From Tenacibaculum discolor (GTDB lineage: Bacteria; Bacteroidota; Bacteroidia; Flavobacteriales; Flavobacteriaceae): a DNA stretch of 64,000 nucleotides. The notes beneath the pieces were generated by a model that was not told the DNA's origin, ran no database searches, and was given only the letters and a program-made list of their open reading frames with translations. Positions 1 to 64,000 of the stretch are shown piece by piece. The translations under genes and the position numbers were made by a program. Where the stretch lies: assembly GCF_003664185.1 (NCBI RefSeq), contig NZ_RCCS01000010.1:186001-250000 (forward strand). The letters run 5' to 3'. Position 1 is the stretch's first letter; each line of letters opens with the position of its first letter.

Positions 1-966
1 CCTGATGGAACCTTAACATACGGTAACTTCTTAGAAACAGTAAATGAAATTATTCCAATGTACTGGATGCGTGCTATCGGAGGAAGTTTATTTATACTAG
101 GAGCATTCGTAATGTTATACAATATTGTTAAAACTGTAAGATCAGGTAGTGAAGTAACAGATGAATTAGCAGAAGCAGCAGCATTAACAAAAGTGTCTAA
201 ATATAGAACTTCTAAAGAAGGGTGGCACACTTGGTTAGAAAGAAGACCTGTAAAATTAACAATCTATGCTACAGTAGCAATTTTAATTGGAGGTGTTGTT
301 CAAATTATACCAACTTTATTAGTGAAGTCAAATATTCCAACTATAACAAGCGTACAACCATATACACCTTTAGAATTAGAGGGTAGAGATATTTATATCC
401 GTGAAGGGTGTGTAGGATGTCACTCACAAATGGTTCGTCCATTCAGGTCAGAAGTAGAGCGTTATGGAGAATTTGCAAAAGCAGGAGAGTTTGTATACGA
501 TCATCCATTCTTATGGGGTTCTAAACGTACAGGACCAGATTTATTAAGAGTTGGAGGAAAATATAACGACAGCTGGCACTTAAATCACATGTACGATCCG
601 CAAAGTACTTCACCTGGTTCTATCATGCCTTCATATCAATGGTTAGTAAGAGATAAACTAGATAAGAGTGATACAGAAGGAAAAATGAAAGCAATGGTTA
701 GCCTAGGTGTTCCTTATACTGAAGAAGATATAGCTAATGCGCAAGCAAGTATGGAAGAACAAGGGGCTAAAATTCAAGAGAACTTATATGCTGATCCAGA
801 TTTTGCAACAAATTATGAAGCAGATAAAAAGTACGCTCAAGAAAACGGACAAACTTTCATTGAAATGAAAGATAGAGAAATCGTAGCCCTAATCGCTTAT
901 TTACAACGACTAGGTACCGATATTAAGATTAAAGATGTTGAAGATCAATTAAGCGCTAAAAACTAG
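1..966 (+). CDS. ccoO: Fused cbb3 cytochrome c oxidase subunits I/II, C-terminal part (CcoN-CcoO)
   Basis: The frame is open from base 1, so this is the end of a longer gene and not a gene starting at the ATG at 58. The first visible residues form the last CcoN helix, then a linker of about 40 residues, then the CcoO membrane anchor (about VKLTIYATVAILIGG) and a periplasmic mono-haem cytochrome c with the haem site CVGCH and the distal SIMPSYQW methionine. A single polypeptide carrying subunits I and II of the cbb3 oxidase is the usual Bacteroidota arrangement. CcoO passes electrons from CcoP to the haem-copper centre at low oxygen. First gene of the operon seen here; ccoQ follows five bases after the stop. 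The 5' end lies outside the window. Confidence 0.93.
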   Translation, partial: PDGTLTYGNFLETVNEIIPMYWMRAIGGSLFILGAFVMLYNIVKTVRSGSEVTDELAEAAALTKVSKYRTSKEGWHTWLERRPVKLTIYATVAILIGGVVQIIPTLLVKSNIPTITSVQPYTPLELEGRDIYIREGCVGCHSQMVRPFRSEVERYGEFAKAGEFVYDHPFLWGSKRTGPDLLRVGGKYNDSWHLNHMYDPQSTSPGSIMPSYQWLVRDKLDKSDTEGKMKAMVSLGVPYTEEDIANAQASMEEQGAKIQENLYADPDFATNYEADKKYAQENGQTFIEMKDREIVALIAYLQRLGTDIKIKDVEDQLSAKN

Positions 967-971
967 AAAGC

Positions 972-1139
972 ATGTTAAAGTTTGTAAAAAACCATATGGA
1001 AACAATTGCAGGTATTGAAATATACCCAATTATTTCGCTAACTATATTCTTTACATTTTTTGTAGTGTTGTTTTGGTGGGTATTTACGGCCAAAAGAGAG
1101 TATATAAGTAGAGTAAGTAAATTACCTTTAGATAATTAG
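972..1139 (+). CDS. ccoQ: CcoQ-type small cbb3 oxidase subunit
   Basis: A 55-residue protein that begins MLKFVKNHMETI, with one membrane helix (about residues 18-40, IYPIISLTIFFTFFVVLFWW) and a short basic tail that ends KLPLDN. Size, single helix, the WW at the membrane edge, and position between subunit II and ccoP fit the CcoQ/FixQ family, which stabilises the assembled oxidase. It starts five bases after the ccoNO stop and ends 14 bases before ccoP, so it is cotranscribed. The sequence is too short for identification by sequence alone; context carries much of the call. Confidence 0.8.
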   Translation: MLKFVKNHMETIAGIEIYPIISLTIFFTFFVVLFWWVFTAKREYISRVSKLPLDN

Positions 1140-1153
1140 TAAAATTAAACAAG

Positions 1154-2074
1154 ATGAAAAAATATTTTCAATCTATAGTATATATCATTTTTGTTGCAGT
1201 TACCTTTTTTGCTATAGTTACTGCGATTAAATCATACGAAAATCCATTTAGTCTATATGAACATCCGTTAGTATGGATAGCAATAGTAGGGCTTGTAACA
1301 GTAGTTGTGTTAAAAGAAGCTTTAAATATTGTATCACAACAAAAAGCGGAGCAACTTCAAATGGAAAAAGATGGTATTCAGCCAGAAGAAGTTGATAACT
1401 GGGCTTGGGCTAAGAAAATTATAAATAAATGGACAGAAGCTAAAGCCATAGAGGAAGAGGACGAAATTATACTAGATCATAACTATGATGGAATTAAAGA
1501 GTTAGATAATAATTTACCGCCATGGTGGCTATATATGTTCTACGCAACAATAATTTTTGCAGCCGTATATTTAGTAAGATACCATGTACTGGGAGCAGAT
1601 AATCAAGAGATGGAATATGCTCAGGCAGTGGCAGAAGCTAAAAGAGAGTTAGCGGCATTTAAATCAAATTCTAAAGAAGCAGTTATCGATGCCGAAACAG
1701 TAACAGTTTTAACAGATGCTGGTGATTTAAGTAGAGGTAAAGCTGTATACAACTTAAACTGTGCTGCATGTCATATTGCAGATGGAGGTGGAGGTATTGG
1801 ACCAAACTTAACCGATGAATATTGGATTTTAGGAGGAGGTATAAAAAATATCTTTAATACAATTTCTAATGGTGGTAGAGACGGTAAAGGTATGGTAGCT
1901 TGGAATAAAACGTTGAAGCCAAAAGATATTCAAAAAGTAGCAAGTTATATTCTCTCTTTACAAGGAACTACTCCTGCAAAACCAAAAGAACCACAAGGAG
2001 AGTTATATAAAGAAGAAGGGGCAGCTCCTGCTGTAGCTGAACCTGATGAACAACCAAAAGACAGTATTCAATAA
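1154..2074 (+). CDS. ccoP: cbb3 oxidase subunit III, mono-haem cytochrome c (CcoP)
   Basis: Predicted protein of 306 residues. Two membrane helices (about 8-25 and 37-58), a charged stretch, the FixP N-terminal domain with DNNLPPWWLYMFYATIIFA around residue 120, a further helix, and one periplasmic cytochrome c domain with the haem site CAACH near residue 204 and a distal GMVAW methionine. CcoP is the electron entry subunit of the cbb3 oxidase. Proteobacterial CcoP has two haem c domains; only one CxxCH is present here, as in other Bacteroidota. The tail is rich in Pro, Glu and Ala and probably flexible. Confidence 0.93.
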   Translation: MKKYFQSIVYIIFVAVTFFAIVTAIKSYENPFSLYEHPLVWIAIVGLVTVVVLKEALNIVSQQKAEQLQMEKDGIQPEEVDNWAWAKKIINKWTEAKAIEEEDEIILDHNYDGIKELDNNLPPWWLYMFYATIIFAAVYLVRYHVLGADNQEMEYAQAVAEAKRELAAFKSNSKEAVIDAETVTVLTDAGDLSRGKAVYNLNCAACHIADGGGGIGPNLTDEYWILGGGIKNIFNTISNGGRDGKGMVAWNKTLKPKDIQKVASYILSLQGTTPAKPKEPQGELYKEEGAAPAVAEPDEQPKDSIQ

Positions 2075-2105
2075 ATAGTTACAAATTAGTTTTTAATAGT
2101 TGATT

Positions 2106-3527
2106 ATGGAAACACCCAAGAACGAACAATTTAGAGATAGTATTGGTACTATAAATGATGAAGGAAAAAGGGCCTGGGTGTTTCCAAAAAAGCCAAGTGG
2201 TAAGTTTTATAAATACCGAAGCTATGTAAGCTATTTTTTATTGGCATTTTTATTACTAGCACCTTTTATTAAAATCAACGGAAATCAGTTTTTACTATTT
2301 AATGTTTTAGAACGTAAGTTTAATATTTTCGGATTTCCTTTTTGGCCTCAAGATTTTCACTTAATGGTGATTTCAATGATAATAGGAGTGGTGTTTATCA
2401 TTCTATTTACTGTTGTATTTGGTCGAATTTTCTGTGGATGGATTTGCCCACAAACCATTTTTTTAGAAATGGTTTTCAGAAAAATTGAATATTTAATAGA
2501 AGGAGATAGAGGAAAACAAATTCGTTTAGCTAAACAAGCATGGAATGCTGAAAAAATAAGAAAAAGAATTTTAAAATGGGTAGTCTTTTTTATCATCTCT
2601 TTTATTATAGCAAACGTTTTCTTAGCGTATCTAATAGGAAGTGATAAATTAATAAGTTACATAACTGGTAACCCATTAGACCATATTAGTACTTTAATAT
2701 CATTGCTAATTTTTACAGGGGTTTTCTATTTTATTTTTGCATGGTTTAGAGAACAGGTGTGTATTATAGCTTGTCCTTACGGTAGGCTCCAAGGAGTACT
2801 GTTAGATAATAAAACTATTAATGTTGCTTATGACCACGTAAGAGGAGAGGGTAAAACAGGAAGAGGAAAATTTAATAAAAAAGAAGATAGAGCAGCAACT
2901 GGAAAAGGAGATTGTATAGATTGTTTTCAATGTGTACATGTATGCCCTACAGGAATCGATATTCGTAATGGTACACAATTAGAATGTGTAAACTGTACCG
3001 CCTGTATTGATGAGTGTGATCACATGATGGAAAAGGTAGGCTTACCAAAAGGATTAATCCGTTATGCAAGTGAAGAAAATATTGTTAAGAAAGCACCTTT
3101 TAAGTTCACTGCAAGAATGAAAGGATACACAGCAGTATTATTCATTTTAATAGGGATTTTAGTAGGAATGTTGTTTTTAAGAAATGATGTAGAAGCAACA
3201 ATTTTACGATTACCAGGTCAGTTATACCAACATAAAGAAAATGGGGTTATTAGTAATATTTACACTTTTAAAGTAGTAAATAAAACGACAAAACAGATTG
3301 ATAATGTGAGTTATAAGTTATTGTCTCATAAAGGAAAAATAGAGACTGTAACGCATCAAGATTTTGAAGTACCAAAACAAGGGTTGGCAGAAGGAACTTT
3401 GTTTATAGAGTTACATCAGTCTGAAATGAAAAACGACAAGGAAAAACTAAAAATAGGAGTGTATAGTGGCGATAAACTTATTGAAACAACTACAACCAAC
3501 TTTTTAGGACCAAGAAGTTATAGATAA
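2106..3527 (+). CDS. ccoG: CcoG/FixG, cbb3 oxidase assembly ferredoxin
   Basis: About 473 residues from the ATG at 2106; a TTG two codons upstream is possible but less likely. Several membrane helices with the GRIFCGWICPQTIF signature near residue 105 and EQVCIIACPYGR near 220, then two 4Fe-4S motifs (CIDCFQCVHVCPTGID and CVNCTACIDECD), one more helix and a C-terminal immunoglobulin-like periplasmic domain. This is the standard FixG architecture. The family acts in cbb3 oxidase biogenesis, where CcoG has been linked to reduction of copper for insertion into CcoN. Lies between ccoP and ccoH in the same operon. Confidence 0.94.
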   Translation: METPKNEQFRDSIGTINDEGKRAWVFPKKPSGKFYKYRSYVSYFLLAFLLLAPFIKINGNQFLLFNVLERKFNIFGFPFWPQDFHLMVISMIIGVVFIILFTVVFGRIFCGWICPQTIFLEMVFRKIEYLIEGDRGKQIRLAKQAWNAEKIRKRILKWVVFFIISFIIANVFLAYLIGSDKLISYITGNPLDHISTLISLLIFTGVFYFIFAWFREQVCIIACPYGRLQGVLLDNKTINVAYDHVRGEGKTGRGKFNKKEDRAATGKGDCIDCFQCVHVCPTGIDIRNGTQLECVNCTACIDECDHMMEKVGLPKGLIRYASEENIVKKAPFKFTARMKGYTAVLFILIGILVGMLFLRNDVEATILRLPGQLYQHKENGVISNIYTFKVVNKTTKQIDNVSYKLLSHKGKIETVTHQDFEVPKQGLAEGTLFIELHQSEMKNDKEKLKIGVYSGDKLIETTTTNFLGPRSYR

Positions 3528-3596
3528 ACCAGTCTAAAGGTTAGTAGGTTTTAGTAATACTAAAGACAAAAAACCAAAGACAAAAAAATAAATAAA

Positions 3597-4043
3597 ATGA
3601 AACTAAACTGGGGCACGGGTATAGTAATAGCAATTATAGGCTTTATAGGCTTTATCATGTATTTTGTAATCACTATGAGTACAGGTAAAAATTATAACCA
3701 CGATTTGGTAACTGAAAAATATTATCAACAAGAATTAGAATTTCAGAACAAATTAGATGCTACTAAAAATGCGAAAGCATTAAAAGAAAGTATTAAAATA
3801 GAAAAAGTAACTGAAGGAATTAAAGTCCATTTTCCAACGGACTTTAATCCTAAAGATATAAAAGGAAAAGTGTTCCTATACAGACCATCTGATAAACAAT
3901 TGGATTTCGAAATGCCTATTTCGATTTCCGAAACATATTTGCTCGTGCCTGAGAAACGTTTGTTGGGTGGTCGTTGGAACATAACAGTTTCCTGGAACTA
4001 CAAAAATAAAGATTATTTATTTCAGAAAGAGTTGGTGTATTAA
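3597..4043 (+). CDS. ccoH: CcoH/FixH family oxidase assembly protein
   Basis: A 148-residue protein with one N-terminal helix (WGTGIVIAIIGFIGFIMYFV), a short conserved stretch with DLVTEKYYQQELEFQ, and a small beta-rich extracytoplasmic domain. The helix plus the tyrosine motif and the position after ccoG identify the FixH family, which is needed for cbb3 oxidase assembly and stays attached to the enzyme in some species. The stop overlaps the start of the next gene by one base (TAATG), suggesting translational coupling. Confidence 0.88.
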   Translation: MKLNWGTGIVIAIIGFIGFIMYFVITMSTGKNYNHDLVTEKYYQQELEFQNKLDATKNAKALKESIKIEKVTEGIKVHFPTDFNPKDIKGKVFLYRPSDKQLDFEMPISISETYLLVPEKRLLGGRWNITVSWNYKNKDYLFQKELVY

Positions 4044-4741
4044 TGTTTCTCTCAGCAATTATATTTGGTTTATTAGGAAGCTTCCACTGTATTGGTATGT
4101 GTGGTCCTATAGCCTTTATGTTACCTGTAGATAGAACGAATAAAGTAAAGCAGTTTTTTCAAATTACCAGTTATCATTTTGGGCGCTTATTTACTTATAG
4201 TTTAATAGGTTTTTTGTTTGGTTTATTAGGAAAAGGGTTTTATTTCTTCGGATTTCAGCAACAACTTTCTATTATTGTTGGAGTATTAATGATTTTGGCA
4301 ATCCTTGTTCCCAAAACCTTTCAAAAATACAACTTCTCAAATCCAATAAATAAATTGGTAATGAAGGTAAAATCTTCTCTGGGAAAAGAGTTAAAGAAAA
4401 AAGGAAACGATACCTTTTTTACAATTGGCTTTTTAAACGGTTTTTTACCTTGTGGCTTAGTATATATGGCAGTTTTTGGAGCACTAACTACAACAAATAT
4501 GTTGTCAGGAAGCCTATATATGTTTCTATTCGGGTTAGGAACTATACCGTTAATGACAGCAGTAGTTTATGTAGGTAATTTTGCAAATGGCTTGGTGCGA
4601 AAAAGAATTAAACAAGCAATACCTTATGTTGTAGTTTTTATTGGAGTATTGTTTATTCTTAGAGGGTTAGGGTTAGGAATACCTTATGTTTCTCCACTCC
4701 CTGTAACAGATATTCATAATTCAGTTGAAGGTTGTCATTAA
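4043..4741 (+). CDS. TauE/SafE-like membrane protein of the cbb3 operon
   Basis: A 232-residue membrane protein with about six helices. The N-terminal FGLLGSFHCIGMCGPIAFML and the central GFLNGFLPCGLVYMAVFG are the two pseudo-repeated signatures of the group of DsbD-like and sulfite-exporter-like proteins found next to cbb3 genes. Each repeat keeps a Cys next to Gly or Pro. In cbb3 loci of other bacteria such proteins are thought to help copper or thiol handling during oxidase assembly; the general database name, sulfite exporter TauE/SafE, should not be taken as its real substrate. Overlaps ccoH by one base, last gene of the operon. Confidence 0.85.
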   Translation: MFLSAIIFGLLGSFHCIGMCGPIAFMLPVDRTNKVKQFFQITSYHFGRLFTYSLIGFLFGLLGKGFYFFGFQQQLSIIVGVLMILAILVPKTFQKYNFSNPINKLVMKVKSSLGKELKKKGNDTFFTIGFLNGFLPCGLVYMAVFGALTTTNMLSGSLYMFLFGLGTIPLMTAVVYVGNFANGLVRKRIKQAIPYVVVFIGVLFILRGLGLGIPYVSPLPVTDIHNSVEGCH

Positions 4742-4777
4742 TCATAATTAAAAACAGTCTAAATACTTATTTACTAG

Positions 4778-6082
4778 TTAGTTTTTTTGTTTATTAGTTA
4801 TGCCAGTACCTTGTGTTATATGGTTTCCTTGATTATCTATTATTACATTTTCTTTTAATGTAAAAGCATCATAAAAACTAAGAATTGTTTTGTTTGGTAA
4901 AAAAGTTGCATCCACAGTAACTTTACCATAAGCATCATTTAAAAAAGAATTGTTTTGTTCATTAAAATCCCATAGTTTATTTCCTGTTATAGTATCATAT
5001 GCCGAAATGGTATAAGGAGTTTCTTTTTTTATGTTGACTTTGTGTCTAATAATAACAACATTATTTGTGTAAGAAATAATTTCAGCATTTAAAAACACAG
5101 CTTCTTGTAAAGTAGTAGCTAGTTGTTTCTTTTTTGCTAATAATTTATATCTATGTTCGTTTATGCGTCTTAAATAGTATGTGCTGTTAGTGTATTTGTA
5201 TTGATCTGTGATTAAATTATCATCTGTATGCAAGTATAATACCTCACCATAGTTAGTTTTTATATAAATACTATTTTTTTGAGCAGAAGAGTAACTTAAT
5301 TCGGCAATACCTTTTTTTTGATATTTTTCTGGCATCATACGATTTAAATCCTCTTTGTTTTTTATAATCATGGAGCTGTTAACCATGTCAAAAGCTTTTA
5401 AATAATCATTAGAAGCTTCAAATAACCACAGGGTATTTTTTGCATTAAAAGTGTGAATACTACTACCAGGAATAACTAATTTTTCAAATAAAACAGTATC
5501 TACTTTGGTGGTGTTAAATTTTCTTACAACTAAAAATGAAGAGTCATTGCTTACGGTTTTGTGTTCTTTAATATAGCTACCTTTTATTTTTTGTATACCT
5601 ATTTCCCAAATTTCATTATTAGGATTATATATACGCTCTTTAAGTACATAAGCACCTCTTTCATTAATGTTTAAAAAAGAATCAATATTTATGAATTTGG
5701 GCATAAAGTAGAAGCTAACAACAAGTAGTGTTAAAATAAAATCTCTTTTGGCTAATTGCATGTTTTGTGCTTTAAAATTTAAAAAAGCAGCAACAGCAGA
5801 AAATACTCCAAAGTAAAAAATTAGAGCAATAAAAATCACTAAAAGTAAAGGAAGGGCTATATATAAACCATCATTATTTAATACAAAAAAATCAAAAGTC
5901 CACCCATTTTGTCCTGGTTTATATGAATAATGTGTACTGGTATATGCTATAGGTCTATTAAAAAAAAGACGATTGGGTATGGTAATAAAGAACTTTAATA
6001 AAATACCTAAAATAGAAACGACCATTAAAGAAATAAAGGCACGTACAATAACGCCCACAAATTTAGAAGAGTTTTTATTCAT
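4778..6082 (-). CDS. Unknown membrane protein with C-terminal repeat-rich domain
   Basis: I do not recognise this 434-residue protein. It has three predicted helices in the first 140 residues (about 11-30, 72-100 and 108-125) and then about 290 residues of mixed polar sequence. Within the second part, segments such as SAYDTITGNKLWDFNEQ and TNYGEVLYLHTDDN resemble blades of PQQ-like beta-propellers, so a small propeller outside the membrane is possible. It stands alone on the minus strand between the cbb3 operon and the universal stress gene, convergent with the first, divergent from the second, so it has its own promoter. No catalytic motif seen. Confidence 0.75.
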   Translation of the reverse strand: MNKNSSKFVGVIVRAFISLMVVSILGILLKFFITIPNRLFFNRPIAYTSTHYSYKPGQNGWTFDFFVLNNDGLYIALPLLLVIFIALIFYFGVFSAVAAFLNFKAQNMQLAKRDFILTLLVVSFYFMPKFINIDSFLNINERGAYVLKERIYNPNNEIWEIGIQKIKGSYIKEHKTVSNDSSFLVVRKFNTTKVDTVLFEKLVIPGSSIHTFNAKNTLWLFEASNDYLKAFDMVNSSMIIKNKEDLNRMMPEKYQKKGIAELSYSSAQKNSIYIKTNYGEVLYLHTDDNLITDQYKYTNSTYYLRRINEHRYKLLAKKKQLATTLQEAVFLNAEIISYTNNVVIIRHKVNIKKETPYTISAYDTITGNKLWDFNEQNNSFLNDAYGKVTVDATFLPNKTILSFYDAFTLKENVIIDNQGNHITQGTGITNKQKN

Positions 6083-6211
6083 AACAAATGTAAAATTTAA
6101 GAAAGCAAATGTATAGAATATATAGTGGTTTATAAAGTGACAAAAATCATAGTTTTACTAATAAAATTTAGGTAACTTTATAGGAAACATTAAACCTAAA
6201 AGTAATAAATC

Positions 6212-7048
6212 ATGAAAAAAATTATAGTCCCAGTTGATTTTTCTGAATATTCTGAAAATGCTTTACAAACAGCAGCTTTTTTAGCAAAAAGATCAGATGC
6301 TGAGGTATTGGTAGTACATATGCTTGAGTTGTCTAACGCTGTCTTAAGTCAATCAGAAAGTTATTTACAGCAAGAAATGCTGTTTTACTTAAAAATGACT
6401 GAGAAGAAATTAGCAGAATTTTTACAGAAAGATTATTTATCAGATATAAAAGTAACCCCAATTATAAAGCACTTTAAAATTTTTAGTGAAATAGATCAGT
6501 TGGCAAGAAATGAAGGGGCAGACTTGATAGTTATGGGATCTAAAGGAACTAGTGGTTTAAAAGAAATGTTTATAGGTTCTAATACAGAAAAGGTTATCCG
6601 TTACGCACATGTACCTGTATTAGTAATTAAAGAAGAGCCAATAGTAAAACAAATAGAAAAGGTATTGTTTGCTTGCGATTTTTCTGATGACGATGTGAAA
6701 CCATATAAAGAAGCAAAAGAATTTCTTAAGAAATTTAATGCAGAAATAGAACTAGTGTATGTGAGTACTCCAACCTCTAAATTTAAAAGTACAAAAGAGT
6801 TAGAAGAAAGAATGAAGCGTTTTTTCAATCAAACTAATGAAAGTTATGAAGAATGCGCACAGAAAGTAAAAATTATTTCTGATTACACTGTAGAAAAAGG
6901 AGTGTTTTACTACGCCAATAAAATAAACTCAGATGCCTTAATGGTAGCTACACATGGTAGAAAAGGAGTAGCACACTTTTTTGAAGGAAGCATTTCAGAA
7001 GATATTGCTAATCATAGTAAATTACCAGTGCTGTCTTTTAAAATTTAA
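6212..7048 (+). CDS. Universal stress protein, tandem Usp domains
   Basis: A 278-residue cytoplasmic protein made of two Usp domains. The first (about 1-141) begins MKKIIVPVDFSEYSENAL and holds the nucleotide-binding signature GSKGTSGLKEMFIGSNTEK followed by VPVLVIK. The second (about 146-278) begins KVLFACDFSDDD and ends ATHGRKGVAHFFEGSISE and LPVLSFKI. The domain order and size match the two-domain UspA family, which binds ATP or related ligands and appears under growth arrest or low oxygen. Location next to the cbb3 operon would fit an oxygen-response role, but that is inference. Followed by a strong bidirectional terminator. Confidence 0.9.
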   Translation: MKKIIVPVDFSEYSENALQTAAFLAKRSDAEVLVVHMLELSNAVLSQSESYLQQEMLFYLKMTEKKLAEFLQKDYLSDIKVTPIIKHFKIFSEIDQLARNEGADLIVMGSKGTSGLKEMFIGSNTEKVIRYAHVPVLVIKEEPIVKQIEKVLFACDFSDDDVKPYKEAKEFLKKFNAEIELVYVSTPTSKFKSTKELEERMKRFFNQTNESYEECAQKVKIISDYTVEKGVFYYANKINSDALMVATHGRKGVAHFFEGSISEDIANHSKLPVLSFKI

Positions 7049-7055
7049 TGCACAG

Positions 7056-7090
7056 AAAAAAAAGCTCATTCAAATTGAATGAGCTTTTTT
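7056..7090. terminator. Bidirectional rho-independent terminator
   Basis: Perfect hairpin AAAGCTCATTCAA / TTGAATGAGCTTT with a very short loop, with an A-run on one side and a T-run on the other. It lies between the convergent universal stress gene and the DUF4369 lipoprotein gene and can serve both. Confidence 0.9.
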
Positions 7091-7106
7091 TTATAAGAGG
7101 AAAATT

Positions 7107-7811
7107 TTACTTTTCTTCTTTGGCTTTTATATCATCTACAAATTTTTGTAAACGTTTACCATATTCAGAGCTTTTAACTTTATCTGTTAAACTATTATTA
7201 ATAGTATCTAAAAGTTGAATGTTAGCATCATATAATTCAGATAATGCAATATATGGTGCAGCTTCACTATCAGCGTTTGCAATGGCAAAGTTTGTAGAGA
7301 ATAGGTAACGACGACGGATCATTTTTTTGTAATCAGCTTCTACCTGCTCTAATTGTACTTCATCCTGAGCTTGACGAGCTTCAACTTCTTTTTTAACAAA
7401 GTCTAAACGTTGATCTATAAATCGTTGGTTTATTTTACGGTATTCATCCATTACCTCTTGGTTTTTAGAACCTTTAATTTCAGGCTTAAAACCAAATTCT
7501 TCAATTTTATCGTTTATAGTAATTTCACCTTCTTCACCAAAAAACATTATGTGTTTGTCTGTGGTATTACCATCAAAAGTTAAGTAATATATTACAGGAG
7601 ATTCAACATTATCTGTTAGTATAAATTTATCATCACCTAACAACGCCATAGAATCAACAGATACTAATAATGTATCCTTCATTTTTTGAAGGTATAAAGT
7701 ACCTTTTTTTAATCCTTTAATTTGACCTTTAACAACCATGTTCCCTTCTTTTTTAGAGGAACAAGCAAAAGCAACAAGTGCAATTGCGAAAAGAGCAATA
7801 ATTTTCTTCAT
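7107..7811 (-). CDS. DUF4369 domain lipoprotein
   Basis: About 234 residues from the second ATG (7811), chosen because MKKIIALFAIALVAFACSS is a textbook lipoprotein signal; an ATG three codons upstream is also present. Cys at the lipobox is followed by KKEGNMVVKGQIKGLKKGTLYLQ, the start of the DUF4369 fold found at the N-terminus of many Bacteroidota thioredoxin-like lipoproteins. No C-terminal thioredoxin domain follows; instead there is a charged helical segment (about 130-230). Probably anchored in the outer or inner membrane facing the periplasm. Role unknown. Convergent with the Usp gene, 40 bases from the DUF819 gene on the same strand. Confidence 0.85.
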   Translation of the reverse strand: MKKIIALFAIALVAFACSSKKEGNMVVKGQIKGLKKGTLYLQKMKDTLLVSVDSMALLGDDKFILTDNVESPVIYYLTFDGNTTDKHIMFFGEEGEITINDKIEEFGFKPEIKGSKNQEVMDEYRKINQRFIDQRLDFVKKEVEARQAQDEVQLEQVEADYKKMIRRRYLFSTNFAIANADSEAAPYIALSELYDANIQLLDTINNSLTDKVKSSEYGKRLQKFVDDIKAKEEK

Positions 7812-7851
7812 TGAATTCAAAATTTGTCTGTTGCAAATATGCAGATTTCTC

Positions 7852-9159
7852 CTAAACTTTTGAGGCTATTTCCATTAAAATTGTACATAGGATTGCACCT
7901 ACAGTACCGATAGCGTATCCAAAAACGGCTAATAAAACACCTACAGTAGCTAAAGAAGGGTGAAAAGCTTGTGCTACAATTGGAGCAGAAGCAGCTCCTC
8001 CTACATTTGCTTGACTTCCTACAGCTAGGAAGAAATATGGAGCACGAATTAATTTAGCTACTAATATTAATAACCCAGCATGAATAGCCATCCATACTAA
8101 ACCAATAAAAATTAAATTGAAATTATCAAAAATTAGCGTTAAGTCCATTTTCATACCAATAGTTGCTACTAAAACATAAATAAAAATACTTCCTATTTTA
8201 CTAGCACCAGCACCTTCGTAATTTTTAGCTTTAGTAAAAGATAAAACAACAGCAGCAATTGTTGATATACTAATTAACCAGAAGAAATTTGAACCTAAGA
8301 AAGAGAAAATGTTTCTCATAGTTTGAGACTCCATACTCGCTGTTAAAGAAGCAAAAACATCACTTAAATATGCTCCGGCAAAATGGCCAAAACCAACAGT
8401 TCCAAAGGCAATAGCAAGCATAATTATAAAATCGGTTAAAGTTGGATTTCTTTTAACACTCTGAGTAAAGTTAGAAACTCTTTGTTTTAAATCTTCAATA
8501 GCAGAGGTATCAGCTTTTAACCATTTGTCTATTTTGTCTTTTTTACCAATTCCAATTAAAATGATTGCCATCCAAATATTAGCTACTACAATATCAACAA
8601 ATACCATTCCTCCATATTTAGCAGGATTGTATTGGTAAATTTCCAACATAGCAGTTTGGTTAGCTCCACCACCAATCCAGCTACCAGCTAAGGTAGAAAG
8701 TCCTCTCCAAACAGCATCAAAACCTGCACCGCCAACTGTTTCTGGTGAAACAGAAGATATTAATAAAATAGCTATTGGCCCTCCAATTACAATTCCTATA
8801 GTACCTGTAAAAAACATGATTAATGCTTTAGAACCTAAGTTAAAAATAGCTTTTAAATCGATACTTAAAGTCATTAAAACTAAGGCAGCAGGCAATAAAA
8901 ATCTACTAGAAACATAGTATAGTTGTGATTTGTTTTTTACGACTTCGCCAGCAGCACTAGTAGTTTCCCATTCAGGAGAAATAATACCAAGTGTTGTAAA
9001 AATAGCAGGGATAAAATAAGCCATAAATAACCCTGGGACTATTTTGTAAAACTTAGGCCAAAACCCTGAAGTTTTTGATTCTGTATAAAATACAAAACCT
9101 AACGAAATCATTAAAATACCAAATACGATTGCATCGTTTGTAAAAAGAGGTGCTTCCAT
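7852..9159 (-). CDS. DUF819 family integral membrane protein
   Basis: Predicted protein of 435 residues and about 11-12 membrane helices. The segments LSTLAGSWIGGGANQTAM and GSQANVGGAASAPIVAQAFHP are the paired glycine-rich re-entrant motifs of DUF819, a family with the architecture of secondary transporters (two inverted halves, each with a broken helix). The GGANQ and QANVGGAAS sequences are symmetric, as expected. Substrate is not known. It lies just upstream of the DUF4369 lipoprotein gene on the same strand with a 40-base gap, so the two are probably cotranscribed. Confidence 0.9.
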   Translation of the reverse strand: MEAPLFTNDAIVFGILMISLGFVFYTESKTSGFWPKFYKIVPGLFMAYFIPAIFTTLGIISPEWETTSAAGEVVKNKSQLYYVSSRFLLPAALVLMTLSIDLKAIFNLGSKALIMFFTGTIGIVIGGPIAILLISSVSPETVGGAGFDAVWRGLSTLAGSWIGGGANQTAMLEIYQYNPAKYGGMVFVDIVVANIWMAIILIGIGKKDKIDKWLKADTSAIEDLKQRVSNFTQSVKRNPTLTDFIIMLAIAFGTVGFGHFAGAYLSDVFASLTASMESQTMRNIFSFLGSNFFWLISISTIAAVVLSFTKAKNYEGAGASKIGSIFIYVLVATIGMKMDLTLIFDNFNLIFIGLVWMAIHAGLLILVAKLIRAPYFFLAVGSQANVGGAASAPIVAQAFHPSLATVGVLLAVFGYAIGTVGAILCTILMEIASKV

Positions 9160-9201
9160 TTAAAAATAATTTGTCGCTAAAGTATGAAATAATAGTTAGT
9201 T

Positions 9202-9867
9202 CTATTTTCTATGATCTGTGCTGATTGCAACTCCTAATTGAATTCTATTAAAGTTGCCAACCTCATTTAGATTTATCAGTTGATATCCTGCTTGAAGCTT
9301 AACTATGTCAGATACTTTGTATTTAAAACCAGCTCCAAACCAGTTTTGATTATAGGATTCACCCTTAAAATCTAAAAAAGTTTCATTATACAAATATGTA
9401 GACCATTTTTTATCGATAGGATGACTTAAAGCTAATTGATATCGGAAAAAATTACCAGTTGTTGATTCAAAAAAACGTTGTTCTCCTCTAAAACGATGTG
9501 CTAAATTTAAGCTAGCTATTTTATGCTTTACATTTAGGTCTTCATAAATTCGATGTTCGTTAAAATCGCCCGCGTCAATACCAAAAGTTCTATCTGTATT
9601 TAAGAAAGCATATCCTACGGTAGCGCTTAAAGTTTTGTTGAATTTATAATTACCACCTAAACGTCCAATGAATTGCTGTATATCGTCTCCAATTTCAAAA
9701 AAACGGAAATGCGCCATGCTTTTTAAACTAAACTTCTCAGAAATTTGATGAGATCCGTTGTACATATACCATACACCTAATTCTTTTGTTGGGTCTGGGG
9801 CTACTGATTGTTGAGCGAAATTGTTTAATGAAAATAAAGTGATAATTAATAAAGTTAACTTTTTCAT
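9202..9867 (-). CDS. DUF2490 outer-membrane beta-barrel protein
   Basis: A 221-residue protein with a clear Sec signal (MKKLTLLIITLFSLNNFAQQ), followed by alternating hydrophobic and polar residues and aromatic strand ends (ELGVWYMYNGSHQIS, NWFGAGFKYKVSD), ending in the strand RIQLGVAIST. This fits DUF2490, a predicted small outer-membrane barrel common in Bacteroidota. Function unknown. It lies 43 bases upstream of the DUF819 gene on the same strand and may be transcribed with it. A minus-strand terminator separates it from the upstream peptidase gene. Confidence 0.87.
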   Translation of the reverse strand: MKKLTLLIITLFSLNNFAQQSVAPDPTKELGVWYMYNGSHQISEKFSLKSMAHFRFFEIGDDIQQFIGRLGGNYKFNKTLSATVGYAFLNTDRTFGIDAGDFNEHRIYEDLNVKHKIASLNLAHRFRGEQRFFESTTGNFFRYQLALSHPIDKKWSTYLYNETFLDFKGESYNQNWFGAGFKYKVSDIVKLQAGYQLINLNEVGNFNRIQLGVAISTDHRK

Positions 9868-9896
9868 AATTGTTAAAGTGGTTGTTTGTTATATTA

Positions 9897-9931
9897 AAAA
9901 TCCCCTACATATGCGGTATATGTAGGAGATT
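9897..9931 (-). terminator. Rho-independent terminator behind the S9 peptidase gene
   Basis: Read on the minus strand, CTCCTACATAT / ATATGTAGGGG with a five-base loop followed by ATTTTTAA. Lies about 75 bases behind the S9 peptidase stop. Confidence 0.75.
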
Positions 9932-10007
9932 CAATTGTTATATGAGCAAAAATAAAAACCAGAGTTTTCTTAAGAAAAATTAGAATGTTAAAATTGCGCC
10001 AACTTGT

Positions 10008-11927
10008 TTATAATTCATCATTTTTAATAGGTTCCTCTTTTTTTAGATAAGTATCTAAAAATTGTAAAATTCTACTATTAGCTTCTATTTGATTTTCCTT
10101 TTTAACAAAACCATGTCCTTCATCATCAAAAAGAACATATTCTACAGGAACACCATTTTTCTTAACTCCAGCTACAATTTCGTCTGACTCTACTTGTAAA
10201 ACTCTTGGATCTTTAGCTCCTTGTAATACCATTAATGGTTTGGTTACTTTATCTGTATGAAATAAAGGAGAAATTCTTTTCAATCTTACCGAGTCTGCAG
10301 AGTGTGGATCACCTAACTCTTTGTATAAAGCTTCTCTAAAAGACTCCCACCAAGAAGGAATGCTTTTTAAGGTGCGCATCCAGTTCGTAACTCCGTAAAT
10401 GTTTACTCCAACAGCAAATTCTTCAGGAGCATATGTTAAAGCTGCCATTGTCATATAACCTCCGTAAGACCCTCCTATGATTCCTATTTTTTCAGCGTCT
10501 ATTTCTGGTTGTTTTGCTAACCAATTTTTACCCTCTACACAATCTTGCAAATCTTTTTCTCCGTGGTTTAAATCATCCATAGTAAAAAAGGTTTTACCAT
10601 ATCCGCTACTACCACGATTATTAACAGCCAAAACAGCATATCCGTGGTTTACTAAATATTGAATTCTTGAACTAAAGTTTTGACGTGATTGCCCTCCAGG
10701 ACCTCCGTGAACCCAAACCAAAGCAGGCACTTTAGTATCTTCTGAAGCTTGATGTGGCAAGTAGTAGATTGCAGGAATAGTTACTCCATCAAAAGAAGGG
10801 TAACGAATTACTTTCGCTTTTACTAAATCTTCGGGGTTAATTTCTTTATTTAATACATCAGTTAGTTGTGTTTGCTTTTTTGTTTTTAAGTCATACACAT
10901 ATAAGTTAGAAGGAGTGTTAGAGCCACCAGCATAAAAACGCATCATGCTTTCATCTCTAGAAAAACCAACACTAGTAATGCTTTTTCCGTTAACATTAGG
11001 TAGTTCTATGTTTTTACCAGCTTTAACATCATAAACTTCAATTACATTCTTAGCATCTTCATTAATATATGTTACTCTGTAGCTACCATTATTGGTAAAG
11101 TAACTTCCAGAAATATCCCAGTCTTTAGCTAATACTTTTTCTGTTTCGTTGGTATTAATAGTATATTTCATTAAGGTAGCAAATTCACCTTCCGCATCTG
11201 TTGTATAGTAAAACTCAGTATCATCAATAGAAAAATCAGCTGCTGAATTACCACTTAATCTTAGGTTAATTTTAGTGATTACTTTGGTGGTTCTGTCAAA
11301 CAAAAACAAATCACTATCGTTGGTGTTAACTGTTTTGCTTAGTGCTAACATATTTTTGTTGTTTGATATAGCCGAAACGTTATAACCTTCTTTGTTTTCA
11401 TAAATCATTTTAGGAGTAAAAGTTTCAAGATCCATTTCGTAGAGGTCCATAAAGCGATTGTCTCTTTTGTTTGAAGTAAAAAAGAAACTTTTTTCATCTT
11501 TAGCCCACCCAAAAAAGCTAGCTCTAGCTCCTTTGGTTGGTGTTAAATCTTTAATGTAACCATTAAGTTCTCTTAAAAAGATGTGGTAAATTTCATCACC
11601 ATTATTATCCATTCTAAACAGCATTCTTTCATCTTTTGGAAAATAAGAGGTTGCAAAAACTGAAGAGCTATCTGATTTTGTAATAGGCTCTAACTCACCA
11701 CCAGAAGTTGAAACAGTGTACATGTTATAAATTCCTGAACGATTACTAGTTACTAGTAATTTAGAGTTATCAGGAGAAAAACTTCCTCCAAAAACATTTT
11801 CGTTATCCATCATTTGCTCAATAGAGTATTTTTTGAGTGTTATGATGGCTTTGTCAGAATCTTTTTTATCCATTTTACAGGCAACTACCGAAAAGGCAAT
11901 GGCAAGTAGTAAGAAATGTTTTTTCAT
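10008..11927 (-). CDS. S9 family prolyl-oligopeptidase-type lipoprotein
   Basis: Predicted protein of 639 residues. Lipoprotein signal MKKHFLLLAIAFSVVACKM, then a WD40/beta-propeller region (about 35-370) with repeats such as GGSFSPDNSKLLVTSNRSG, then the alpha/beta hydrolase domain. The catalytic serine sits in GIIGGSYGGYMT (near 487), the aspartate in LQGAKDPRV and the histidine in DDEGHGF. The oxyanion segment VWVHGGPGG is intact. The S9C group cleaves short peptides or blocked N-termini and the propeller excludes large substrates. It is probably a periplasmic or surface peptidase. It lies directly downstream of the giant BNR-repeat gene on the same strand. Confidence 0.93.
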   Translation of the reverse strand: MKKHFLLLAIAFSVVACKMDKKDSDKAIITLKKYSIEQMMDNENVFGGSFSPDNSKLLVTSNRSGIYNMYTVSTSGGELEPITKSDSSSVFATSYFPKDERMLFRMDNNGDEIYHIFLRELNGYIKDLTPTKGARASFFGWAKDEKSFFFTSNKRDNRFMDLYEMDLETFTPKMIYENKEGYNVSAISNNKNMLALSKTVNTNDSDLFLFDRTTKVITKINLRLSGNSAADFSIDDTEFYYTTDAEGEFATLMKYTINTNETEKVLAKDWDISGSYFTNNGSYRVTYINEDAKNVIEVYDVKAGKNIELPNVNGKSITSVGFSRDESMMRFYAGGSNTPSNLYVYDLKTKKQTQLTDVLNKEINPEDLVKAKVIRYPSFDGVTIPAIYYLPHQASEDTKVPALVWVHGGPGGQSRQNFSSRIQYLVNHGYAVLAVNNRGSSGYGKTFFTMDDLNHGEKDLQDCVEGKNWLAKQPEIDAEKIGIIGGSYGGYMTMAALTYAPEEFAVGVNIYGVTNWMRTLKSIPSWWESFREALYKELGDPHSADSVRLKRISPLFHTDKVTKPLMVLQGAKDPRVLQVESDEIVAGVKKNGVPVEYVLFDDEGHGFVKKENQIEANSRILQFLDTYLKKEEPIKNDEL

Positions 11928-11971
11928 AAGTGTATGTTTGGGTTATTAATTTTTGTTTTTAGTAAGCTTTT

Positions 11972-14900
11972 TTATTCTAAACTAAATTGCTTGGTTTCTT
12001 TAAAAGGAGACAAGTCTATTTTCTCAACTTCAATCTTATATTCTTTCCAATCTTTATCAAAGAAAGCATTGGTTTTTTCTAGTGCTGGTTTTAATGCTTC
12101 TTTAAATTGAATAATTAATTGTTTTTCTGTAGAAGTTTGTTCTCCAAATCTACTATTAACGTATCTGTTAGCTATTCCTAAACGTTGCGTAACATTCATT
12201 TCTGGGTTTCGTGTAATCCCCTGTCTTTTGTCTACTTTTCCTAAATAAACAGCTAAAAGTGTATCTATTTTCTTAACAATATTTTTAGAGCCTTTAATTG
12301 ATTCTTTATAAAGTTTTTTATCTTTTTTAGATAGTTTTTGATTGAAGCTGTTGGCTATATTTTTACTTTCAACTAACTGTTTTACCACATCAGCTATAAT
12401 TTTTTGTTGAGACTCTAAGTCTTTGGCTGTTGCATATTTTTGATCGATTGCGTTTTGAGAAATACGAAGTCTAGGATCAAACTTTACAGTAATATTTTTT
12501 TCTGATGTTTGGTTACCAAACGTAGCTTTTATTCTGTAAGTACCAGGTTTTACTTGTACACCCCTAGGTTCTCTTTTTTGTTTTCTGATTGTTCTTGAAG
12601 GTCGAGGAACACCTTTTTCACTCATAAACCAAACACCTTTGTGAATTCCATTTTCTTTAGGAGTTTTTCTTTTAAAAGTTCGAATAAGCCTGTTACCATC
12701 AAAAACTTCAAATTTGATAGAATCCCATTTTACAGTATTTTCATCCTCCTTTTTTAGTGGTTTCTTATCTTTTTCATCAGGTTTTTTTGTTGATTTTGGT
12801 TTATTCACATAAAACTGAACCAAAGCACCACGACCTCTGTTAGTTCCATTAAACATAGCATCAGCACCAAATCGGCTACCAGTGGGTTGTTGGTATGCTG
12901 CTTGATATGCTGTTGGTGGTGTGAATAACTCAATATTTTTGGTAAGAATATTTTTGTCTTTAGCTAAAGCTCTTAATGGACGAATATCATCTAATACCCA
13001 TGCTGCTCTACCAAAAGTACCAATAACTAAATCGTGTTCTCTTGGGTGAATTACTAAATCTTTTACAGGAACTGTAGGGAAACCTTCCGTCCATTTAGTC
13101 CATTTTTTTCCTGCATCAATAGAAATATACAAGCCATCATCAGTTCCCAAGAAAAGTAAAATTGGCTCAATTGGGTCTTCAATAATACATTGTGTAAAGC
13201 TTTTTACGTCATTTTCATCAACAATACGTTCCCAAGTTGTTCCATAATCTTTAGTTCTGTAAGCATAAGGTTTATAGTTAAAACGACGATAATCGTTAGC
13301 AACTAGTAAAGCTTCTCCTTTATTTTTGTTAGATGCTTTTATTTGCGTAATCCAACTGTTTTCTGGTAATCCTTTTAGGTTTTTGGCAACATTTGTCCAA
13401 GTTGTACCTCCATTTTTAGTAATATGTACTTGTCCATCATCAGTAGCAGCCCACAACATATCTTTTTCAGTAGGAGAGGGTTCAATTACTAAAACAGTAC
13501 AGTGGTTTTCTGCACCAGTAGCATCCATGGTTAACCCACCACTTTCAGATTGTTTGAGTTTACTTTTATCATTTGTAGTTAAGTCTGGAGAAATTACCTT
13601 CCATGTTAACCCTTTATCAGTTGATTTATGTACAAACTGACTTCCAAAATATAGTGTAGAATTATCAAAAGGATCAATATTAATAGCAGCATTCCAATTG
13701 AAGCGTAGTTTTATATCAGCATCAGGATGTGTTGGACGAACGGTATAGTTATTACCTGTTTTATAATCGTAACGAGATACATATCCTTGTTGACTCATAG
13801 ACCAGCCATAACGCGAGTCGTCTTTATCAGGAATAACATCAAAACCATCTCCAAAGCTAATCTCTTGCCAATAAGAATTTCGTATTCCTTGTGCTTTCCA
13901 TACATAAGCTGGTCCTCTCCAAGAACCATTATCTTGCATACCGCCATACACATTATATGGAAACTCATTATCTACATTAATATGATAAAATTGAGCTACT
14001 GGTAAATTACCAATAAAACGCCAAGTTTTACCACCGTCTTTGGTAACATTCATTCCTCCATCATTTCCATCAATCATAAACTTTCCATTTTTTGAGTGAA
14101 TCCACCAAGCATGATGGTCTGGGTGAATACCGTTATCAACTCCATATGCAGGCATGAGTTGTTTAAAGTTCTTTCCTCCATCAATAGAAACATTTATGTA
14201 CGTAAAAACAGTATATAACTTATGTTCGTTTTGAGGATCTACATAAATTTCTGAATAGTAAAAAGGTCTATTTCCAATGCCTTTTTTATCATTAATCTTT
14301 TTCCAAGAAAAACCACCATCTTCACTTTTATATAAAGCATTTTTTTTTGCTTCAACAAGAGCATACACAGTATTTGGATTCGAAGGAGCGATTGCTACGC
14401 CAATTCTACCTAGTTCGCCTTTAGGGAAGCCTTCTTTTTCGGTAATTTTCTTCCAGTTATCGCCACCGTCATGGGTAATGTATAAACCGCTTCCTTCATC
14501 TCCAGATTTAAAAAACCAAGGATCTCGTTTGTGTTCCCACATAGCTGCTATTAGTTTATTAGGATTGGATGGATCCATAATTAAATCAGCAGCACCAGTT
14601 TTGTTATTGTTGAATAAAATTTGTTTCCAAGTTTTACCACCGTCGGTAGTTTTATATACACCACGTTCTTTATGTTCTCCCCAAGGAGATCCGATAGCAC
14701 CTACGTATACAACATCCGGATTGTTTGGGTGTATAACTACACGGTGTATGTGACGTGTTTTTTCTAATCCCATTGATTTCCATGATCTACCACCATCAAG
14801 AGATTTAAAAATTCCATAACCACCATTTAAACTATTACGAGGATTTCCTTCACCAGTTCCTGCCCAAATTACACTAGGATTGGATTGTTGTATGGCTAAA

Positions 14901-15166
14901 GCACCAATAGAAGCAGTTACTTCTTTATCAAAAATGGGTTCCCATTTAATACCTCCTGAAGTAGATTTCCATATACCTCCTGAAGCTGTACCAACAAACA
15001 TAATATCAGGGTTAGATTCTACAACATCAATGGCTGTTACACGTCCGCTCATTCCACCAGGACCAATATTTCTTGGTTTCATGTTTTTGACTAAATCCAT
15101 TGAGAATTCTTGAGAAAAAGCAGCACAAGAGAAGGTTATAAATAGGAGATAAAAAAGTTTTTTCAT
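11972..15166 (-). CDS. Large secreted BNR/VPS10-type repeat protein
   Basis: About 1064 residues from the ATG at 15166; the frame is open upstream, but MKKLFYLLFITFSCAAFSQE is an evident signal peptide. Residues from about 30 to 700 contain many sialidase-like BNR units (SxDGGxxW: SLDGGRSWK, TTDGGKTWK, SEDGGFSWK, SIDAGKKWT) that form one or two beta-propellers as in VPS10/sortilin-like exo-sialidase-fold proteins. The rest is a lysine-rich, probably helical C-terminal domain, with no type IX secretion tail that I can see. Often labelled glycosyl hydrolase, but I see no proven catalytic set. It is followed on the same strand by the S9 peptidase 44 bases downstream, so the pair may act on exported peptides. 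Confidence 0.88.
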   Translation of the reverse strand: MKKLFYLLFITFSCAAFSQEFSMDLVKNMKPRNIGPGGMSGRVTAIDVVESNPDIMFVGTASGGIWKSTSGGIKWEPIFDKEVTASIGALAIQQSNPSVIWAGTGEGNPRNSLNGGYGIFKSLDGGRSWKSMGLEKTRHIHRVVIHPNNPDVVYVGAIGSPWGEHKERGVYKTTDGGKTWKQILFNNNKTGAADLIMDPSNPNKLIAAMWEHKRDPWFFKSGDEGSGLYITHDGGDNWKKITEKEGFPKGELGRIGVAIAPSNPNTVYALVEAKKNALYKSEDGGFSWKKINDKKGIGNRPFYYSEIYVDPQNEHKLYTVFTYINVSIDGGKNFKQLMPAYGVDNGIHPDHHAWWIHSKNGKFMIDGNDGGMNVTKDGGKTWRFIGNLPVAQFYHINVDNEFPYNVYGGMQDNGSWRGPAYVWKAQGIRNSYWQEISFGDGFDVIPDKDDSRYGWSMSQQGYVSRYDYKTGNNYTVRPTHPDADIKLRFNWNAAINIDPFDNSTLYFGSQFVHKSTDKGLTWKVISPDLTTNDKSKLKQSESGGLTMDATGAENHCTVLVIEPSPTEKDMLWAATDDGQVHITKNGGTTWTNVAKNLKGLPENSWITQIKASNKNKGEALLVANDYRRFNYKPYAYRTKDYGTTWERIVDENDVKSFTQCIIEDPIEPILLFLGTDDGLYISIDAGKKWTKWTEGFPTVPVKDLVIHPREHDLVIGTFGRAAWVLDDIRPLRALAKDKNILTKNIELFTPPTAYQAAYQQPTGSRFGADAMFNGTNRGRGALVQFYVNKPKSTKKPDEKDKKPLKKEDENTVKWDSIKFEVFDGNRLIRTFKRKTPKENGIHKGVWFMSEKGVPRPSRTIRKQKREPRGVQVKPGTYRIKATFGNQTSEKNITVKFDPRLRISQNAIDQKYATAKDLESQQKIIADVVKQLVESKNIANSFNQKLSKKDKKLYKESIKGSKNIVKKIDTLLAVYLGKVDKRQGITRNPEMNVTQRLGIANRYVNSRFGEQTSTEKQLIIQFKEALKPALEKTNAFFDKDWKEYKIEVEKIDLSPFKETKQFSLE

Positions 15167-15191
15167 AATAGTTAGTTGCTTGTAATTTAAG

Positions 15192-15208
15192 TTTGTACAA
15201 TGTACAAA
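15192..15208. promoter_or_regulatory. Palindrome upstream of the BNR-protein gene
   Basis: TTTGTACA, a central A, then TGTACAAA: a perfect 17-base dyad 26 bases upstream of the start codon of the large BNR protein. A dyad of this size in a leader region is a reasonable operator candidate. The closest regulator gene is the Arc-like protein at 15263-15430; a link is only a guess. Confidence 0.4.
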
Positions 15209-15243
15209 ATAGAAAACGCCCAATAAAATTGGACGTTTTTTTT
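15209..15243 (-). terminator. Hairpin terminator behind the Arc-like gene
   Basis: AACGCCCAAT / ATTGGACGTT with one mismatch and a three-base loop. It sits directly after the minus-strand Arc-like gene and just before the leader of the large BNR protein; the T-run is stronger on the plus strand (TTTTTTTT), so termination may work in both directions. Confidence 0.65.
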
Positions 15244-15262
15244 AACAAGTTCTTAAGATTTG

Positions 15263-15430
15263 TTATTCTTCTTCTTTCTTTTTAGGTTCTCTTTTGGCTT
15301 CTTTAAGTGCTTGCATAAGCATCCATTCAATCTGCCCATTGGTAGATCGAAATTCATCTGAAGCCCATTTTTCAATGGCTTTTAACATATCTTCATTAAT
15401 GCGGAGTGCAAAAGCTTTCTTCTTTGCCAT
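15263..15430 (-). CDS. Arc-like ribbon-helix-helix DNA-binding protein
   Basis: A 55-residue protein: MAKKKAFALRINEDMLKAIE, then KWASDEFRSTNGQIEWMLM, then a charged tail KREPKKKEEE. The short N-terminal beta strand KAFALRI followed by two helices with the pattern xxRSTNGQIExxL is typical of the Arc/MetJ superfamily, which binds DNA as a dimer with the strand in the major groove. Unlike many such proteins it has no toxin partner beside it; the flanking genes are the BNR protein downstream and a PH-like membrane protein upstream. It may regulate a neighbouring gene. Confidence 0.85.
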   Translation of the reverse strand: MAKKKAFALRINEDMLKAIEKWASDEFRSTNGQIEWMLMQALKEAKREPKKKEEE

Positions 15431-15568
15431 GTTGTGTTTTATAATAGTGTTTTTTTGAAACGCTAAAATGGTTGCAAAAATACAATTTCAAATTTCTTTT
15501 AATTTACAGTAAAGACATTATAAAGGTTAAAATATATACTATTGTAATAGTTATTACTTGTATCATTA

Positions 15569-16069
15569 TTAGTTGATTTTGTATTGATAGTTTTCTAATA
15601 CATGTTTAGCTTCTTGTTCTTTTTTTGTTCCTATCAATAACTTTTTTCCGTTTTTAAGTTCTAGTTGAATACCAATGGTTCCTGAAATGTTAATAGCAGT
15701 TCCTTTTTTTCTATTCCAAAGTAAACCGCTTTTGAATCCCCAGCCGCCATATTCGCCAATAGGATCATAGGTTCTGATATATGCTTTATTAATTTCAGAC
15801 CAAGCTATTTTTTTAAAAGAAAAGTGAAAAGGAAAAAATTGATAATGAATTCCATATTCATCAATTCTTGTCGTTAGTTTAAAAATAAAGATAAAAGCAA
15901 AAGAAGCAACAATTCCAAGAAGAACAAATATAAACTCAGTAGAACTCATTGTTGAATTTTGTTGTGTATATTCTTTAATGATAAGTGTAACAGGTACAAT
16001 TAGGCATAGTGCTAATAACACTAACAGCCATAGTTGAGTAAATTGTTGTTCTTCTTTAAAAACTTTCAT
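15569..16069 (-). CDS. Membrane protein with PH-like domain
   Basis: Predicted protein of 166 residues with two membrane helices (about 13-31 and 44-63) and then a small soluble domain: RIDEYGIHYQFFPFHFSFKKIAW, EINKAYIRTYDPIGEYGGWG, and a strand-rich stretch up to KKLLIGTKKEQEAKHVLENYQ. The second part has the layout of bacterial PH-like domains (seven strands plus a C-terminal helix). Function unknown. It lies one base after the DUF4177 gene, and both probably belong to the operon that starts with the SPFH gene. Confidence 0.75.
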   Translation of the reverse strand: MKVFKEEQQFTQLWLLVLLALCLIVPVTLIIKEYTQQNSTMSSTEFIFVLLGIVASFAFIFIFKLTTRIDEYGIHYQFFPFHFSFKKIAWSEINKAYIRTYDPIGEYGGWGFKSGLLWNRKKGTAINISGTIGIQLELKNGKKLLIGTKKEQEAKHVLENYQYKIN

Positions 16070-16070
16070 T

Positions 16071-16238
16071 TTATCGGTTTTTATCTCTTTCTAAAATGAC
16101 TTCAATATTACCGTCACTTACTTGGTATGTACTAGCAACTCGCCAACCTTGTTTCGCATAATTGTTAATTTCATCTTCAAACTTTTGTCTTCCGTTAGAC
16201 CAACTAAATTTTCTATGTATAATTTTATATTCTTTCAT
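16071..16238 (-). CDS. DUF4177-like small protein
   Basis: A 55-residue protein beginning MKEYKIIHRKFSWSNGRQKF and ending VSDGNIEVILERDKNR. The pattern of an N-terminal strand, a helix with LxxxINxxAxxGWRV, and a final strand with VILER matches DUF4177, small proteins of unknown function often next to membrane proteins. It sits 18 bases after the SPFH gene and one base before the PH-like gene, so the three are very likely one operon. Confidence 0.8.
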   Translation of the reverse strand: MKEYKIIHRKFSWSNGRQKFEDEINNYAKQGWRVASTYQVSDGNIEVILERDKNR

Positions 16239-16256
16239 TAGTAAGTAATAGTTTTT

Positions 16257-17117
16257 TTAATGATTTAAAGTTCCTGCATTTACTACTGGAGAAGCTTCTT
16301 TATCTCCACATAAAATAACCAATAAATTGCTAACCATAGCAGCTTTACGTTCTTCATCTAAATCAACAATCTCTTTTTTGTTTAATTCCTCTAAAGCCAT
16401 ATCAACCATATCAACTGCACCTTGTACAATTTTATGACGAGCTGCAACGATGGCTGTAGCTTGTTGGCGTTTTAACATTGCACTTGCTATTTCTTGTGCA
16501 TAGGCTAAATAACCAATTCGTGCTTCTAAAACCTCAATACCTGCAATAGCTAATCGTTCTTCTAACTCTTTTTCTAATGCTTCACTTACTTCGTTTACAC
16601 TAGAGCGTAGTGTAATATCTTCTTCGTGTCCCTCATCAGCAAAATTGTCATATGGATACATACTAGCTAGTTTTCGTACAGCAGCATCTGTTTGTACACG
16701 AACAAAATTCTCATAATTATCAACATCAAAAGCAGCTTTATAGGTTTCTGTAACTCTCCAAACTAAAATGGTACTTATCATTACTGGGTTTCCTAGTTTA
16801 TCGTTAACCTTTAAACGCTCACTATCAAAATTACTAGCCCTTAACGAAACAGTTTTCTTTTTGTATAATGGATTAGCCCAGTATAAACCATTTTGTTTCA
16901 CAGTACCTACATATTTACCGAAGAATAATAGAACTTTTGAAGAATTAGGGTTCACTAAAATGAAACCTAACGCCAAAATAAATGCTAATACTGAAATTAA
17001 TATAAAAATTGGGTTTTCGTTTTTTACTGTTAAAGCGATTCCGCCAATAAAAAGAATAAGTACAATAAAAAACATTACGTACCCATTTGCTGGTTTGATG
17101 ATTTTTTCTGCTTTCAT
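16257..17117 (-). CDS. SPFH/band-7 domain membrane protein
   Basis: Predicted protein of 286 residues with two N-terminal helices (about 12-29 and 33-52), then an SPFH domain: VLLFFGKYVGTVKQNGLYWANP, SLRASNFDSERLKVND, PVMISTILVWRVTETYKAAF, RSSVNEVSEALEKELEERL, and GIEVLEARIGYLAYAQEIA. The C-terminal part is a helical region with KRQQATAIVAARHKIVQGAV. The group is the slipin/flotillin-like proteins that form membrane-associated rings and organise membrane domains. Leads an operon with the DUF4177 and PH-like genes. Confidence 0.92.
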   Translation of the reverse strand: MKAEKIIKPANGYVMFFIVLILFIGGIALTVKNENPIFILISVLAFILALGFILVNPNSSKVLLFFGKYVGTVKQNGLYWANPLYKKKTVSLRASNFDSERLKVNDKLGNPVMISTILVWRVTETYKAAFDVDNYENFVRVQTDAAVRKLASMYPYDNFADEGHEEDITLRSSVNEVSEALEKELEERLAIAGIEVLEARIGYLAYAQEIASAMLKRQQATAIVAARHKIVQGAVDMVDMALEELNKKEIVDLDEERKAAMVSNLLVILCGDKEASPVVNAGTLNH

Positions 17118-17239
17118 GTTTGTTTTATTTAAAGTGATATTAAAATGATATCATAAAGATATAAATTAAATTTTGTTAAATCCAAATTTTTGATGATTAT
17201 ATTTTATAATTTAGCTTCCGATTATAATTTAAACCGTTC

Positions 17240-18028
17240 ATGAAGACAAAATTTTTAATAGTACTAGCTGCATTGTTAGTGAGTATTTCGTCAATAGCCA
17301 ACAACGAAGATGTTTGGGGACCAACAGGTCATAGAGCTACTGGAAAAATTGCAGAAAAACATTTGACTAAAAAAGCTAGAAAGAAAATTGAAAAATTACT
17401 ACAAGGTGAGAGCTTAGCGTTTGTATCTACTTATGCAGATGAAATAAAGTCTGATAGAAAGAAATATGGTAAGTTTTATACTTGGCACTATGTAAATATG
17501 CCATTAGATGCTCGTTACGAAGAAACAGAGAAAAATCCGAAAGGAGATATGATTACTGGTATAGAGCAATGTGTAAAAGTGTTAAAGGATGAAAATAGTT
17601 CAATTGAAGACAAACGTTTTTACTTAAAAATGTTAGTGCACTTAGTAGGTGATTTACATCAACCTATGCATGTTGGACAAAAAGAAGATTTAGGAGGTAA
17701 TAAAATTCAGGTTCAATGGCATGGAAAAGGGTCTAATTTACACAGAGTTTGGGATGAAAACTTGATTAATAAGTGGGATATGAGTTATGTTGAATTAGCT
17801 GATAATGCAAGAGATTTATCTAAAGAGCAAATCAAAGTAATTCAAAAAGGAACTGTTGTAGATTGGTTACATGATACACACAAAATTACTAAAGAGGTGT
17901 ACAAGTCTGCTGAAGTAGGAGAAAACTTACGTTACCGTTATTCGTATGTGTATTTTCCTGTAGTTAGAGAACAGTTACAAAAAGGAGGTTTACGTTTAGC
18001 TAAATTACTGAATGAAATTTTTTGTTAG
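17240..18028 (+). CDS. Secreted S1/P1 nuclease
   Basis: Predicted protein of 262 residues. Signal peptide MKTKFLIVLAALLVSISSIA, and then the mature N-terminus at or near Trp26 (VWGPTGHRATGKIA). In nuclease P1 the N-terminal Trp amino group and the His five residues later bind zinc; here W26 and H31 keep that spacing. Further zinc ligands lie in TYADEIKSD, HLVGDLHQPMHVG and the H of LHRVWD. The enzyme cuts single-stranded DNA and RNA and acts outside the cell or in the periplasm, probably for phosphate or nucleotide scavenging. Followed by a strong terminator. Confidence 0.94.
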   Translation: MKTKFLIVLAALLVSISSIANNEDVWGPTGHRATGKIAEKHLTKKARKKIEKLLQGESLAFVSTYADEIKSDRKKYGKFYTWHYVNMPLDARYEETEKNPKGDMITGIEQCVKVLKDENSSIEDKRFYLKMLVHLVGDLHQPMHVGQKEDLGGNKIQVQWHGKGSNLHRVWDENLINKWDMSYVELADNARDLSKEQIKVIQKGTVVDWLHDTHKITKEVYKSAEVGENLRYRYSYVYFPVVREQLQKGGLRLAKLLNEIFC

Positions 18029-18053
18029 TAGAACAAATAAACGATAATAAGAA

Positions 18054-18086
18054 GAGCTCGGAAATTGTATTTCCGAGCTTTTTTCT
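18054..18086 (+). terminator. Rho-independent terminator
   Basis: AGCTCGGAAAT / ATTTCCGAGCT with a three-base loop followed by TTTTTT, 25 bases behind the S1/P1 nuclease stop. Confidence 0.92.
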
Positions 18087-18156
18087 TGTTAATATTTAGT
18101 TAATTCTATCTTTTTAATGTGATAAACAGTTAATTTTGAGAGAAATCGTTTTAAAA

Positions 18157-18669
18157 ATGTTTAGAAGTAAATTCTTACTAATAATTATAGTAATTGCTCT
18201 TTTTAGTGGAAAAATAACTAAAGCTCAAGTTAAAAACATACCTAAAACCATTAAGATAAACACGTTAAATTACGAAGAGTTAAAACCATTTTTACATAAA
18301 AATAATGATAAAACTTATGTGGTTAATTTTTGGGCTACATGGTGTATGCCTTGTGTAAAAGAGCTGCCCGCTTTTGAACAACTTTATAAGGAATATAAAA
18401 ATAAAGATGTTGAGGTTATTTTGGTAAGTCTAGATTTTTCTAAACAAATAAAAACAAACCTTATACCATTTATACAAAAGAAAAAACTACAATCTAAAAT
18501 ACTTCATTTTGAAGATTCAAATGAGCAATTTTGGATACCAGATATTGCTAAAAATTGGTCTGGAGCTATACCAGCTACGTTAATTTACAATTCTAACAAA
18601 AGAAAATTTTACGAACGAACTTTTAGCTATAAAGAGTTACAAAACGAATTACAAACCTTTTTAAACTAA
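18157..18669 (+). CDS. TlpA-like periplasmic thioredoxin
   Basis: About 170 residues from the ATG at 18157; a TTG seven codons earlier is possible but would put charged residues before the signal peptide MFRSKFLLIIIVIALFSG. After it comes a thioredoxin fold with YVVNFWATWCMPCVKELPAF, so the active-site pair is CMPC, and SGAIPATLIYN with the cis-proline. This matches TlpA/ResA-type membrane-anchored or exported disulfide reductases. Followed seven bases later by a second thioredoxin-fold gene, so the two form an operon. Confidence 0.9.
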   Translation: MFRSKFLLIIIVIALFSGKITKAQVKNIPKTIKINTLNYEELKPFLHKNNDKTYVVNFWATWCMPCVKELPAFEQLYKEYKNKDVEVILVSLDFSKQIKTNLIPFIQKKKLQSKILHFEDSNEQFWIPDIAKNWSGAIPATLIYNSNKRKFYERTFSYKELQNELQTFLN

Positions 18670-18675
18670 ATAATT

Positions 18676-19296
18676 ATGAAGACATTTAAAATAATACTAA
18701 TGTTATTGGTAGTTGCTACAATTTCAGCATTTACTAATGATACTTCTAGAGGTTATAAAATAGGAGATGAAGCTTCAGACTTTGCATTAAAAAATATTGA
18801 TGGTAAGATGGTTTCTTTGGCAGATTATAAAGAAGCAAAAGGGTTTATAGTTGTGTTTACTTGTAATATGTGTCCATATTCTGTAGCTAATGAAGATAGA
18901 TTAATTGCTCTAGATAAAAAGTATAAACAAAAAGGATTTCCTGTAATAGCTATCAATCCGAACGACCCAGAAGTATCGAAAGGAGATAGTTTTGAAGCAA
19001 TGAAAGTGCGTGCTAAAGAAAAAGGGTTTACATTTCCTTATTTGTTTGATGAAGGACAGAAAGTATATCCTAAATATGGAGCAACAAGAACCCCTCATGT
19101 ATATATTTTAAATAAAAAGAAAGGCAGATTAATTGTTGAATATATAGGCGCTATTGATGATAATTCTCGTGATGAAAGCAAGGTAAAAGAACGTTTTGTT
19201 GAGAATGCTGTAGAAGCTTTGTTAAAAGGAGAAAAACCCACAAAAACGGATACAAGAGCAATAGGTTGTTCTATAAAAGATAAAAGAAACAGATAA
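18676..19296 (+). CDS. Redoxin/AhpC-TSA-like thioredoxin-fold protein
   Basis: A 206-residue exported protein. Signal MKTFKIILMLLVVATISAFT, then GYKIGDEASDFALKNIDGK (the typical redoxin beginning), VVFTCNMCPYSVANEDRL with a CNMC motif in the place of the active site, and ATRTPHVYILN with the cis-proline. The family of alkyl hydroperoxide reductase/thiol-disulfide-type proteins with CxxCPxS is frequent in Bacteroidota, with substrates mostly unknown. Cotranscribed with the upstream TlpA-like gene. The C-terminus ends with a single Cys (AIGCSIKDK), which could be a resolving cysteine. Confidence 0.88.
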   Translation: MKTFKIILMLLVVATISAFTNDTSRGYKIGDEASDFALKNIDGKMVSLADYKEAKGFIVVFTCNMCPYSVANEDRLIALDKKYKQKGFPVIAINPNDPEVSKGDSFEAMKVRAKEKGFTFPYLFDEGQKVYPKYGATRTPHVYILNKKKGRLIVEYIGAIDDNSRDESKVKERFVENAVEALLKGEKPTKTDTRAIGCSIKDKRNR

Positions 19297-19323
19297 TTAA
19301 ATAGATAAAGATTAAAAATTGAT

Positions 19324-19349
19324 AAATCCCGCGGTTTATGCGGGATTTT
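19324..19349 (+). terminator. Rho-independent terminator
   Basis: AATCCCGC / GCGGGATT around a short loop followed by a short T-run, 27 bases behind the redoxin gene. Confidence 0.8.
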
Positions 19350-19411
19350 GTCTATTAGTGCTATTTACTGCCTAATTTTATAATCAATCGTAAAATGAAA
19401 CCAAGAAAATA

Positions 19412-21910
19412 ATGAAGAAATTATTACTATCACTACTATTTATCAGTGCTACATTAACAGCTCAAACTGTCGATTTGAGTTATTATTTACCAAAAGGTAT
19501 TTCATATAACCAAAGTATTCCGACTCCAAAATCTGTTTTAGGACATGAAGTAGGAGAGTGGCATGTAACACATGATAAGTTGGTAGAGTATATGAAGGCG
19601 CTAGCCAAAGCTTCTGATAGAGTGATGCTTGAAAATAGAGGAACAACTTATGAAGGAAGACCTTTAGTATTGCTAACAATTACTTCCTCTAAAAATCATC
19701 AAAATTTAGAAGCAATACGAGAAAATCATATAAAAGCAACGAACAATGCTTCTGTTGATGTTTCTAATAGCCCAATTGTGGTATATCAAGGTTTTTCTAT
19801 TCATGGAAACGAAGCAAGTGGTTCAAATGCAGCGTTGGTAGCAGCCTATTATTTAGCAGCAGCAGAAGGACAGAAAATAGAGGAGCTACTAAATAATTCA
19901 GTTATTCTTTTTGATCCAGCAATGAATCCTGACGGGTTACAACGTTTTGCATATTGGACAAATACAAACAAGGCAAATAATATCAATCCTGATCCGAATG
20001 ATAGAGAATATCACGAAGTTTGGCCAGGGGGAAGAACTAATCACTATTGGTTTGATATGAACCGTGATTGGTTACCTGTGCAATTACCAGAGAGTAGAGC
20101 ACGAATTAAAACTTTCCATAAATGGTTACCAAATATTTTGACCGATCATCATGAAATGGGTACGAATTCAACCTTCTTTTTTCAGCCAGGAATTCCTAGC
20201 AGAACAAATCCGTTAACTCCAAAAATGAATCAAGAGTTAACAAAAGAAATAGCAACCTATCATGCAAAAGCATTCGATAAAATAGGGTCAACATATTATT
20301 CAGAAGAAAGTTTTGATGATTTTTACTACGGAAAAGGATCAACCTTCCCAGATATTAATGGAGGTATCGGAATTTTGTTTGAACAAGGAAGCTCCCGTGG
20401 ACATGCGCAAGAAAGTGAGAACGGAGTATTAACGTTTCAGTTTACCATTCGAAATCAGTTTACAGCAGCATTGTCAACTTTGGAAGCAGCTAAAAATATG
20501 CGAACTAAAATCTTACAGTATCAACAAGATTTTTATAAAAATTCAAGAAGCTCAGAAACAAACAAAGCGATAGTATTTGGTGATGAAAAAGACGCAACGA
20601 AAACAAATCACTTAGCTGAGGTTTTACAACGTCATCAAATAAAACTCCATGAGTTAAAAGAAGATTTTACATCGAATGGAAAACGCTTCAAAAAAGGGTA
20701 TAGCTATGTCGTGCCTATGAATCAGAAAAATCATCGATTGGTAAAAGCAATGTTTGATGTGCGAACTACATTTAAAGATAGCTTGTTTTATGATGTATCC
20801 GCTTGGACCTTTAATTATGCATTTGGAGTTGATTTTGCGGATAATGTTTCATTATCGAAAGCAGGAGTTGAGGTGACTAAATTGCAACCTAAGAAAGGGA
20901 GAATTCAACAAAAAAGTAGTGTGGGATATTTATTTCCTTGGAATGAATATAACACTCCTAAAGCTTTAAATTCTATTTTAGAAAAAGGATTACGAGCGAA
21001 AGTAGCGATGAAAAAATTTACAAACGACGGCAATTCATACGATTATGGAACCATTTTTATCCCTGCTCAAAATCAAGAGTTAAACGGAAATGAGTTGTTC
21101 GATTTCTTAGGAAAAATAGCGAATGAAAACCATATTGAAATTAAAGGAGTATCTACAGGGTTGAATGAAGGAATTGATTTAGGAAGTAGAAATTTTGAAG
21201 CTGTAAAAAGGCAAAAAGTAGCGATGTTGGTAGGAAATGGAGTAACAAGTTACGATGCAGGAGAAATTTGGCATTTGTTAGACCAACGTTACGATATGAA
21301 ACTAACAAAGTTAGATACACAGTACGCTACAAGAGTAAACCTTGATAAGTATACAACGATTATTGTTCCAAATAGTCGCTCTATTGATAAGAACTTAGTA
21401 GAGAAACTAAAAGTATGGGTTCGTAATGGAGGAGTGTTAATTGGATATAGAAATACAGTAAATTGGTTATATAGCAGAGGGTTTGTTAATGTAAAATTTA
21501 ATAAAACTAAAATAGATTCTATAAAAGATGTATCATTTGAAAACCGTTCGTTACAATCAGGAGCACAAGTAATTGGAGGAGCGATTTTTGAAGCAAAGAT
21601 TGACCGTTCACATCCAATCAATTTTGGATATAAAAACGATAAGATAGCTTTGTTTAGAAATACAAAGCAATTTATACAAGCAGATACGAAGAGTTATAAC
21701 AACCCAATTCAGTATACCAAAAATCCGTTATTGAGTGGTTATATTTCAAAAGAGAACTTAAAGGAATTGAAAAACACCGTTCCGTTTAAAGCAGGACGCT
21801 TAGGTAGTGGAAGAGTAATCGTTTTTACAGACAATACTAATTTTAGAGGTTTTTGGTTTGGAACCAATAAACTATTGATGAATGCCATTTTTTTTGGAAA
21901 GTTGATGTAG
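19412..21910 (+). CDS. M14 zinc carboxypeptidase family protein
   Basis: Predicted protein of 832 residues. Signal peptide MKKLLLSLLFISATLTAQ. The M14 peptidase domain (about 45-370) has the zinc motif SIHGNEASGSNA, the arginine and asparagine of FDMNRDW, the third zinc histidine probably in LTDHHEMG, and the catalytic glutamate likely in GILFEQGSSRG. The second half (about 400-832) includes a region with VAMLVGNGVTSYDAGEIWHLL that resembles a class I glutamine amidotransferase-like fold, as in other large Bacteroidota M14 proteins. Likely periplasmic or secreted peptidase. Stands alone between two terminators. Confidence 0.92.
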   Translation: MKKLLLSLLFISATLTAQTVDLSYYLPKGISYNQSIPTPKSVLGHEVGEWHVTHDKLVEYMKALAKASDRVMLENRGTTYEGRPLVLLTITSSKNHQNLEAIRENHIKATNNASVDVSNSPIVVYQGFSIHGNEASGSNAALVAAYYLAAAEGQKIEELLNNSVILFDPAMNPDGLQRFAYWTNTNKANNINPDPNDREYHEVWPGGRTNHYWFDMNRDWLPVQLPESRARIKTFHKWLPNILTDHHEMGTNSTFFFQPGIPSRTNPLTPKMNQELTKEIATYHAKAFDKIGSTYYSEESFDDFYYGKGSTFPDINGGIGILFEQGSSRGHAQESENGVLTFQFTIRNQFTAALSTLEAAKNMRTKILQYQQDFYKNSRSSETNKAIVFGDEKDATKTNHLAEVLQRHQIKLHELKEDFTSNGKRFKKGYSYVVPMNQKNHRLVKAMFDVRTTFKDSLFYDVSAWTFNYAFGVDFADNVSLSKAGVEVTKLQPKKGRIQQKSSVGYLFPWNEYNTPKALNSILEKGLRAKVAMKKFTNDGNSYDYGTIFIPAQNQELNGNELFDFLGKIANENHIEIKGVSTGLNEGIDLGSRNFEAVKRQKVAMLVGNGVTSYDAGEIWHLLDQRYDMKLTKLDTQYATRVNLDKYTTIIVPNSRSIDKNLVEKLKVWVRNGGVLIGYRNTVNWLYSRGFVNVKFNKTKIDSIKDVSFENRSLQSGAQVIGGAIFEAKIDRSHPINFGYKNDKIALFRNTKQFIQADTKSYNNPIQYTKNPLLSGYISKENLKELKNTVPFKAGRLGSGRVIVFTDNTNFRGFWFGTNKLLMNAIFFGKLM

Positions 21911-21977
21911 AAAGAAGTTTAAGTGTAACAAAATTCTAATTAACTCGTCTTTTAAGTATACTAACTAAAAAAGTACT

Positions 21978-22133
21978 ATGAGTTTATTAAGAGTTTTATT
22001 AGCAATTTTTTTTCCACCCTTAGCAGTTATAGGTAAAGGTTGTGGATCTATTTTAATAGTGTTTTTATTAACACTTTGCGGATGGGTTCCTGGAGTAATT
22101 GCTGCACTAATTATATTAAATAACCCAAATTAA
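21978..22133 (+). CDS. YqaE/Pmp3 family small membrane peptide
   Basis: A 51-residue peptide beginning MSLLRVLLAIFFPPLAVIGK and ending VIAALIILNNPN. Two hydrophobic helices with FPPLAV in the first and LLTLCGWVPGVIAA in the second are diagnostic of the Pmp3/YqaE family, small membrane proteins induced by stress. It follows the carboxypeptidase gene by 67 bases and is closed by a bidirectional terminator. Confidence 0.92.
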   Translation: MSLLRVLLAIFFPPLAVIGKGCGSILIVFLLTLCGWVPGVIAALIILNNPN

Positions 22134-22166
22134 ACGATGTGTTGATTTGAGAATATGAATTAATTA

Positions 22167-22203
22167 AAAACGCCATTTTGATAAACTCAAAATGGCGTTT
22201 TCT
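22167..22203. terminator. Bidirectional rho-independent terminator
   Basis: AAAACGCCATTTTG / CAAAATGGCGTTTT with a seven-base loop, between the convergent YqaE and pafA genes. A-run and T-run on both sides let it act for both. Confidence 0.93.
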
Positions 22204-22224
22204 ATTTTCATCTTCTAAGTTTTT

Positions 22225-23862
22225 CTATTCAAGAACTTCTTCAATAATCTTTCCAGAACATCCATTAGGGAATTCTATCTGTAATAAATTAGAAATGGTA
22301 GGAGCTATATCTACAATTTCATATTTCTTTTTAGAAACACCGTGTTTAATTCCGTTTCCATAGAAAATCATAGGAATATGCGTGTCGTATGAGTACCCAG
22401 AACCGTGAGTGGTTCCTTTTCTAGAACTACTTGCAATAGTTGATGGATTAGGTACTAAAATAACATCACCTGAAAGCTTTTGATTGTAACCATTTTGTAA
22501 TACATGTAAAACTCCGTTTGTAAAAGTAGTAGTCTGCATGGTTCTAGCAGTTACCGATTTATAAATCTTTTTATGATTAATGGCTTCATCCGCTATGGTT
22601 TGTGCCACATTTTCATAGTTAAGGTTTAACTCTCTAATCTTATCTTTATTTAAGAAAACTTGGAAGTTAGAAACATTTTCAATGATTTCGTCAGATTTAA
22701 AATGCTTTAAGGTAATTTCATTTAAAAAGTTTTTAAAAGCAACAGGCTTTACATAACCAGCAGGTATTTTTAAAGACTCTAAGTATGAAGGAACTTGTAC
22801 AGCAGCATGATCTGCAGTTAAGAATAAGGTATAATTCCCTTTTCCAACTTGTGTATCTAAAAACTTAAATAATTCTGCTAAATCTTGATCTAAGCGTAAA
22901 TAAGTGTCTTCAATTTCTTTAGAAGCAACTCCAAATTGATGTCCAACATAATCAGTAGAAGAATAACTAACCGCTAAAAAGTCAGTATATGCTGATTTTC
23001 CTAGGTTTTCACCAATAATTGCTGCTTTAGCAAAATCGGTTGTGATAGAGTTACCAGCAGGAATACCTTTTATAATACTATAGTTATTATTACTCTTTCT
23101 TAACGTTGGAATGTCGTGTGGAAAAACTGGCTTTTCTTCCCCTTTAAAAGTAGCTTCAAAGTTATTATCATCTTCTATACTTTGTTTGTAGGTACTAATA
23201 TCATATAAAGTTTCCCAAGGCTTACTTAAGTATTCGTCTGCTTTTCCAGAAGCATTAAATTCTTGTACCCAATTAGGTAACTCATTTAAATAAAAAGAAG
23301 AAGAAATCCATTGTCCTTTATCGCCACCATCAAACCAATAAGCAGCATTAGCTGTATGTCCTGCAGGTAAAATAGCAGAACGATCTTTTATAGCAACACC
23401 AATAGTTTTACCATTCATGTTTTGAGCTAATTTTAATTGATCAGTCATAGTTGTAGTAAACATTCTGTAAGGAGATTTTTTACCTCCTTCACCATCGTTA
23501 CCAACTGTGTTGTAGTTATTGTCATCAACACAATAAATGGTTTTCTTTAAATACTTATCGTACCAATGATTGCTAATAATACCGTGATTAGTAGGAGTTG
23601 TTCCTGTATATATAGAAGTATGTCCTACAGCTGTGTAGGTAGGAATGTAATTGTAGTGTGCGTTTTCTAAAGAGTACCCCTCTCTAAGCAAACGTTTAAA
23701 ACCGTCATTTCCATATCTATCAGCAAAACGAGTAAGGTAATCGTAACGCATTTGGTCAATAACAACACCAACTACAAGTTTTGGTTTTTGAGTATTTGTT
23801 TTTTTGTTAACAGAGCAGCTTGTTAAACATATTATAGCTGCTAAAAAAGCTATTTTTCTCAT
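22225..23862 (-). CDS. pafA: Alkaline phosphatase PafA-type lipoprotein
   Basis: Predicted protein of 545 residues with lipoprotein signal MRKIAFLAAIICLTSC. The metal site begins with VVIDQMRYDYL (D36). YTAVGHTSIYTG supplies the nucleophilic Thr near 77, and SNHWYD the Asn near 98, with the spacing of T79 and N100 in Elizabethkingia PafA. IKDRSAILPAGH carries the Lys and Arg (about 159 and 161) that in PafA bind phosphate, and TADHAAV the late metal ligands. PafA is a phosphate-irreversible-inhibition-resistant phosphomonoesterase widespread in Bacteroidota that frees phosphate from organic sources. Monocistronic by its position. Confidence 0.94.
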   Translation of the reverse strand: MRKIAFLAAIICLTSCSVNKKTNTQKPKLVVGVVIDQMRYDYLTRFADRYGNDGFKRLLREGYSLENAHYNYIPTYTAVGHTSIYTGTTPTNHGIISNHWYDKYLKKTIYCVDDNNYNTVGNDGEGGKKSPYRMFTTTMTDQLKLAQNMNGKTIGVAIKDRSAILPAGHTANAAYWFDGGDKGQWISSSFYLNELPNWVQEFNASGKADEYLSKPWETLYDISTYKQSIEDDNNFEATFKGEEKPVFPHDIPTLRKSNNNYSIIKGIPAGNSITTDFAKAAIIGENLGKSAYTDFLAVSYSSTDYVGHQFGVASKEIEDTYLRLDQDLAELFKFLDTQVGKGNYTLFLTADHAAVQVPSYLESLKIPAGYVKPVAFKNFLNEITLKHFKSDEIIENVSNFQVFLNKDKIRELNLNYENVAQTIADEAINHKKIYKSVTARTMQTTTFTNGVLHVLQNGYNQKLSGDVILVPNPSTIASSSRKGTTHGSGYSYDTHIPMIFYGNGIKHGVSKKKYEIVDIAPTISNLLQIEFPNGCSGKIIEEVLE

Positions 23863-23980
23863 TTTGTTTTTTGAAAATTAAAACTCAAAGGTACACAAAA
23901 AGCAAGCTAAAACTTGTAAATAAGGCGATGAGTTAATGGTTTTTTAATACTTTAGCAAAAAAGAAAATATATTTCATTTA

Positions 23981-24721
23981 ATGAATTACATTGAGCATAT
24001 AGGTAAATACTTTACAATGCTAAAACAGGTTTTTTCAAGGCCTCAAAGAGCAAGAGTATTTCGTGAAGCTTTGTTTAGAGAAATAGATGAGTTAGGGCAT
24101 AAATCCATTGGGATTATAGCTTTCATATCATTTTTTATTGGAGGAGTAATCGCTCTACAAACTGCGTTGAACTTAGAAAGTCCGTTTATACCAAAATCGT
24201 TGATTGGTTTTGCAGCAAAACGATCTGTAATTTTGGAGTTTGCACCTACATTTTGTTCTATTATTTTAGCAGGTAAAGTAGGTTCGTATATAACTTCAAG
24301 TATAGGAACAATGCGTGTAACTGAGCAAATTGATGCCTTAGAGGTAATGGGTATTAACTCACTAAATTATTTAGTGTTGCCAAAAATAATAGCAACCGTT
24401 TTCTTTTATCCTTTTTTAATAATCTTAGGAATGTTCTTAGGGATTTTTGGGGGATGGGTAGCAGGAGTTTTATCTGGTCTGTTTTCAGGCGCAGATTATA
24501 TTGAAGGAGTTCAATTAGATTTTGATCCGTTCCTTATAACTTATGCATTGGTAAAAACAGTAGTTTTTGCATTTTTAATTGCTACAGTACCTTCATATCA
24601 CGGATACTATGTAAAAGGAGGTTCATTAGAAGTTGGAAAGGCAAGTACACAGTCGGTTGTTTGGACAACTGTACTTATTGTAATAGCCAACTATTTCTTA
24701 ACTCAAATGTTATTAACCTAA
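23981..24721 (+). CDS. mlaE: MlaE-type ABC transporter permease
   Basis: Predicted protein of 246 residues with five to six helices. FFIGGVIALQTALNL, the conserved RELAP-like segment (here ILEFAPTFCSIILAGKVGSYITSSIGTMRVTEQIDALEVMGI), and PKIIATVFFYPFLIILG are the MlaE/YrbE signatures. The family carries phospholipid between inner and outer membranes; MlaE is the permease. Start overlaps none; its stop overlaps the ATPase gene by one base, so they are coupled. No mlaD-like substrate-binding gene follows here; the tRNA genes come next, so the third partner must lie elsewhere. Confidence 0.92.
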   Translation: MNYIEHIGKYFTMLKQVFSRPQRARVFREALFREIDELGHKSIGIIAFISFFIGGVIALQTALNLESPFIPKSLIGFAAKRSVILEFAPTFCSIILAGKVGSYITSSIGTMRVTEQIDALEVMGINSLNYLVLPKIIATVFFYPFLIILGMFLGIFGGWVAGVLSGLFSGADYIEGVQLDFDPFLITYALVKTVVFAFLIATVPSYHGYYVKGGSLEVGKASTQSVVWTTVLIVIANYFLTQMLLT

Positions 24722-25485
24722 TGATAAAAGTAAATAATTTACATAAAGGATTTAATGGTGTTGAGATTTTAAAAGGAATTACAACCTCATTTAAACCAGG
24801 AGAAACAAGTTTGATTATTGGACAGAGTGGTTCTGGGAAAACAGTGTTTTTAAAATCGTTAATTGGTTTACACACACCAGAGGAAGGAACAATTGTGTAT
24901 GATGGACTAGCCAATATTGATATGACGATAGAAGACAAACGTCAATTCCGTCAAGAATTAGGAATGGTATTCCAAGGAAGTGCATTGTTCGATTCGCAAA
25001 CAGTAGAAGAAAATGTAATGTTTCCTTTAAAAATGTTTACAAAGCAGCCTGAAAGTGAAATGTTAGATAGGGTAAATTTTGTTTTAAAACGTGTAAACTT
25101 AGAGAACTCTAATAAAAAGTTTCCAGCAGAATTATCAGGAGGAATGCAAAAACGTGTAGCAATTGCTCGTGCGATTGTAATGAATCCTAAATATTTATTT
25201 TGTGATGAGCCAAATTCTGGATTAGACCCACAAACATCTATTGTTATAGATAACCTAATTCAAGAAATTACGGATGAATATAAAATTACCACAGTTATAA
25301 ATACACACGACATGAATTCGGTGATGGAGATAGGAGATAAGATTGTTTTTCTCAAAAATGGAGTAAAAGCATGGGAAGGATCTCACAAAGAAATCTTCAA
25401 AACAGATAATGAAGCAGTGGTAGATTTTGTGTATTCATCAAATTTATTTAAAAAAGTTAGAAAAGCATACTTAAATGATCTTTAG
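24721..25485 (+). CDS. mlaF: MlaF-type ABC transporter ATPase
   Basis: About 254 residues from the ATG that overlaps the MlaE stop at 24721. Walker A GQSGSGKTVFLKSL, Q-loop VFQGSALFDSQTV, signature LSGGMQKRVAIARAI, Walker B YLFCDEPNSGLDP, and the H-loop TVINTHDMNS are all intact. GMQKRV in place of the general GQQQR is typical of the Mla/Mkl group. Works with the MlaE permease in lipid transport between membranes. Confidence 0.93.
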   Translation: MIKVNNLHKGFNGVEILKGITTSFKPGETSLIIGQSGSGKTVFLKSLIGLHTPEEGTIVYDGLANIDMTIEDKRQFRQELGMVFQGSALFDSQTVEENVMFPLKMFTKQPESEMLDRVNFVLKRVNLENSNKKFPAELSGGMQKRVAIARAIVMNPKYLFCDEPNSGLDPQTSIVIDNLIQEITDEYKITTVINTHDMNSVMEIGDKIVFLKNGVKAWEGSHKEIFKTDNEAVVDFVYSSNLFKKVRKAYLNDL

Positions 25486-25553
25486 GTAACTTTCTGTTAA
25501 TTAATAGGTAACAAAAAACATTAAAAATTTTTCAAAAAAACTTCTAAAAAATG

Positions 25554-25584
25554 TTTGTGGGAACAATAAAACCTTCTATATTTG
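25554..25584 (+). promoter_or_regulatory. Bacteroidota-type promoter for the tRNA genes
   Basis: TTTGTG at 25554 and TATATTTG at 25577-25584, spaced by 19 bases between the TTG and the TA, match the consensus TTTG-N19-TAnnTTTG of the main sigma factor of the Bacteroidota. Transcription should start near 25590, about 30 bases ahead of tRNA-Lys. Confidence 0.8.
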
Positions 25585-25618
25585 CACCCGCAAACGCAGA
25601 AAAGCAAAAGCAAAAAAT

Positions 25619-25691
25619 GACCGGGTAGCTCAGTTGGTAGAGCATCTCCCTTTTAAGGAGAGGGTCCTGGGTTCGAGCCCCAGCCCGGTCA
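25619..25691 (+). tRNA. tRNA-Lys (anticodon UUU)
   Basis: Acceptor stem GACCGGG / CCCGGTC, D arm with AGCTCAGTTGGTAGAGC, anticodon stem TCTCC / GGAGA with loop CTTTTAA (anticodon TTT at 25652-25654), T arm with GGGTTCGAGCCCC. The discriminator base is A. CCA is not encoded. Confidence 0.97.
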
Positions 25692-25696
25692 CTAGT

Positions 25697-25730
25697 AAAG
25701 CTTCTCGATTTTACTGAGAAGCTTTTTTTA
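25697..25730 (+). terminator. Terminator between the two tRNA genes
   Basis: AAGCTTCTC / GAGAAGCTT followed by TTTTT, directly behind tRNA-Lys. As it lies before tRNA-Tyr, read-through or a separate promoter must serve the latter. Confidence 0.8.
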
Positions 25731-25738
25731 AAAGCTTT

Positions 25739-25821
25739 GGGGAGATTCCAGAGCGGCCAAATGGGACGGACTGTAACTCCGTTGTCTTACGACTTCGCAG
25801 GTTCGAATCCTGCTCTCCCCA
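25739..25821 (+). tRNA. tRNA-Tyr (anticodon GUA)
   Basis: Acceptor stem GGGGAGA / TCTCCCC, class II long variable arm (GTTGTCTTACGACTTC), anticodon stem ACGGA / TCCGT with loop CTGTAAC (anticodon GTA at 25773-25775), and GGTTCGAATCC T arm. Confidence 0.96.
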
Positions 25822-25823
25822 CG

Positions 25824-25854
25824 AAAACTCAATCATAACGATTGAGTTTTTTTG
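25824..25854 (+). terminator. Terminator behind tRNA-Tyr
   Basis: AAACTCAATC / GATTGAGTTT with a five-base loop and TTTTTT. Confidence 0.9.
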
Positions 25855-25882
25855 TTTCTAATATATTTTTGTTTATCTTTTT

Positions 25883-25914
25883 TTGTTTTTTGTTAAACAA
25901 AATATGTATTTTTG
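25883..25914 (+). promoter_or_regulatory. Candidate promoter of the first TonB receptor gene
   Basis: TATTTTTG at 25907-25914 fits TAnnTTTG; TTG at 25883-25885 lies 21 bases upstream, slightly further than usual. Start of translation follows 22 bases later at 25936. Confidence 0.45.
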
Positions 25915-25935
25915 TTAAGTCTTAAATGTTTTGAT

Positions 25936-28335
25936 ATGAGAAAAGTGTTGATAATCTTGGTTTTACTTCAGTCGTTTACTGGAGTGTCTCAAAATGAAGG
26001 AGGAATTTCAGGAAAGGTTATTGATTCTAAAACAAGAGAAGTACTTCCTTTTGTTAATGTTTTGGTATATGGAACAAAAATAGGAGCAGTTTCAAATGAA
26101 AAAGGAGAGTTTGTATTGAATAATGTTCCTTTGGGGTATAATAAAATACAGGCTTCGTTTGTCGGCTATAAGACGTTAATTTCTGATGAGTATTTAGTTA
26201 CTAAAGATAATTCGCCATATATAACCCTAGAGTTGATTGAAGATGCAACACAGTTAAAAGAAGTTCAAATACAAGCACCACTATTTAAAGAGTCTGTAGA
26301 TAGCCCATTATCACTTCAAAGTTTAGGAATAGCAGAAATAGAAAAGAACCCGGGAGGAAATAGAGATGTCTTAAAGGTTATTCAATCTTTTCCTGGAGTA
26401 GCCTCCAATCCTGGATTTAGAAATGATATTATTATTAGAGGAGGAGCAACTTCTGAAAATAAGTTTTATTTAGATGGAATTGAAGTTCCTGTAATAAATC
26501 ATTTTCAAACTCAAGGGGCAACTGGTGGACCGGTAGGAATTATGAATGCAGATTTAATTCGTAAGGTAGATTTTTATTCAAGTGCTTTTCCTGCAAATAG
26601 AGGTAACTCTTTAAGTTCTGTTATAGAGTTTACTCAAAAAAGAGGAAATCCAAATTCACTAAACACAAGAGCAACTATTGGAACTTCAGACGCAGGAATT
26701 ACCTTAGATGGTCCATTAGGGAAGAATACAACCTTTATTTTTTCTGCTCGACAATCGTATTTACAGTTTTTATTTAAGTTGATAAAACTTCCTTTTTTAC
26801 CAACATATAGCGACTTTCAAGTAAATGTTAAATCACAATTATCAAAAAACAGTGAATTATCAATAGTTGCTTTGGGGGCTATTGATGATTTTGAAATAAA
26901 TAAAGAGGTAAATGATGGTGAAACAGACCTAGAAACCATTAAAAGGAATAAAGTTATACTTAATTCAGTACCAGTAAATAGTCAATGGAATTATACTGTA
27001 GGAGCCAGTTACAAGTATTTTGCACCAAACTCCACACACTTAGTTGTGCTTAGTCGAAATGAATGGAAAAACAAGGCGGTAAAATATTTTTTAAATGAAG
27101 AAATACCAGTGAATTTATTGTTAGATTATTCATCAAAAGAAATAGAGAATAAGTTACGATATGAAAACAGTTTTGAAAGTGGCAATAAGATTGATTTTAA
27201 TCTAGGTTTTAATTTAGAAACAGCAAGATATACGAATAGTAATTATCAGAAAAATGCTAATTCAGATGGAGTAACCATCTACGATTTTAATTCAGCGATT
27301 GATTTTGTTAAATATGGAGTTTTCGGACAAGTATCAAAAAGATATTTAGATGAAAAATTAGGAGTTTCTTTTGGCTTTAGAATGGATGGGATAGATTATA
27401 ATTCAGAAATGAAAAATCCGTTCAATCAATTTTCACCACGATTGTCGTTGAGCTATGATTTGTCTGAAAAATGGATGGTGAGTTCTTCAGTAGGTCGTTA
27501 CTATCAATTACCGTCTTATACAGTATTAGGATATAAAAACGATATAGGCGAATTTGAGAACAAAAATGGATTGAAGTATATACAATCAGATCATTTTGTA
27601 AGTGGATTAAGTTATAAGCCTAATACAAGTTCAAAAGTTACTTTTGAAGGGTTTTATAAAGGATATAAAGACTATCCATTCTCGTTAAGAAATCAGATAA
27701 GTTTAGCAAACCTAGGCGCTGACTTTGGCATTATAGGAAATGAAGCAGTGAGTTCAACATCTGAAGGGCGAGCGTATGGATTCGAGTTATTAGCACAGAA
27801 AAAATCATATAGCGGACTGTATGGAATAGCGTCGTATACCTTTGTAAGAAGTGAGTTTAAAGATGCACAAGGTGGATATATTCCTTCAACATGGGATAAT
27901 AAACACTTGTTAACAATTACAGCAGGAAAAAAACTAAACAGAAATTGGGAAATAGGAACTAAGTTTCGATTAGTTGGTGGTAAACCTTATACACCATATG
28001 ATTTAGGTGCTTCTTCTTTAAAAGATAATTACGATGTGCAAAACGGCGGAATTTTAGATTATACCAAACTTAATACAGAAAGATTAGATACGTATACACA
28101 ACTAGATATACGTGTAGATAAAACATGGTTCTTAAAAAAAGCAGCCATAAACCTATATTTAGATGTTCAAAATATATATGCTAGTAGCTCTAAACAGCAA
28201 CCATTTTTATTACCTATTGAAGATGGAAATGGTAGAGTAACCGATCCTAATGATAGTTCAAGGTATTTACTAGAGGAAATAGAAAGTACAACAGGAAGAG
28301 CTTTACCACGTATTGGCGTTATAGTAGATTTTTAA
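25936..28335 (+). CDS. TonB-dependent receptor with carboxypeptidase-like N-domain
   Basis: About 799 residues from ATG 25936, chosen because MRKVLIILVLLQSFTGVSQ is the signal peptide; the longer frame adds an unlikely prefix. GISGKVIDSKTREVLPFVNV is the CarboxypepD_reg-like domain (about 20-105), followed by the plug (VIQSFPGVASNPGFRNDIII, RGGATSENKFYLDGIEVP) and a beta-barrel that ends ALPRIGVIVDF. Such outer membrane receptors import large or rare nutrients with energy from TonB. No SusD-like gene is next to it, so the substrate is more likely an iron complex, vitamin or peptide than a glycan. Confidence 0.92.
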   Translation: MRKVLIILVLLQSFTGVSQNEGGISGKVIDSKTREVLPFVNVLVYGTKIGAVSNEKGEFVLNNVPLGYNKIQASFVGYKTLISDEYLVTKDNSPYITLELIEDATQLKEVQIQAPLFKESVDSPLSLQSLGIAEIEKNPGGNRDVLKVIQSFPGVASNPGFRNDIIIRGGATSENKFYLDGIEVPVINHFQTQGATGGPVGIMNADLIRKVDFYSSAFPANRGNSLSSVIEFTQKRGNPNSLNTRATIGTSDAGITLDGPLGKNTTFIFSARQSYLQFLFKLIKLPFLPTYSDFQVNVKSQLSKNSELSIVALGAIDDFEINKEVNDGETDLETIKRNKVILNSVPVNSQWNYTVGASYKYFAPNSTHLVVLSRNEWKNKAVKYFLNEEIPVNLLLDYSSKEIENKLRYENSFESGNKIDFNLGFNLETARYTNSNYQKNANSDGVTIYDFNSAIDFVKYGVFGQVSKRYLDEKLGVSFGFRMDGIDYNSEMKNPFNQFSPRLSLSYDLSEKWMVSSSVGRYYQLPSYTVLGYKNDIGEFENKNGLKYIQSDHFVSGLSYKPNTSSKVTFEGFYKGYKDYPFSLRNQISLANLGADFGIIGNEAVSSTSEGRAYGFELLAQKKSYSGLYGIASYTFVRSEFKDAQGGYIPSTWDNKHLLTITAGKKLNRNWEIGTKFRLVGGKPYTPYDLGASSLKDNYDVQNGGILDYTKLNTERLDTYTQLDIRVDKTWFLKKAAINLYLDVQNIYASSSKQQPFLLPIEDGNGRVTDPNDSSRYLLEEIESTTGRALPRIGVIVDF

Positions 28336-28405
28336 CACTTTTGAAGTTTAATAATCTTTTAAAAAGAGTAAATTGCTTGCTTAAATTATCATAAGATTTT
28401 TAAAC

Positions 28406-29521
28406 ATGAAAAAAATTCTATTAGGAGCGGTATTAACTTTTTTAAGTATAACTTCAACTTCAGCACAAAAGTATCAGTTTTCAACAGTAAAAGATATTGA
28501 AGATACAGAAGTTAAAAGTCAAGGAAGAACAGGAACATGTTGGAGTTTTTCTACAACCTCTTTTTTAGAATCAGAAATTATCAGATTAACAGGTAAAAAC
28601 ATTGATTTATCTGAAATGTACACGGTTCGTAATACGTATTCAGATAAAGCAAATAATTATTTATACCGTCAAGGAAAAGCACAATTTAGCGAAGGAGGTT
28701 TAGCGCACGATGTAATTAATTCAGTAGAAAAATACGGATTAGTACCTGAGCAAGTTTTTACTGGTTTAGATCTTGGGCAAGACAGACATAATCACGCTGA
28801 AATGATTGCGGTGTTAAAATCGATGTTAGATGCTTACATTAAAAACCCAGCAGGAGAATTAAGTCCAAAATGGAAGCAATCGGTAGAAAGTGTTTTAGAT
28901 GTGTATTTAGGAAAAAATAAAGAAGAGTTCACTTTCAAAGGAAAAAAATATACTCCTAAATCGTTTGCAGAATATGTAAAAATAGATCCTTCAAACTATG
29001 TAACGATTAGTTCTTTTAAGCATGCAAAAAAATACGATCAGTTCATTTTAAACATTCCTGATAATTTTTCAAATGGAGCATTTTATAATGTTTCTTTAGA
29101 CGAATTAGTAGCTGTAACAGAAGAAGCTATTAAAAAAGGATATACAGTAGAGTTAGACTGTGATGTTTCAGAAAAAACATTTTCATCAAAAAGTGGAGTT
29201 GCTGTAATTCCTGCGAGTAGTACAGAAAATAAAAAAGCGTTGACAGAAATTGTAGAAGAAAAAACAATTACACCAAGTTTACGTCAAACAGAATTTGAAA
29301 ATTTTAACACAACCGATGATCACTTAATGCATATTGTAGGTTTGGTAAAAGACCAAAAAGGAAACACCTATTTTAAAGTAAAGAATTCTTGGGGTAAAAA
29401 TCAAGGAAATCAGGGGTATGTGTATATGTCAGTTCCTTACTTCAAATTAAAAACAATATCTGTTTTATTACATAAAGATGGAATTTCACCAAAATTGAAA
29501 AACAAGCTAGGTATTAAATAA
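28406..29521 (+). CDS. C1 family cysteine peptidase (bleomycin hydrolase-like)
   Basis: Predicted protein of 371 residues. Signal peptide MKKILLGAVLTFLSITSTSA. The catalytic Cys lies at residue 45 in SQGRTGTCWSFSTTSFLESE, the His in DDHLMHIVGLVKD (near 310) and the Asn in FKVKNSWGKNQG (near 328). ELDCDVSEKTF and the insertion around 170-250 match the C1B/PepC (bleomycin hydrolase) branch more than papain. Bacteroidota carry many exported relatives that digest peptides in the periplasm. It follows the TonB receptor after 70 bases, so it may be cotranscribed. Strong terminator behind. Confidence 0.92.
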   Translation: MKKILLGAVLTFLSITSTSAQKYQFSTVKDIEDTEVKSQGRTGTCWSFSTTSFLESEIIRLTGKNIDLSEMYTVRNTYSDKANNYLYRQGKAQFSEGGLAHDVINSVEKYGLVPEQVFTGLDLGQDRHNHAEMIAVLKSMLDAYIKNPAGELSPKWKQSVESVLDVYLGKNKEEFTFKGKKYTPKSFAEYVKIDPSNYVTISSFKHAKKYDQFILNIPDNFSNGAFYNVSLDELVAVTEEAIKKGYTVELDCDVSEKTFSSKSGVAVIPASSTENKKALTEIVEEKTITPSLRQTEFENFNTTDDHLMHIVGLVKDQKGNTYFKVKNSWGKNQGNQGYVYMSVPYFKLKTISVLLHKDGISPKLKNKLGIK

Positions 29522-29546
29522 GAAAAACTTTTTAAGAGTATATAAA

Positions 29547-29581
29547 ACGCTTGAAGGTTCAGAATCTTCAAGCGTTTTTTA
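29547..29581 (+). terminator. Rho-independent terminator
   Basis: CGCTTGAAG / CTTCAAGCG with a nine-base loop then TTTTTT, behind the C1 peptidase gene. Confidence 0.92.
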
Positions 29582-29638
29582 TATCTTTTCTAATTTGGGA
29601 ATTTCGTATCTTTCCAGAGTTAACAAAAATCAAAATTT

Positions 29639-31087
29639 ATGGAAGAAAATAAACAAGAAGAAGCTGCAGAGCAGTCAAAGCAGGAGATACAGCAGGATGC
29701 AAAAGGTTTATGGGAAAAGATAAAGAAGTTTATATTAGAACTTCTTGATTTTAGAGATGATACAGACCAAGAGGCAACAATAGAAGCAATAAAAAGCGAT
29801 ATTTCTTTCAAAGGAGCCACAGCGTGGATTTTAATATGTTCTATTTTTGTGGCGTCTATTGGGTTAAATGCAAATTCAACAGCAGTAGTAATTGGAGCCA
29901 TGTTAATATCTCCTTTAATGGGACCTATTTTAGGAGTAGGAATGTCAATTGCTATTAACGATATTGATACATTACGCAAATCGTTAACAAACCTAGCTAC
30001 AATGATTGTGTTAAGTTTATTAACAGCGTTTTTATTCTTTTTTATATTTCCACTTCGTGAAGAAACTTCAGAGTTATTAGGTAGAGTAAGACCTGATATT
30101 CGAGATGTGTTAATTGCTTTCTTTGGTGGTTTAGCATTAATTATTGCACGAACTAAAAAAGGAACGATTGCTTCTGTAATTTTTGGTGTAGCAATTGCAA
30201 CAGCATTAATGCCACCATTGTGTACAGCAGGGTATGGTTTAGCAATAGGTAATTTTGACTACTTTCTTGGTGCGATGTATTTATTTACAATCAACACCAT
30301 TTTTATTGCTTTAGCAACCTTCTTAGTGTTGAAGTTATTAGGGTTTACAATGATTCGTTATGTAAATTCTGCTAAACGTAAAAGAATAGCACAAATAGCA
30401 TCTTTTATTGCCTTTTTAGTAATGGTTCCTGCTGTGTTTACTTTCGTAGGAGTATATAATGAAAGTGTAATTGATGCAAGCTATAAAAGGTTTTTAAAAG
30501 CGAAAGTATATGATAACCCTAACTTATGGTTACAGCGTGAAAAGCTAGAAGTTAAAGAAAAAACAATAAAATTATTTTTTAACGGTGATGTAAGCGATGC
30601 AACGGAATCTTTTTTGAGAAATGAATTAAAAACCTTCCCTAAAATAGACTCTTATTCTCTGGTAATAAATGAAAACAAAGCAAAAAGTGTTGATAGGGTA
30701 GTAGATGCGTACGATAGGGCAGTAAAAGAGTTAGATGAAAAAGATAATGTTATAAAAGGTCTTCACATGGAGATTGATGATTTAAAAAGAACAATTTCTA
30801 ATTTAAATCAAACCATTGAACAAGATGCTTTATACAGGGATAAAAACTCAATTCCTTTTAGTAAAATTAGTACAGAAGCAAAAATTCGATTTAATGATAT
30901 AAAAGAAATGAGTTTAGCTAAAGTATTATCATCAAGTGATTTTATAAAAGTTGACACAACTACTGTAGTTTCTGTAAAATGGAATACAAAACTAAAAGAC
31001 TCTGTCATTGTGAAAAATGAAAATGAATTAAGAAGCTGGATACAAAAAGAGTTAAAGACAGATAAAATTCAACTAAGAAGAAAATAA
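29639..31087 (+). CDS. DUF389 family membrane protein
   Basis: Predicted protein of 482 residues. Cytoplasmic acidic N-terminus, then six helices with AIGASIGLNANS-like VASIGLNANSTAVVIGAMLI, SPLMGPILGVGMSIAIND, and ATALMPPLCTAGYGLAIGNF, the DUF389/TIGR00341 signatures. After the last helix (about 265) a soluble domain with a coiled coil (KELDEKDNVIKGLHMEIDDL) follows. Function of the family is unknown. Monocistronic by position. Confidence 0.88.
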   Translation: MEENKQEEAAEQSKQEIQQDAKGLWEKIKKFILELLDFRDDTDQEATIEAIKSDISFKGATAWILICSIFVASIGLNANSTAVVIGAMLISPLMGPILGVGMSIAINDIDTLRKSLTNLATMIVLSLLTAFLFFFIFPLREETSELLGRVRPDIRDVLIAFFGGLALIIARTKKGTIASVIFGVAIATALMPPLCTAGYGLAIGNFDYFLGAMYLFTINTIFIALATFLVLKLLGFTMIRYVNSAKRKRIAQIASFIAFLVMVPAVFTFVGVYNESVIDASYKRFLKAKVYDNPNLWLQREKLEVKEKTIKLFFNGDVSDATESFLRNELKTFPKIDSYSLVINENKAKSVDRVVDAYDRAVKELDEKDNVIKGLHMEIDDLKRTISNLNQTIEQDALYRDKNSIPFSKISTEAKIRFNDIKEMSLAKVLSSSDFIKVDTTTVVSVKWNTKLKDSVIVKNENELRSWIQKELKTDKIQLRRK

Positions 31088-31108
31088 ATAGTCTTCTGAT
31101 TATTAAAC

Positions 31109-31142
31109 AAAGCCGAATGAATTATTTATTCGGCTTTATTTT
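31109..31142 (+). terminator. Rho-independent terminator
   Basis: AAAGCCGAAT / ATTCGGCTTT with a short AT-rich loop, behind the DUF389 gene. Confidence 0.85.
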
Positions 31143-31152
31143 AAAAATAATT

Positions 31153-31188
31153 ACTACAATTTTTGTAGTTAACTACAAAAATTGTAGT
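31153..31188. promoter_or_regulatory. Double-dyad operator upstream of the HxlR regulator
   Basis: A perfect 36-base palindrome: ACTACAATTTTTGTAGTT and its exact complement, centred at 31170/31171. Each half is itself a dyad CTACAA-N3-TTGTAG (31154-31168 and 31173-31187). It covers the promoter of the HxlR gene from before the -33 element into the -7 element, so binding would block RNA polymerase. Autoregulation by the HxlR protein is a good inference from position. Confidence 0.85.
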
Positions 31189-31192
31189 TTTG
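31163..31192 (+). promoter_or_regulatory. Promoter of the HxlR-YciI operon
   Basis: TTG at 31163-31165, 19 bases, TAGTTTTG at 31185-31192, an exact match to the Bacteroidota consensus. The expected start site is very close to the ATG at 31201, implying little or no 5' leader. Confidence 0.75.
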
Positions 31193-31200
31193 AAAGCAAT

Positions 31201-31527
31201 ATGAATATACCCAAACCAGGAAAATCAGTAAGAGGTTCTAAATCAGGAAAACCTATTATGGCACTTTTTGATTTGTTAGGACGTAATTGGACAATGAGTA
31301 TCATTTGGTATTTAAATGATGCTCCAAAATCATTTAGTGATTTAGAGAAACTCTGTGATGATATTTCTCCTACAACTTTAAATACAAGGCTAAAAGAACT
31401 TCAGAAAACCTTTATCATAGAAAGAGTTGTAGAGGGATATAAGCTAACAGATATAGGAGAAGAACTATTTGTTCTGTTTGAGCCTTTAAGAGAATGGTCG
31501 TCAAAATGGTCAGAAAAATTTAACTAA
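31201..31527 (+). CDS. HxlR-family transcriptional regulator
   Basis: A 108-residue protein from the ATG at 31201; the frame is open further upstream, but that would overlap the terminator and the palindrome. The winged helix has PIMALFDLLGRNWTMSIIW, the recognition region FSDLEKLCDDISPTTLNTRL, and wing residues RVVEGYKLTDIGEEL. The HxlR family usually senses reactive carbonyls or redox compounds through a Cys; the only Cys here is in EKLCDD. Followed eight bases later by a YciI-like gene. Confidence 0.92.
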   Translation: MNIPKPGKSVRGSKSGKPIMALFDLLGRNWTMSIIWYLNDAPKSFSDLEKLCDDISPTTLNTRLKELQKTFIIERVVEGYKLTDIGEELFVLFEPLREWSSKWSEKFN

Positions 31528-31535
31528 AAACAGAT

Positions 31536-31823
31536 ATGTTTATAATCAACTTTAACTTTATTAAACCTATAGAAGAGGTTAATAAATACACAGAATCACA
31601 TAGAGATTATGTAGCTGAACAATATGAAAAAGGTAAGTTTATTATTGGTGGACCCAAAGTACCACGTGAAGGAGGAATAGTATTGTCTAATTCATGTACA
31701 AAAGAAGAGGTCATTGAAATATTAAGTAAAGATCCTTTAATAGTTAAAGGATTAGCTGAATATAGTTTAACTGAATTCTCGCCAATGATGAGTATAGAAA
31801 ATTTAAATTCTTATGTAAAATAA
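31536..31823 (+). CDS. YciI-like protein
   Basis: A 95-residue cytoplasmic protein: the conserved His of THRDYV-like ESHRDYVAEQYEKGKFIIGG, GGIVLSNSCTKEEVIEIL and DPLIVKGLAEYSLTEFSP match YciI, a small ferredoxin-like fold with a conserved His/Asp pair. Enzymatic role of the family is mostly unknown. Cotranscribed with the HxlR regulator and thus likely its main target. Confidence 0.85.
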   Translation: MFIINFNFIKPIEEVNKYTESHRDYVAEQYEKGKFIIGGPKVPREGGIVLSNSCTKEEVIEILSKDPLIVKGLAEYSLTEFSPMMSIENLNSYVK

Positions 31824-31824
31824 A

Positions 31825-31856
31825 AAACCGAGCTGTATAGCTCGGTTTTATTTTTT
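31825..31856 (+). terminator. Rho-independent terminator
   Basis: AAACCGAGCT / AGCTCGGTTT around GTAT, then a T-rich run, behind the YciI gene. The A-run on the other side would also allow use in the other direction. Confidence 0.92.
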
Positions 31857-31946
31857 GATTACTTGTTAGAGTATTCATAGTAAATAAGAGAAAACTCTAA
31901 TTACCTATTATATGACACTATAATATTAAAAGAGTCACAAATAAAG

Positions 31947-32840
31947 TTAAAGCTTATTGAAATATAAACTTTTTATGATTCCGTCTGAAAGTCCAATTTT
32001 AGGAACATATATTTTTCTTGCTCCGCTCCATTTCATGGCAGATAAGTATATTTTTGTAGCAGGAATAATTACATCAGCTCTATCAGGATTTAAACTTAAC
32101 TCTGAAATTCGTTCTTGATAACTCATCTTTTTTAAGAACTGATATTGAGCGTTAAGATAAATATAAGAAATAGGTTTACCAGCATCTCTACCAGACATTT
32201 TAAATAGCTTGTTGATGTTTCCACCAGAACCAATTAAAGAAATACGTTTGTATTCGCTTGTATTTTCTTCAATCCATTTTTGAACCTTTTTAAAAAGTGC
32301 TTTATTTTCAGGTTTGGTGTTGTTAAGTACACGAACTGTACCTATTTTAAAGGATTTAGAGTTTATAATTTTTCCTTTAGAAAATAAGGTAAACTCTGTA
32401 CTACCACCACCTACATCTACATATAAGTAGGTAGATTCAGATTTTATTAATTGATTTAAATCAGTTGATGAGATTATTGCAGCTTCTTTTTTACCATCAA
32501 TAATATCAATTTTAACTTCAGTATTTTTAAAAATAGTAGCAGCAACTTCTTCACCATTTTCTGCTTCTCGCATAGCCGATGTTGCACAGGCCTTGTACCT
32601 TTCAACACCATGAATTTTCATGATCAATTTAAAAGCTTGCATTGCATCAAGCATTCTTTGTGTATTAGCTTCTGAAATTTTTCCAGAAACAAAAGCGTCA
32701 GCTCCTAAACGAATAGGCACGCGAACTAAGGATGATTTTTTAAACTGTGGTTCTTTGTTTTTTTCTTCAATAACGTTGGCTACTAATAACCTCACTGCAT
32801 TAGATCCAATATCAATAGCGCCGTACTTTTTTATCTTCAA
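31947..32840 (-). CDS. Ppx/GppA exopolyphosphatase family protein
   Basis: Predicted protein of 297 residues with the actin-like ATPase fold: phosphate-1 loop YGAIDIGSNAVRLLVAN, VRLGADAF, CATSAMREAENGEEV, phosphate-2 loop YLYVDVGGGSTEFTLF and LIGSGGNINKLF. Lacks the C-terminal HD domain of full-length Ppx, giving the short form common in Bacteroidota. Degrades polyphosphate or pppGpp. Its start is 11 bases behind the SixA-like gene, which together suggests one operon. Confidence 0.92.
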   Translation of the reverse strand: MKIKKYGAIDIGSNAVRLLVANVIEEKNKEPQFKKSSLVRVPIRLGADAFVSGKISEANTQRMLDAMQAFKLIMKIHGVERYKACATSAMREAENGEEVAATIFKNTEVKIDIIDGKKEAAIISSTDLNQLIKSESTYLYVDVGGGSTEFTLFSKGKIINSKSFKIGTVRVLNNTKPENKALFKKVQKWIEENTSEYKRISLIGSGGNINKLFKMSGRDAGKPISYIYLNAQYQFLKKMSYQERISELSLNPDRADVIIPATKIYLSAMKWSGARKIYVPKIGLSDGIIKSLYFNKL

Positions 32841-32851
32841 AATGTATTGAT

Positions 32852-33340
32852 TTATCTATGGTTTTTAGGAAACTCTACTAAAACTGTGTTTCCTTTTTTA
32901 ATGTCTTTCCAATGTTTAGTATCAAACTCTATTCCAACAACGCCACAAGTACTTACGTGGGCAATAGGCTTATTTCCAAATTTATTAACAAAACTATTAA
33001 TACCGTGATCGTGACTAAATACAATAGCACTGTTAAAGCTATCATCAAGTGCCTTTACAGTTTTTACCAAGTATCCATCACTAAAGCTATACAGCTGGCG
33101 TTTTATTTTAAGATTGGATAAAGGATATCCAAAGTTCTCACAAAAAATAACAGCCGTATGAAGTGCTCTATTGGCACTACTAGAAAGAAATACATCGGGT
33201 CTTTGTATTTCTCCCGCTAGGTACTTAGATAAAAGATGGGCATCGTTAATACCACGCTCTTTTAATGGTCTGTCAATATCTTTAACGCTCTCATATTTCC
33301 AAGATGATTTCGCGTGACGAACGATATAAAGTGTTTTCAT
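32852..33340 (-). CDS. SixA-like histidine phosphatase
   Basis: Predicted protein of 162 residues. The phosphohistidine motif is LYIVRHAKSSW (H9), with DRPLKERGINDAHLLSKYL and SSSANRALHTA next, and the second catalytic His in VFSHDHGINSF. The size and the AKSSW motif match the SixA subgroup of the histidine phosphatase superfamily, which removes phosphate from His-containing phosphotransfer domains in E. coli. Precedes ppx in the same direction with a short gap. Confidence 0.92.
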   Translation of the reverse strand: MKTLYIVRHAKSSWKYESVKDIDRPLKERGINDAHLLSKYLAGEIQRPDVFLSSSANRALHTAVIFCENFGYPLSNLKIKRQLYSFSDGYLVKTVKALDDSFNSAIVFSHDHGINSFVNKFGNKPIAHVSTCGVVGIEFDTKHWKDIKKGNTVLVEFPKNHR

Positions 33341-33370
33341 TTAATTATAAAATGCTATGTAAATATAAAA

Positions 33371-34018
33371 CTAAGGAGCTAAACGTTCAAGTTTCCAAGA
33401 AAAATCTTTTTGTAAAGTATATCTAATACGATCGTGCATACGGTTAGGTCGTCCTTGCCAAAACTCAATAGAAACAGGTTTAACTAGAAAACCACCCCAA
33501 TGTTTTGGTCTAGGTATTTCTTGATTTTCAAACTTTTTTTCAAAGGAAGTAAGATTGTTATCTAGCTCATTGCGAGAAGTTACTACTTCACTTTGATTAG
33601 AAGCCCAAGCTCCTAATTTACTTCCGTCTGGTCTCGATTCAAAATAACCATCAGATAAATTCTCAGCAAGTTTTTCAGCTTTCCCTTTAATAATAATTTG
33701 TTGTTCTAAACCAGACCAGAAAAATGATAAACACACATGGTTGTTATTTAAAATAGCCTTTCCTTTTTCTGAATTATAGTTGGTATAAAAAATAAAGCCT
33801 TCCCATGTATATTTCTTTAATAAAACAACTCTACTTTTTGGAAAACCATCTAATCCAATAGATGCAATTGTCATAGCATTTGCTTCATCTACCATTTCAG
33901 ATTCATCTGCAGTAAAAAACCAATCCCTAAATAATTCAATAGGATTTTCAGGACAGTTATTCTCTAGTAACTCTCTTTTTTCGTAAGATTTTCTATAGTC
34001 ACTTAAATCGTGTGCCAT
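33371..34018 (-). CDS. pdxH: Pyridoxamine 5'-phosphate oxidase
   Basis: A 215-residue protein of the usual PdxH length. LSDYRKSYEKRELLENNCPENPIELF, AMTIASIGLDGFPKSRVVLL (FMN binding), FIFYTNYNSEKGKAI, and the C-terminal EFWQGRPNRMHDRIRY with FSWKLERLAP are PdxH hallmarks. It oxidises PNP or PMP to pyridoxal 5'-phosphate with FMN and oxygen. It lies 30 bases before the SixA-like gene on the same strand. Confidence 0.96.
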   Translation of the reverse strand: MAHDLSDYRKSYEKRELLENNCPENPIELFRDWFFTADESEMVDEANAMTIASIGLDGFPKSRVVLLKKYTWEGFIFYTNYNSEKGKAILNNNHVCLSFFWSGLEQQIIIKGKAEKLAENLSDGYFESRPDGSKLGAWASNQSEVVTSRNELDNNLTSFEKKFENQEIPRPKHWGGFLVKPVSIEFWQGRPNRMHDRIRYTLQKDFSWKLERLAP

Positions 34019-34253
34019 TCTTGTTAATTTATACTATGTAAAAGTACAACATTATCAAAAGTATTGTAAGTGTTAGGTATTAAAATTTAGCAAGATTTGA
34101 ATAATCAAAAGCAAGAAAGGTAAAATGAAGATAGTTAAGTAGTTTTAGTTTTGATGCGTAAAACAATTCATCCGTAAAATTATACAGTTGAGTATTTCTT
34201 TTTGTGTTGAAGTTTAAAAAGAAAGCAGTTTTGTGGTGTCAAAAACAAACAGA

Positions 34254-36410
34254 ATGAAACATTTATTACTTGCTATATGCTTTTTAATGCATACACTATT
34301 AATTGCACAAACAACTATTTCAGGAAAAATAACGGATACTAAAGGTAATCCTATTGAAGGAGCAAATGTATATTTAGAGGGAACTTACGACGGAACTTCA
34401 TCTGACGAAAAAGGAAATTTCTCATTTAAAACTTCAGAGAAAGGACAACAAACATTAACGGTGTCTTTTATTTCATTTGAAACGTATATAAAAACGGCGA
34501 ATGTTTCAATGTTCAAAAACTTAAAAATAGTACTTCGAGAAGATGTTAATACATTAGATGCTGTAAATATAAATGCAGGAACTTTTGAAGCAGGAGATAA
34601 TGCCAAAGTAACAGCGTTAAAACCTTTAGATGTAGTAACAACAGCAAGCGCTTTGGGAGATTTTGTTGGTGCACTACAAACCTTGCCTGGTACTTCCTCG
34701 GTTAGTGAAGATGGGCGTTTATTTGTTCGTGGAGGAGAGGCAGACGAGACACAAATTTTTATTGATGGAATTCGAGTATTTACACCGTACAGTCCTTCTG
34801 CGCGTAACATTCCTACCCGCGGACGATTTTCTCCTTTTTTATTTAAAGGAATTACATTTTCTACAGGAGGTTATTCAGCAGAATACGGTCAAGCGCTATC
34901 GAGTGTTTTATTATTAAACACGAATGACGAAGCAATAAAAGAAAAAACTGATATCTCATTAATGACGGTTGGTTTAGGAGTAGGAAATACTCAGGTATTT
35001 GGAAAAAATTCACTAAGTGTAAACGCTTCATACATCAATTTAGCACCTTATCAAAAATTATTTCCCGATAGGAATACTTGGAAAAAACCAGTACAATCAT
35101 TAAATGGTGAAGCTGTATATCGTTTTAGATTTAAAAATGAGTCTTTGTTGAAGTTGTATGGAGCTTATAGTTATACTGATTTTGATATGTTTCAAGAGGA
35201 TATTAATTATGAAGATGGATTTCGTTTTGGATTAAAAAATAGAAACTTGTATTTCAATGGATCTTATAAACAACATCTAGCTAATAATTGGACAGTCTTA
35301 GGAGGAGCATCGTTTACTAACGATAATTCAAAAATGAATATACTAGATGATAAGGTTGTAGATAATGAAAACTCAGCTCATGTTAAAGCAACATTAAAAA
35401 AGAGGTTTTCAAATCGATTTAAATTAAGTTTTGGAGCAGAATATTTTATAACTGATTTTTCTGAAGATTATAACAGTGAAACGAATGGGAATGCTACTTA
35501 TGGATTTAATAATAATATCTTTGGAAGTTTTGTTGAAGCAGATATCTTCTTTTCTAAGAAACTAGCAACAAAAGTAGGAGTGCGTATAGAAAACTCTGAG
35601 TTGTTAGATGAATTTACAGTTTCTCCAAGAGCTTCTATAGCATACAAATCAGGAGAAAATGCACAGTTTTCATTTGCTTACGGACGTTTTTATCAAAACC
35701 CTAAGAATGAGTACTTAAAATTTAATACACAATTTAAAGCAGAAAACACTTCTCATTTTATAGCAAATTATCAGTATGTAAAAAACAAACAGATTTTAAG
35801 AATAGAAGGGTATTATAAAAAGTATCAAGATTTAGTAAAATATGATACTAATAGAGCGTTGCCATATTCTAATTACTCAAACTTAGGAGAAGGATTTTCT
35901 AAAGGAATAGATGTTTTTTGGAGAGATAATATAAATATAAAAAACACAGATTATTGGGTTTCTTATTCGTTTTTAGATACAGAAAGAGATTATAAAAATT
36001 ACTCAACAAAAGCTACACCAAATTTTGCATCAAAACACAACTTATCGGTCGTAGCAAAACATTGGATAGAAGATTGGAAAAGTCAAATTGGGATGAGTTA
36101 TAATTTTGCTTCAGGTAGAAGTTATACAAATCCTAATAAAGGTGGGTTTTTAAACCAAAAAACAAAGAATTATAATTCTGTAAGCTTGAATTGGGCATAC
36201 CTAATTAGCCAACAAAAAATACTGTATTTCTCGGTAAATAATGTTTTAGGTACGCAGAACGTATTTGGGTATAATTATAAAAACACACCAAACTCAGTAG
36301 GGACTTACAATCGACAAGCTATAATACCATCGGCTGATAGTTTCTTTTTTGTTGGATTCTTTTGGACGATAAGTGATAATAAAAAAGATAACCAGTTAAA
36401 TAACCTTTAA
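34254..36410 (+). CDS. TonB-dependent receptor with carboxypeptidase-like N-domain
   Basis: About 718 residues from the ATG at 34254 (MKHLLLAICFLMHTLLIAQ signal); a GTG seven codons upstream is also open. TISGKITDTKGNPIEGANVY is the regulatory-like domain, then plug sequences LQTLPGTSSVSEDGRLFVRG and GEADETQIFIDGIRVFTPYS, and a beta-barrel. No SusD partner. The next gene, 100 bases downstream, is a small periplasmic TPR-like protein, and the pair may act together. Substrate not known. Confidence 0.91.
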   Translation: MKHLLLAICFLMHTLLIAQTTISGKITDTKGNPIEGANVYLEGTYDGTSSDEKGNFSFKTSEKGQQTLTVSFISFETYIKTANVSMFKNLKIVLREDVNTLDAVNINAGTFEAGDNAKVTALKPLDVVTTASALGDFVGALQTLPGTSSVSEDGRLFVRGGEADETQIFIDGIRVFTPYSPSARNIPTRGRFSPFLFKGITFSTGGYSAEYGQALSSVLLLNTNDEAIKEKTDISLMTVGLGVGNTQVFGKNSLSVNASYINLAPYQKLFPDRNTWKKPVQSLNGEAVYRFRFKNESLLKLYGAYSYTDFDMFQEDINYEDGFRFGLKNRNLYFNGSYKQHLANNWTVLGGASFTNDNSKMNILDDKVVDNENSAHVKATLKKRFSNRFKLSFGAEYFITDFSEDYNSETNGNATYGFNNNIFGSFVEADIFFSKKLATKVGVRIENSELLDEFTVSPRASIAYKSGENAQFSFAYGRFYQNPKNEYLKFNTQFKAENTSHFIANYQYVKNKQILRIEGYYKKYQDLVKYDTNRALPYSNYSNLGEGFSKGIDVFWRDNINIKNTDYWVSYSFLDTERDYKNYSTKATPNFASKHNLSVVAKHWIEDWKSQIGMSYNFASGRSYTNPNKGGFLNQKTKNYNSVSLNWAYLISQQKILYFSVNNVLGTQNVFGYNYKNTPNSVGTYNRQAIIPSADSFFFVGFFWTISDNKKDNQLNNL

Positions 36411-36511
36411 ACAATGACAATTCAGTTATAAAAAGCAACAGTTCAGTATAGTATTTTATATAAATAATAACAATAAAAAGATATTTGAAGCATTAATTAA
36501 AATCAATTAAC

Positions 36512-37138
36512 ATGAAGAAAATTATTACAGTTTTAGTATTAGTATTTACAGTAAGTATATCAGCACAAGATAAATATGAAAAAGGAATGGCAAAAGCCTT
36601 TGAGCTTTGGAAAGTGAATAAAACAACGGAGGCAGCTCAATTATTCGAGCGAATTTCTAAAGCTGAAAAAGACAACTGGTTACCGTCTTATTATGCAGGG
36701 ATGATTAACATCTTAGAGAGTTTTCAAATAAAAGAAGAAGCATCGTTAATTGCCAAATTAAATAAGGCACAAGAGTTTTTAGATACTGCAAAATCTATTT
36801 CACCAGAAAATCCGGAAATATTAATTACACAGGCATTATTACATGTTTCATATATGGCTTTTGATGGACAGAAGTACGGGATGACTATGTCGATGAAAAA
36901 TGCAGCGTTGTATGAAAAAGCATTGAAAATAGCTCCTAATAATCCGAGAGTTATTTTAAGTAAGGCAGAATCAGATATGGGAGCAGCTCGTTTTTTTGGA
37001 CAATCTACAGAGCCTTTTTGTAATAACGTAAAAAGAGCTATTGAGTTAGGAAAGGAAGAAAAAATAAAAGAAAAATTTTATCCTAAGTTTAATGTACAAA
37101 GAGCAGAACAGGTACTGAAAAAATGTATGAAGTCCTAA
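36512..37138 (+). CDS. Exported TPR-like protein
   Basis: Predicted protein of 208 residues with the signal MKKIITVLVLVFTVSISAQD. The mature part is helical with TPR-like units (AFELWKVNKTTEAAQLFERI, NWLPSYYAGMINI, EALYEKALKIAPNNPRVILSK-type region ALYEKALKIAPNNPRVIL). Function unknown; position behind a TonB-dependent receptor suggests a periplasmic helper. Its stop overlaps by four bases the stop of the convergent SGNH gene. Confidence 0.82.
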   Translation: MKKIITVLVLVFTVSISAQDKYEKGMAKAFELWKVNKTTEAAQLFERISKAEKDNWLPSYYAGMINILESFQIKEEASLIAKLNKAQEFLDTAKSISPENPEILITQALLHVSYMAFDGQKYGMTMSMKNAALYEKALKIAPNNPRVILSKAESDMGAARFFGQSTEPFCNNVKRAIELGKEEKIKEKFYPKFNVQRAEQVLKKCMKS

Positions 37139-37812
37139 TACTTTTGTACTAACTGAATTAATAAGTTAAAAGAATCTTCATCAGCTATCCATTTTTTATA
37201 CTTTTTAAAAGGGAGTTGTTGAAGGTTTTTTGTTGGATATAATTGATGAAAAATAGTAAGAGCAGCTACAAAACTTCCAGCAGTAGAAGGATGGAAGTTA
37301 TCTAAACTGTATAAAGACTCTTTACCTTTATAAGTGTTATATTCTTTCCATATATTTCCCACAGGAAACAAAAAAGCATCGTTCTGTTTGGCGGCAGATT
37401 TGTGATTCTCTATTACTTTATCAAAAGTATGGTAATATCTAACGGATGGCCATACCATAAAGTAACTAAGTTTAGTGTTGTATTGCTCACAAAGAGCTTT
37501 TATTGTCGCTCCGTCTTGTATTAGCATTCTTCTTCCTTCTGCTTGTGAGGAAGGACCTTGTTGAATAACTAGATAATCGAATTGTTTTTTTGCTAATAGT
37601 TTTTGAAGTTTTCCGTCGTTAATATGATCAATAATAGCATAGTTAGGAAAACATAAGCTTTTGGTTTTAATAGTAATTCCTTGTTGTTTTCCAATATACT
37701 CTAACATTTTAGGCATGTTGTTCGTATAGGTTAAACTATTTCCAACAAATAATATTTGTTGTGCTTGAACTGAAAGTTGAAAAAAGAGTAGTATGTAGAG
37801 TAGCTTTTTCAA
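37135..37812 (-). CDS. Exported SGNH-hydrolase-like protein (DUF4886-like)
   Basis: Predicted protein of 225 residues with signal MKKLLYILLFFQLSVQAQQ. The mature chain begins ILFVGNSLTYTNNMPKML, in which GNS corresponds to block I of SGNH esterases with the nucleophilic serine. YLVIQQGPSSQAEG and the final DNFHPSTAGSFVAALTIF bear the catalytic Asp/His pair. It may act on acylated sugars or lipids in the periplasm. The stop overlaps that of the convergent TPR-like gene by four bases. Confidence 0.85.
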   Translation of the reverse strand: MKKLLYILLFFQLSVQAQQILFVGNSLTYTNNMPKMLEYIGKQQGITIKTKSLCFPNYAIIDHINDGKLQKLLAKKQFDYLVIQQGPSSQAEGRRMLIQDGATIKALCEQYNTKLSYFMVWPSVRYYHTFDKVIENHKSAAKQNDAFLFPVGNIWKEYNTYKGKESLYSLDNFHPSTAGSFVAALTIFHQLYPTKNLQQLPFKKYKKWIADEDSFNLLIQLVQKY

Positions 37813-37826
37813 GGATAATGATATTT

Positions 37827-38450
37827 TTACACCTCTAAATTTAGCCTATTTTTTAATTCTATTCTACCAATAGAGGTAATAATAACTTCTCTAGAATTTG
37901 GTTTTTTACGTAACCAATCTTTTTTAATAATTACTTCGAGAAGAGAAGCTCCCAATGCTCCTGCAATATGATGCTTTCTTTCACTCCAATCTAAACATTG
38001 ATGAGCAAAAGAACGTTTTTTCTGCTGGATAGCATTAATATTTACTCCAACTTCATTAAACCATTCTTCTCCATATTTAGTAACAACATAATTTTTATCA
38101 GAAGTTTTAATGATTTTATTGTTTAATAAAGAAGTTGTCATTTTTACACCAAGGCTGCCTGCTAAATGATCATAGCAAGTTCTAGCGTATGTGAAGTTAT
38201 TTAATTTAGGAGTTTTAATTTTCTTGTAATCGTTATCTATAGAGATTAAACTTGCCATTGATTCTATAACCCGTGCAACTTCTTCGTTAGTAAATTTAAA
38301 GTAGCGATGTCTTCCTTGTTTTTCAACTGATAAGATGTTTGCTGAAACCAATTTTTTTAAATGATTACTTGCCGATTGCAACGATATATTAGCACTTGTT
38401 GCTAATTCTGTAGCAGTGTAGGCTCTACCGTCTAGTAAATTCCACAACAT
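37827..38450 (-). CDS. ArsR-type winged-helix regulator with unclear start
   Basis: From its first ATG (38450) the protein has 207 residues: LDGRAYTATELATSANISLQ and SASNHLKKLVSANILSVEKQ form the winged helix of ArsR-like regulators, followed by an all-alpha C-terminal domain of about 120 residues (YARTCYDHLAGSLGVKM). The conserved first helix of the family, FSKIAAILGDKSRAIM, is encoded upstream in the same frame, which stays open to the DinB stop at 38540 with no ATG, GTG or TTG. The real start is probably a rare codon such as ATT at 38534. The frame is also that of the DinB gene. See findings. Confidence 0.88.
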   Translation of the reverse strand: MLWNLLDGRAYTATELATSANISLQSASNHLKKLVSANILSVEKQGRHRYFKFTNEEVARVIESMASLISIDNDYKKIKTPKLNNFTYARTCYDHLAGSLGVKMTTSLLNNKIIKTSDKNYVVTKYGEEWFNEVGVNINAIQQKKRSFAHQCLDWSERKHHIAGALGASLLEVIIKKDWLRKKPNSREVIITSIGRIELKNRLNLEV

Positions 38451-38537
38451 GATAGCGCGAGACTTATCTCCTAAAATAGCAGCGATTTTACTAAACTGAT
38501 GTTCTAACTCTTCGATAGTAGTAAATTTTATAATGTT

Positions 38538-39008
38538 TTAATCCCATATTAAAGGTCGTTCAACATCAAGTGTTCTTAAATAACCTAATAGTTGACCAGT
38601 ATGAACAGCTTCATGATACACCATTCTGTTTAAATAATCTCCTAATGTTTTACTTTGATTAACTTCTTTTCGTTCAATGCGTATATTCTCTAAATCAGCT
38701 TCATTAAGTGTTTTTATCATCTCTATAAAACTGTTATGATATTTTTCAGCAAAGCTAAGCTCATTTTTTAAATCTGAGTATGCTAAATTTTCCCAAGGAG
38801 ATTTATAGTCGCCTAAATCACCTCTGTTTTTAATAATTGTATGAAATAAATGTTCACCTTCTAGAGTGTGTCTTATCATTTCGATAATCGAAAAAGCTTC
38901 TGAATCAGGTTTCCAGTTTAAAAATTCATCAGGAATCCCTTTCCACAGTTTTATACTTCGTCTTCTTGTTTCTGAAAAGTTTAATAGTATATTTTCTATA
39001 GCGTTCAT
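38538..39008 (-). CDS. DinB-like protein
   Basis: Predicted protein of 156 residues, a four-helix bundle: FSETRRRSIKLWKGIPDEFLNWKPD, IIEMIRHTLEGEHLFHTII, LGDYLNRMVYHEAVHTGQLLGYLR. The His of RHTLEGEHL and HEAVHTGQ are placed as the three metal ligands of the DinB/YfiT-like superfamily, whose members are thiol transferases or of unknown role. It is the first gene of an operon with the ArsR-type regulator; a 22-base palindrome lies upstream. Confidence 0.88.
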   Translation of the reverse strand: MNAIENILLNFSETRRRSIKLWKGIPDEFLNWKPDSEAFSIIEMIRHTLEGEHLFHTIIKNRGDLGDYKSPWENLAYSDLKNELSFAEKYHNSFIEMIKTLNEADLENIRIERKEVNQSKTLGDYLNRMVYHEAVHTGQLLGYLRTLDVERPLIWD

Positions 39009-39058
39009 AGTTACTTATTGTTTGTTAGAGTGTAAAAGTACATGACGCTTTTATATTC

Positions 39059-39080
39059 TACTTCATTTTAAAATGAAGTA
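39059..39080. promoter_or_regulatory. 22-base palindrome upstream of the DinB gene
   Basis: TACTTCATTTT and its exact complement AAAATGAAGTA without a spacer. It lies about 50 bases before the start of the DinB gene, where operators of ArsR-like regulators are usually found. The ArsR-type regulator encoded behind the DinB gene is the obvious candidate to bind it. Confidence 0.6.
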
Positions 39081-39093
39081 TGGATTTTACATT

Positions 39094-39150
39094 AATAAAA
39101 AAACAAATGCTTTTCTATAAACAGGCAAAGCTGTAAGAAAAGCATTTTGT
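39094..39150 (-). terminator. Terminator of the ohrR-ohr-nitroreductase operon
   Basis: On the minus strand AAAATGCTTTTCT / AGAAAAGCATTTG with a long loop of about 19 bases followed by TTTTTTT. It lies about 45 bases behind the nitroreductase stop. Confidence 0.75.
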
Positions 39151-39192
39151 TGAGTGTTTTACTTTTTTAATAAAACAGTGTTTATTGCTGTA

Positions 39193-39828
39193 CTATTTTA
39201 CATCAATAACGAATTCATCTCTAGGAATTCTAACTTTTTTCATTGGTTTAATCCAGTCCTTTTCATCGTCGGCATAACCAATGTACATTAGTGATACACT
39301 TTTTAAGCCCATTTTATCTAATTCTAAAACTTCATCAACTACTTTATTGTCAAATCCTTCAGCAGGACAAGTGTCTACTTTTAACTCTGCAGCTTGTGCT
39401 AAAGCTAACCCTAAAGCAATATAAGTTTGTCTTGATGTGTGTGCAAAATTAACTTCATCAGGAAGATCTAAATACACTTTTTTAAGCATGTCCGTATAAC
39501 TACTAAATCTACCTCTAGGTAATCCTCTTTCGTCTGTAGTATAGTCAAACACTTTGTCTATTCTTTCAGCCGTATAGTTATCCCAAGCAGCAAAAACTAA
39601 CACATGCGAACAGTCTTTCATAGAATCAGGGTTTAAAGCTCCTTGTACTAACTTTTCTTTAACCTCCTGATTTGATATTGAAATAACTCTAAATTGTTGC
39701 AACCCCGATGAGGTTGGTGCTAATCTAGCAGCTTCAATAATTTTTTCAATATTTTCTTCACTTACTTTTTTATTTGGATCAAAAGCTTTTACAGCATGTC
39801 TCCAGTTAAGATTTTCTATTAATGACAT
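39193..39828 (-). CDS. Nitroreductase-family NAD(P)H oxidoreductase
   Basis: Predicted protein of 211 residues: LNWRHAVKAFDPNKKVSEEN, AARLAPTSSGLQQFRVISIS and GLALAQAAELKVDTCPAEGF are the FMN-binding signatures of the NfsB/nitroreductase family. It reduces quinones, nitro compounds or other electrophiles with NAD(P)H as a flavin enzyme. It begins 11 bases behind ohr and is the third gene of the ohrR operon, so it is probably induced by organic peroxides. Confidence 0.92.
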   Translation of the reverse strand: MSLIENLNWRHAVKAFDPNKKVSEENIEKIIEAARLAPTSSGLQQFRVISISNQEVKEKLVQGALNPDSMKDCSHVLVFAAWDNYTAERIDKVFDYTTDERGLPRGRFSSYTDMLKKVYLDLPDEVNFAHTSRQTYIALGLALAQAAELKVDTCPAEGFDNKVVDEVLELDKMGLKSVSLMYIGYADDEKDWIKPMKKVRIPRDEFVIDVK

Positions 39829-39839
39829 TATATTAATAT

Positions 39840-40271
39840 TTAATTATTTGTTGTATTTAATTTTACTTCAATATTTCCTCTTGTAGCATTTGAGTAAGGA
39901 CAAACTTTATGAGCTTTTTCGGTTAAGGCTTTTGCTTCTTCTAAAGAAACATCAGGAATATTTACATCTAATGCTACTGCAAGTCCAAAACCACCATTTT
40001 CTATTTGACCAATACTTACTGTTGCTTTAACAGTAGTTGTACCAGTATTAATTTTAGATTTTTTGATGACTAAGTTTAACGCACTATCAAAACAAGCTGA
40101 ATATCCTGCTGCAAAAAGCATTTCAGGATTTGGATAATCGTCATTAGCTCCTCCCAGCGCTTTAGGATGTCTAACATCAAGTTCTAAAACTCCGTTTTCA
40201 CTTTTTACATGTCCGTTTCTTCCGCCAGTTGCTTTGGCGCTGATATTATAAATTGGTTTTATTTTTTCCAT
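39840..40271 (-). CDS. ohr: Organic hydroperoxide resistance protein Ohr
   Basis: A 143-residue OsmC-fold protein. The peroxidatic Cys is in FAAGYSACFDSALNLV and the resolving Cys in KAHKVCPYSNATRGN, both as in Ohr. Ohr removes fatty acid and other organic hydroperoxides using lipoylated partners. The gene overlaps the end of ohrR by 26 bases, so both are translated from one message. Confidence 0.95.
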   Translation of the reverse strand: MEKIKPIYNISAKATGGRNGHVKSENGVLELDVRHPKALGGANDDYPNPEMLFAAGYSACFDSALNLVIKKSKINTGTTTVKATVSIGQIENGGFGLAVALDVNIPDVSLEEAKALTEKAHKVCPYSNATRGNIEVKLNTTNN

Positions 40272-40692
40272 TAATCTGATTTAATATATGTTCTATTATA
40301 TTTTTGAGTTCTGTTAATTTGTCAACAGAAATATTTAGAGAAGTCATAATTTGACCAGGAACACATTCTGCTTTTTCTTGGATATTTTCCCCCAGTTTTG
40401 TTAAATTAATTTTCACAACGCGTTCGTCCGTTATCTCTCTTTTTCTTTCTATAAGTTTTTTATGCTCTAACCTTTTAAGCAAAGGAGTAAGGGTACCACT
40501 GTCCAAATTAAGTTTAGAACCTATTTCTGATACACTTTGATCACCTTCTTCCCATAAAACTAACATTACTAAATATTGAGGGTATGTTAAATCTAGCTTT
40601 TTTAGTATGGGACGGTATAAACTAATTACTTCTTTCGCTAGCGTATAAACCGGAAAGCATACTTGATTGGTTAATTTTAATTGTTCTGACAT
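40246..40692 (-). CDS. ohrR: OhrR, MarR-family organic peroxide sensor
   Basis: A 148-residue MarR family protein: NQVCFPVYTLAKEVISLYRP contains the single reactive Cys (residue 12) of OhrR, followed by LTYPQYLVMLVLWE, DSGTLTPLLKRLEHKKLIER and the wing KREITDERVVKI. Oxidation of the Cys by organic peroxides releases it from DNA. Its own promoter carries a close copy of the Bacillus OhrR operator, so it represses ohrR, ohr and the nitroreductase gene. Confidence 0.94.
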   Translation of the reverse strand: MSEQLKLTNQVCFPVYTLAKEVISLYRPILKKLDLTYPQYLVMLVLWEEGDQSVSEIGSKLNLDSGTLTPLLKRLEHKKLIERKREITDERVVKINLTKLGENIQEKAECVPGQIMTSLNISVDKLTELKNIIEHILNQINGKNKTNL

Positions 40693-40714
40693 AATTGACT
40701 TATAAATAACGGTA

Positions 40715-40745
40715 CAAATATATTGTGCAATTAAATTGTGTGCAA
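40715..40745 (-). promoter_or_regulatory. Promoter of the ohrR operon
   Basis: On the minus strand TTG (40743-40745), 20 bases, TATATTTG (40722-40715), a full -7 match to TAnnTTTG. The spacer is the core of the OhrR operator, so repression would act by blocking the promoter. Confidence 0.8.
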
Positions 40746-40753
40746 TTTAATTG
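40728..40753. promoter_or_regulatory. OhrR operator
   Basis: CAATTAAATTG, four bases TGTG, CAATTTAATTG: a perfect inverted repeat. It is nearly the same as the known Bacillus subtilis ohrA operator, whose arms read TACAATTAAATTG and CAATTTAATTGTA. It lies directly in front of ohrR. Confidence 0.9.
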
Positions 40754-40826
40754 TTATAAAATTATGTGAAAATTATTTTAAGAATGTTAATTTGGGGTAT
40801 AGATTGATGAATAAAATGACATAGCT

Positions 40827-41303
40827 TTATTTCGTTACTCTATTTACTTGACAGTTATAGCATCCAGGTCTTGCGTTATGTATCTGTATATAAGATACTT
40901 CAGGATTGTTTAAAAATAATTGAATCTTATTTCTTAAATCATCACCCCTACAAGTATCCATTTCTTGTATCATTCCACCATTATCATATCCCCTCAAAGA
41001 TAGGTATCTATGATTGAGAAATTTTGGAATCTCATTAACTTCTAATTTTGGGTTTTTAGCATTTTTTCTAACAAAAATAGGTCCACTTGATTGATAAGGT
41101 GATTTAGTTTTATGATGTTGAAAGGGTAATAATATAACTTCTTCTCCTATTTCTGCATCTTGAAGGCTTACTCTGCAAGGAAAACCAGGGCTTTTATCTA
41201 CTGTCATTTTTACAATACTGTTAGATAAAAGTTTTTCTGTGTTTAAGTCAAATAAATGATTGAAGGTGTTTTCTATGGCTGAAATTCTAAAGTTAGGAGT
41301 CAT
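40827..41303 (-). CDS. DUF1203 family protein
   Basis: Predicted protein of 158 residues with GFPCRVSLQDAEIGEEVILL, YQSSGPIFVRKNA, RYLSLRGYD, and HNARPGCYNCQVNRV, the characteristic segments of DUF1203. Conserved Cys (RVSL region and GCYNC) could bind metal. Function unknown. Stands alone between the ohrR promoter and the Ada-like gene, same strand as the latter. Confidence 0.87.
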   Translation of the reverse strand: MTPNFRISAIENTFNHLFDLNTEKLLSNSIVKMTVDKSPGFPCRVSLQDAEIGEEVILLPFQHHKTKSPYQSSGPIFVRKNAKNPKLEVNEIPKFLNHRYLSLRGYDNGGMIQEMDTCRGDDLRNKIQLFLNNPEVSYIQIHNARPGCYNCQVNRVTK

Positions 41304-41418
41304 AATTTTATTTTTTAAATAGGTTTATAGTTTGCGATATTAGTTTTGAAAAATTACTAAAGGGTTGGATTCTGTTTTAATATTTCGCTTTATGGAGTAG
41401 CTTTGGTGAGAAATTCTT

Positions 41419-42237
41419 TTATAGTTTTACAGATTCGTAACTATTTATTATTATTTTTCTATCTGCACTCCATCTATAATTCCCCATATTTCCATCACTT
41501 TTAATAACTCTATGGCAAGGAATTAAATAGGCAATAGGGTTTTTGCCAATAGCACTGCCAACAGCTCTAACAGCCTTGGGGTTACTTATCATTTCGGCAA
41601 TATCTTTATATGAAAGTAAATTTGAAGAAGGTATTTGAAGTAAGGCTTTCCAAACTTGAATTTGAAATGGAGTACCTTGTAAATCTAAACTAATTGGAGT
41701 TGTGGGAATTTTCCAGTTTTTGAAGTATTCTTGAACAAGTTTACCGTTACTTTGTAGTTCTTTAGTAAAAATTGCCTGATGGTATTCAGACTTAATTTTT
41801 TCAAGACTTAAATTATCAAAAGATAAGTTACAAATCCCTTTTTTGGTTTCAATAATTATAGCACTTCCAAAAGGTGTTTCAATTTCTCCAAAATAGAACT
41901 TCAAATTTTTTCCTCTTTTTTGAAATTCTCCTGGAGTACAAGCTTCTATTTTAATAAATAAATCATGCAATCTACTGTTTCCTGACAACCCAACATTATA
42001 TGAGGTTTCTAAAGTAGATTGACCTTTTCGCAATAATTCTTTAGCTTTTTCTAATGTTACAAATTGAACATAATCTTTTGGACTAATACCAGCCCATTTT
42101 TTAAAGACTCGTTGAAAATGAAACTTACTTAAATTTACATGATTTGCAATTTTCTCTAAATCAGGTTGTTCTTCGTAGTGATCTTTGATGAATTTGATTG
42201 CTTTTGCAATAATATCGTGATGGTATATATTTTCCAT
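41419..42237 (-). CDS. Ada-like fusion: AraC regulator plus O6-alkylguanine-DNA methyltransferase
   Basis: Predicted protein of 272 residues. N-terminal AraC HTH (about 8-100): IKDHYEEQPDLEKIANHVNL, FHFQRVFKKWAGISPKDYVQ. C-terminal DNA methyltransferase (about 105-268) with LQGTPFQIQVWKALLQIPSS and the alkyl acceptor PCHRV in GKNPIAYLIPCHRVIKSDG. It repairs O6-alkylguanine and may control genes in response. Compared with Ada it lacks the N-terminal zinc/Cys domain that senses phosphotriesters, a form common in Bacteroidota. Confidence 0.93.
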   Translation of the reverse strand: MENIYHHDIIAKAIKFIKDHYEEQPDLEKIANHVNLSKFHFQRVFKKWAGISPKDYVQFVTLEKAKELLRKGQSTLETSYNVGLSGNSRLHDLFIKIEACTPGEFQKRGKNLKFYFGEIETPFGSAIIIETKKGICNLSFDNLSLEKIKSEYHQAIFTKELQSNGKLVQEYFKNWKIPTTPISLDLQGTPFQIQVWKALLQIPSSNLLSYKDIAEMISNPKAVRAVGSAIGKNPIAYLIPCHRVIKSDGNMGNYRWSADRKIIINSYESVKL

Positions 42238-42423
42238 ACTACAAAGGTCAATTCATTTTACTTAATTTTCAATCCGATTGTTGCTGTTTTGATAAAGGAG
42301 TGTAGCCTATTTGTATAAGATTAGCTGGGTATTTAAACACCTAATTTAATAAAAACAAACCGAATAGAAAATCTGTGGGGAATTTCAGAGGAAGGCGAGA
42401 ATAAGCAATTATTTATAGCTAAT

Positions 42424-42994
42424 GTTGTGCGTTCGGCTTTATTCATTTTTATTATCAAGACTTTCTAAAAACTCAATTGGTTTTTTTTAAAAACTATGGG
42501 CATCCGAATTCCGAATACTTTCTTTAATTTCGTCAACATCAGCGTTCATTAATTTACCTTTTCTGTCCATAAACATCCAGTCATTTTCTTTTCCCAATTC
42601 AATCATATTTTTCAAGAATGTAAATCCGTTTTCTCGTAAATCAACTCTAAAGGAAAATTCAGTTATTGAGAGTGTTCTTTCATCTAACCCAATAAAGGCA
42701 TCATTGTCCAAGGTTTCAGAATATGTTTTCCAGTTGAAGCTGGTTTTATTATTACTCCAATCGACCCTTTTCACAATTGAGTCAATTTTTGGTGTTATTT
42801 CATCCGCTTTTATATCAATTTCTTTCCAATATAATTCTGCATCAGATTCAAAGAAACCAGTTTCTGTACTAACTCCAATTTCGTTTGGAATCAAATCGTG
42901 TCTGTGTCTTTTTAGAATTCCTTTCTTCGGAACGACTGCTAAATAATATTGATAAATAGCCATTAGATTTCGGTTTTTCAAGCTGACGCACAAC
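42424..42994. repeat. Short inverted repeats flanking a one-gene segment
   Basis: GTTGTGCGT at 42424-42432 and its complement ACGCACAAC at 42986-42994 enclose the unknown gene at 42487-42963. With the hairpin at 43061-43104 this gives the segment the look of a mobile gene cassette. The repeat is only nine bases, so chance is possible. Confidence 0.4.
42487..42963 (-). CDS. Hypothetical protein of cassette-like segment
   Basis: I do not recognise this 158-residue protein. The ATG at 42963 (MAIYQYYLAVVPKKGI) is preferred over one ten codons earlier, which would lie in the inverted repeat. It is acidic, with ESDAELYWKEIDIKADEITPKI and FSFRVDLRENGFTFLKNMIE, no signal peptide and no membrane helix, so cytoplasmic. 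Short solitary genes between such repeats often encode immunity or stress proteins in this group, but nothing in the sequence shows which. Confidence 0.7.
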   Translation of the reverse strand: MAIYQYYLAVVPKKGILKRHRHDLIPNEIGVSTETGFFESDAELYWKEIDIKADEITPKIDSIVKRVDWSNNKTSFNWKTYSETLDNDAFIGLDERTLSITEFSFRVDLRENGFTFLKNMIELGKENDWMFMDRKGKLMNADVDEIKESIRNSDAHSF

Positions 42995-43060
42995 GCTCTC
43001 GTATAACCGTCAGTTATCGGTTTAAATATACTTTAAATTTTAGTTTAGTACTGTCGTTAA

Positions 43061-43104
43061 CAATTCCGAGAGGATTCGGACGTAGTCGAATCCTCTCGGA
43101 GTTG
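43061..43104. repeat. Strong GC-rich hairpin in cassette-like segment
   Basis: CCGAGAGGATTCG (43066-43078) and CGAATCCTCTCGG (43087-43099) form a 13-base perfect stem that extends to 18 bases with one wobble. No T-run follows on either strand, so it is not a simple terminator. GTTAGGGC behind it resembles, but does not meet, an integron recombination core. Confidence 0.6.
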
Positions 43105-43127
43105 CGGTCATACATTGTTAGGGCATG

Positions 43128-43754
43128 TTATTTGTTTTTATTTCTAAGCTCAATTTCCATTGCTCTTTTATAAAAATCAGCAAATTCTTTTTCATCATAC
43201 TTAACTCTCATAGCAGCTAAAACATCTGGTAACCCTAAACTAAACCAATCCCAAAGCATAGTGTCGTAATTGTATTTATACATTTGTTTCCCTATTTCGT
43301 TTCTTATTTGTGTTATTTCAGCAGTTGAAATACCATGCCTATTTAGTAATTGGGTTGTCTTAATGTCTTCTTCTGGAGTAATAGCAGTATCTAGGTATGG
43401 TTCTAATAACCAGTTCCAGTTTTTTGTTTCTTTAAAAGTAGCTATGTTGTTTTTTTCTGTAAACTCTTTAAGTGACTTGGTATGTTCTCGAGAGATAAAT
43501 ATAACTTCATCTCCAATTTTAATTAAAGGAGGATAGGATTGATGGCAAATAGCAGTTATTTCATCAGCTTTAATTTTTTTATTAGGAAACACAACTGACG
43601 GTTTAAATGGGTATGCTAAAACTTCAATTTGATTTTCTAAGATTCTAGCTTCTCCAATTCCACAAATCATATTATCTATTTCATAGCTCGTAGCTCTAAA
43701 AAAGGAGCCTTTTTTAGTATATTTACTAAATATCTTCTTTAAAAAATTGAGCAT
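43128..43754 (-). CDS. Hypothetical cytoplasmic protein
   Basis: I do not recognise this 208-residue protein. It begins MLNFLKKIFSKYTKKGSFFR and has a beta-rich first part with RILENQIEVLAYPFKPSVVF and IKIGDEVIFISREHTKSLKE, which is reminiscent of small PH-like or GRAM-like domains, then a helical C-terminal part (TTQLLNRHGISTAEITQIRN, WDWFSLGLPDVLAAMRVKYD). No signal peptide or helix in the membrane. Confidence 0.72.
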   Translation of the reverse strand: MLNFLKKIFSKYTKKGSFFRATSYEIDNMICGIGEARILENQIEVLAYPFKPSVVFPNKKIKADEITAICHQSYPPLIKIGDEVIFISREHTKSLKEFTEKNNIATFKETKNWNWLLEPYLDTAITPEEDIKTTQLLNRHGISTAEITQIRNEIGKQMYKYNYDTMLWDWFSLGLPDVLAAMRVKYDEKEFADFYKRAMEIELRNKNK

Positions 43755-43800
43755 TTTTAATTACTTTAATAGGTAAGATTTTTAATGACTAATTGTGGTT

Positions 43801-44178
43801 TTATTCATTTAACTTATTGACTAACTTTCTAGAAGTAACTGTGTCGTAAATTATTTTTAGCTTCGTTATTTTATTTTCAGAGTTAAGTTCAATAATATCA
43901 ACTACATCAAACTCTACTTTTTCATTGTTTTTTAAAGTCCATTTATAGGTAAAGTAAAGAGCCAAATTGTTAGAATCATTTTGTTCAAAAATTCCTTTTA
44001 GAAAAAGTTCAGAATTAGAAGTGTCATTATTTAATTCACGATAAAACACATCTGCTTTTTTAATTCCATAGATAGGAGATTCAACAATTCCGTTATTACT
44101 AAACAAACCAATAACCTTTTCTATATTTCCGTTTTCTAGGTATTCTAGATATTTTTTTGCTATTCCACTTTTATTCAT
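43801..44178 (-). CDS. SnoaL/NTF2-like protein
   Basis: A 125-residue protein of the NTF2-like cone fold: AKKYLEYLENGNIEKVIGLF, SNNGIVESPIYGIKKADVFY, YFTYKWTLKNNEKVEFDVVD, and FDVVDIIELNSENKITKLKI. The family includes isomerases and binding proteins; no function can be assigned. It lies on the same strand as the preceding small unknown gene with 46 bases between. Confidence 0.8.
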   Translation of the reverse strand: MNKSGIAKKYLEYLENGNIEKVIGLFSNNGIVESPIYGIKKADVFYRELNNDTSNSELFLKGIFEQNDSNNLALYFTYKWTLKNNEKVEFDVVDIIELNSENKITKLKIIYDTVTSRKLVNKLNE

Positions 44179-44318
44179 AAAATAAAATTTATTTTAAAAC
44201 TACGTATGTATTTACTCTAAAGGTATGGTTTTAATTCTTGCTCAAAAAATAGTTGAATGTTAGTTTTTAGTATTAATGAATTAATATTCTTTTTAGAATT
44301 TATAAATGCAAATCACAT

Positions 44319-44804
44319 TTATAAATTCAATTCGAGTATCTCTCCGGGTAATCCGTCAAAATCTTTAAACTCTTTTGAGTAGAATCCATTATTTGTTAAA
44401 ACTTTTCTTGAGGGAATATTTTTAGGGTTTATTATTGCAAAAATTCTTTTTAAAGAGTTTTGTTTTTTACCTATTTCAATTAATCTTCTTCCAACAGTAC
44501 TAGCAATTCCCTTTCCCCAGTATTTAGGCAAAAGTATATATCCTAATTCAGCTTCAGTAGTGTTAGCTTCTGTTATTTTTAGTTTAGCTAATCCTAAAAA
44601 CTCATTCGTGTCTTCATTAAGAATTTTGCAGTTACCGAAACTTGGTGTAAGCCTGTTATTTTCTATTAGTTTTTCAAAGTCCTTTTTAGCTTCCTCTAAT
44701 TCAATAGCTCTTTCGGTAATCATTTCCATAACTTTTTCATTATTTACGAGCTTGAAATAATTGGTAAAGTCAGATTCTGTGAATTTTGTTAGTATTATTT
44801 TCAT
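44319..44804 (-). CDS. GNAT family N-acetyltransferase
   Basis: Predicted protein of 161 residues with the RimJ/RimL type of GNAT fold: LTKFTESDFTNYFKLVNNEK, LGLAKLKITEANTTEAELGY, acetyl-CoA loop LLPKYWGKGIASTVGRRLIE and NPKNIPSRKVLTNNGFY. It acetylates an amino group, of a protein N-terminus or a small molecule. Substrate unknown. Confidence 0.9.
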   Translation of the reverse strand: MKIILTKFTESDFTNYFKLVNNEKVMEMITERAIELEEAKKDFEKLIENNRLTPSFGNCKILNEDTNEFLGLAKLKITEANTTEAELGYILLPKYWGKGIASTVGRRLIEIGKKQNSLKRIFAIINPKNIPSRKVLTNNGFYSKEFKDFDGLPGEILELNL

Positions 44805-45047
44805 ACAATATTTTTTTAGGATTTGTTTTCAGAATAGTAGCAATTCACAGTTGTAAGTAGCTGTTTGATTTAAATTTTAAAAATCTAATTATCACAATTT
44901 TGTATATCTGATTTGTAAACAGGGTTAGCCAGTATAATTACGAATATAAAAACAATTGCTACGAAAACAAACTACTTTTTATAGGGAACTACCTACCATA
45001 TACATTTGATACTTGTAATTAATAATAAAACATCATATCAAATAAAA

Positions 45048-45647
45048 ATGGAAGAACAAGTTGCTATTTTAAAAAATGAAGATTATTCTTTTAGAGAACT
45101 TAATGGAGGCATTGCAATTTTAGATTATACAGGAAAGTCTACTGATATTGTGATTCCCGATAATATTAACGATAAACCTGTAAAATATATACTAAGGGAA
45201 GCTTTTGATAACAAAGGACTCAAAGCAGTGGTTTTACCAAAGTTTCTAGAGTATATAGATGAAGATGCTTTTTATAAGAATGAAATAAAAGAGTTGGTAA
45301 TTCCTTCAAAAGTAAAAGAAATAAGGGGAGGAGCCTTTGGGAGAAATAAGATTGAAAAACTTATTATTGAAGCATCAATTACAACAATTCATATGTTTTG
45401 TTTTGTGGGTAATGCGCTTACGAGTATAGATTTACCAGAGTCAGTAACTACATTGTATAACGATTGTTTTGCTGAGAATGATTTTGAAGAACTTACAATT
45501 CCAGAACATATAACAACCTTAGGAAGTGATTCTTTTAAAGATAGCAAGAAGTTAAAAAAGGTAATTTTACCTCAAAAATTAGAAGGTAGTATTACTGGAG
45601 CTTTTAGAGAATCAGATATTAATAATATTGATTTTGTGTTGTACTAA
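45048..45647 (+). CDS. BspA-type leucine-rich repeat protein
   Basis: About 199 residues from the ATG at 45048; a TTG further up is also in frame. It has five to six BspA-like repeats with the pattern xxIxxxAFxxxxLxxVxLPxxV (DEDAFYKNEIKELVIPSKV, GGAFGRNKIEKLIIEASIT, FVGNALTSIDLPESVTTLYN, FAENDFEELTIPEHITTLGS). No signal peptide, so it appears cytoplasmic. Such repeats bind other proteins. It stands between the GNAT gene and the small peptide gene. Confidence 0.88.
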   Translation: MEEQVAILKNEDYSFRELNGGIAILDYTGKSTDIVIPDNINDKPVKYILREAFDNKGLKAVVLPKFLEYIDEDAFYKNEIKELVIPSKVKEIRGGAFGRNKIEKLIIEASITTIHMFCFVGNALTSIDLPESVTTLYNDCFAENDFEELTIPEHITTLGSDSFKDSKKLKKVILPQKLEGSITGAFRESDINNIDFVLY

Positions 45648-45855
45648 TTAGTATTAATTAGAGCTAACAAAAAAACTAGTGGTTTTAAAGAGTTAATAAA
45701 ACTTGTTTTCTGTTTTAAAATCTAAATAAGTATTGGTTTATAGGTGTTTATGTTGTTTTTTGCGTATTTTAGGATAATTTTTTCGCGGAGAATTGGCATA
45801 CGCTGTGAGTGCCATTAAATGTTCACAGTTTCAAATAACTGTTAAAAGTTTTAGT

Positions 45856-46035
45856 ATGAAAAATTTATTAAACTTAGGAAAAGTTCTAAACAAGTTTGAA
45901 CAAAAACAAATTAAAGGAAGCAATGGTAATGAATGCTATGAATGTCTACCTGATGCTCCTCCAGGAAGTGGTTTTGCATGTGCAGGGTCTGATGTATGTC
46001 AATTTATGCCTGATGGGTGTCATATATGTGTGTAA
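45856..46035 (+). CDS. Small Cys-rich peptide with Bacteroidota GG-type leader (RiPP precursor-like)
   Basis: A 59-residue peptide beginning MKNLLNLGKVLNKFEQKQIK. The leader pattern (NLGKxLNKxEQKxI followed by G) is that of the GG natural product precursors of Bacteroidota; the usual GG is GS here (residues 21-22). The core has six Cys (27, 30, 42, 48, 55, 58), two Pro-rich turns and no clear dehydration sites. The upstream part of the frame is not needed. A UUCG-loop terminator follows. It is likely exported by a C39-peptidase transporter; none is near. Alternative: a small secreted peptide not modified. Confidence 0.8.
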   Translation: MKNLLNLGKVLNKFEQKQIKGSNGNECYECLPDAPPGSGFACAGSDVCQFMPDGCHICV

Positions 46036-46051
46036 GAAAGATTTAGAGCTT

Positions 46052-46076
46052 AGCGAACTTCGGTTCGCTTTTCTTT
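46052..46076 (+). terminator. UUCG-loop terminator behind first small peptide gene
   Basis: AGCGAAC, TTCG loop, GTTCGCT, then TTTCTTTTTTA. The same stem and loop is found for the facing peptide gene. Confidence 0.9.
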
Positions 46077-46161
46077 TTTATAGTATTATAAACTATGCTG
46101 AGTTATTTAGATGTTAAAAAAAATAATTATAGGAGTACATTAAATATATAAACTCTTTCTA

Positions 46162-46187
46162 AAAAAAATAGCGAACCGAAGTTCGCT
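46162..46187 (-). terminator. UUCG-loop terminator behind the second small peptide gene
   Basis: On the minus strand AGCGAAC, TTCG, GTTCGCT, then ATTTTTTTT. Identical hairpin to that at 46052-46069. Confidence 0.9.
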
Positions 46188-46194
46188 GATAAAT

Positions 46195-46353
46195 TTAGTT
46201 ACCTGGTTCAGGTATACAGTTACAATTTTCATCAAAGCCATAGCCTTCTTGACAAGGTCTAGTGAAAACTCCACAGTTTTCATTTCCTCCATTAACTGAT
46301 TTTTGTTCTTGTTTATTTAAAACAGCACCTAAGTTTGAAATGTTCTTTAACAT
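46195..46353 (-). CDS. Second small Cys-rich GG-leader peptide (RiPP precursor-like)
   Basis: A 52-residue peptide beginning MLKNISNLGAVLNKQEQKSV and then NGG at 21-23, a full double-glycine leader of the Bacteroidota natural-product type. The core of 29 residues has four Cys (27, 34, 44, 46) and ends NCNCIPEPGN. It is a paralogue of the peptide at 45856-46035, to which its leader is closely similar, and faces it. The ATG eight codons upstream is less likely to be used, as the leader starts with MLKN as in relatives. Confidence 0.82.
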   Translation of the reverse strand: MLKNISNLGAVLNKQEQKSVNGGNENCGVFTRPCQEGYGFDENCNCIPEPGN

Positions 46354-46506
46354 AATTTGAGTTTTAAAATTTATCAAACATATAAATAAAACATAATTAA
46401 GAAACGAAATAAACCGTAATAAAAGTAAGGTAATTCCTTACTTAACTAAATTTAACAAATAACTAGAGTTGAAGAAGCAATCATAGGATTTGGAGAAACA
46501 GAAAAG

Positions 46507-46533
46507 CCGAAGTTCGCCAATAAAATTTAGTTA
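46507..46533 (-). repeat. Remnant copy of the small-peptide gene end
   Basis: CCGAAGTTCGCC followed by AATAAAATTTAGTTA repeats, with three differences, the stretch at 46176-46201 that spans the end of the second peptide gene and half of its terminator. No peptide is encoded beside this copy, so it looks like a decayed duplicate. Confidence 0.6.
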
Positions 46534-46650
46534 TGAAAAGATAAAGTAGTATTACAAACTTTCTAATTTAACTAAATTAAGTTACAAGTTTTTAAATATA
46601 GTAAACAAAGGAAGATTAATTTATGATGAAAAATTAATTAGTGATTTATT

Positions 46651-47640
46651 TTAATCAGAAGTATTTGTTAAAATAAACTTTAATATTTCATTAAAAGCAG
46701 AATTATCTATTTGGTATAGTGATTTATACTCTCCAGTTGTCAAATAATGGTTTAACCCATAAACTAATTTTATTTGTATGTTAGAGTTCTTAAATGATTT
46801 TATTAAAGCTATTTCAGTTTTTGGATTAACAAATTTGTCGTTTGAGCCAATAATAAATAGTAAAGGAATTTTAATATTTTTATATGTTTGTTCATGATTC
46901 TGTTTAACATGGTCAATATGTGCAGGACTAATAAATTGGTAAAAACCTTTGTTAAATCCATTTTCCTTTGCTGCTTTTTTTGCTTTTTTTCGTATTGTTT
47001 TAAAATCATCATTTTCAATTATTATAGGGTAAAATAAATTTAATAAGTCGATAATTTCATCTTGTGATTTCCCTTTGATTCTATAAAAACTACTAATATT
47101 TTGTTTAGCTTGATATTTAAAAAAAGCTCCTTCTTTTTCAATAGGCGTTGCCATTTGTATAAGAAAGTCTATATTTTTATTTCTTTCATAAGCCCCTATT
47201 GATGCTACACCGCCCAAACTATGACCCAGTACGCCAATTTTTTTATTTTTAAACTTGTCTTTTAAATGAGTAATACAATAATATAAATCATCTGTTAGTG
47301 TTGAAGCAAAAGTACTAAAAGCTCCTTCAGATTTACCAATACCTCTTTCATCAAACCTATACACAGCAATGTTATTTTGTAAAAATTTTTTGGCCATTAC
47401 AAAATGAGCATGTCTTGTGTCTTTTCCTGTACCAGGTACAATAACTATTATGTTTTTATATCCAGCTTTTGGTTCAATTAATGTCCCAGAAAGATTTATT
47501 TTATCTTCTAAATTTTTGAAATTTATTTCCGTGTGAATATAATTATAATTTGGATCAATCTTTTTTTCATAGTCAAAAATATTTTGACTACTTACCATTA
47601 AAAAAGAAAGAAGAAAAAAAATCATTACAAATCGTTTCAT
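46651..47640 (-). CDS. Exported alpha/beta hydrolase
   Basis: Predicted protein of 329 residues with signal MKRFVMIFFLLSFLMVSSQ. Alpha/beta-hydrolase motifs: IVIVPGTGKDTRHAHF, RFDERGIGKSEG, catalytic serine in GVLGHSLGGVASIGAYERN, aspartate in LFIIGSNDKFVNPKTE and His in LVYGLNHYLTTGE. It resembles YqiA/dienelactone-type esterases of the AB_hydrolase 5/S15-like group. It is divergent from the lanthipeptide precursor gene, 55 bases away, so the two share an intergenic promoter region. Confidence 0.9.
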   Translation of the reverse strand: MKRFVMIFFLLSFLMVSSQNIFDYEKKIDPNYNYIHTEINFKNLEDKINLSGTLIEPKAGYKNIIVIVPGTGKDTRHAHFVMAKKFLQNNIAVYRFDERGIGKSEGAFSTFASTLTDDLYYCITHLKDKFKNKKIGVLGHSLGGVASIGAYERNKNIDFLIQMATPIEKEGAFFKYQAKQNISSFYRIKGKSQDEIIDLLNLFYPIIIENDDFKTIRKKAKKAAKENGFNKGFYQFISPAHIDHVKQNHEQTYKNIKIPLLFIIGSNDKFVNPKTEIALIKSFKNSNIQIKLVYGLNHYLTTGEYKSLYQIDNSAFNEILKFILTNTSD

Positions 47641-47695
47641 GAAATTTATATATTATATATATTGCAAACTTATTAATTAAAAAATTTAAAAAATA

Positions 47696-47899
47696 ATGTT
47701 AAAAAAGAAATTATCTCTCAATAAAGAGAAAATTGCGAGTCTAAATGATTTTGAAATGAACCAAATTAGAGGAGGTGTAGAAGCTGATAAATCAAGCCCA
47801 AGTACAAAACGAGGTTTTACTTGTTGTTGGTGTATTAAAATCGGAGGTTCGGGAACCTCAAGAGTTGAAACAGTTAATCCTACAGTGATAAATAATTAA
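47696..47899 (+). CDS. Class I lanthipeptide precursor (LanA)
   Basis: A 67-residue peptide with leader MLKKKLSLNKEKIASLNDFE and then MNQIRGG at 21-27; the pattern LSLNKEKIxxLNDxEMNxIxGG is typical of class I lanthipeptide precursors of Bacteroidota. The core of 40 residues contains five Ser, five Thr and three Cys in CCWC (43-46 region), enough for up to three lanthionine rings. LanC and both parts of LanB follow. GG suggests cleavage by a C39-type transporter. Probable secreted antimicrobial or signal peptide; product not known. Confidence 0.88.
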   Translation: MLKKKLSLNKEKIASLNDFEMNQIRGGVEADKSSPSTKRGFTCCWCIKIGGSGTSRVETVNPTVINN

Positions 47900-47922
47900 G
47901 CTCAGTTCAATTTTTATTATTT

Positions 47923-47950
47923 AAGCCTAATTAACTTTAGGCTTTTTTTA
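47923..47950 (+). terminator. Attenuator-type hairpin between precursor and LanC genes
   Basis: AAGCCTAA / TTAGGCTT with a six-base loop then TTTTTTA, five bases ahead of the lanC ATG. It would let most transcripts end behind the precursor gene, so more peptide than enzyme is made. Confidence 0.82.
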
Positions 47951-47954
47951 TACA

Positions 47955-49133
47955 ATGAAAAGAAAACAAGTTTTAAAAACTATTACATTAATAGAGCAAC
48001 AATTATATTGTTCTTGGAAGAATGTAGACAATATATCTCTCTATCAAGGAATTTCCGGTATAGCTCTTTTTTATTATAATTTATATAGATTAACAAAAGA
48101 AGAAAAGTACCTAAATGTATTAAATAAAATTATAGAAACTCTTTTTGAAAAGCTTAATAATTCTACGTATAATTATTCATATTGTGAAGGTTTATCAGGT
48201 ATAGCTCACTTGATTTATTTTTTGAAACAAAAAAAAATTATAGATGAAGACGTAGAAGATACATTAAAAGAAATTGATAGTATTTTATATGATTGGGCTA
48301 TAAATTATACTTCTGATATAGAAAGTATAGATTTTTTACACGGAAGTTTAGGGGCTCTTCATTACTTAATAGATAGAAAATATACTAAAGCCAAAACTCT
48401 CCTTTATAAAATTAAAGAAGTAATTGAAAAAGATATAGAGGAAGGGAAAACTTCATTTGAAACCAATGTAGTTAATTGCGGATTAGCACATGGTAATATT
48501 TCATATTTATTAATTTTTTCAAACTATTTAGAGAAATATCCTAAAGATACTATAATTGAAAATTTCATATTTAAGGTAATTAATTTACAATTAAAATATA
48601 AGTCAAGAAACTCAAACAGCTTATCTGTTTTTCCCTCTATTGTTTATGCTAATACAAATGAACCTAATAATTATGATATCCCTATGGGGTGGTGCTATGG
48701 GGATCAGACAGCTGTTTTTGGTTTAAACAAAGCTGCTAAAATAATAGATGATGACGAGGTTTTATCTCTTACAAAAGAAATTGCATATCATTGTTGTAAA
48801 AGAGACACGATAATAAAGTCTTTTTTTTCTGAAGAATCTGATGCTTGTTTTTGTCATGGTACTTCTAGTGCTGCTTATTTATTCAAAAAAATGTACAAAA
48901 CATATAATGAAGATGTATTTAATGATAGGTATGAACTTTTTATAAATTATACTTTAGATAGGAGGAAATTTTCAGATGTGATTTCTGGCTATAAAAAATA
49001 CAGTAATATAACAGGAGAAAATGAAGTTTCTAATAGTTTATTAGATGGTATTTCTGGGATTGGGATAGTATTAATAGATTACTTATTAGGAAATGAAAAT
49101 GACGATTGGGATAAATTTTTTCTACTTAATTAA
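47955..49133 (+). CDS. LanC-type lanthionine cyclase
   Basis: Predicted protein of 392 residues. LanC proteins hold zinc by two Cys and a His; here GWCYGD gives Cys247 and DACFCHG gives Cys300 and His301. SLYQGISGIALFYYNLYRLT, YCEGLSGIAHLIYFL, LHGSLGALHYLI, GLAHGNISYLLIFSN and LLDGISGIGIVLIDYL are the repeated glycine-containing segments of the alpha/alpha toroid. It adds Cys thiols to dehydro-amino acids to make lanthionine rings. Follows the precursor gene after the attenuator; ten bases ahead of the LanB gene. Confidence 0.94.
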   Translation: MKRKQVLKTITLIEQQLYCSWKNVDNISLYQGISGIALFYYNLYRLTKEEKYLNVLNKIIETLFEKLNNSTYNYSYCEGLSGIAHLIYFLKQKKIIDEDVEDTLKEIDSILYDWAINYTSDIESIDFLHGSLGALHYLIDRKYTKAKTLLYKIKEVIEKDIEEGKTSFETNVVNCGLAHGNISYLLIFSNYLEKYPKDTIIENFIFKVINLQLKYKSRNSNSLSVFPSIVYANTNEPNNYDIPMGWCYGDQTAVFGLNKAAKIIDDDEVLSLTKEIAYHCCKRDTIIKSFFSEESDACFCHGTSSAAYLFKKMYKTYNEDVFNDRYELFINYTLDRRKFSDVISGYKKYSNITGENEVSNSLLDGISGIGIVLIDYLLGNENDDWDKFFLLN

Positions 49134-49143
49134 TTAATTGCTT

Positions 49144-51369
49144 ATGAATAAAACACCTTACAAAGAATTTAATGAGGTTATTATTAGAACGCCTTTATTT
49201 TCCTTTGATTTTTATAGAAAACTATTTTTTAATGAAGAAGTAAATGATTCTGAAATTAAGAAGGCTTTAGAAGATAAGGCTCTAAAAGAGGCTTTGTTTT
49301 TAGCATCACCGGAATTATATAATGAAGTTTTTAAATGGATTAATGGAAAGATTGAAGACGATAAAAAAATTGAAAGGTTAAAAATTACTATAATTAAATA
49401 TTTCAGTAGAATTTCATCAAGAAGTACACCTTTCGGTTTATTTGCAGGTTGTGGTATAGGCTATTTAAGCCAAAAAGAAACTGAATTAACCCCTAAAAAC
49501 ATAAATAAACATAAAAGGCATACAAGGCTGGATATGAATTATTTAATATCGCTTTCTCAAGATATTTCAAAGAAAGAAGAAATAAGGGAGCAATTACTTT
49601 TTTATCCTAATTCGAGTATATATAAAATAGGGGATAAATACAGGTATATTGAATATAGTTATTTCAATACAAAACGAATACATCATATTGTAGCAATTGA
49701 TAAAAATGAAATTATTGATGCTATTTTAAATAGAGCGCAAAAAGGAGCTACTATTCATGATTTAGCAAATGAAATAGTAAATGAAGAAATAGAATATGAA
49801 GATGCTTTTGATTTTATCTTAGAAATTGTTTCAAGTCAAATCTTAATAAGTGAATTAGAGCCATCTATTTTAGGAAGTGATTTTTTAAATCACATTATAA
49901 AAATTCTTGAGAAACTAAAAAACACAGATGTATTGTTAACGTACTTAATAGATATACGAAAACTACTTAATGTGTTGGATAATAAAATTGGTAATGAAAT
50001 ATCTACGTATAAAAAAATAATTTCTGTTTTAAAAGATATAGGAACTGAATTTAATCCTAAATATGTTTTTCAAACTGATCTGAATTTAGAATTTGAAAAG
50101 AATAATATCTCGAAAGATTTAATTGTTCCTTTAAAAAAGGCTATGGCTATATTGAATAGTTCAACCTTAAAACAAGCAAACCCAGTTTTAAAGAAGTTTT
50201 GTGAAAAATTATATCAAAGATATGAAGAGAGGCCTGTAAGTTTAGCTTTGGCTTTAGATATAGAAAGTGGTATAGGCTATAATCAAAATAATTTAAGTGC
50301 AGATATTAATCCTTTAGTAGATGACTTAAGCTTAAATCCAGGAAGAGAATCTTTTATGGAAATTAAGTGGAGTACATTGAATGATATGTTACAAGAAAAG
50401 TTAACAAATTCGAATGTAAAAAATAGTAACTTAATAAAAGTAAGGGATGATGACTTTGTTGGTTTTAATAATGACTGGGACGATCTTCCTGATACATTAT
50501 ATGGAATTGTAAATATTGTAAATATAAATGGAGAAATTAAAATTGTATTAGATGGGTATTACGGGAGTAGTGCAGGAAATTTAATAGGTAGATTTTGTAA
50601 TGGAAATAAAGATTTTGAAGATTTTGTTAATAGAATATGTGAAGTTGAAAAAAAAATAAATCAAGATAAAGTGTTAGCAGAAATAGCCCATTTACCAGAA
50701 TCTAGAATTGGAAATATTTTAATGCGCCCATCTTTTAGAGAATATGAAATTCCATATTTAAGTAATTCCACCAAGAGTAATGATAAGAAAATTAATATAA
50801 ATGATTTAAAAATATCTGCATCATATGAGGGAAAAATTAAATTAACTTCTAAATTATTAAAAAAAGAAATAAAACCCTGTTTAACCAATGCTCATAATTT
50901 TTCTTATAACTCCCTTCCTGTTTATAATTTATTATGTGATATCCAAAATCAAGGAAGGAATCATCTGAGTATTGGGTTTGGGCCCCTAGCAAATACTTTT
51001 AATTATTTACCAAGATTGGAATATGAAAATGTTATTTTATCTAAAGCTACTTGGAATATAAAAAAGGAAAAAATAAACCATCTTTTTTTATTAAAAGAAA
51101 AGTTTAGTCTAATGAAAGCTATTAATGAATGGAGGGAAGAAATGAAAATACCTAAACTTGCAACATTGATAGAAGGAGATAATTACATATTAATCAATTT
51201 TGAAAACATTGATTTTGTAAATGTTTTTTTATCAATTATTCGAAATCAAGAGTTTTTTATACTAACAGAATTTTTATTTGGAGAAAATGATGTTATTAAT
51301 AATAGAGAGGGTGGTTATGTTAATGAGTTTATTTTTTCTTTTTTCAATGAATCTAAATTAAAGAATTAA
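49144..51369 (+). CDS. LanB lantibiotic dehydratase, glutamylation part
   Basis: About 741 residues from the ATG at 49144 (a TTG two codons earlier is open). SRISSRSTPFGLFAGCGIG near residue 100 is the hallmark of LanB N-domains, with HKRHTRLDMNYLISLSQ next and PVSLALALDIESGIGYNQNN in the middle. It transfers Glu from glutamyl-tRNA to Ser or Thr of the precursor. The SpaB C-terminal elimination domain is missing and is encoded by the next gene, so the dehydratase is split. The start of the next gene comes two bases after the stop. Confidence 0.93.
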   Translation: MNKTPYKEFNEVIIRTPLFSFDFYRKLFFNEEVNDSEIKKALEDKALKEALFLASPELYNEVFKWINGKIEDDKKIERLKITIIKYFSRISSRSTPFGLFAGCGIGYLSQKETELTPKNINKHKRHTRLDMNYLISLSQDISKKEEIREQLLFYPNSSIYKIGDKYRYIEYSYFNTKRIHHIVAIDKNEIIDAILNRAQKGATIHDLANEIVNEEIEYEDAFDFILEIVSSQILISELEPSILGSDFLNHIIKILEKLKNTDVLLTYLIDIRKLLNVLDNKIGNEISTYKKIISVLKDIGTEFNPKYVFQTDLNLEFEKNNISKDLIVPLKKAMAILNSSTLKQANPVLKKFCEKLYQRYEERPVSLALALDIESGIGYNQNNLSADINPLVDDLSLNPGRESFMEIKWSTLNDMLQEKLTNSNVKNSNLIKVRDDDFVGFNNDWDDLPDTLYGIVNIVNINGEIKIVLDGYYGSSAGNLIGRFCNGNKDFEDFVNRICEVEKKINQDKVLAEIAHLPESRIGNILMRPSFREYEIPYLSNSTKSNDKKININDLKISASYEGKIKLTSKLLKKEIKPCLTNAHNFSYNSLPVYNLLCDIQNQGRNHLSIGFGPLANTFNYLPRLEYENVILSKATWNIKKEKINHLFLLKEKFSLMKAINEWREEMKIPKLATLIEGDNYILINFENIDFVNVFLSIIRNQEFFILTEFLFGENDVINNREGGYVNEFIFSFFNESKLKN

Positions 51370-51371
51370 AA

Positions 51372-52250
51372 ATGAAAAGAAGCTTTATAATTGGCGACGA
51401 GTGGGTATATTTTAAGATATATACAGGGGCTCGAACTGCTGATAATATTCTTACTGAAGTAATTGACCCAATTAAAACAAAGTTGCTGAATAAAAAAATC
51501 ATCACTAAATGGTTTTTTATAAGGTATAATGATTCTAATAATCATTTGAGAGTTAGGTTTCATTATTCAAACCCTGAAAATATTTCTGTTATAATTAATT
51601 CTTTGTTTACCCCATTAAAAAATTATTTTGATAACGATTTAATATGGAATGTACAAATTGATACATATAATAGAGAGTTAGAAAGATATGGTATAAATAC
51701 AATGGAGTTATCTGAAAAATTATTTTTTTATGAAAGCGAATTAATTTTAAACTTCTTAAATAAAAATATAAGTGCTAATAAAGAGGAGGTTAGATGGTTA
51801 TTTGGTATTAAAATCATAGATATAATATTGGATAACTTTCTTTTCACAAAAGAAGAAAAGAAAAGCTACATAGACTCATTGGCTAATTTGTTTCAGGGTG
51901 AGTTTAATTTTAATAAAGCATCTAGAAAACAACTTAACCAAAAATATAGAGAAAAACGTAAAACCATTGAGAATATTATGAATTCTGATGAGTTTTATTT
52001 AATCCAATCTACAGAGCTTGAAAATTCGATATCAAAGTTTCAAAAAGAAAGTAAAAAGATATGTGATCAGATTTTACAACTAAATAATGAAAACAAGCTG
52101 GATGTTGAAATTGGTAGTTTAATTTCAAGTTATTTGCATATGTTTTTAAACAGGCTTTTTAAATCAAAAAACAGACTAAATGAGATGGTTTGCTATTCTT
52201 TTTTAGCAAAATATTATTTGTTTTTAATAGCTAGAATAAATAATGATTAA
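51372..52250 (+). CDS. LanB elimination part (SpaB_C, thiopeptide-type dehydratase)
   Basis: Predicted protein of 292 residues with WVYFKIYTGARTADNILTEV, WFFIRYNDSNNHLRVRFHYS, QIDTYNRELERYGINTMELSE, and the C-terminal SYLHMFLNRLFKSKNRLNEM. This is the SpaB_C domain that in LanB eliminates glutamate to give dehydroalanine or dehydrobutyrine. It is encoded alone, right behind the glutamylation part with a two-base gap, so the two chains should form one enzyme. Last gene of the operon. Confidence 0.93.
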   Translation: MKRSFIIGDEWVYFKIYTGARTADNILTEVIDPIKTKLLNKKIITKWFFIRYNDSNNHLRVRFHYSNPENISVIINSLFTPLKNYFDNDLIWNVQIDTYNRELERYGINTMELSEKLFFYESELILNFLNKNISANKEEVRWLFGIKIIDIILDNFLFTKEEKKSYIDSLANLFQGEFNFNKASRKQLNQKYREKRKTIENIMNSDEFYLIQSTELENSISKFQKESKKICDQILQLNNENKLDVEIGSLISSYLHMFLNRLFKSKNRLNEMVCYSFLAKYYLFLIARINND

Positions 52251-52263
52251 TTTCTCCCATGAC

Positions 52264-52295
52264 ACTCAAGCTGGTAATATGTGTCCAGCTTGGGT
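52264..52295 (+). other. Hairpin at the end of the lanthipeptide operon
   Basis: ACTCAAGCTGG, ten-base loop, CCAGCTTGGGT: an 11-base stem with one wobble but no T-run behind it. It may stabilise the 3' end of the message or act as a weak terminator. Confidence 0.55.
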
Positions 52296-52345
52296 TGAAA
52301 CAAAACAGGAAAAGTTATCTCTATAATTATAGTTGTATCCAGTGT

Positions 52346-53278
52346 TTATTTTGTTAATATCCAGTTTATTAGGTCTTTTTTGTCCACAATAGCCCAACTA
52401 TGAGGGTGTCGTTCACCATTTGCTCTATATCCTTTGTTAGTTGTTGGTATATACTCAACATTATTAAAACCTTTAGTTTTTAGACTCTCATATAATTTTT
52501 TGATATAGAAAGCATTCATTTGGTCATAATCAGCCATTCTATTCTTTTTCCACCATAGAGTATCAGGTTCGGTATAAAGTCTAATCTTAGTGTTTTTTAG
52601 TTTCTTTATGTTAGAAATATTGTCTGTACTAGAGGTAAATACAGCTTTTTCCTCATATTTTTTAATACTGTCTTTAGGGTTGCCAAAGTTATTACCTAAC
52701 GTTTCTAATAGCCAAGTACTTTCTGAAATTGAAGGCTCTGAAAAATTTCGTTCTATATTTTTTTCTGAAGATTTATACAAAGCAACCAAGTCTATTGGGG
52801 AGTCTACTATAAATACCCCTTTTGGATCGATATAGAACTGTTTCTTCCCAACAATATAATTGCTTATTAAAAGACTAATAACTCCACCGCTAGAAAAGCC
52901 TCCAATAAAGATATTGTCAGTTGGCAATTGGTTTTCTGTAATTACATTCTGTAAGCTTTTGACAAGTTGTTGTTTTTCGTTTTCTTCAAGCCATAATTTC
53001 TGATTAAGATTGGAAAGTATAACTGCAATATTATTTTTTCTAGCAATATCAAGAATTTTAAACTCTCTTTTAATGTCTTTAGCAACTTCTGGGTAACCTC
53101 CGAACAAAATTAAAACCGCCTTAATTTCTTTAGTTGGCTTATAAAGTTCGTAATCTTCTTTTATAAGCTCAGTAAACTCAAATTTTTCAGGAGTTACTTG
53201 TTGTTTCTCTTGTTTACTCTGTTTACAGGAAACAACTGAAATAAAAGTTAGAATTAAAATTATTGTAAGTTTTTTCAT
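52346..53278 (-). CDS. Lipoprotein with alpha/beta-hydrolase-like fold
   Basis: Predicted protein of 310 residues with lipoprotein signal MKKLTIILILTFISVVSCKQ. AVLILFGGYPEVAKDIKRE and IFIGGFSSGGVISLLIS (GFSSG nucleophile elbow) are placed as in alpha/beta hydrolases; the catalytic His could be in NGERHPHSWAIVD. I cannot name a substrate. It is convergent with the lanthipeptide operon and stands on its own. Confidence 0.82.
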   Translation of the reverse strand: MKKLTIILILTFISVVSCKQSKQEKQQVTPEKFEFTELIKEDYELYKPTKEIKAVLILFGGYPEVAKDIKREFKILDIARKNNIAVILSNLNQKLWLEENEKQQLVKSLQNVITENQLPTDNIFIGGFSSGGVISLLISNYIVGKKQFYIDPKGVFIVDSPIDLVALYKSSEKNIERNFSEPSISESTWLLETLGNNFGNPKDSIKKYEEKAVFTSSTDNISNIKKLKNTKIRLYTEPDTLWWKKNRMADYDQMNAFYIKKLYESLKTKGFNNVEYIPTTNKGYRANGERHPHSWAIVDKKDLINWILTK

Positions 53279-53356
53279 TTGTTAAATTGTGTAGAGCGGT
53301 TTAGATAAACTGTGTTTTAATGCAGTTTAGGTTTTGTTAGCTACTTTTTTTGTGTT

Positions 53357-53707
53357 TTACAATCCAAATATCTGAGGCGGTTGAATACCAATTTTTGGCA
53401 GTGCATCATGCATCACTCCTCCAACAGAATTATCCACTTTATACTTTCGTCCGGTCGGATCGATTCCAACATTTAGAATTATAATTTCCAGATAAATTTC
53501 ATCCTTTTTATATCTTTCAATCCAATTCGTTTTAAATTCTTTTTCAATTGCTCTTAAGATCTCTTCATCTTGTAATTGAATATTAGCTCCACGATTTATA
53601 GTTGCTTGTTCTGATTTTTTTATCTCAATCGTTATGTTAGAATAAATTCCATCTTCTCCTTCACCAAGAAAGAATTTGTTGGATGATATTGTGGAGTTGT
53701 TTTTCAT
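53357..53707 (-). CDS. Hypothetical small protein
   Basis: I do not recognise this 116-residue protein. It begins MKNNSTISSNKFFLGEGEDG, contains EEILRAIEKEFKTNWIERYK and YLEIIILNVGIDPTGRKYKV, and ends KIGIQPPQIFGL. No signal peptide, no membrane helix, no metal motif. Lies 16 bases behind the DUF3667 gene on the same strand, so possibly cotranscribed. Confidence 0.65.
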   Translation of the reverse strand: MKNNSTISSNKFFLGEGEDGIYSNITIEIKKSEQATINRGANIQLQDEEILRAIEKEFKTNWIERYKKDEIYLEIIILNVGIDPTGRKYKVDNSVGGVMHDALPKIGIQPPQIFGL

Positions 53708-53723
53708 AGAATTATAGCCATTG

Positions 53724-54431
53724 TTAGAAAAAGTATTTTATTCCTCCAATTATTCCAATAATTATAATTAATTGAATTATGAATAATATTAAAACGGTTA
53801 TTGATATTAGAATTGCTTCAATTCTATCGTTATTATTTTTAAATATTCTATAAACTAACCATAGAATGACTAGATAAACTACTGGATCTAAAATTAATGG
53901 AAATCTGAAAATTAAGTAGCTTAAAATTCCTATTAAAGTAGCTTGTCCAATTATAAATGAACTTATAGCTAGATGTTCTATTAAATTATATTTTCTAAAA
54001 AATAGTTTTAATGATATTCCTAGTGGAATTATGCACAATACCCAAAAATACTTCAAGTAAGTTCTAATGAAAAGTCCAACGTAATTACCTGTCTCTTTAA
54101 GTTTAGATTTTGTAATACTATTTTCTTCGACTAATTCTTTTGGTACCTTAAAAAAGGTTATTACAATTATATATATGGTAATAGCAAGAATTAGAAACGA
54201 AATAGGGTTAAGAATCCCTTTTCTTTTTCCTAAAACATAGTCAATTGTAATTTTTCTTGGATGTAGCAATAGTGCTTTTATATTAAATAAAAGGCCTTTA
54301 TCCATATTTGTAATAGATGAAAATGAATCTTCAACTATTGAACTCAAAGTTATTTTTTTAGTTCCATTTTTTTCACCACAATTTGGACAATATTTTTCAT
54401 TGTGTTCAAAATTACAGGAAATGCAATTCAT
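53724..54431 (-). CDS. DUF3667 family membrane protein with zinc ribbon
   Basis: A 235-residue protein with N-terminal zinc ribbon CISCNFEHNEKYCPNCGEKN, followed by FNIKALLLHPRKITIDYVLG and RKGILNPISFLILAITIYII, the signature of DUF3667, and four to five membrane helices in the second half. Function unknown. Common in Flavobacteriaceae. Confidence 0.9.
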   Translation of the reverse strand: MNCISCNFEHNEKYCPNCGEKNGTKKITLSSIVEDSFSSITNMDKGLLFNIKALLLHPRKITIDYVLGKRKGILNPISFLILAITIYIIVITFFKVPKELVEENSITKSKLKETGNYVGLFIRTYLKYFWVLCIIPLGISLKLFFRKYNLIEHLAISSFIIGQATLIGILSYLIFRFPLILDPVVYLVILWLVYRIFKNNNDRIEAILISITVLILFIIQLIIIIGIIGGIKYFF

Positions 54432-54597
54432 TTAATTCTTTAATTGAGTGTTCTGATTTTATTTTTGCCAACTAGTTTATATACGTAATAAACTTACCAA
54501 TACACTTCTTAGAAAGTAGAATAAGTAGAAGGCATAGCAATTTTATTAACACTCTCAAATATAAAAAAAGTAAGATAAAAAAGTGTAACTTTTTTAT

Positions 54598-54828
54598 CGG
54601 GTCGCCACCCCAAGCCTAATCGGGTCGCCACCCCAAGCCTAATCGGGTCGCCACCCCAAGCCTAATCGGGTCGCCACCCCAAGCCTAATCGGGTCGCCAC
54701 CCCAAGCCTAATCGGGTCGCCACCCCAAGCCTAATCGGGTCGCCACCCCAAGCCTAATCGGGTCGCCACCCCAAGCCTAATCGGGTCGACACTCCTTGCC
54801 TAAGGGGAGTGTCATTCACTGCCTAAGG
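54598..54828. repeat. Tandem array of a 23-bp GC-rich repeat
   Basis: Eight exact copies (54598-54781) of a 23-base unit, CGGGTCGCCACCCCAAGC followed by CTAAT, then two degenerate copies (54782-54804 and 54805-54827). As 23 is not a multiple of three no long reading frame passes through. Each unit can fold GGGT / ACCC. The degenerate copies form a further hairpin GACACTCC / GGAGTGTC (54788-54813). GC content stands out sharply from the AT-rich flanks. Not CRISPR: no spacers. The rest of the 622-base gene-free stretch (54432-55053) holds only a terminator. Confidence 0.95.
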
Positions 54829-54914
54829 GGAGCAACTTCAAACAAGTAAAAAGGTAAAATATTCGTATTGTGTAGAAAAATGTTTGTTAGGTGCTGTGGT
54901 GTATAAAGAAACCA

Positions 54915-54953
54915 TTTTAAAAAACAAATACACCCCAAAGAGAGGTGTATTAA
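54915..54953 (-). terminator. Terminator of the copper operon
   Basis: On the minus strand AATACACC, nine-base loop, GGTGTATT, then TGTTTTTTA, about 100 bases behind the CopZ-like gene. Confidence 0.82.
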
Positions 54954-55053
54954 AGTGTAAAGTTTTATAAATAGTTAACTTAACAGCCAACAAAAGCACA
55001 GGTGTTCTCGCTTGTTTCAATTTGTATTGTAAGTGAGAGTCGCGTAATTGTTT

Positions 55054-55275
55054 TTATACTAAAAGTTCTGCTTTAAAACCTTTACTTTTTACAATAGCAA
55101 TTACTTCATCCGCAGTAATTCCTTTAGAACTTACGGTAAGAATTTTATCATCAAAATTAGTATCTACATTCCAATGGCAAATACCTTCAGCATTGTCTAA
55201 ATCAGCTTGTACTTTTGATACACATCCTCCGCAGTTAAGGTTAGTTTTAAATTTTAGTTCTTTATTGCTTTCCAT
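55054..55275 (-). CDS. CopZ-like heavy-metal-associated domain protein
   Basis: A 73-residue single HMA domain: LKFKTNLNCGGCVSKVQADL has the metal-binding CGGC, with LDNAEGICHWNVDTNFDDKI and ADEVIAIVKSKGFKAELL after. Binds and delivers copper(I) in the cytoplasm, presumably to the CopA pump encoded in front of it. Follows copA by 156 bases on the same strand. Confidence 0.92.
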   Translation of the reverse strand: MESNKELKFKTNLNCGGCVSKVQADLDNAEGICHWNVDTNFDDKILTVSSKGITADEVIAIVKSKGFKAELLV

Positions 55276-55431
55276 TATATTAAAAATTTATTTGTTATTG
55301 AATACTACAAATTTCAGCACAACACCGTTATTTTTTGTTGTACAATTTAAAGATTGATTTATGAGATTTACAGATTTACTTACTAAGTAAGGTTTGAAAT
55401 ATTCCGACACTAACTAGTGCAGAAATACTTG

Positions 55432-57849
55432 TTACTTTTTCCACTTTAATCGTAAGCTATTACTAACCACACTAACACTACTCATAGCCATGGCTGCACC
55501 AGCAATCATAGGATTTAATAAGAAACCATTAATTGGATATAAAATACCAGCTGCAATAGGAATACCAATAAGGTTATAAATAAATGCCCAAAATAGGTTT
55601 TGTTTAATGGTAGCCACCGTTTGTTTTGATAGTTTTATAGCCTGCGGAATTTTACTTAGGTCAGATGATATAATGGTCATTTTAGCAACATCCATTGCAA
55701 TATCACTACCTTTTCCCATGGCAATACTTACATCAGCAGTAGCCAGCGCAGTACTATCGTTAATACCATCACCTACCATAGCAACGGTTTTTCCTTGTTG
55801 CTGTAACTCTCTTACAAAATCAGCTTTGTGTTGTGGTAATACTTCAGCTTTATAATGTTGAATACCTGTTTCTTCAGCAATAGATTTTGCGGTAGCTTCG
55901 TTGTCACCTGTAAGCATGTATAATTCAATATCCATAGCCTGTAGCTCCTTAATAGCTTGTGCTGAGGTCTCTTTTATTTTATCTGAAATAGCAAGTACAG
56001 AAAGTGCTTCCTTATTATTAGCAAACCAAATAACTGTTTTGGCTTGTTTGCTCCATTCATTAGCCTGTTTTAAAAGTTCTTCCGCTATGGAAATGTTGTT
56101 TTCAGCTAATAACTTTTTATTACCCACAAAAAAGGTTTCCTCATTATAATCTGCCTTAGCACCTTTCCCCGTAATACTGTCGAAATTTGTTAGTGGAGTA
56201 GTGGCAGTATCTCCTAAAAACTTTACAACAGCTTCTGCTAATGGATGTTCAGAATTTTTCTCAATACTTAAAAGAATGTTCTTAGTGGTATCATCATTGC
56301 GTAGCCAAGATATACCAGTAACCTCTGGTTTTCCTTCGGTAATGGTTCCTGTTTTGTCTAAAATAATAGCGTTTACTTTTTTAGCAGATTCAAGGCTTTC
56401 AGCATCTTTAATTAAAATACCGTTTTCGGCACCTTTACCCACACCCACCATAATAGCGGTAGGAGTAGCAAGTCCTAAAGCACAAGGGCATGCAATAACC
56501 AGTACCGTAATACCAGCTAATAATCCTTGAACCACTCCGTTATCTCCACCTAAAACAAGCCATATAATAAATGTAATAATAGCAATACTCATAACTACAG
56601 GCACGAAAATACTGGCGATTTTATCAACTAATTTTTGTACAGGAGCCTTACTACCTTGTGCATCTTGCACCATTTTAATAATCTGAGCAAGCATGGTTTC
56701 TTTTCCAACTTTAACAGCTTTAAACTGAAAACTTCCTTTCTGATTAATGGTTCCTGCAAATACTTTTTCATTTTCTTCTTTTAATACCGGAACAGGTTCA
56801 CCACTTAACATGCTTTCATCTACATACGAGCTTCCTGTAGTAACCATACCATCTACCGCAATTTTTTCTCCTGGTTTTACAAGAATAATATCACCTACGT
56901 TCACTTCTTCAATAGCAGTTTGCTTTTCCGTTCCGTCAGGTTGTATCACAACAACGGTTTTAGGTTGTAAACCCATCAATTTTTTAATGGCAGATGAGGT
57001 ATTTCCTTTAGCTTTTTCTTCCAATAATTTTCCTAAAAGAATAAATGCAATAATAACTGAAGCAGCCTCAAAATATACATGTGCTTCTAATCCTCTAGAT
57101 TCCCAAAACTTAGGAAATAACATGTTAAATACACTAAATATATAAGCAATACCCGTACTCAAGGCTACTAGGGTATCCATATTTGCAGAACGATGTTTGG
57201 CTTGTTTCCATGCATTTATAAAAAAGTCTTTACCAAACCATAGCAACACTGGGGTAGAGAAGGCCCACATAATAGGGTTTGCATAAGGCATATTCATAAA
57301 AAACATACCAATAATAACCACGGGTAATGAGAGTATTACCGACCAAATGGTTTTGGTTTTTAATTGGTTGAATTTCTTTTTGTGAATTGCTTCTAAGGTT
57401 TCTTGCTGTTTGGTTTCGTCTTCAATTAACAAATCATAACCCGCACCTTGTACTGCTTTTTGCAATTTTGTAGCATTGGTCATATTAGGAAGGTATTCTA
57501 CCGTTAAGTTTCCGCTAGCAAAATTTACTGAAGCATTAACTACGCCTGGTTCAAAGCTAACAATACTTTCAGCACTTCCTGCACAAGAGGCGCAGGTCAT
57601 ACCCAATACAGGAAAAACTTTTTTAACAGTAGTAACACCGTACCCCAAATCTTTTATAGTAGTAACGGCATTAGCAAGAACTTCTTCGTTACTAACTGTA
57701 ATGGCAGCTCTTCGGTTGTTTAGTTCTACTTTATGAGTTTCAATTCCATTAACCTTTGCTAACCCTTTTTCAACGATTAAAGCACAGTGTTCACTTTCCA
57801 CACCTTCTAAGGGTAGGTAAATGATATCTTTATTATTATTTGTTGCCAT
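55432..57849 (-). CDS. copA: Copper-translocating P1B-type ATPase
   Basis: Predicted protein of 805 residues. Two HMA-like domains: the first (about 5-73) has GVESEHC, so the first metal Cys is replaced by Ser; the second (about 78-145) is intact with GMTCASC. Then helices, actuator TGSSYVDESMLSGEPVP, CPC in VIACPCALGLATP, phosphorylation DKTGTITEG, HP site SEHPLAEAV and hinge VGDGINDSTALATADVSIAM; ends with NPMIAGAAMAMSSVSVVSNS. This is the CopA class that exports copper(I). In an operon with an upstream AraC-type regulator and a downstream CopZ-like protein. Confidence 0.95.
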   Translation of the reverse strand: MATNNNKDIIYLPLEGVESEHCALIVEKGLAKVNGIETHKVELNNRRAAITVSNEEVLANAVTTIKDLGYGVTTVKKVFPVLGMTCASCAGSAESIVSFEPGVVNASVNFASGNLTVEYLPNMTNATKLQKAVQGAGYDLLIEDETKQQETLEAIHKKKFNQLKTKTIWSVILSLPVVIIGMFFMNMPYANPIMWAFSTPVLLWFGKDFFINAWKQAKHRSANMDTLVALSTGIAYIFSVFNMLFPKFWESRGLEAHVYFEAASVIIAFILLGKLLEEKAKGNTSSAIKKLMGLQPKTVVVIQPDGTEKQTAIEEVNVGDIILVKPGEKIAVDGMVTTGSSYVDESMLSGEPVPVLKEENEKVFAGTINQKGSFQFKAVKVGKETMLAQIIKMVQDAQGSKAPVQKLVDKIASIFVPVVMSIAIITFIIWLVLGGDNGVVQGLLAGITVLVIACPCALGLATPTAIMVGVGKGAENGILIKDAESLESAKKVNAIILDKTGTITEGKPEVTGISWLRNDDTTKNILLSIEKNSEHPLAEAVVKFLGDTATTPLTNFDSITGKGAKADYNEETFFVGNKKLLAENNISIAEELLKQANEWSKQAKTVIWFANNKEALSVLAISDKIKETSAQAIKELQAMDIELYMLTGDNEATAKSIAEETGIQHYKAEVLPQHKADFVRELQQQGKTVAMVGDGINDSTALATADVSIAMGKGSDIAMDVAKMTIISSDLSKIPQAIKLSKQTVATIKQNLFWAFIYNLIGIPIAAGILYPINGFLLNPMIAGAAMAMSSVSVVSNSLRLKWKK

Positions 57850-57936
57850 TTTTTTCTTGTATGAATTTGTATGCTACAAAGTTGGCAATAAGGTAAAGAA
57901 AATTTATTGTGGAATTTTGTAATTGATTTATAAGAT

Positions 57937-58497
57937 TTACACCTCGTCTAACGGAGTGCGTTTGTCTTTACGGATTTTTTTGAAGTGGCTTGGGGTTAAT
58001 CCTGTTACTTTTTTAAACTGATTGCTTAAATACGCTACGCTTGAATAGTGTAAACGGAAAGCAATTTCACTCAACGATAATTCATCGTAAACAAGTAACT
58101 CTTTTACCTTTTCTATTTTTTGAGCAATAAAATACTTTTCTATAGTAGTGCCTTCTACTTCAGAAAAAAGGTTAGATAGGTAGTTGTAATCGTGATGTAG
58201 TTCGTTGCTTAATAATTCAGATAAATTGACTTTGGTTTCACTGTCTTGATGATGCACTAAGTTGATGATTAGGTTTTTAATCTTTTCAATAATGCGACTT
58301 TTTTTATCGTCAATAATCTCAAACCCTAAGCTAAGTAAGGTTTTGTTTAAGTGTTCTCTTTCTTCGGAAGTAAGCTCTTTTTCAAGTGTAACTTCACCTA
58401 ATTTAATATTCTTTACACCCACACCTAGCTTGTCTAATTCATTTTGAATTACCATAATACAGCGATTGCAAACCATGTTTTTGATTGTGAGTGTCAT
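57937..58497 (-). CDS. AraC-type regulator with N-terminal metal-binding-like domain
   Basis: Predicted protein of 186 residues. Residues about 1-65 form a small HMA-like domain, LTIKNMVCNRCIMVIQNELD, with a CNRC pair as in metal chaperones. Residues about 90-180 form an AraC HTH (HHDYNYLSNLFSEVEGTTIE, AQKIEKVKELLVYDELSLSE, AFRLHYSSVAYLSNQFKKVT). Such a fusion next to copA points to a copper sensor that controls the operon. Lies 87 bases ahead of copA on the same strand. Confidence 0.9.
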   Translation of the reverse strand: MTLTIKNMVCNRCIMVIQNELDKLGVGVKNIKLGEVTLEKELTSEEREHLNKTLLSLGFEIIDDKKSRIIEKIKNLIINLVHHQDSETKVNLSELLSNELHHDYNYLSNLFSEVEGTTIEKYFIAQKIEKVKELLVYDELSLSEIAFRLHYSSVAYLSNQFKKVTGLTPSHFKKIRKDKRTPLDEV

Positions 58498-58548
58498 AGT
58501 GTTTTTAATTATAGTTGTTAGGTTTACAAAGATAAAAAGAAGTGATTG

Positions 58549-59523
58549 CTATAAATCAAAAATAGTTTCAATTTCTGCAATTCTATACCCTTGTGATGTT
58601 ACAAATTTACTTTCTTCACTAGTAGGATTTATTATAGGGTTTGTATGGTTGAAGTGAATAAAGATAATTTTGTTCTTTTCTTGTTTACTTAAACCTTTAA
58701 ACTTATCTAAACTTTCAACAATAAAAGGATGTGGTATCTGGCTAATATCTCTACTATTTATTTCTTTTCCACTATAAAAAGTAGCATCTAAAAAAGCATA
58801 GTCTACTTTTTTAATTTCATTAATAATGTTTTTGTCCCATTTTTCCCACTTGTCAATATCAGGAATAAACAAAGCACTTTTATTAGGGCCAGTTATGCGA
58901 TAGCCCACGGTTTCAGAATACTCATCTCTATGAGGAACAATAAGCGGAGTAACCTTGATGTTTTTGGTTAGCTCAATTGGTTTTTCATTTTCTATTTGAT
59001 GAAGCTCTATGTTTTTTCGAGTAATCAATTGATCCCAAGGACCATTTTCTGATAGAAACTCTTTCATTCTAGGCATAGTATACACAGGTGCTTTGTTAGC
59101 ATCCATAGCTTCTTTACCTAAAAACATTAAACCTGTATAGTGCCCTATATGAGCATGTGTTAAAAATATTCCATCTGCAATTTCTTTATCACTTTTACCT
59201 TCTAATTTAGTAAGTGTCTTCATTTGTAACGCAATATCTGGAGTTGCTTCAAACAAGTAGGTTTTTTGATGTTGTTTGTCAATTACTCCTAATGAAGTTA
59301 CCTGTCTTTTTTTATCAGGATTCTTAAAAAGATTAGCACAACACTCTTTTTTGCATGCAATTTGAGGAGAGCCTGCGTCTTGAATAGTTCCAAGAATTAC
59401 AATGGAAACATTACTTATACTTTGTTTTGATAGAGTGTTTGTTTTTAATGTTTTTTCTGAAGATGTGTTACCAGCACATGAAAGAATAAAAAGTGTAATG
59501 AAAAGAATGCAGTATTTATTCAT
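58549..59523 (-). CDS. MBL-fold lipoprotein related to PqqB
   Basis: Predicted protein of 324 residues with lipoprotein signal MNKYCILFITLFILSCAGN. The metallo-beta-lactamase fold opens VSIVILGTIQDAGSPQIACK, the PqqB beginning; metal site FLTHAHIGHYTGL, then LIVPHRDEYSETVGYRITG, YAFLDATFYSG and FIHFNHTNPI. A Cys-rich KKECC follows the first strand, as in PqqB. No other PQQ genes nearby and the protein is exported, so a hydrolase other than PQQ synthesis is likely. Confidence 0.9.
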   Translation of the reverse strand: MNKYCILFITLFILSCAGNTSSEKTLKTNTLSKQSISNVSIVILGTIQDAGSPQIACKKECCANLFKNPDKKRQVTSLGVIDKQHQKTYLFEATPDIALQMKTLTKLEGKSDKEIADGIFLTHAHIGHYTGLMFLGKEAMDANKAPVYTMPRMKEFLSENGPWDQLITRKNIELHQIENEKPIELTKNIKVTPLIVPHRDEYSETVGYRITGPNKSALFIPDIDKWEKWDKNIINEIKKVDYAFLDATFYSGKEINSRDISQIPHPFIVESLDKFKGLSKQEKNKIIFIHFNHTNPIINPTSEESKFVTSQGYRIAEIETIFDL

Positions 59524-59627
59524 TTTGCAGTTGTGTTAATGCTAATGTGTTTTAATTATTAGTAGTTGTAAGTTTTAAAAGTACTAATTTTTACTTTCTT
59601 CTTGTTGAAGTAAGAAAATAGTAGAAC

Positions 59628-59659
59628 AAAAAATCCCGAGTATTTTGCTCGGGATTTTT
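59628..59659 (-). terminator. Terminator behind the methyltransferase gene
   Basis: AAAAATCCCGAG / CTCGGGATTTTT with a seven-base loop; a copy of the clpC terminator. Confidence 0.92.
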
Positions 59660-59681
59660 ATTGATCTTCGTTTATTTTGGT
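59628..59681 (-). repeat. Duplicated clpC tail and terminator behind the methyltransferase gene
   Basis: The stretch encodes a remnant of the clpC C-terminus (TKINEDQ and stop; clpC has TEIDEDQ and stop) plus the terminator hairpin, nearly the same as 60845-60905. The methyltransferase gene lies between the two copies, as for an inserted segment. Confidence 0.85.
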
Positions 59682-59704
59682 ATGACGTTTTTTAGTTTTT
59701 AAAA

Positions 59705-60742
59705 TTATTTAACGGCAATAATGGCACTTGTAGGGCCTGTTAAATGCATCATTCTAGTATTGCTAAAACCTGCCTCTTTTGCCCATTTATTAAAATTTGA
59801 GAGTGTAAAATCGTAGCCTTCATCTGTTTCAATAATCATGTTTAGCGACATCATTAAACCAAAAGTATTTTTGTTTCTGTCATTATCAATAATATTTTCA
59901 ATAATGATTAGTGCACCATCTTTAGGTAGTGCATTATAGGCTTTTTTTATGAGCATTAATTTATCTTTTGTACCCCAATCATGAAGAATGTTTCCCATGG
60001 TAATAACGTCTGCTTTGGGTAATTCATCAGTAAAGAAGTCACCTGAGCGAGTTTCTATTTTGTCGTTTAAGCCAAAATGGTTTACATTTTCTTTTGCTAT
60101 TGGTTCAACAGCAGGAAGGTCAAAAGAGATACATTTTATATGTGGGTTATTTTTAGCTATTTGTATTGATAAATATGCTCCAGAACCACCAACATCACAT
60201 AGCGTGTTGTATTTAGAAAAATCAAGATCACGAGCTAATTTTATGAAATTTCCAGCCTGAACACCTGACATTCCGTGTATAAATTCTCGGAGCTTATTTT
60301 CATCTGCATAAATTGCTTCAAATAACGGTTTGCCACCATCTTTTGCCTCGTTTTGTGGTTTTCCAGTAATTAAAGCTTCTTCTAGGTTGTTCCAAAAAGG
60401 ATACAATCTGTTGTTAGACATTTCCAATATACCTCCCATATAGCTTGGTTTGTTTTTATCTAAAAACAAATTGGAGTCTTCAGAATTACTATATATAGCG
60501 CTTTCTTTTAATCCAGAACGTTGTAAGAAGCCTAAAGCAACTAATGTGTCAAGAAAGTCGTAAAGAGATCTATCATGAAGTTTGAGCTTATCTTGAATTT
60601 CTTTTCCTGATAATCCCCCTTTGCCTAAATGTGTGAATACCCCCATTTTAACTGCAGTAAGTAAAGTTTTTGAAGCCCAAAAACCCATGCCTACTTCCAT
60701 GATTCTTGAAGGGGTAATTTGGTTTTCATTTGTTGAGTTCAT
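59705..60742 (-). CDS. SAM-dependent O-methyltransferase family protein
   Basis: Predicted protein of 345 residues of the acetylserotonin/hydroxyneurosporene O-methyltransferase type. An N-terminal winged-helix dimerisation domain (KTLLTAVKMGVFTHLGKGGL, SLYDFLDTLVALGFLQRSG) precedes the SAM domain: NTLCDVGGSGAYLSIQIAK, CISFDLPAVEP, ETRSGDFFTDELPKADVITM, GNILHDWGTKDKLMLIKKAY with the His of the catalytic site. Small-molecule hydroxyl group as substrate likely. Sits between two copies of the clpC terminator, so probably acquired as a unit. Confidence 0.9.
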   Translation of the reverse strand: MNSTNENQITPSRIMEVGMGFWASKTLLTAVKMGVFTHLGKGGLSGKEIQDKLKLHDRSLYDFLDTLVALGFLQRSGLKESAIYSNSEDSNLFLDKNKPSYMGGILEMSNNRLYPFWNNLEEALITGKPQNEAKDGGKPLFEAIYADENKLREFIHGMSGVQAGNFIKLARDLDFSKYNTLCDVGGSGAYLSIQIAKNNPHIKCISFDLPAVEPIAKENVNHFGLNDKIETRSGDFFTDELPKADVITMGNILHDWGTKDKLMLIKKAYNALPKDGALIIIENIIDNDRNKNTFGLMMSLNMIIETDEGYDFTLSNFNKWAKEAGFSNTRMMHLTGPTSAIIAVK

Positions 60743-60844
60743 AGTTTAGTTGTTATAGTTAATAATTAATCTTTTTAGTTTTATTAAGTTCAATTATTAG
60801 GGATAAATGAAACTAGTTTATGAGCAGGGGTAAAATCTGAGGGA

Positions 60845-60878
60845 TAAAAAAATCCCGAGTGTTTTGCTCGGGATTTTT
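60845..60878 (-). terminator. Terminator of clpC
   Basis: AAAAATCCCGAG / CTCGGGATTTTT with a seven-base loop behind the clpC stop. Confidence 0.93.
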
Positions 60879-60881
60879 ATT

Positions 60882-63443
60882 TTATTGGTCTTCGTCTATT
60901 TCGGTACGAGTCTCTTTTGGTTTTTCGCCTTTTTCTATTTTTATGATGAGTTTTTTGTCTTTCTCATCTAAATCCATAAAGATGGTGTCACCTTCATCAA
61001 GTTTTGAGTTTACAATTTCTTCAGCTAATGCATCTTCAATGTATTTCTGAATAGCTCTTTTTAATGGTCGAGCACCATACTGTTTGTCAAAACCTTTATC
61101 GGCAATATAATCTTTGGCTTTCTCACTTAAGTGTAGCTTGTAACCTAAATCATCAATACGTCTTAGTAATTTGTCTAATTCAATATCAATAATCTTATGA
61201 ATATCTTCACGCTCTAATGAGTTAAAGATTACAACATCGTCAATACGGTTTAAGAACTCAGGAGCAAACGATTTCTTTAAAGCACCTTCAATAATACTTT
61301 TAGCGTGTGCATCTTCTTGTTCTTTTTTAGAAGCAGTTCCAAAACCAACACCACCACCAAAATCTTTAAGTTTACGAACTCCAATATTTGAAGTCATAAT
61401 AATAATGGTGTTTCTAAAATCTATTTTACGACCTAAACTATCAGTTATGTGTCCGTCATCTAAGACTTGTAACAGCATGTTAAATACATCAGGATGCGCT
61501 TTTTCAATCTCATCTAGTAAGATTACAGAATAAGGTTTACGGCGTACTTTTTCGGTTAACTGTCCACCTTCTTCATAACCAACATATCCTGGAGGCGCAC
61601 CAATTAAACGAGAAATGGCAAACTTCTCCATGTATTCACTCATATCAATTCTAATTAAAGAATCGTCAGAGTCAAACAACTCACGCGCTAGTACTTTAGC
61701 TAACTGTGTTTTACCAACACCAGTAGAACCTAAGAAGATAAAAGACCCAATTGGTTTGTTAGGATCTTTTAATCCAACACGGTTACGTTGTATAGCTTTA
61801 ACAACTTTAGTAACAGCCTCATCTTGACCAATTACTTTACCTTTTATTAATTGAGGTAATTCTGCCAAACGGCTACTTTCTGCTTCGGCAACACGATTTA
61901 CAGGAATTCCTGTCATCATCGATACTACTTCAGCAACATTATCTTCAGTAACAGTTTCTCTATGAAGTTTAGAATCTTCTTCCCATTGGTGTTGTGCAGA
62001 TTCTAAGGCTGTTTCTATATTCTTTTCGTCATCACGAAGCTTTGCAGCCTCTTCATACTTTTGTCCGCTTACCGCTTTAGTTTTACGTCCTCTAATTTCT
62101 TCTAGTTTCGCTTCTAATTCTAAAATTTGCTGCGGAACTACAATGTTTGTAATATGAATTCTTGACCCAGCTTCATCTAAAGCATCAATAGCTTTGTCTG
62201 GTAAAAAGCGATCAGTCATATAACGATTGGTTAATTTTACACAGGCATCAATAGCTTCATCAGTAAAAGTAACATGATGATGCGATTCGTATTTACCTTT
62301 AATATTATGTAAAATTTGTATGGTTTCTTCAACGGTAGTAGGATCTACGATTACCTTTTGAAAACGACGTTCTAAAGCACCGTCTTTTTCAATGTTAGTT
62401 CTATACTCATCAAGAGTAGTCGCACCAATACATTGAATTTCTCCTCTTGCTAAAGCTGGTTTTAACATGTTAGAAGCATCTAATGAACCTGTAGCTCCAC
62501 CAGCACCAACAATTGTATGAATCTCATCAATAAATAATATGATATCATCATTCTTTTCTAGCTCGTTCATCAACGCTTTCATACGTTCTTCAAACTGACC
62601 TCTATATTTTGTTCCAGCTACCAAGCTAGCTAAATCAAGAGAAACAATACGTTTATCGAATAAGATTCGAGATACTTTTCTATCTACAATACGTAAAGCC
62701 AATCCTTCTGCAATAGCAGACTTACCAACACCTGGTTCACCAATAAGCATTGGGTTGTTCTTTTTTCGTCTACTTAAAATTTGAGAAACACGCTCAATTT
62801 CTTTTAAACGACCCACAACAGGGTCTAACTTTCCCGCAACTGCTAGGGCTGTTAAATCACGTCCGAAGTTGTCTAAAACAGGAGTTTTAGACTTTTTAAC
62901 TTGTTTTCCTTTTTGTGGTTGTTGACCATAAGGATTTGACTTTTCGTCAGCAAACTCATCATCAGATGGAGTTTCTCCTATAGGTGAAATAAACGTATCA
63001 TCATCTACATGTAGCTCTTTGTACAAGTTTTTAGCCTGCTCATAATCTACATCATATTTTTGAAGTAGTTTTGTGGTAGGATCATTCTCGTTACGTAAGA
63101 TGCACAGTAGTAAATGTGCAGTGTCTATTGCGTTACTTTGATATAATTTAGCTTCTAAAAACGTTGTTTTTATAGCTTTCTCTGCTTGTCTGGTAAGATG
63201 TAAACTCTTCCTTTGAGGGCTTGTTAAAGATGGGGTCGTAGGATTTAGCTTTTCTAGTTTATTGCGAACTAAATCTAAATCAACATCAAAAGTTGTTAAT
63301 ATTTCAATGGCTTTTCCGTCACCTTTCCTAATCAAACCTAACAAAAGATGTTCCGTTCCAATAAAGTCATGTCCTAGTCGTAAGGCTTCCTCTTTACTGA
63401 AAGTGATCACATCTCTAACCTGTGGTGAAAAATTATCGTCCAT
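60882..63443 (-). CDS. clpC: ClpC-type ATP-dependent protease ATPase
   Basis: Predicted protein of 853 residues. N-terminal Clp domain with two repeats (RDVITFSKEEALRLGHDFIG, LLLGLIRKGDGKAIEIL), first AAA+ module with Walker A GEPGVGKSAIAEG, UVR motif (EEIRGRKTKAVSGQKYEEAA region), second AAA+ module with Walker A GSTGVGKTQLAKVLA, DMSEYMEKFAISRLIGAPPG and the C-terminal D2 domain, ending KPKETRTEIDEDQ. With ClpP it degrades proteins, being one of the main quality-control unfoldases of Bacteroidota. Start at 63443 is preceded by TAACTTTA on the minus strand, a partial promoter match. Confidence 0.96.
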   Translation of the reverse strand: MDDNFSPQVRDVITFSKEEALRLGHDFIGTEHLLLGLIRKGDGKAIEILTTFDVDLDLVRNKLEKLNPTTPSLTSPQRKSLHLTRQAEKAIKTTFLEAKLYQSNAIDTAHLLLCILRNENDPTTKLLQKYDVDYEQAKNLYKELHVDDDTFISPIGETPSDDEFADEKSNPYGQQPQKGKQVKKSKTPVLDNFGRDLTALAVAGKLDPVVGRLKEIERVSQILSRRKKNNPMLIGEPGVGKSAIAEGLALRIVDRKVSRILFDKRIVSLDLASLVAGTKYRGQFEERMKALMNELEKNDDIILFIDEIHTIVGAGGATGSLDASNMLKPALARGEIQCIGATTLDEYRTNIEKDGALERRFQKVIVDPTTVEETIQILHNIKGKYESHHHVTFTDEAIDACVKLTNRYMTDRFLPDKAIDALDEAGSRIHITNIVVPQQILELEAKLEEIRGRKTKAVSGQKYEEAAKLRDDEKNIETALESAQHQWEEDSKLHRETVTEDNVAEVVSMMTGIPVNRVAEAESSRLAELPQLIKGKVIGQDEAVTKVVKAIQRNRVGLKDPNKPIGSFIFLGSTGVGKTQLAKVLARELFDSDDSLIRIDMSEYMEKFAISRLIGAPPGYVGYEEGGQLTEKVRRKPYSVILLDEIEKAHPDVFNMLLQVLDDGHITDSLGRKIDFRNTIIIMTSNIGVRKLKDFGGGVGFGTASKKEQEDAHAKSIIEGALKKSFAPEFLNRIDDVVIFNSLEREDIHKIIDIELDKLLRRIDDLGYKLHLSEKAKDYIADKGFDKQYGARPLKRAIQKYIEDALAEEIVNSKLDEGDTIFMDLDEKDKKLIIKIEKGEKPKETRTEIDEDQ

Positions 63444-63610
63444 AAATTTATTTTCTGTCTCTGTAAAGTTAGTAAGTTTTTTTCTTAAAAATTACAAAAA
63501 AGATGCCAATAGTTTTTAACTGACATTCTGACGAGTAAAATAAGGCGTTTTAATGTTTAATAACCTTATAAAATTGTTAATAAATAACCTTAAAACAGTC
63601 TATATATTTT

Positions 63611-63641
63611 TTGTGTAAAACTGAGGGTTATAGTATCTTGC
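63611..63641 (+). promoter_or_regulatory. Candidate gyrA promoter
   Basis: TTG at 63611-63613, 20 bases, TATCTTGC at 63634-63641, a near match to TAnnTTTG. This would leave a leader of about 100 bases before gyrA. In the rest of the 308-base stretch between clpC and gyrA (63444-63751) I see only AT-rich sequence. Confidence 0.45.
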
Positions 63642-63751
63642 AATGTTTTAGAAAATGCAGAGAACTAGAAAGCATTTTAAAAGTGAGTTTTATCGAGTGT
63701 AAAATTCACTTTTTTGACGAAAATAAATACTAATATTTTAAAAGAAAATAT

Positions 63752-64000
63752 ATGGCAGATGGCGAAAAGTTGATACCTATCAACATTGAAGAGCAAATGA
63801 AGTCAGCATACATCGACTATTCTATGTCGGTGATAGTATCGAGAGCATTACCAGATGTAAGAGATGGTTTAAAACCAGTGCATAGAAGAGTATTATTTGG
63901 TATGCATGAATTAGGAATTAAAGCTACAGGAGCATATAAAAAATCTGCAAGAGTTGTAGGAGAGGTGCTTGGTAAGTATCACCCACACGGAGATACTTCG
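63752..64000 (+). CDS. gyrA: DNA gyrase subunit A, N-terminal part
   Basis: Cut off by the window end after 83 codons. [40 protein letters not shown] and [15 protein letters not shown], ending in [14 protein letters not shown], match the start of GyrA, including the quinolone-resistance segment. The Ser of the HPHGDTS stretch and the region before it are normal. GyrA cuts and rejoins DNA to introduce negative supercoils. GyrA rather than ParC is chosen from the [16 protein letters not shown] beginning. Confidence 0.95.

What the first reader, a model, noticed from the sequence alone, without database searches (positions are those of the whole stretch)
47696..52250. Compact class I lanthipeptide locus with a split LanB and no transporter, protease or immunity gene
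Seen: precursor with GG leader, LanC with its Cys/Cys/His zinc set, a 741-residue dehydratase with the SRSTPFGLFAG motif but no SpaB_C domain, and a separate 292-residue SpaB_C protein two bases later. Known: LanB enzymes usually hold glutamylation and elimination in one chain; split forms are known for thiopeptides, and I recall one for the pinensin lantibiotics of Bacteroidota. Inferred: the enzyme is a two-chain dehydratase, and export and cleavage are done from elsewhere in the genome. The product would be new or poorly described.
Basis: partly seen in the sequence, partly recalled or inferred. Interest (0 to 1): 0.75.

Follow-up and report, generated by a model that had tools for sequence, protein, structure and literature searches.

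The report
Pinensin-like split-dehydratase lanthipeptide operon
A Flavobacterium genome carries a real, intact four-gene set for a thioether-ringed peptide whose dehydrating enzyme comes as two proteins; this two-protein form turns out to be the usual one in the family, so the locus is a new member of a known kind, although its peptide core is shared by three other genomes and appears uncharacterised.

Summary
In detail: lanA (67 aa), lanC, a LanB glutamylation protein (741 aa) and a separate SpaB_C elimination protein (292 aa) are intact at the stated coordinates. The genome has no second LanC, LanB or SpaB_C, so there is no hidden full-length LanB. The split is not a frameshift: 30 other adjacent LanB-N/SpaB_C pairs break at the same place, and in Flavobacteriaceae they form one supported lineage. 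It is therefore the common local form, already described for pinensin (pinB1/pinB2) and in genome surveys. Catalytic residues are conserved in all three enzymes. Lacking a transporter in cis is also ordinary: 11 of 22 comparable loci lack one nearby. The genome has two C39 exporters elsewhere. One, 85 kb away on the same contig, is 84% identical and sister to the exporter inside a relative's split-LanB cluster, and groups with exporters of clusters making the most similar precursors; it is the best candidate to cleave and export this peptide. The precursor's core, S(S/T)xxxFTCxWC, recurs in three other genomes, one of which uses a fused LanB with an almost identical core. That core family looks uncharacterised, but I could not obtain the pinensin core to compare. 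Verdict: new member of a known kind.

The parts
47696..47899 (+). lanA: class I lanthipeptide precursor, 67 aa; leader to ...NQIRGG (residue 27), core VEADKSSPSTKRGFTCCWCIKIGGSGTSRVETVNPTVINN
   Evidence: ORF; NCBIfam NF038153 43.6 bits; core motif shared with L061, L062, L063 precursors
47923..47944 (+). 8-pair hairpin followed by a T tract between lanA and lanC; probable partial terminator giving more precursor than enzyme
   Evidence: terminator-like match; fold z = -1.9; hairpins by eye at the same position in L062 and L061
47955..49133 (+). lanC: cyclase, zinc ligands C247, C300, H301, also D126 and H179
   Evidence: PF05147 160 bits; residues conserved in at least 93% of 44 relatives
49144..51369 (+). 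lanB-N: glutamylation half of the dehydratase, 741 aa
   Evidence: PF04738 415 bits; aligns to NisB 34-708
51372..52250 (+). spaB_C: stand-alone glutamate-elimination half, 292 aa
   Evidence: PF14028 237 bits, TIGR03891 222 bits; R60, R62, E102, R105, H256 invariant in 31 relatives

Best explanation
This is a class I lanthipeptide operon of the pinensin type (split LanB, Bacteroidota LxLxK...GG leader). The 741-aa protein transfers glutamate from glutamyl-tRNA to Ser/Thr of the precursor core; the 292-aa SpaB_C protein removes glutamate to give Dha/Dhb; zinc-dependent LanC adds the core cysteines (FTCCWC) to dehydro-residues to make thioether rings. The hairpin after lanA probably sets a high precursor-to-enzyme ratio. 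The modified peptide is then most likely cleaved after Gly-Gly and exported by an unlinked C39 exporter, best candidate C7:146453-148645 with its HlyD partner. Shown: genes, domains, residues, conserved split, sole copies in the genome, orthology of that exporter to in-cluster exporters. Inferred: catalysis, ring pattern, export in trans, biological activity.
For: Domain and leader matches. Single LanC, LanB-N and SpaB_C in the genome. Split pairs in 21 other LanC-containing loci and 9-10 LanC-less loci, adjacent or overlapping; the 30 Flavobacteriaceae split rows (21 with LanC, 9 without) form one side of a branch with 98/96 support. NisB R83, R87, D299 and R464 positions are matched in the alignment (that these are functional residues is from my own knowledge). 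SpaB_C R/E/H set invariant. The leader has hydrophobic residues at -4, -7, -12, -15 before GG, as C39 substrates do (sequence; rule from general knowledge). Own C39 exporter is 84% identical and sister (99/100) to the exporter inside split-LanB cluster L070, and in a 93/95 clade with those of L061 and L062, whose precursors share the core.
Against: No biochemical or mass data. C39 proteins are common (8 of 14 control genomes), so having one is not specific; that exporter already sits beside its own array of GG peptides with a different leader, and a second exporter (C10) exists. Export by either transporter, or none, stays possible.
Confidence: 0.88

Rival explanations
1. The SpaB_C protein is not the eliminase but a second type of enzyme, such as the [4+2] cycloaddition enzyme of thiopeptides and pyritides, so the product is not a simple lanthipeptide.
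For: It matches TIGR03891 (thiopeptide-type), and stand-alone SpaB_C proteins include such enzymes (PMC7268733).
Against: It is the only SpaB_C domain in the genome, so elimination would have no enzyme; it keeps R60, R62, E102, R105 and H256; a LanC with intact zinc ligands follows the precursor; the core is Cys-rich.
Confidence: 0.05
2. A frameshift or sequencing error has split one LanB gene.
For: Only two bases separate the genes.
Against: The same boundary occurs in 30 other loci from different genomes with protein lengths 720-762 and 280-337.
Confidence: 0.01
3. The cluster is a decaying remnant: export genes were lost and the product stays in the cell or is not made.
For: Low local G+C (24-27% against mostly 29-36% nearby), and no transporter or regulator recognised in cis.
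Against: All four genes are intact with conserved residues; half of comparable loci lack a transporter within about 8-9 kb, and all six such genomes tested have a full-length C39 exporter elsewhere.
Confidence: 0.1

Closest known systems
Pinensin cluster of Chitinophaga pinensis (BGC0001392)
   Same: Class I, split dehydratase genes pinB1/pinB2, LanC, Bacteroidota (PMC10112250). The window LanC scores best against LanM-type models, as Walker et al. report for pinensin-associated LanCs.
   Different: Pinensin has pinT and further export and uptake genes in the cluster; the window has none recognised. Core sequences could not be compared.
Bacteroidota class I lanthipeptides with LxLxKx5L...GG leaders (Walker et al. 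2020, PMC7268733; NCBIfam NF038153)
   Same: Leader model, LanC, split LanB form described there.
   Different: That survey notes that a C39 protease is often in the cluster; here it is unlinked.
G613 locus (L062)
   Same: Precursor 69% identical with the same FTCCWCIKIGGSG core; LanC 36% identical; its C39 exporter is 69% identical to the own C7 exporter.
   Different: LanB is one 1005-aa protein of another lineage, and the exporter is in the cluster.
Thiopeptide split LanB pairs
   Same: Glutamylation and elimination on two chains.
   Different: Here with LanC and without a [4+2] enzyme in the genome.

Membership tests
Class I lanthipeptide cluster | LanB dehydratase (glutamylation and elimination) plus separate LanC | tested here: met
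   PF04738, PF14028, PF05147 all far above cut-off
Class I lanthipeptide cluster | LanC zinc ligands Cys, Cys-His | tested here: met
   C247, C300, H301
Class I lanthipeptide cluster | Precursor with recognised leader and Ser/Thr plus Cys in the core | tested here: met
   NF038153 43.6 bits, cut-off 22; three Cys in the core
Class I lanthipeptide cluster | Lanthionine or methyllanthionine in the product | not testable with these tools
   Needs mass spectrometry
Pinensin family | Split LanB with LanC in Bacteroidota | tested here: met
   PMC10112250
Pinensin family | Pinensin-like core peptide | not tested
Pinensin family | pinT and export/uptake genes in the cluster | tested here: not met
   No C39 protein in the window and no relative of the own C39 exporter at 30-64 kb; other pin accessory genes not searched
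Thiopeptide cluster | Separate [4+2] cycloaddition enzyme besides the eliminase | tested here: not met
   Only one PF14028 domain in the genome

The most novel reading that the evidence does not exclude
The FTCxWC peptides form a distinct lanthipeptide family whose nearly identical cores are dehydrated by either a fused or a two-chain LanB, and which in this genome is exported by a shared C39 exporter that serves several unlinked peptide loci.
Probability: 0.35. Interest if true: 0.5.

Novelty: new member of a known kind. Interest (0 to 1): 0.33.

Why it matters
Almost no Bacteroidota lanthipeptides have been characterised although their clusters are common. The pair formed by this locus and L062 gives nearly the same core peptide with two-chain and one-chain dehydratases, which is a natural test of what the split changes. 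The unlinked exporter, if confirmed, explains why compact clusters without transporters persist.

Tried and rejected
Frameshift: rejected by 30 conserved split pairs. Hidden full-length LanB: none. [4+2] enzyme: only one SpaB_C. Promoter scan gave no more sites than shuffles. No structure prediction was run because domain and residue evidence was already decisive.

Full report
Check of the observation. The domain calls are beyond doubt: LanC PF05147 160 bits, LanB-N PF04738 415 bits over 645 residues, SpaB_C PF14028 237 bits. The leader matches NCBIfam lant_leader_L1a, annotated 'class I lanthipeptide', at 43.6 bits against a cut-off of 22. The LanB start is best taken at ATG 49144 (741 aa).

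Whole genome. The window lies in a 3.38 Mb, 12-contig genome (completeness 99.97%). It holds one LanC, one SpaB_C and one LanB-N, all in this locus. Three C39 proteins exist. C7:146453-148645 is a 730-aa C39-ABC exporter with a HlyD partner; C7:150325-151923 is a C39-VKOR-thioredoxin protein; C10 near 41 kb is a second C39-ABC exporter beside a radical SAM protein. The first lies beside an array of short GG-leader Cys-rich peptides, 85 kb from lanA.

Is the split real and is it rare? I took neighbourhoods of LanC and SpaB_C matches from Flavobacterium, Flavobacteriaceae and other Bacteroidota. Twenty-two LanC loci, including the window and Flavobacterium jejuense (L007), have a LanB-N of 720-762 aa next to a SpaB_C of about 290-340 aa, and 9-10 further loci have the pair without LanC. 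The gap between the two genes is between -101 and +5 bases everywhere (ORF-defined starts). In a maximum-likelihood tree of LanB-N, the 30 Flavobacteriaceae split rows (21 with LanC, 9 without) sit on one side of a branch supported 98/96; one distant split row (L083, long branch) falls elsewhere. The split form is therefore an old and common lineage, not a curiosity or an error. It is also published: pinensin has pinB1/pinB2 (PMC10112250), and Walker et al. 2020 report split LanB enzymes, and LxLxKx5L leaders with GG sites in Bacteroidota (PMC7268733).

Do the parts look active? LanC keeps C247, C300, H301, D126 and H179; SpaB_C keeps R60, R62, E102, R105 and H256 in all relatives; LanB-N keeps R15, R89, R93 and R483. 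The LanB-N alignment to NisB puts matching residues opposite NisB R83, R87, D299 and R464, which I recall as glutamylation residues; that functional assignment is from memory. The two-step division of labour follows from established LanB biochemistry and was not tested.

Precursor. The window LanA and those of L062, L061 and L063 align with an invariant FTCxWC and a preceding Ser-(Ser/Thr). The L062 peptide is 69% identical, including FTCCWCIKIGGSG. Yet L062 carries a fused 1005-aa LanB of another lineage. A scan of 395 genomes of the class found close relatives of this core only in genomes already known to have it; other matches share only the leader.

Expression. An 8-pair hairpin with a T tract lies between lanA and lanC (47923-47944; fold z -1.9). 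L062 and L061 have unrelated hairpin sequences at the same place, by eye, which suggests a kept function such as limiting read-through.

Export. Of the 22 split+LanC loci, 11 have a C39 exporter in the fetched neighbourhood (one cut by the edge) and 11, including the window, do not; neighbourhoods reach about 8-9 kb, so some exporters may lie just outside. All six transporter-less genomes tested have C39-ABC exporters elsewhere. The own C7 exporter is 84% identical to the one in cluster L070 (sister, 99/100) and 68-69% identical to those in L061 and L062 (clade 93/95), whose precursors carry the same core; the own C10 exporter is only 50% identical. This makes the C7 exporter the best candidate for leader cleavage and export in trans. 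It is inference.

Verdict. New member of a known kind, moderate to low interest, with a useful natural comparison (same core, fused or split LanB).

Noticed in passing
L028-L032, L034-L037, L039 (Flavobacterium genomes): Split LanB-N + SpaB_C operons without LanC, with a TPR/HTH_18 regulator (Pfam in L028, L034), an S9 prolyl oligopeptidase (Pfam in L028, L029) or a protein that looks like an S8 protease (L037, by eye), and short GG-leader peptides whose cores are Cys-poor and often Asp/Ser/Thr-rich. They form their own clade (100/97); most of these genomes gave no LanC match to the window query (G034 does, G080 marginally). Possibly a dehydrated, non-lanthionine peptide class.
   Followed up: partly
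L062 (G613) 9411-10913: Nearly identical precursor core to the window but with a fused LanB of another lineage: precursor and dehydratase seem to have been exchanged.
   Followed up: partly
window 45793-46035 (+) and 46195-46377 (-): Two Cys-rich small ORFs with an LGxxLNKxEQKxxxG-type leader like the peptide array beside the C39 exporter 85 kb away; the first has G-S-N-G instead of GG.
   Followed up: partly
L008, L038, L096-L100: Another lanthipeptide type in the genus: fused LanB (~1030 aa), one or two LanC-like proteins, a ~315-aa protein and a C39 exporter, often with several near-identical precursors.
   Followed up: no
L027 5953-10520 (C10): Radical SAM protein beside a C39-ABC exporter in the same genome, probably a second RiPP cluster.
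   Followed up: no
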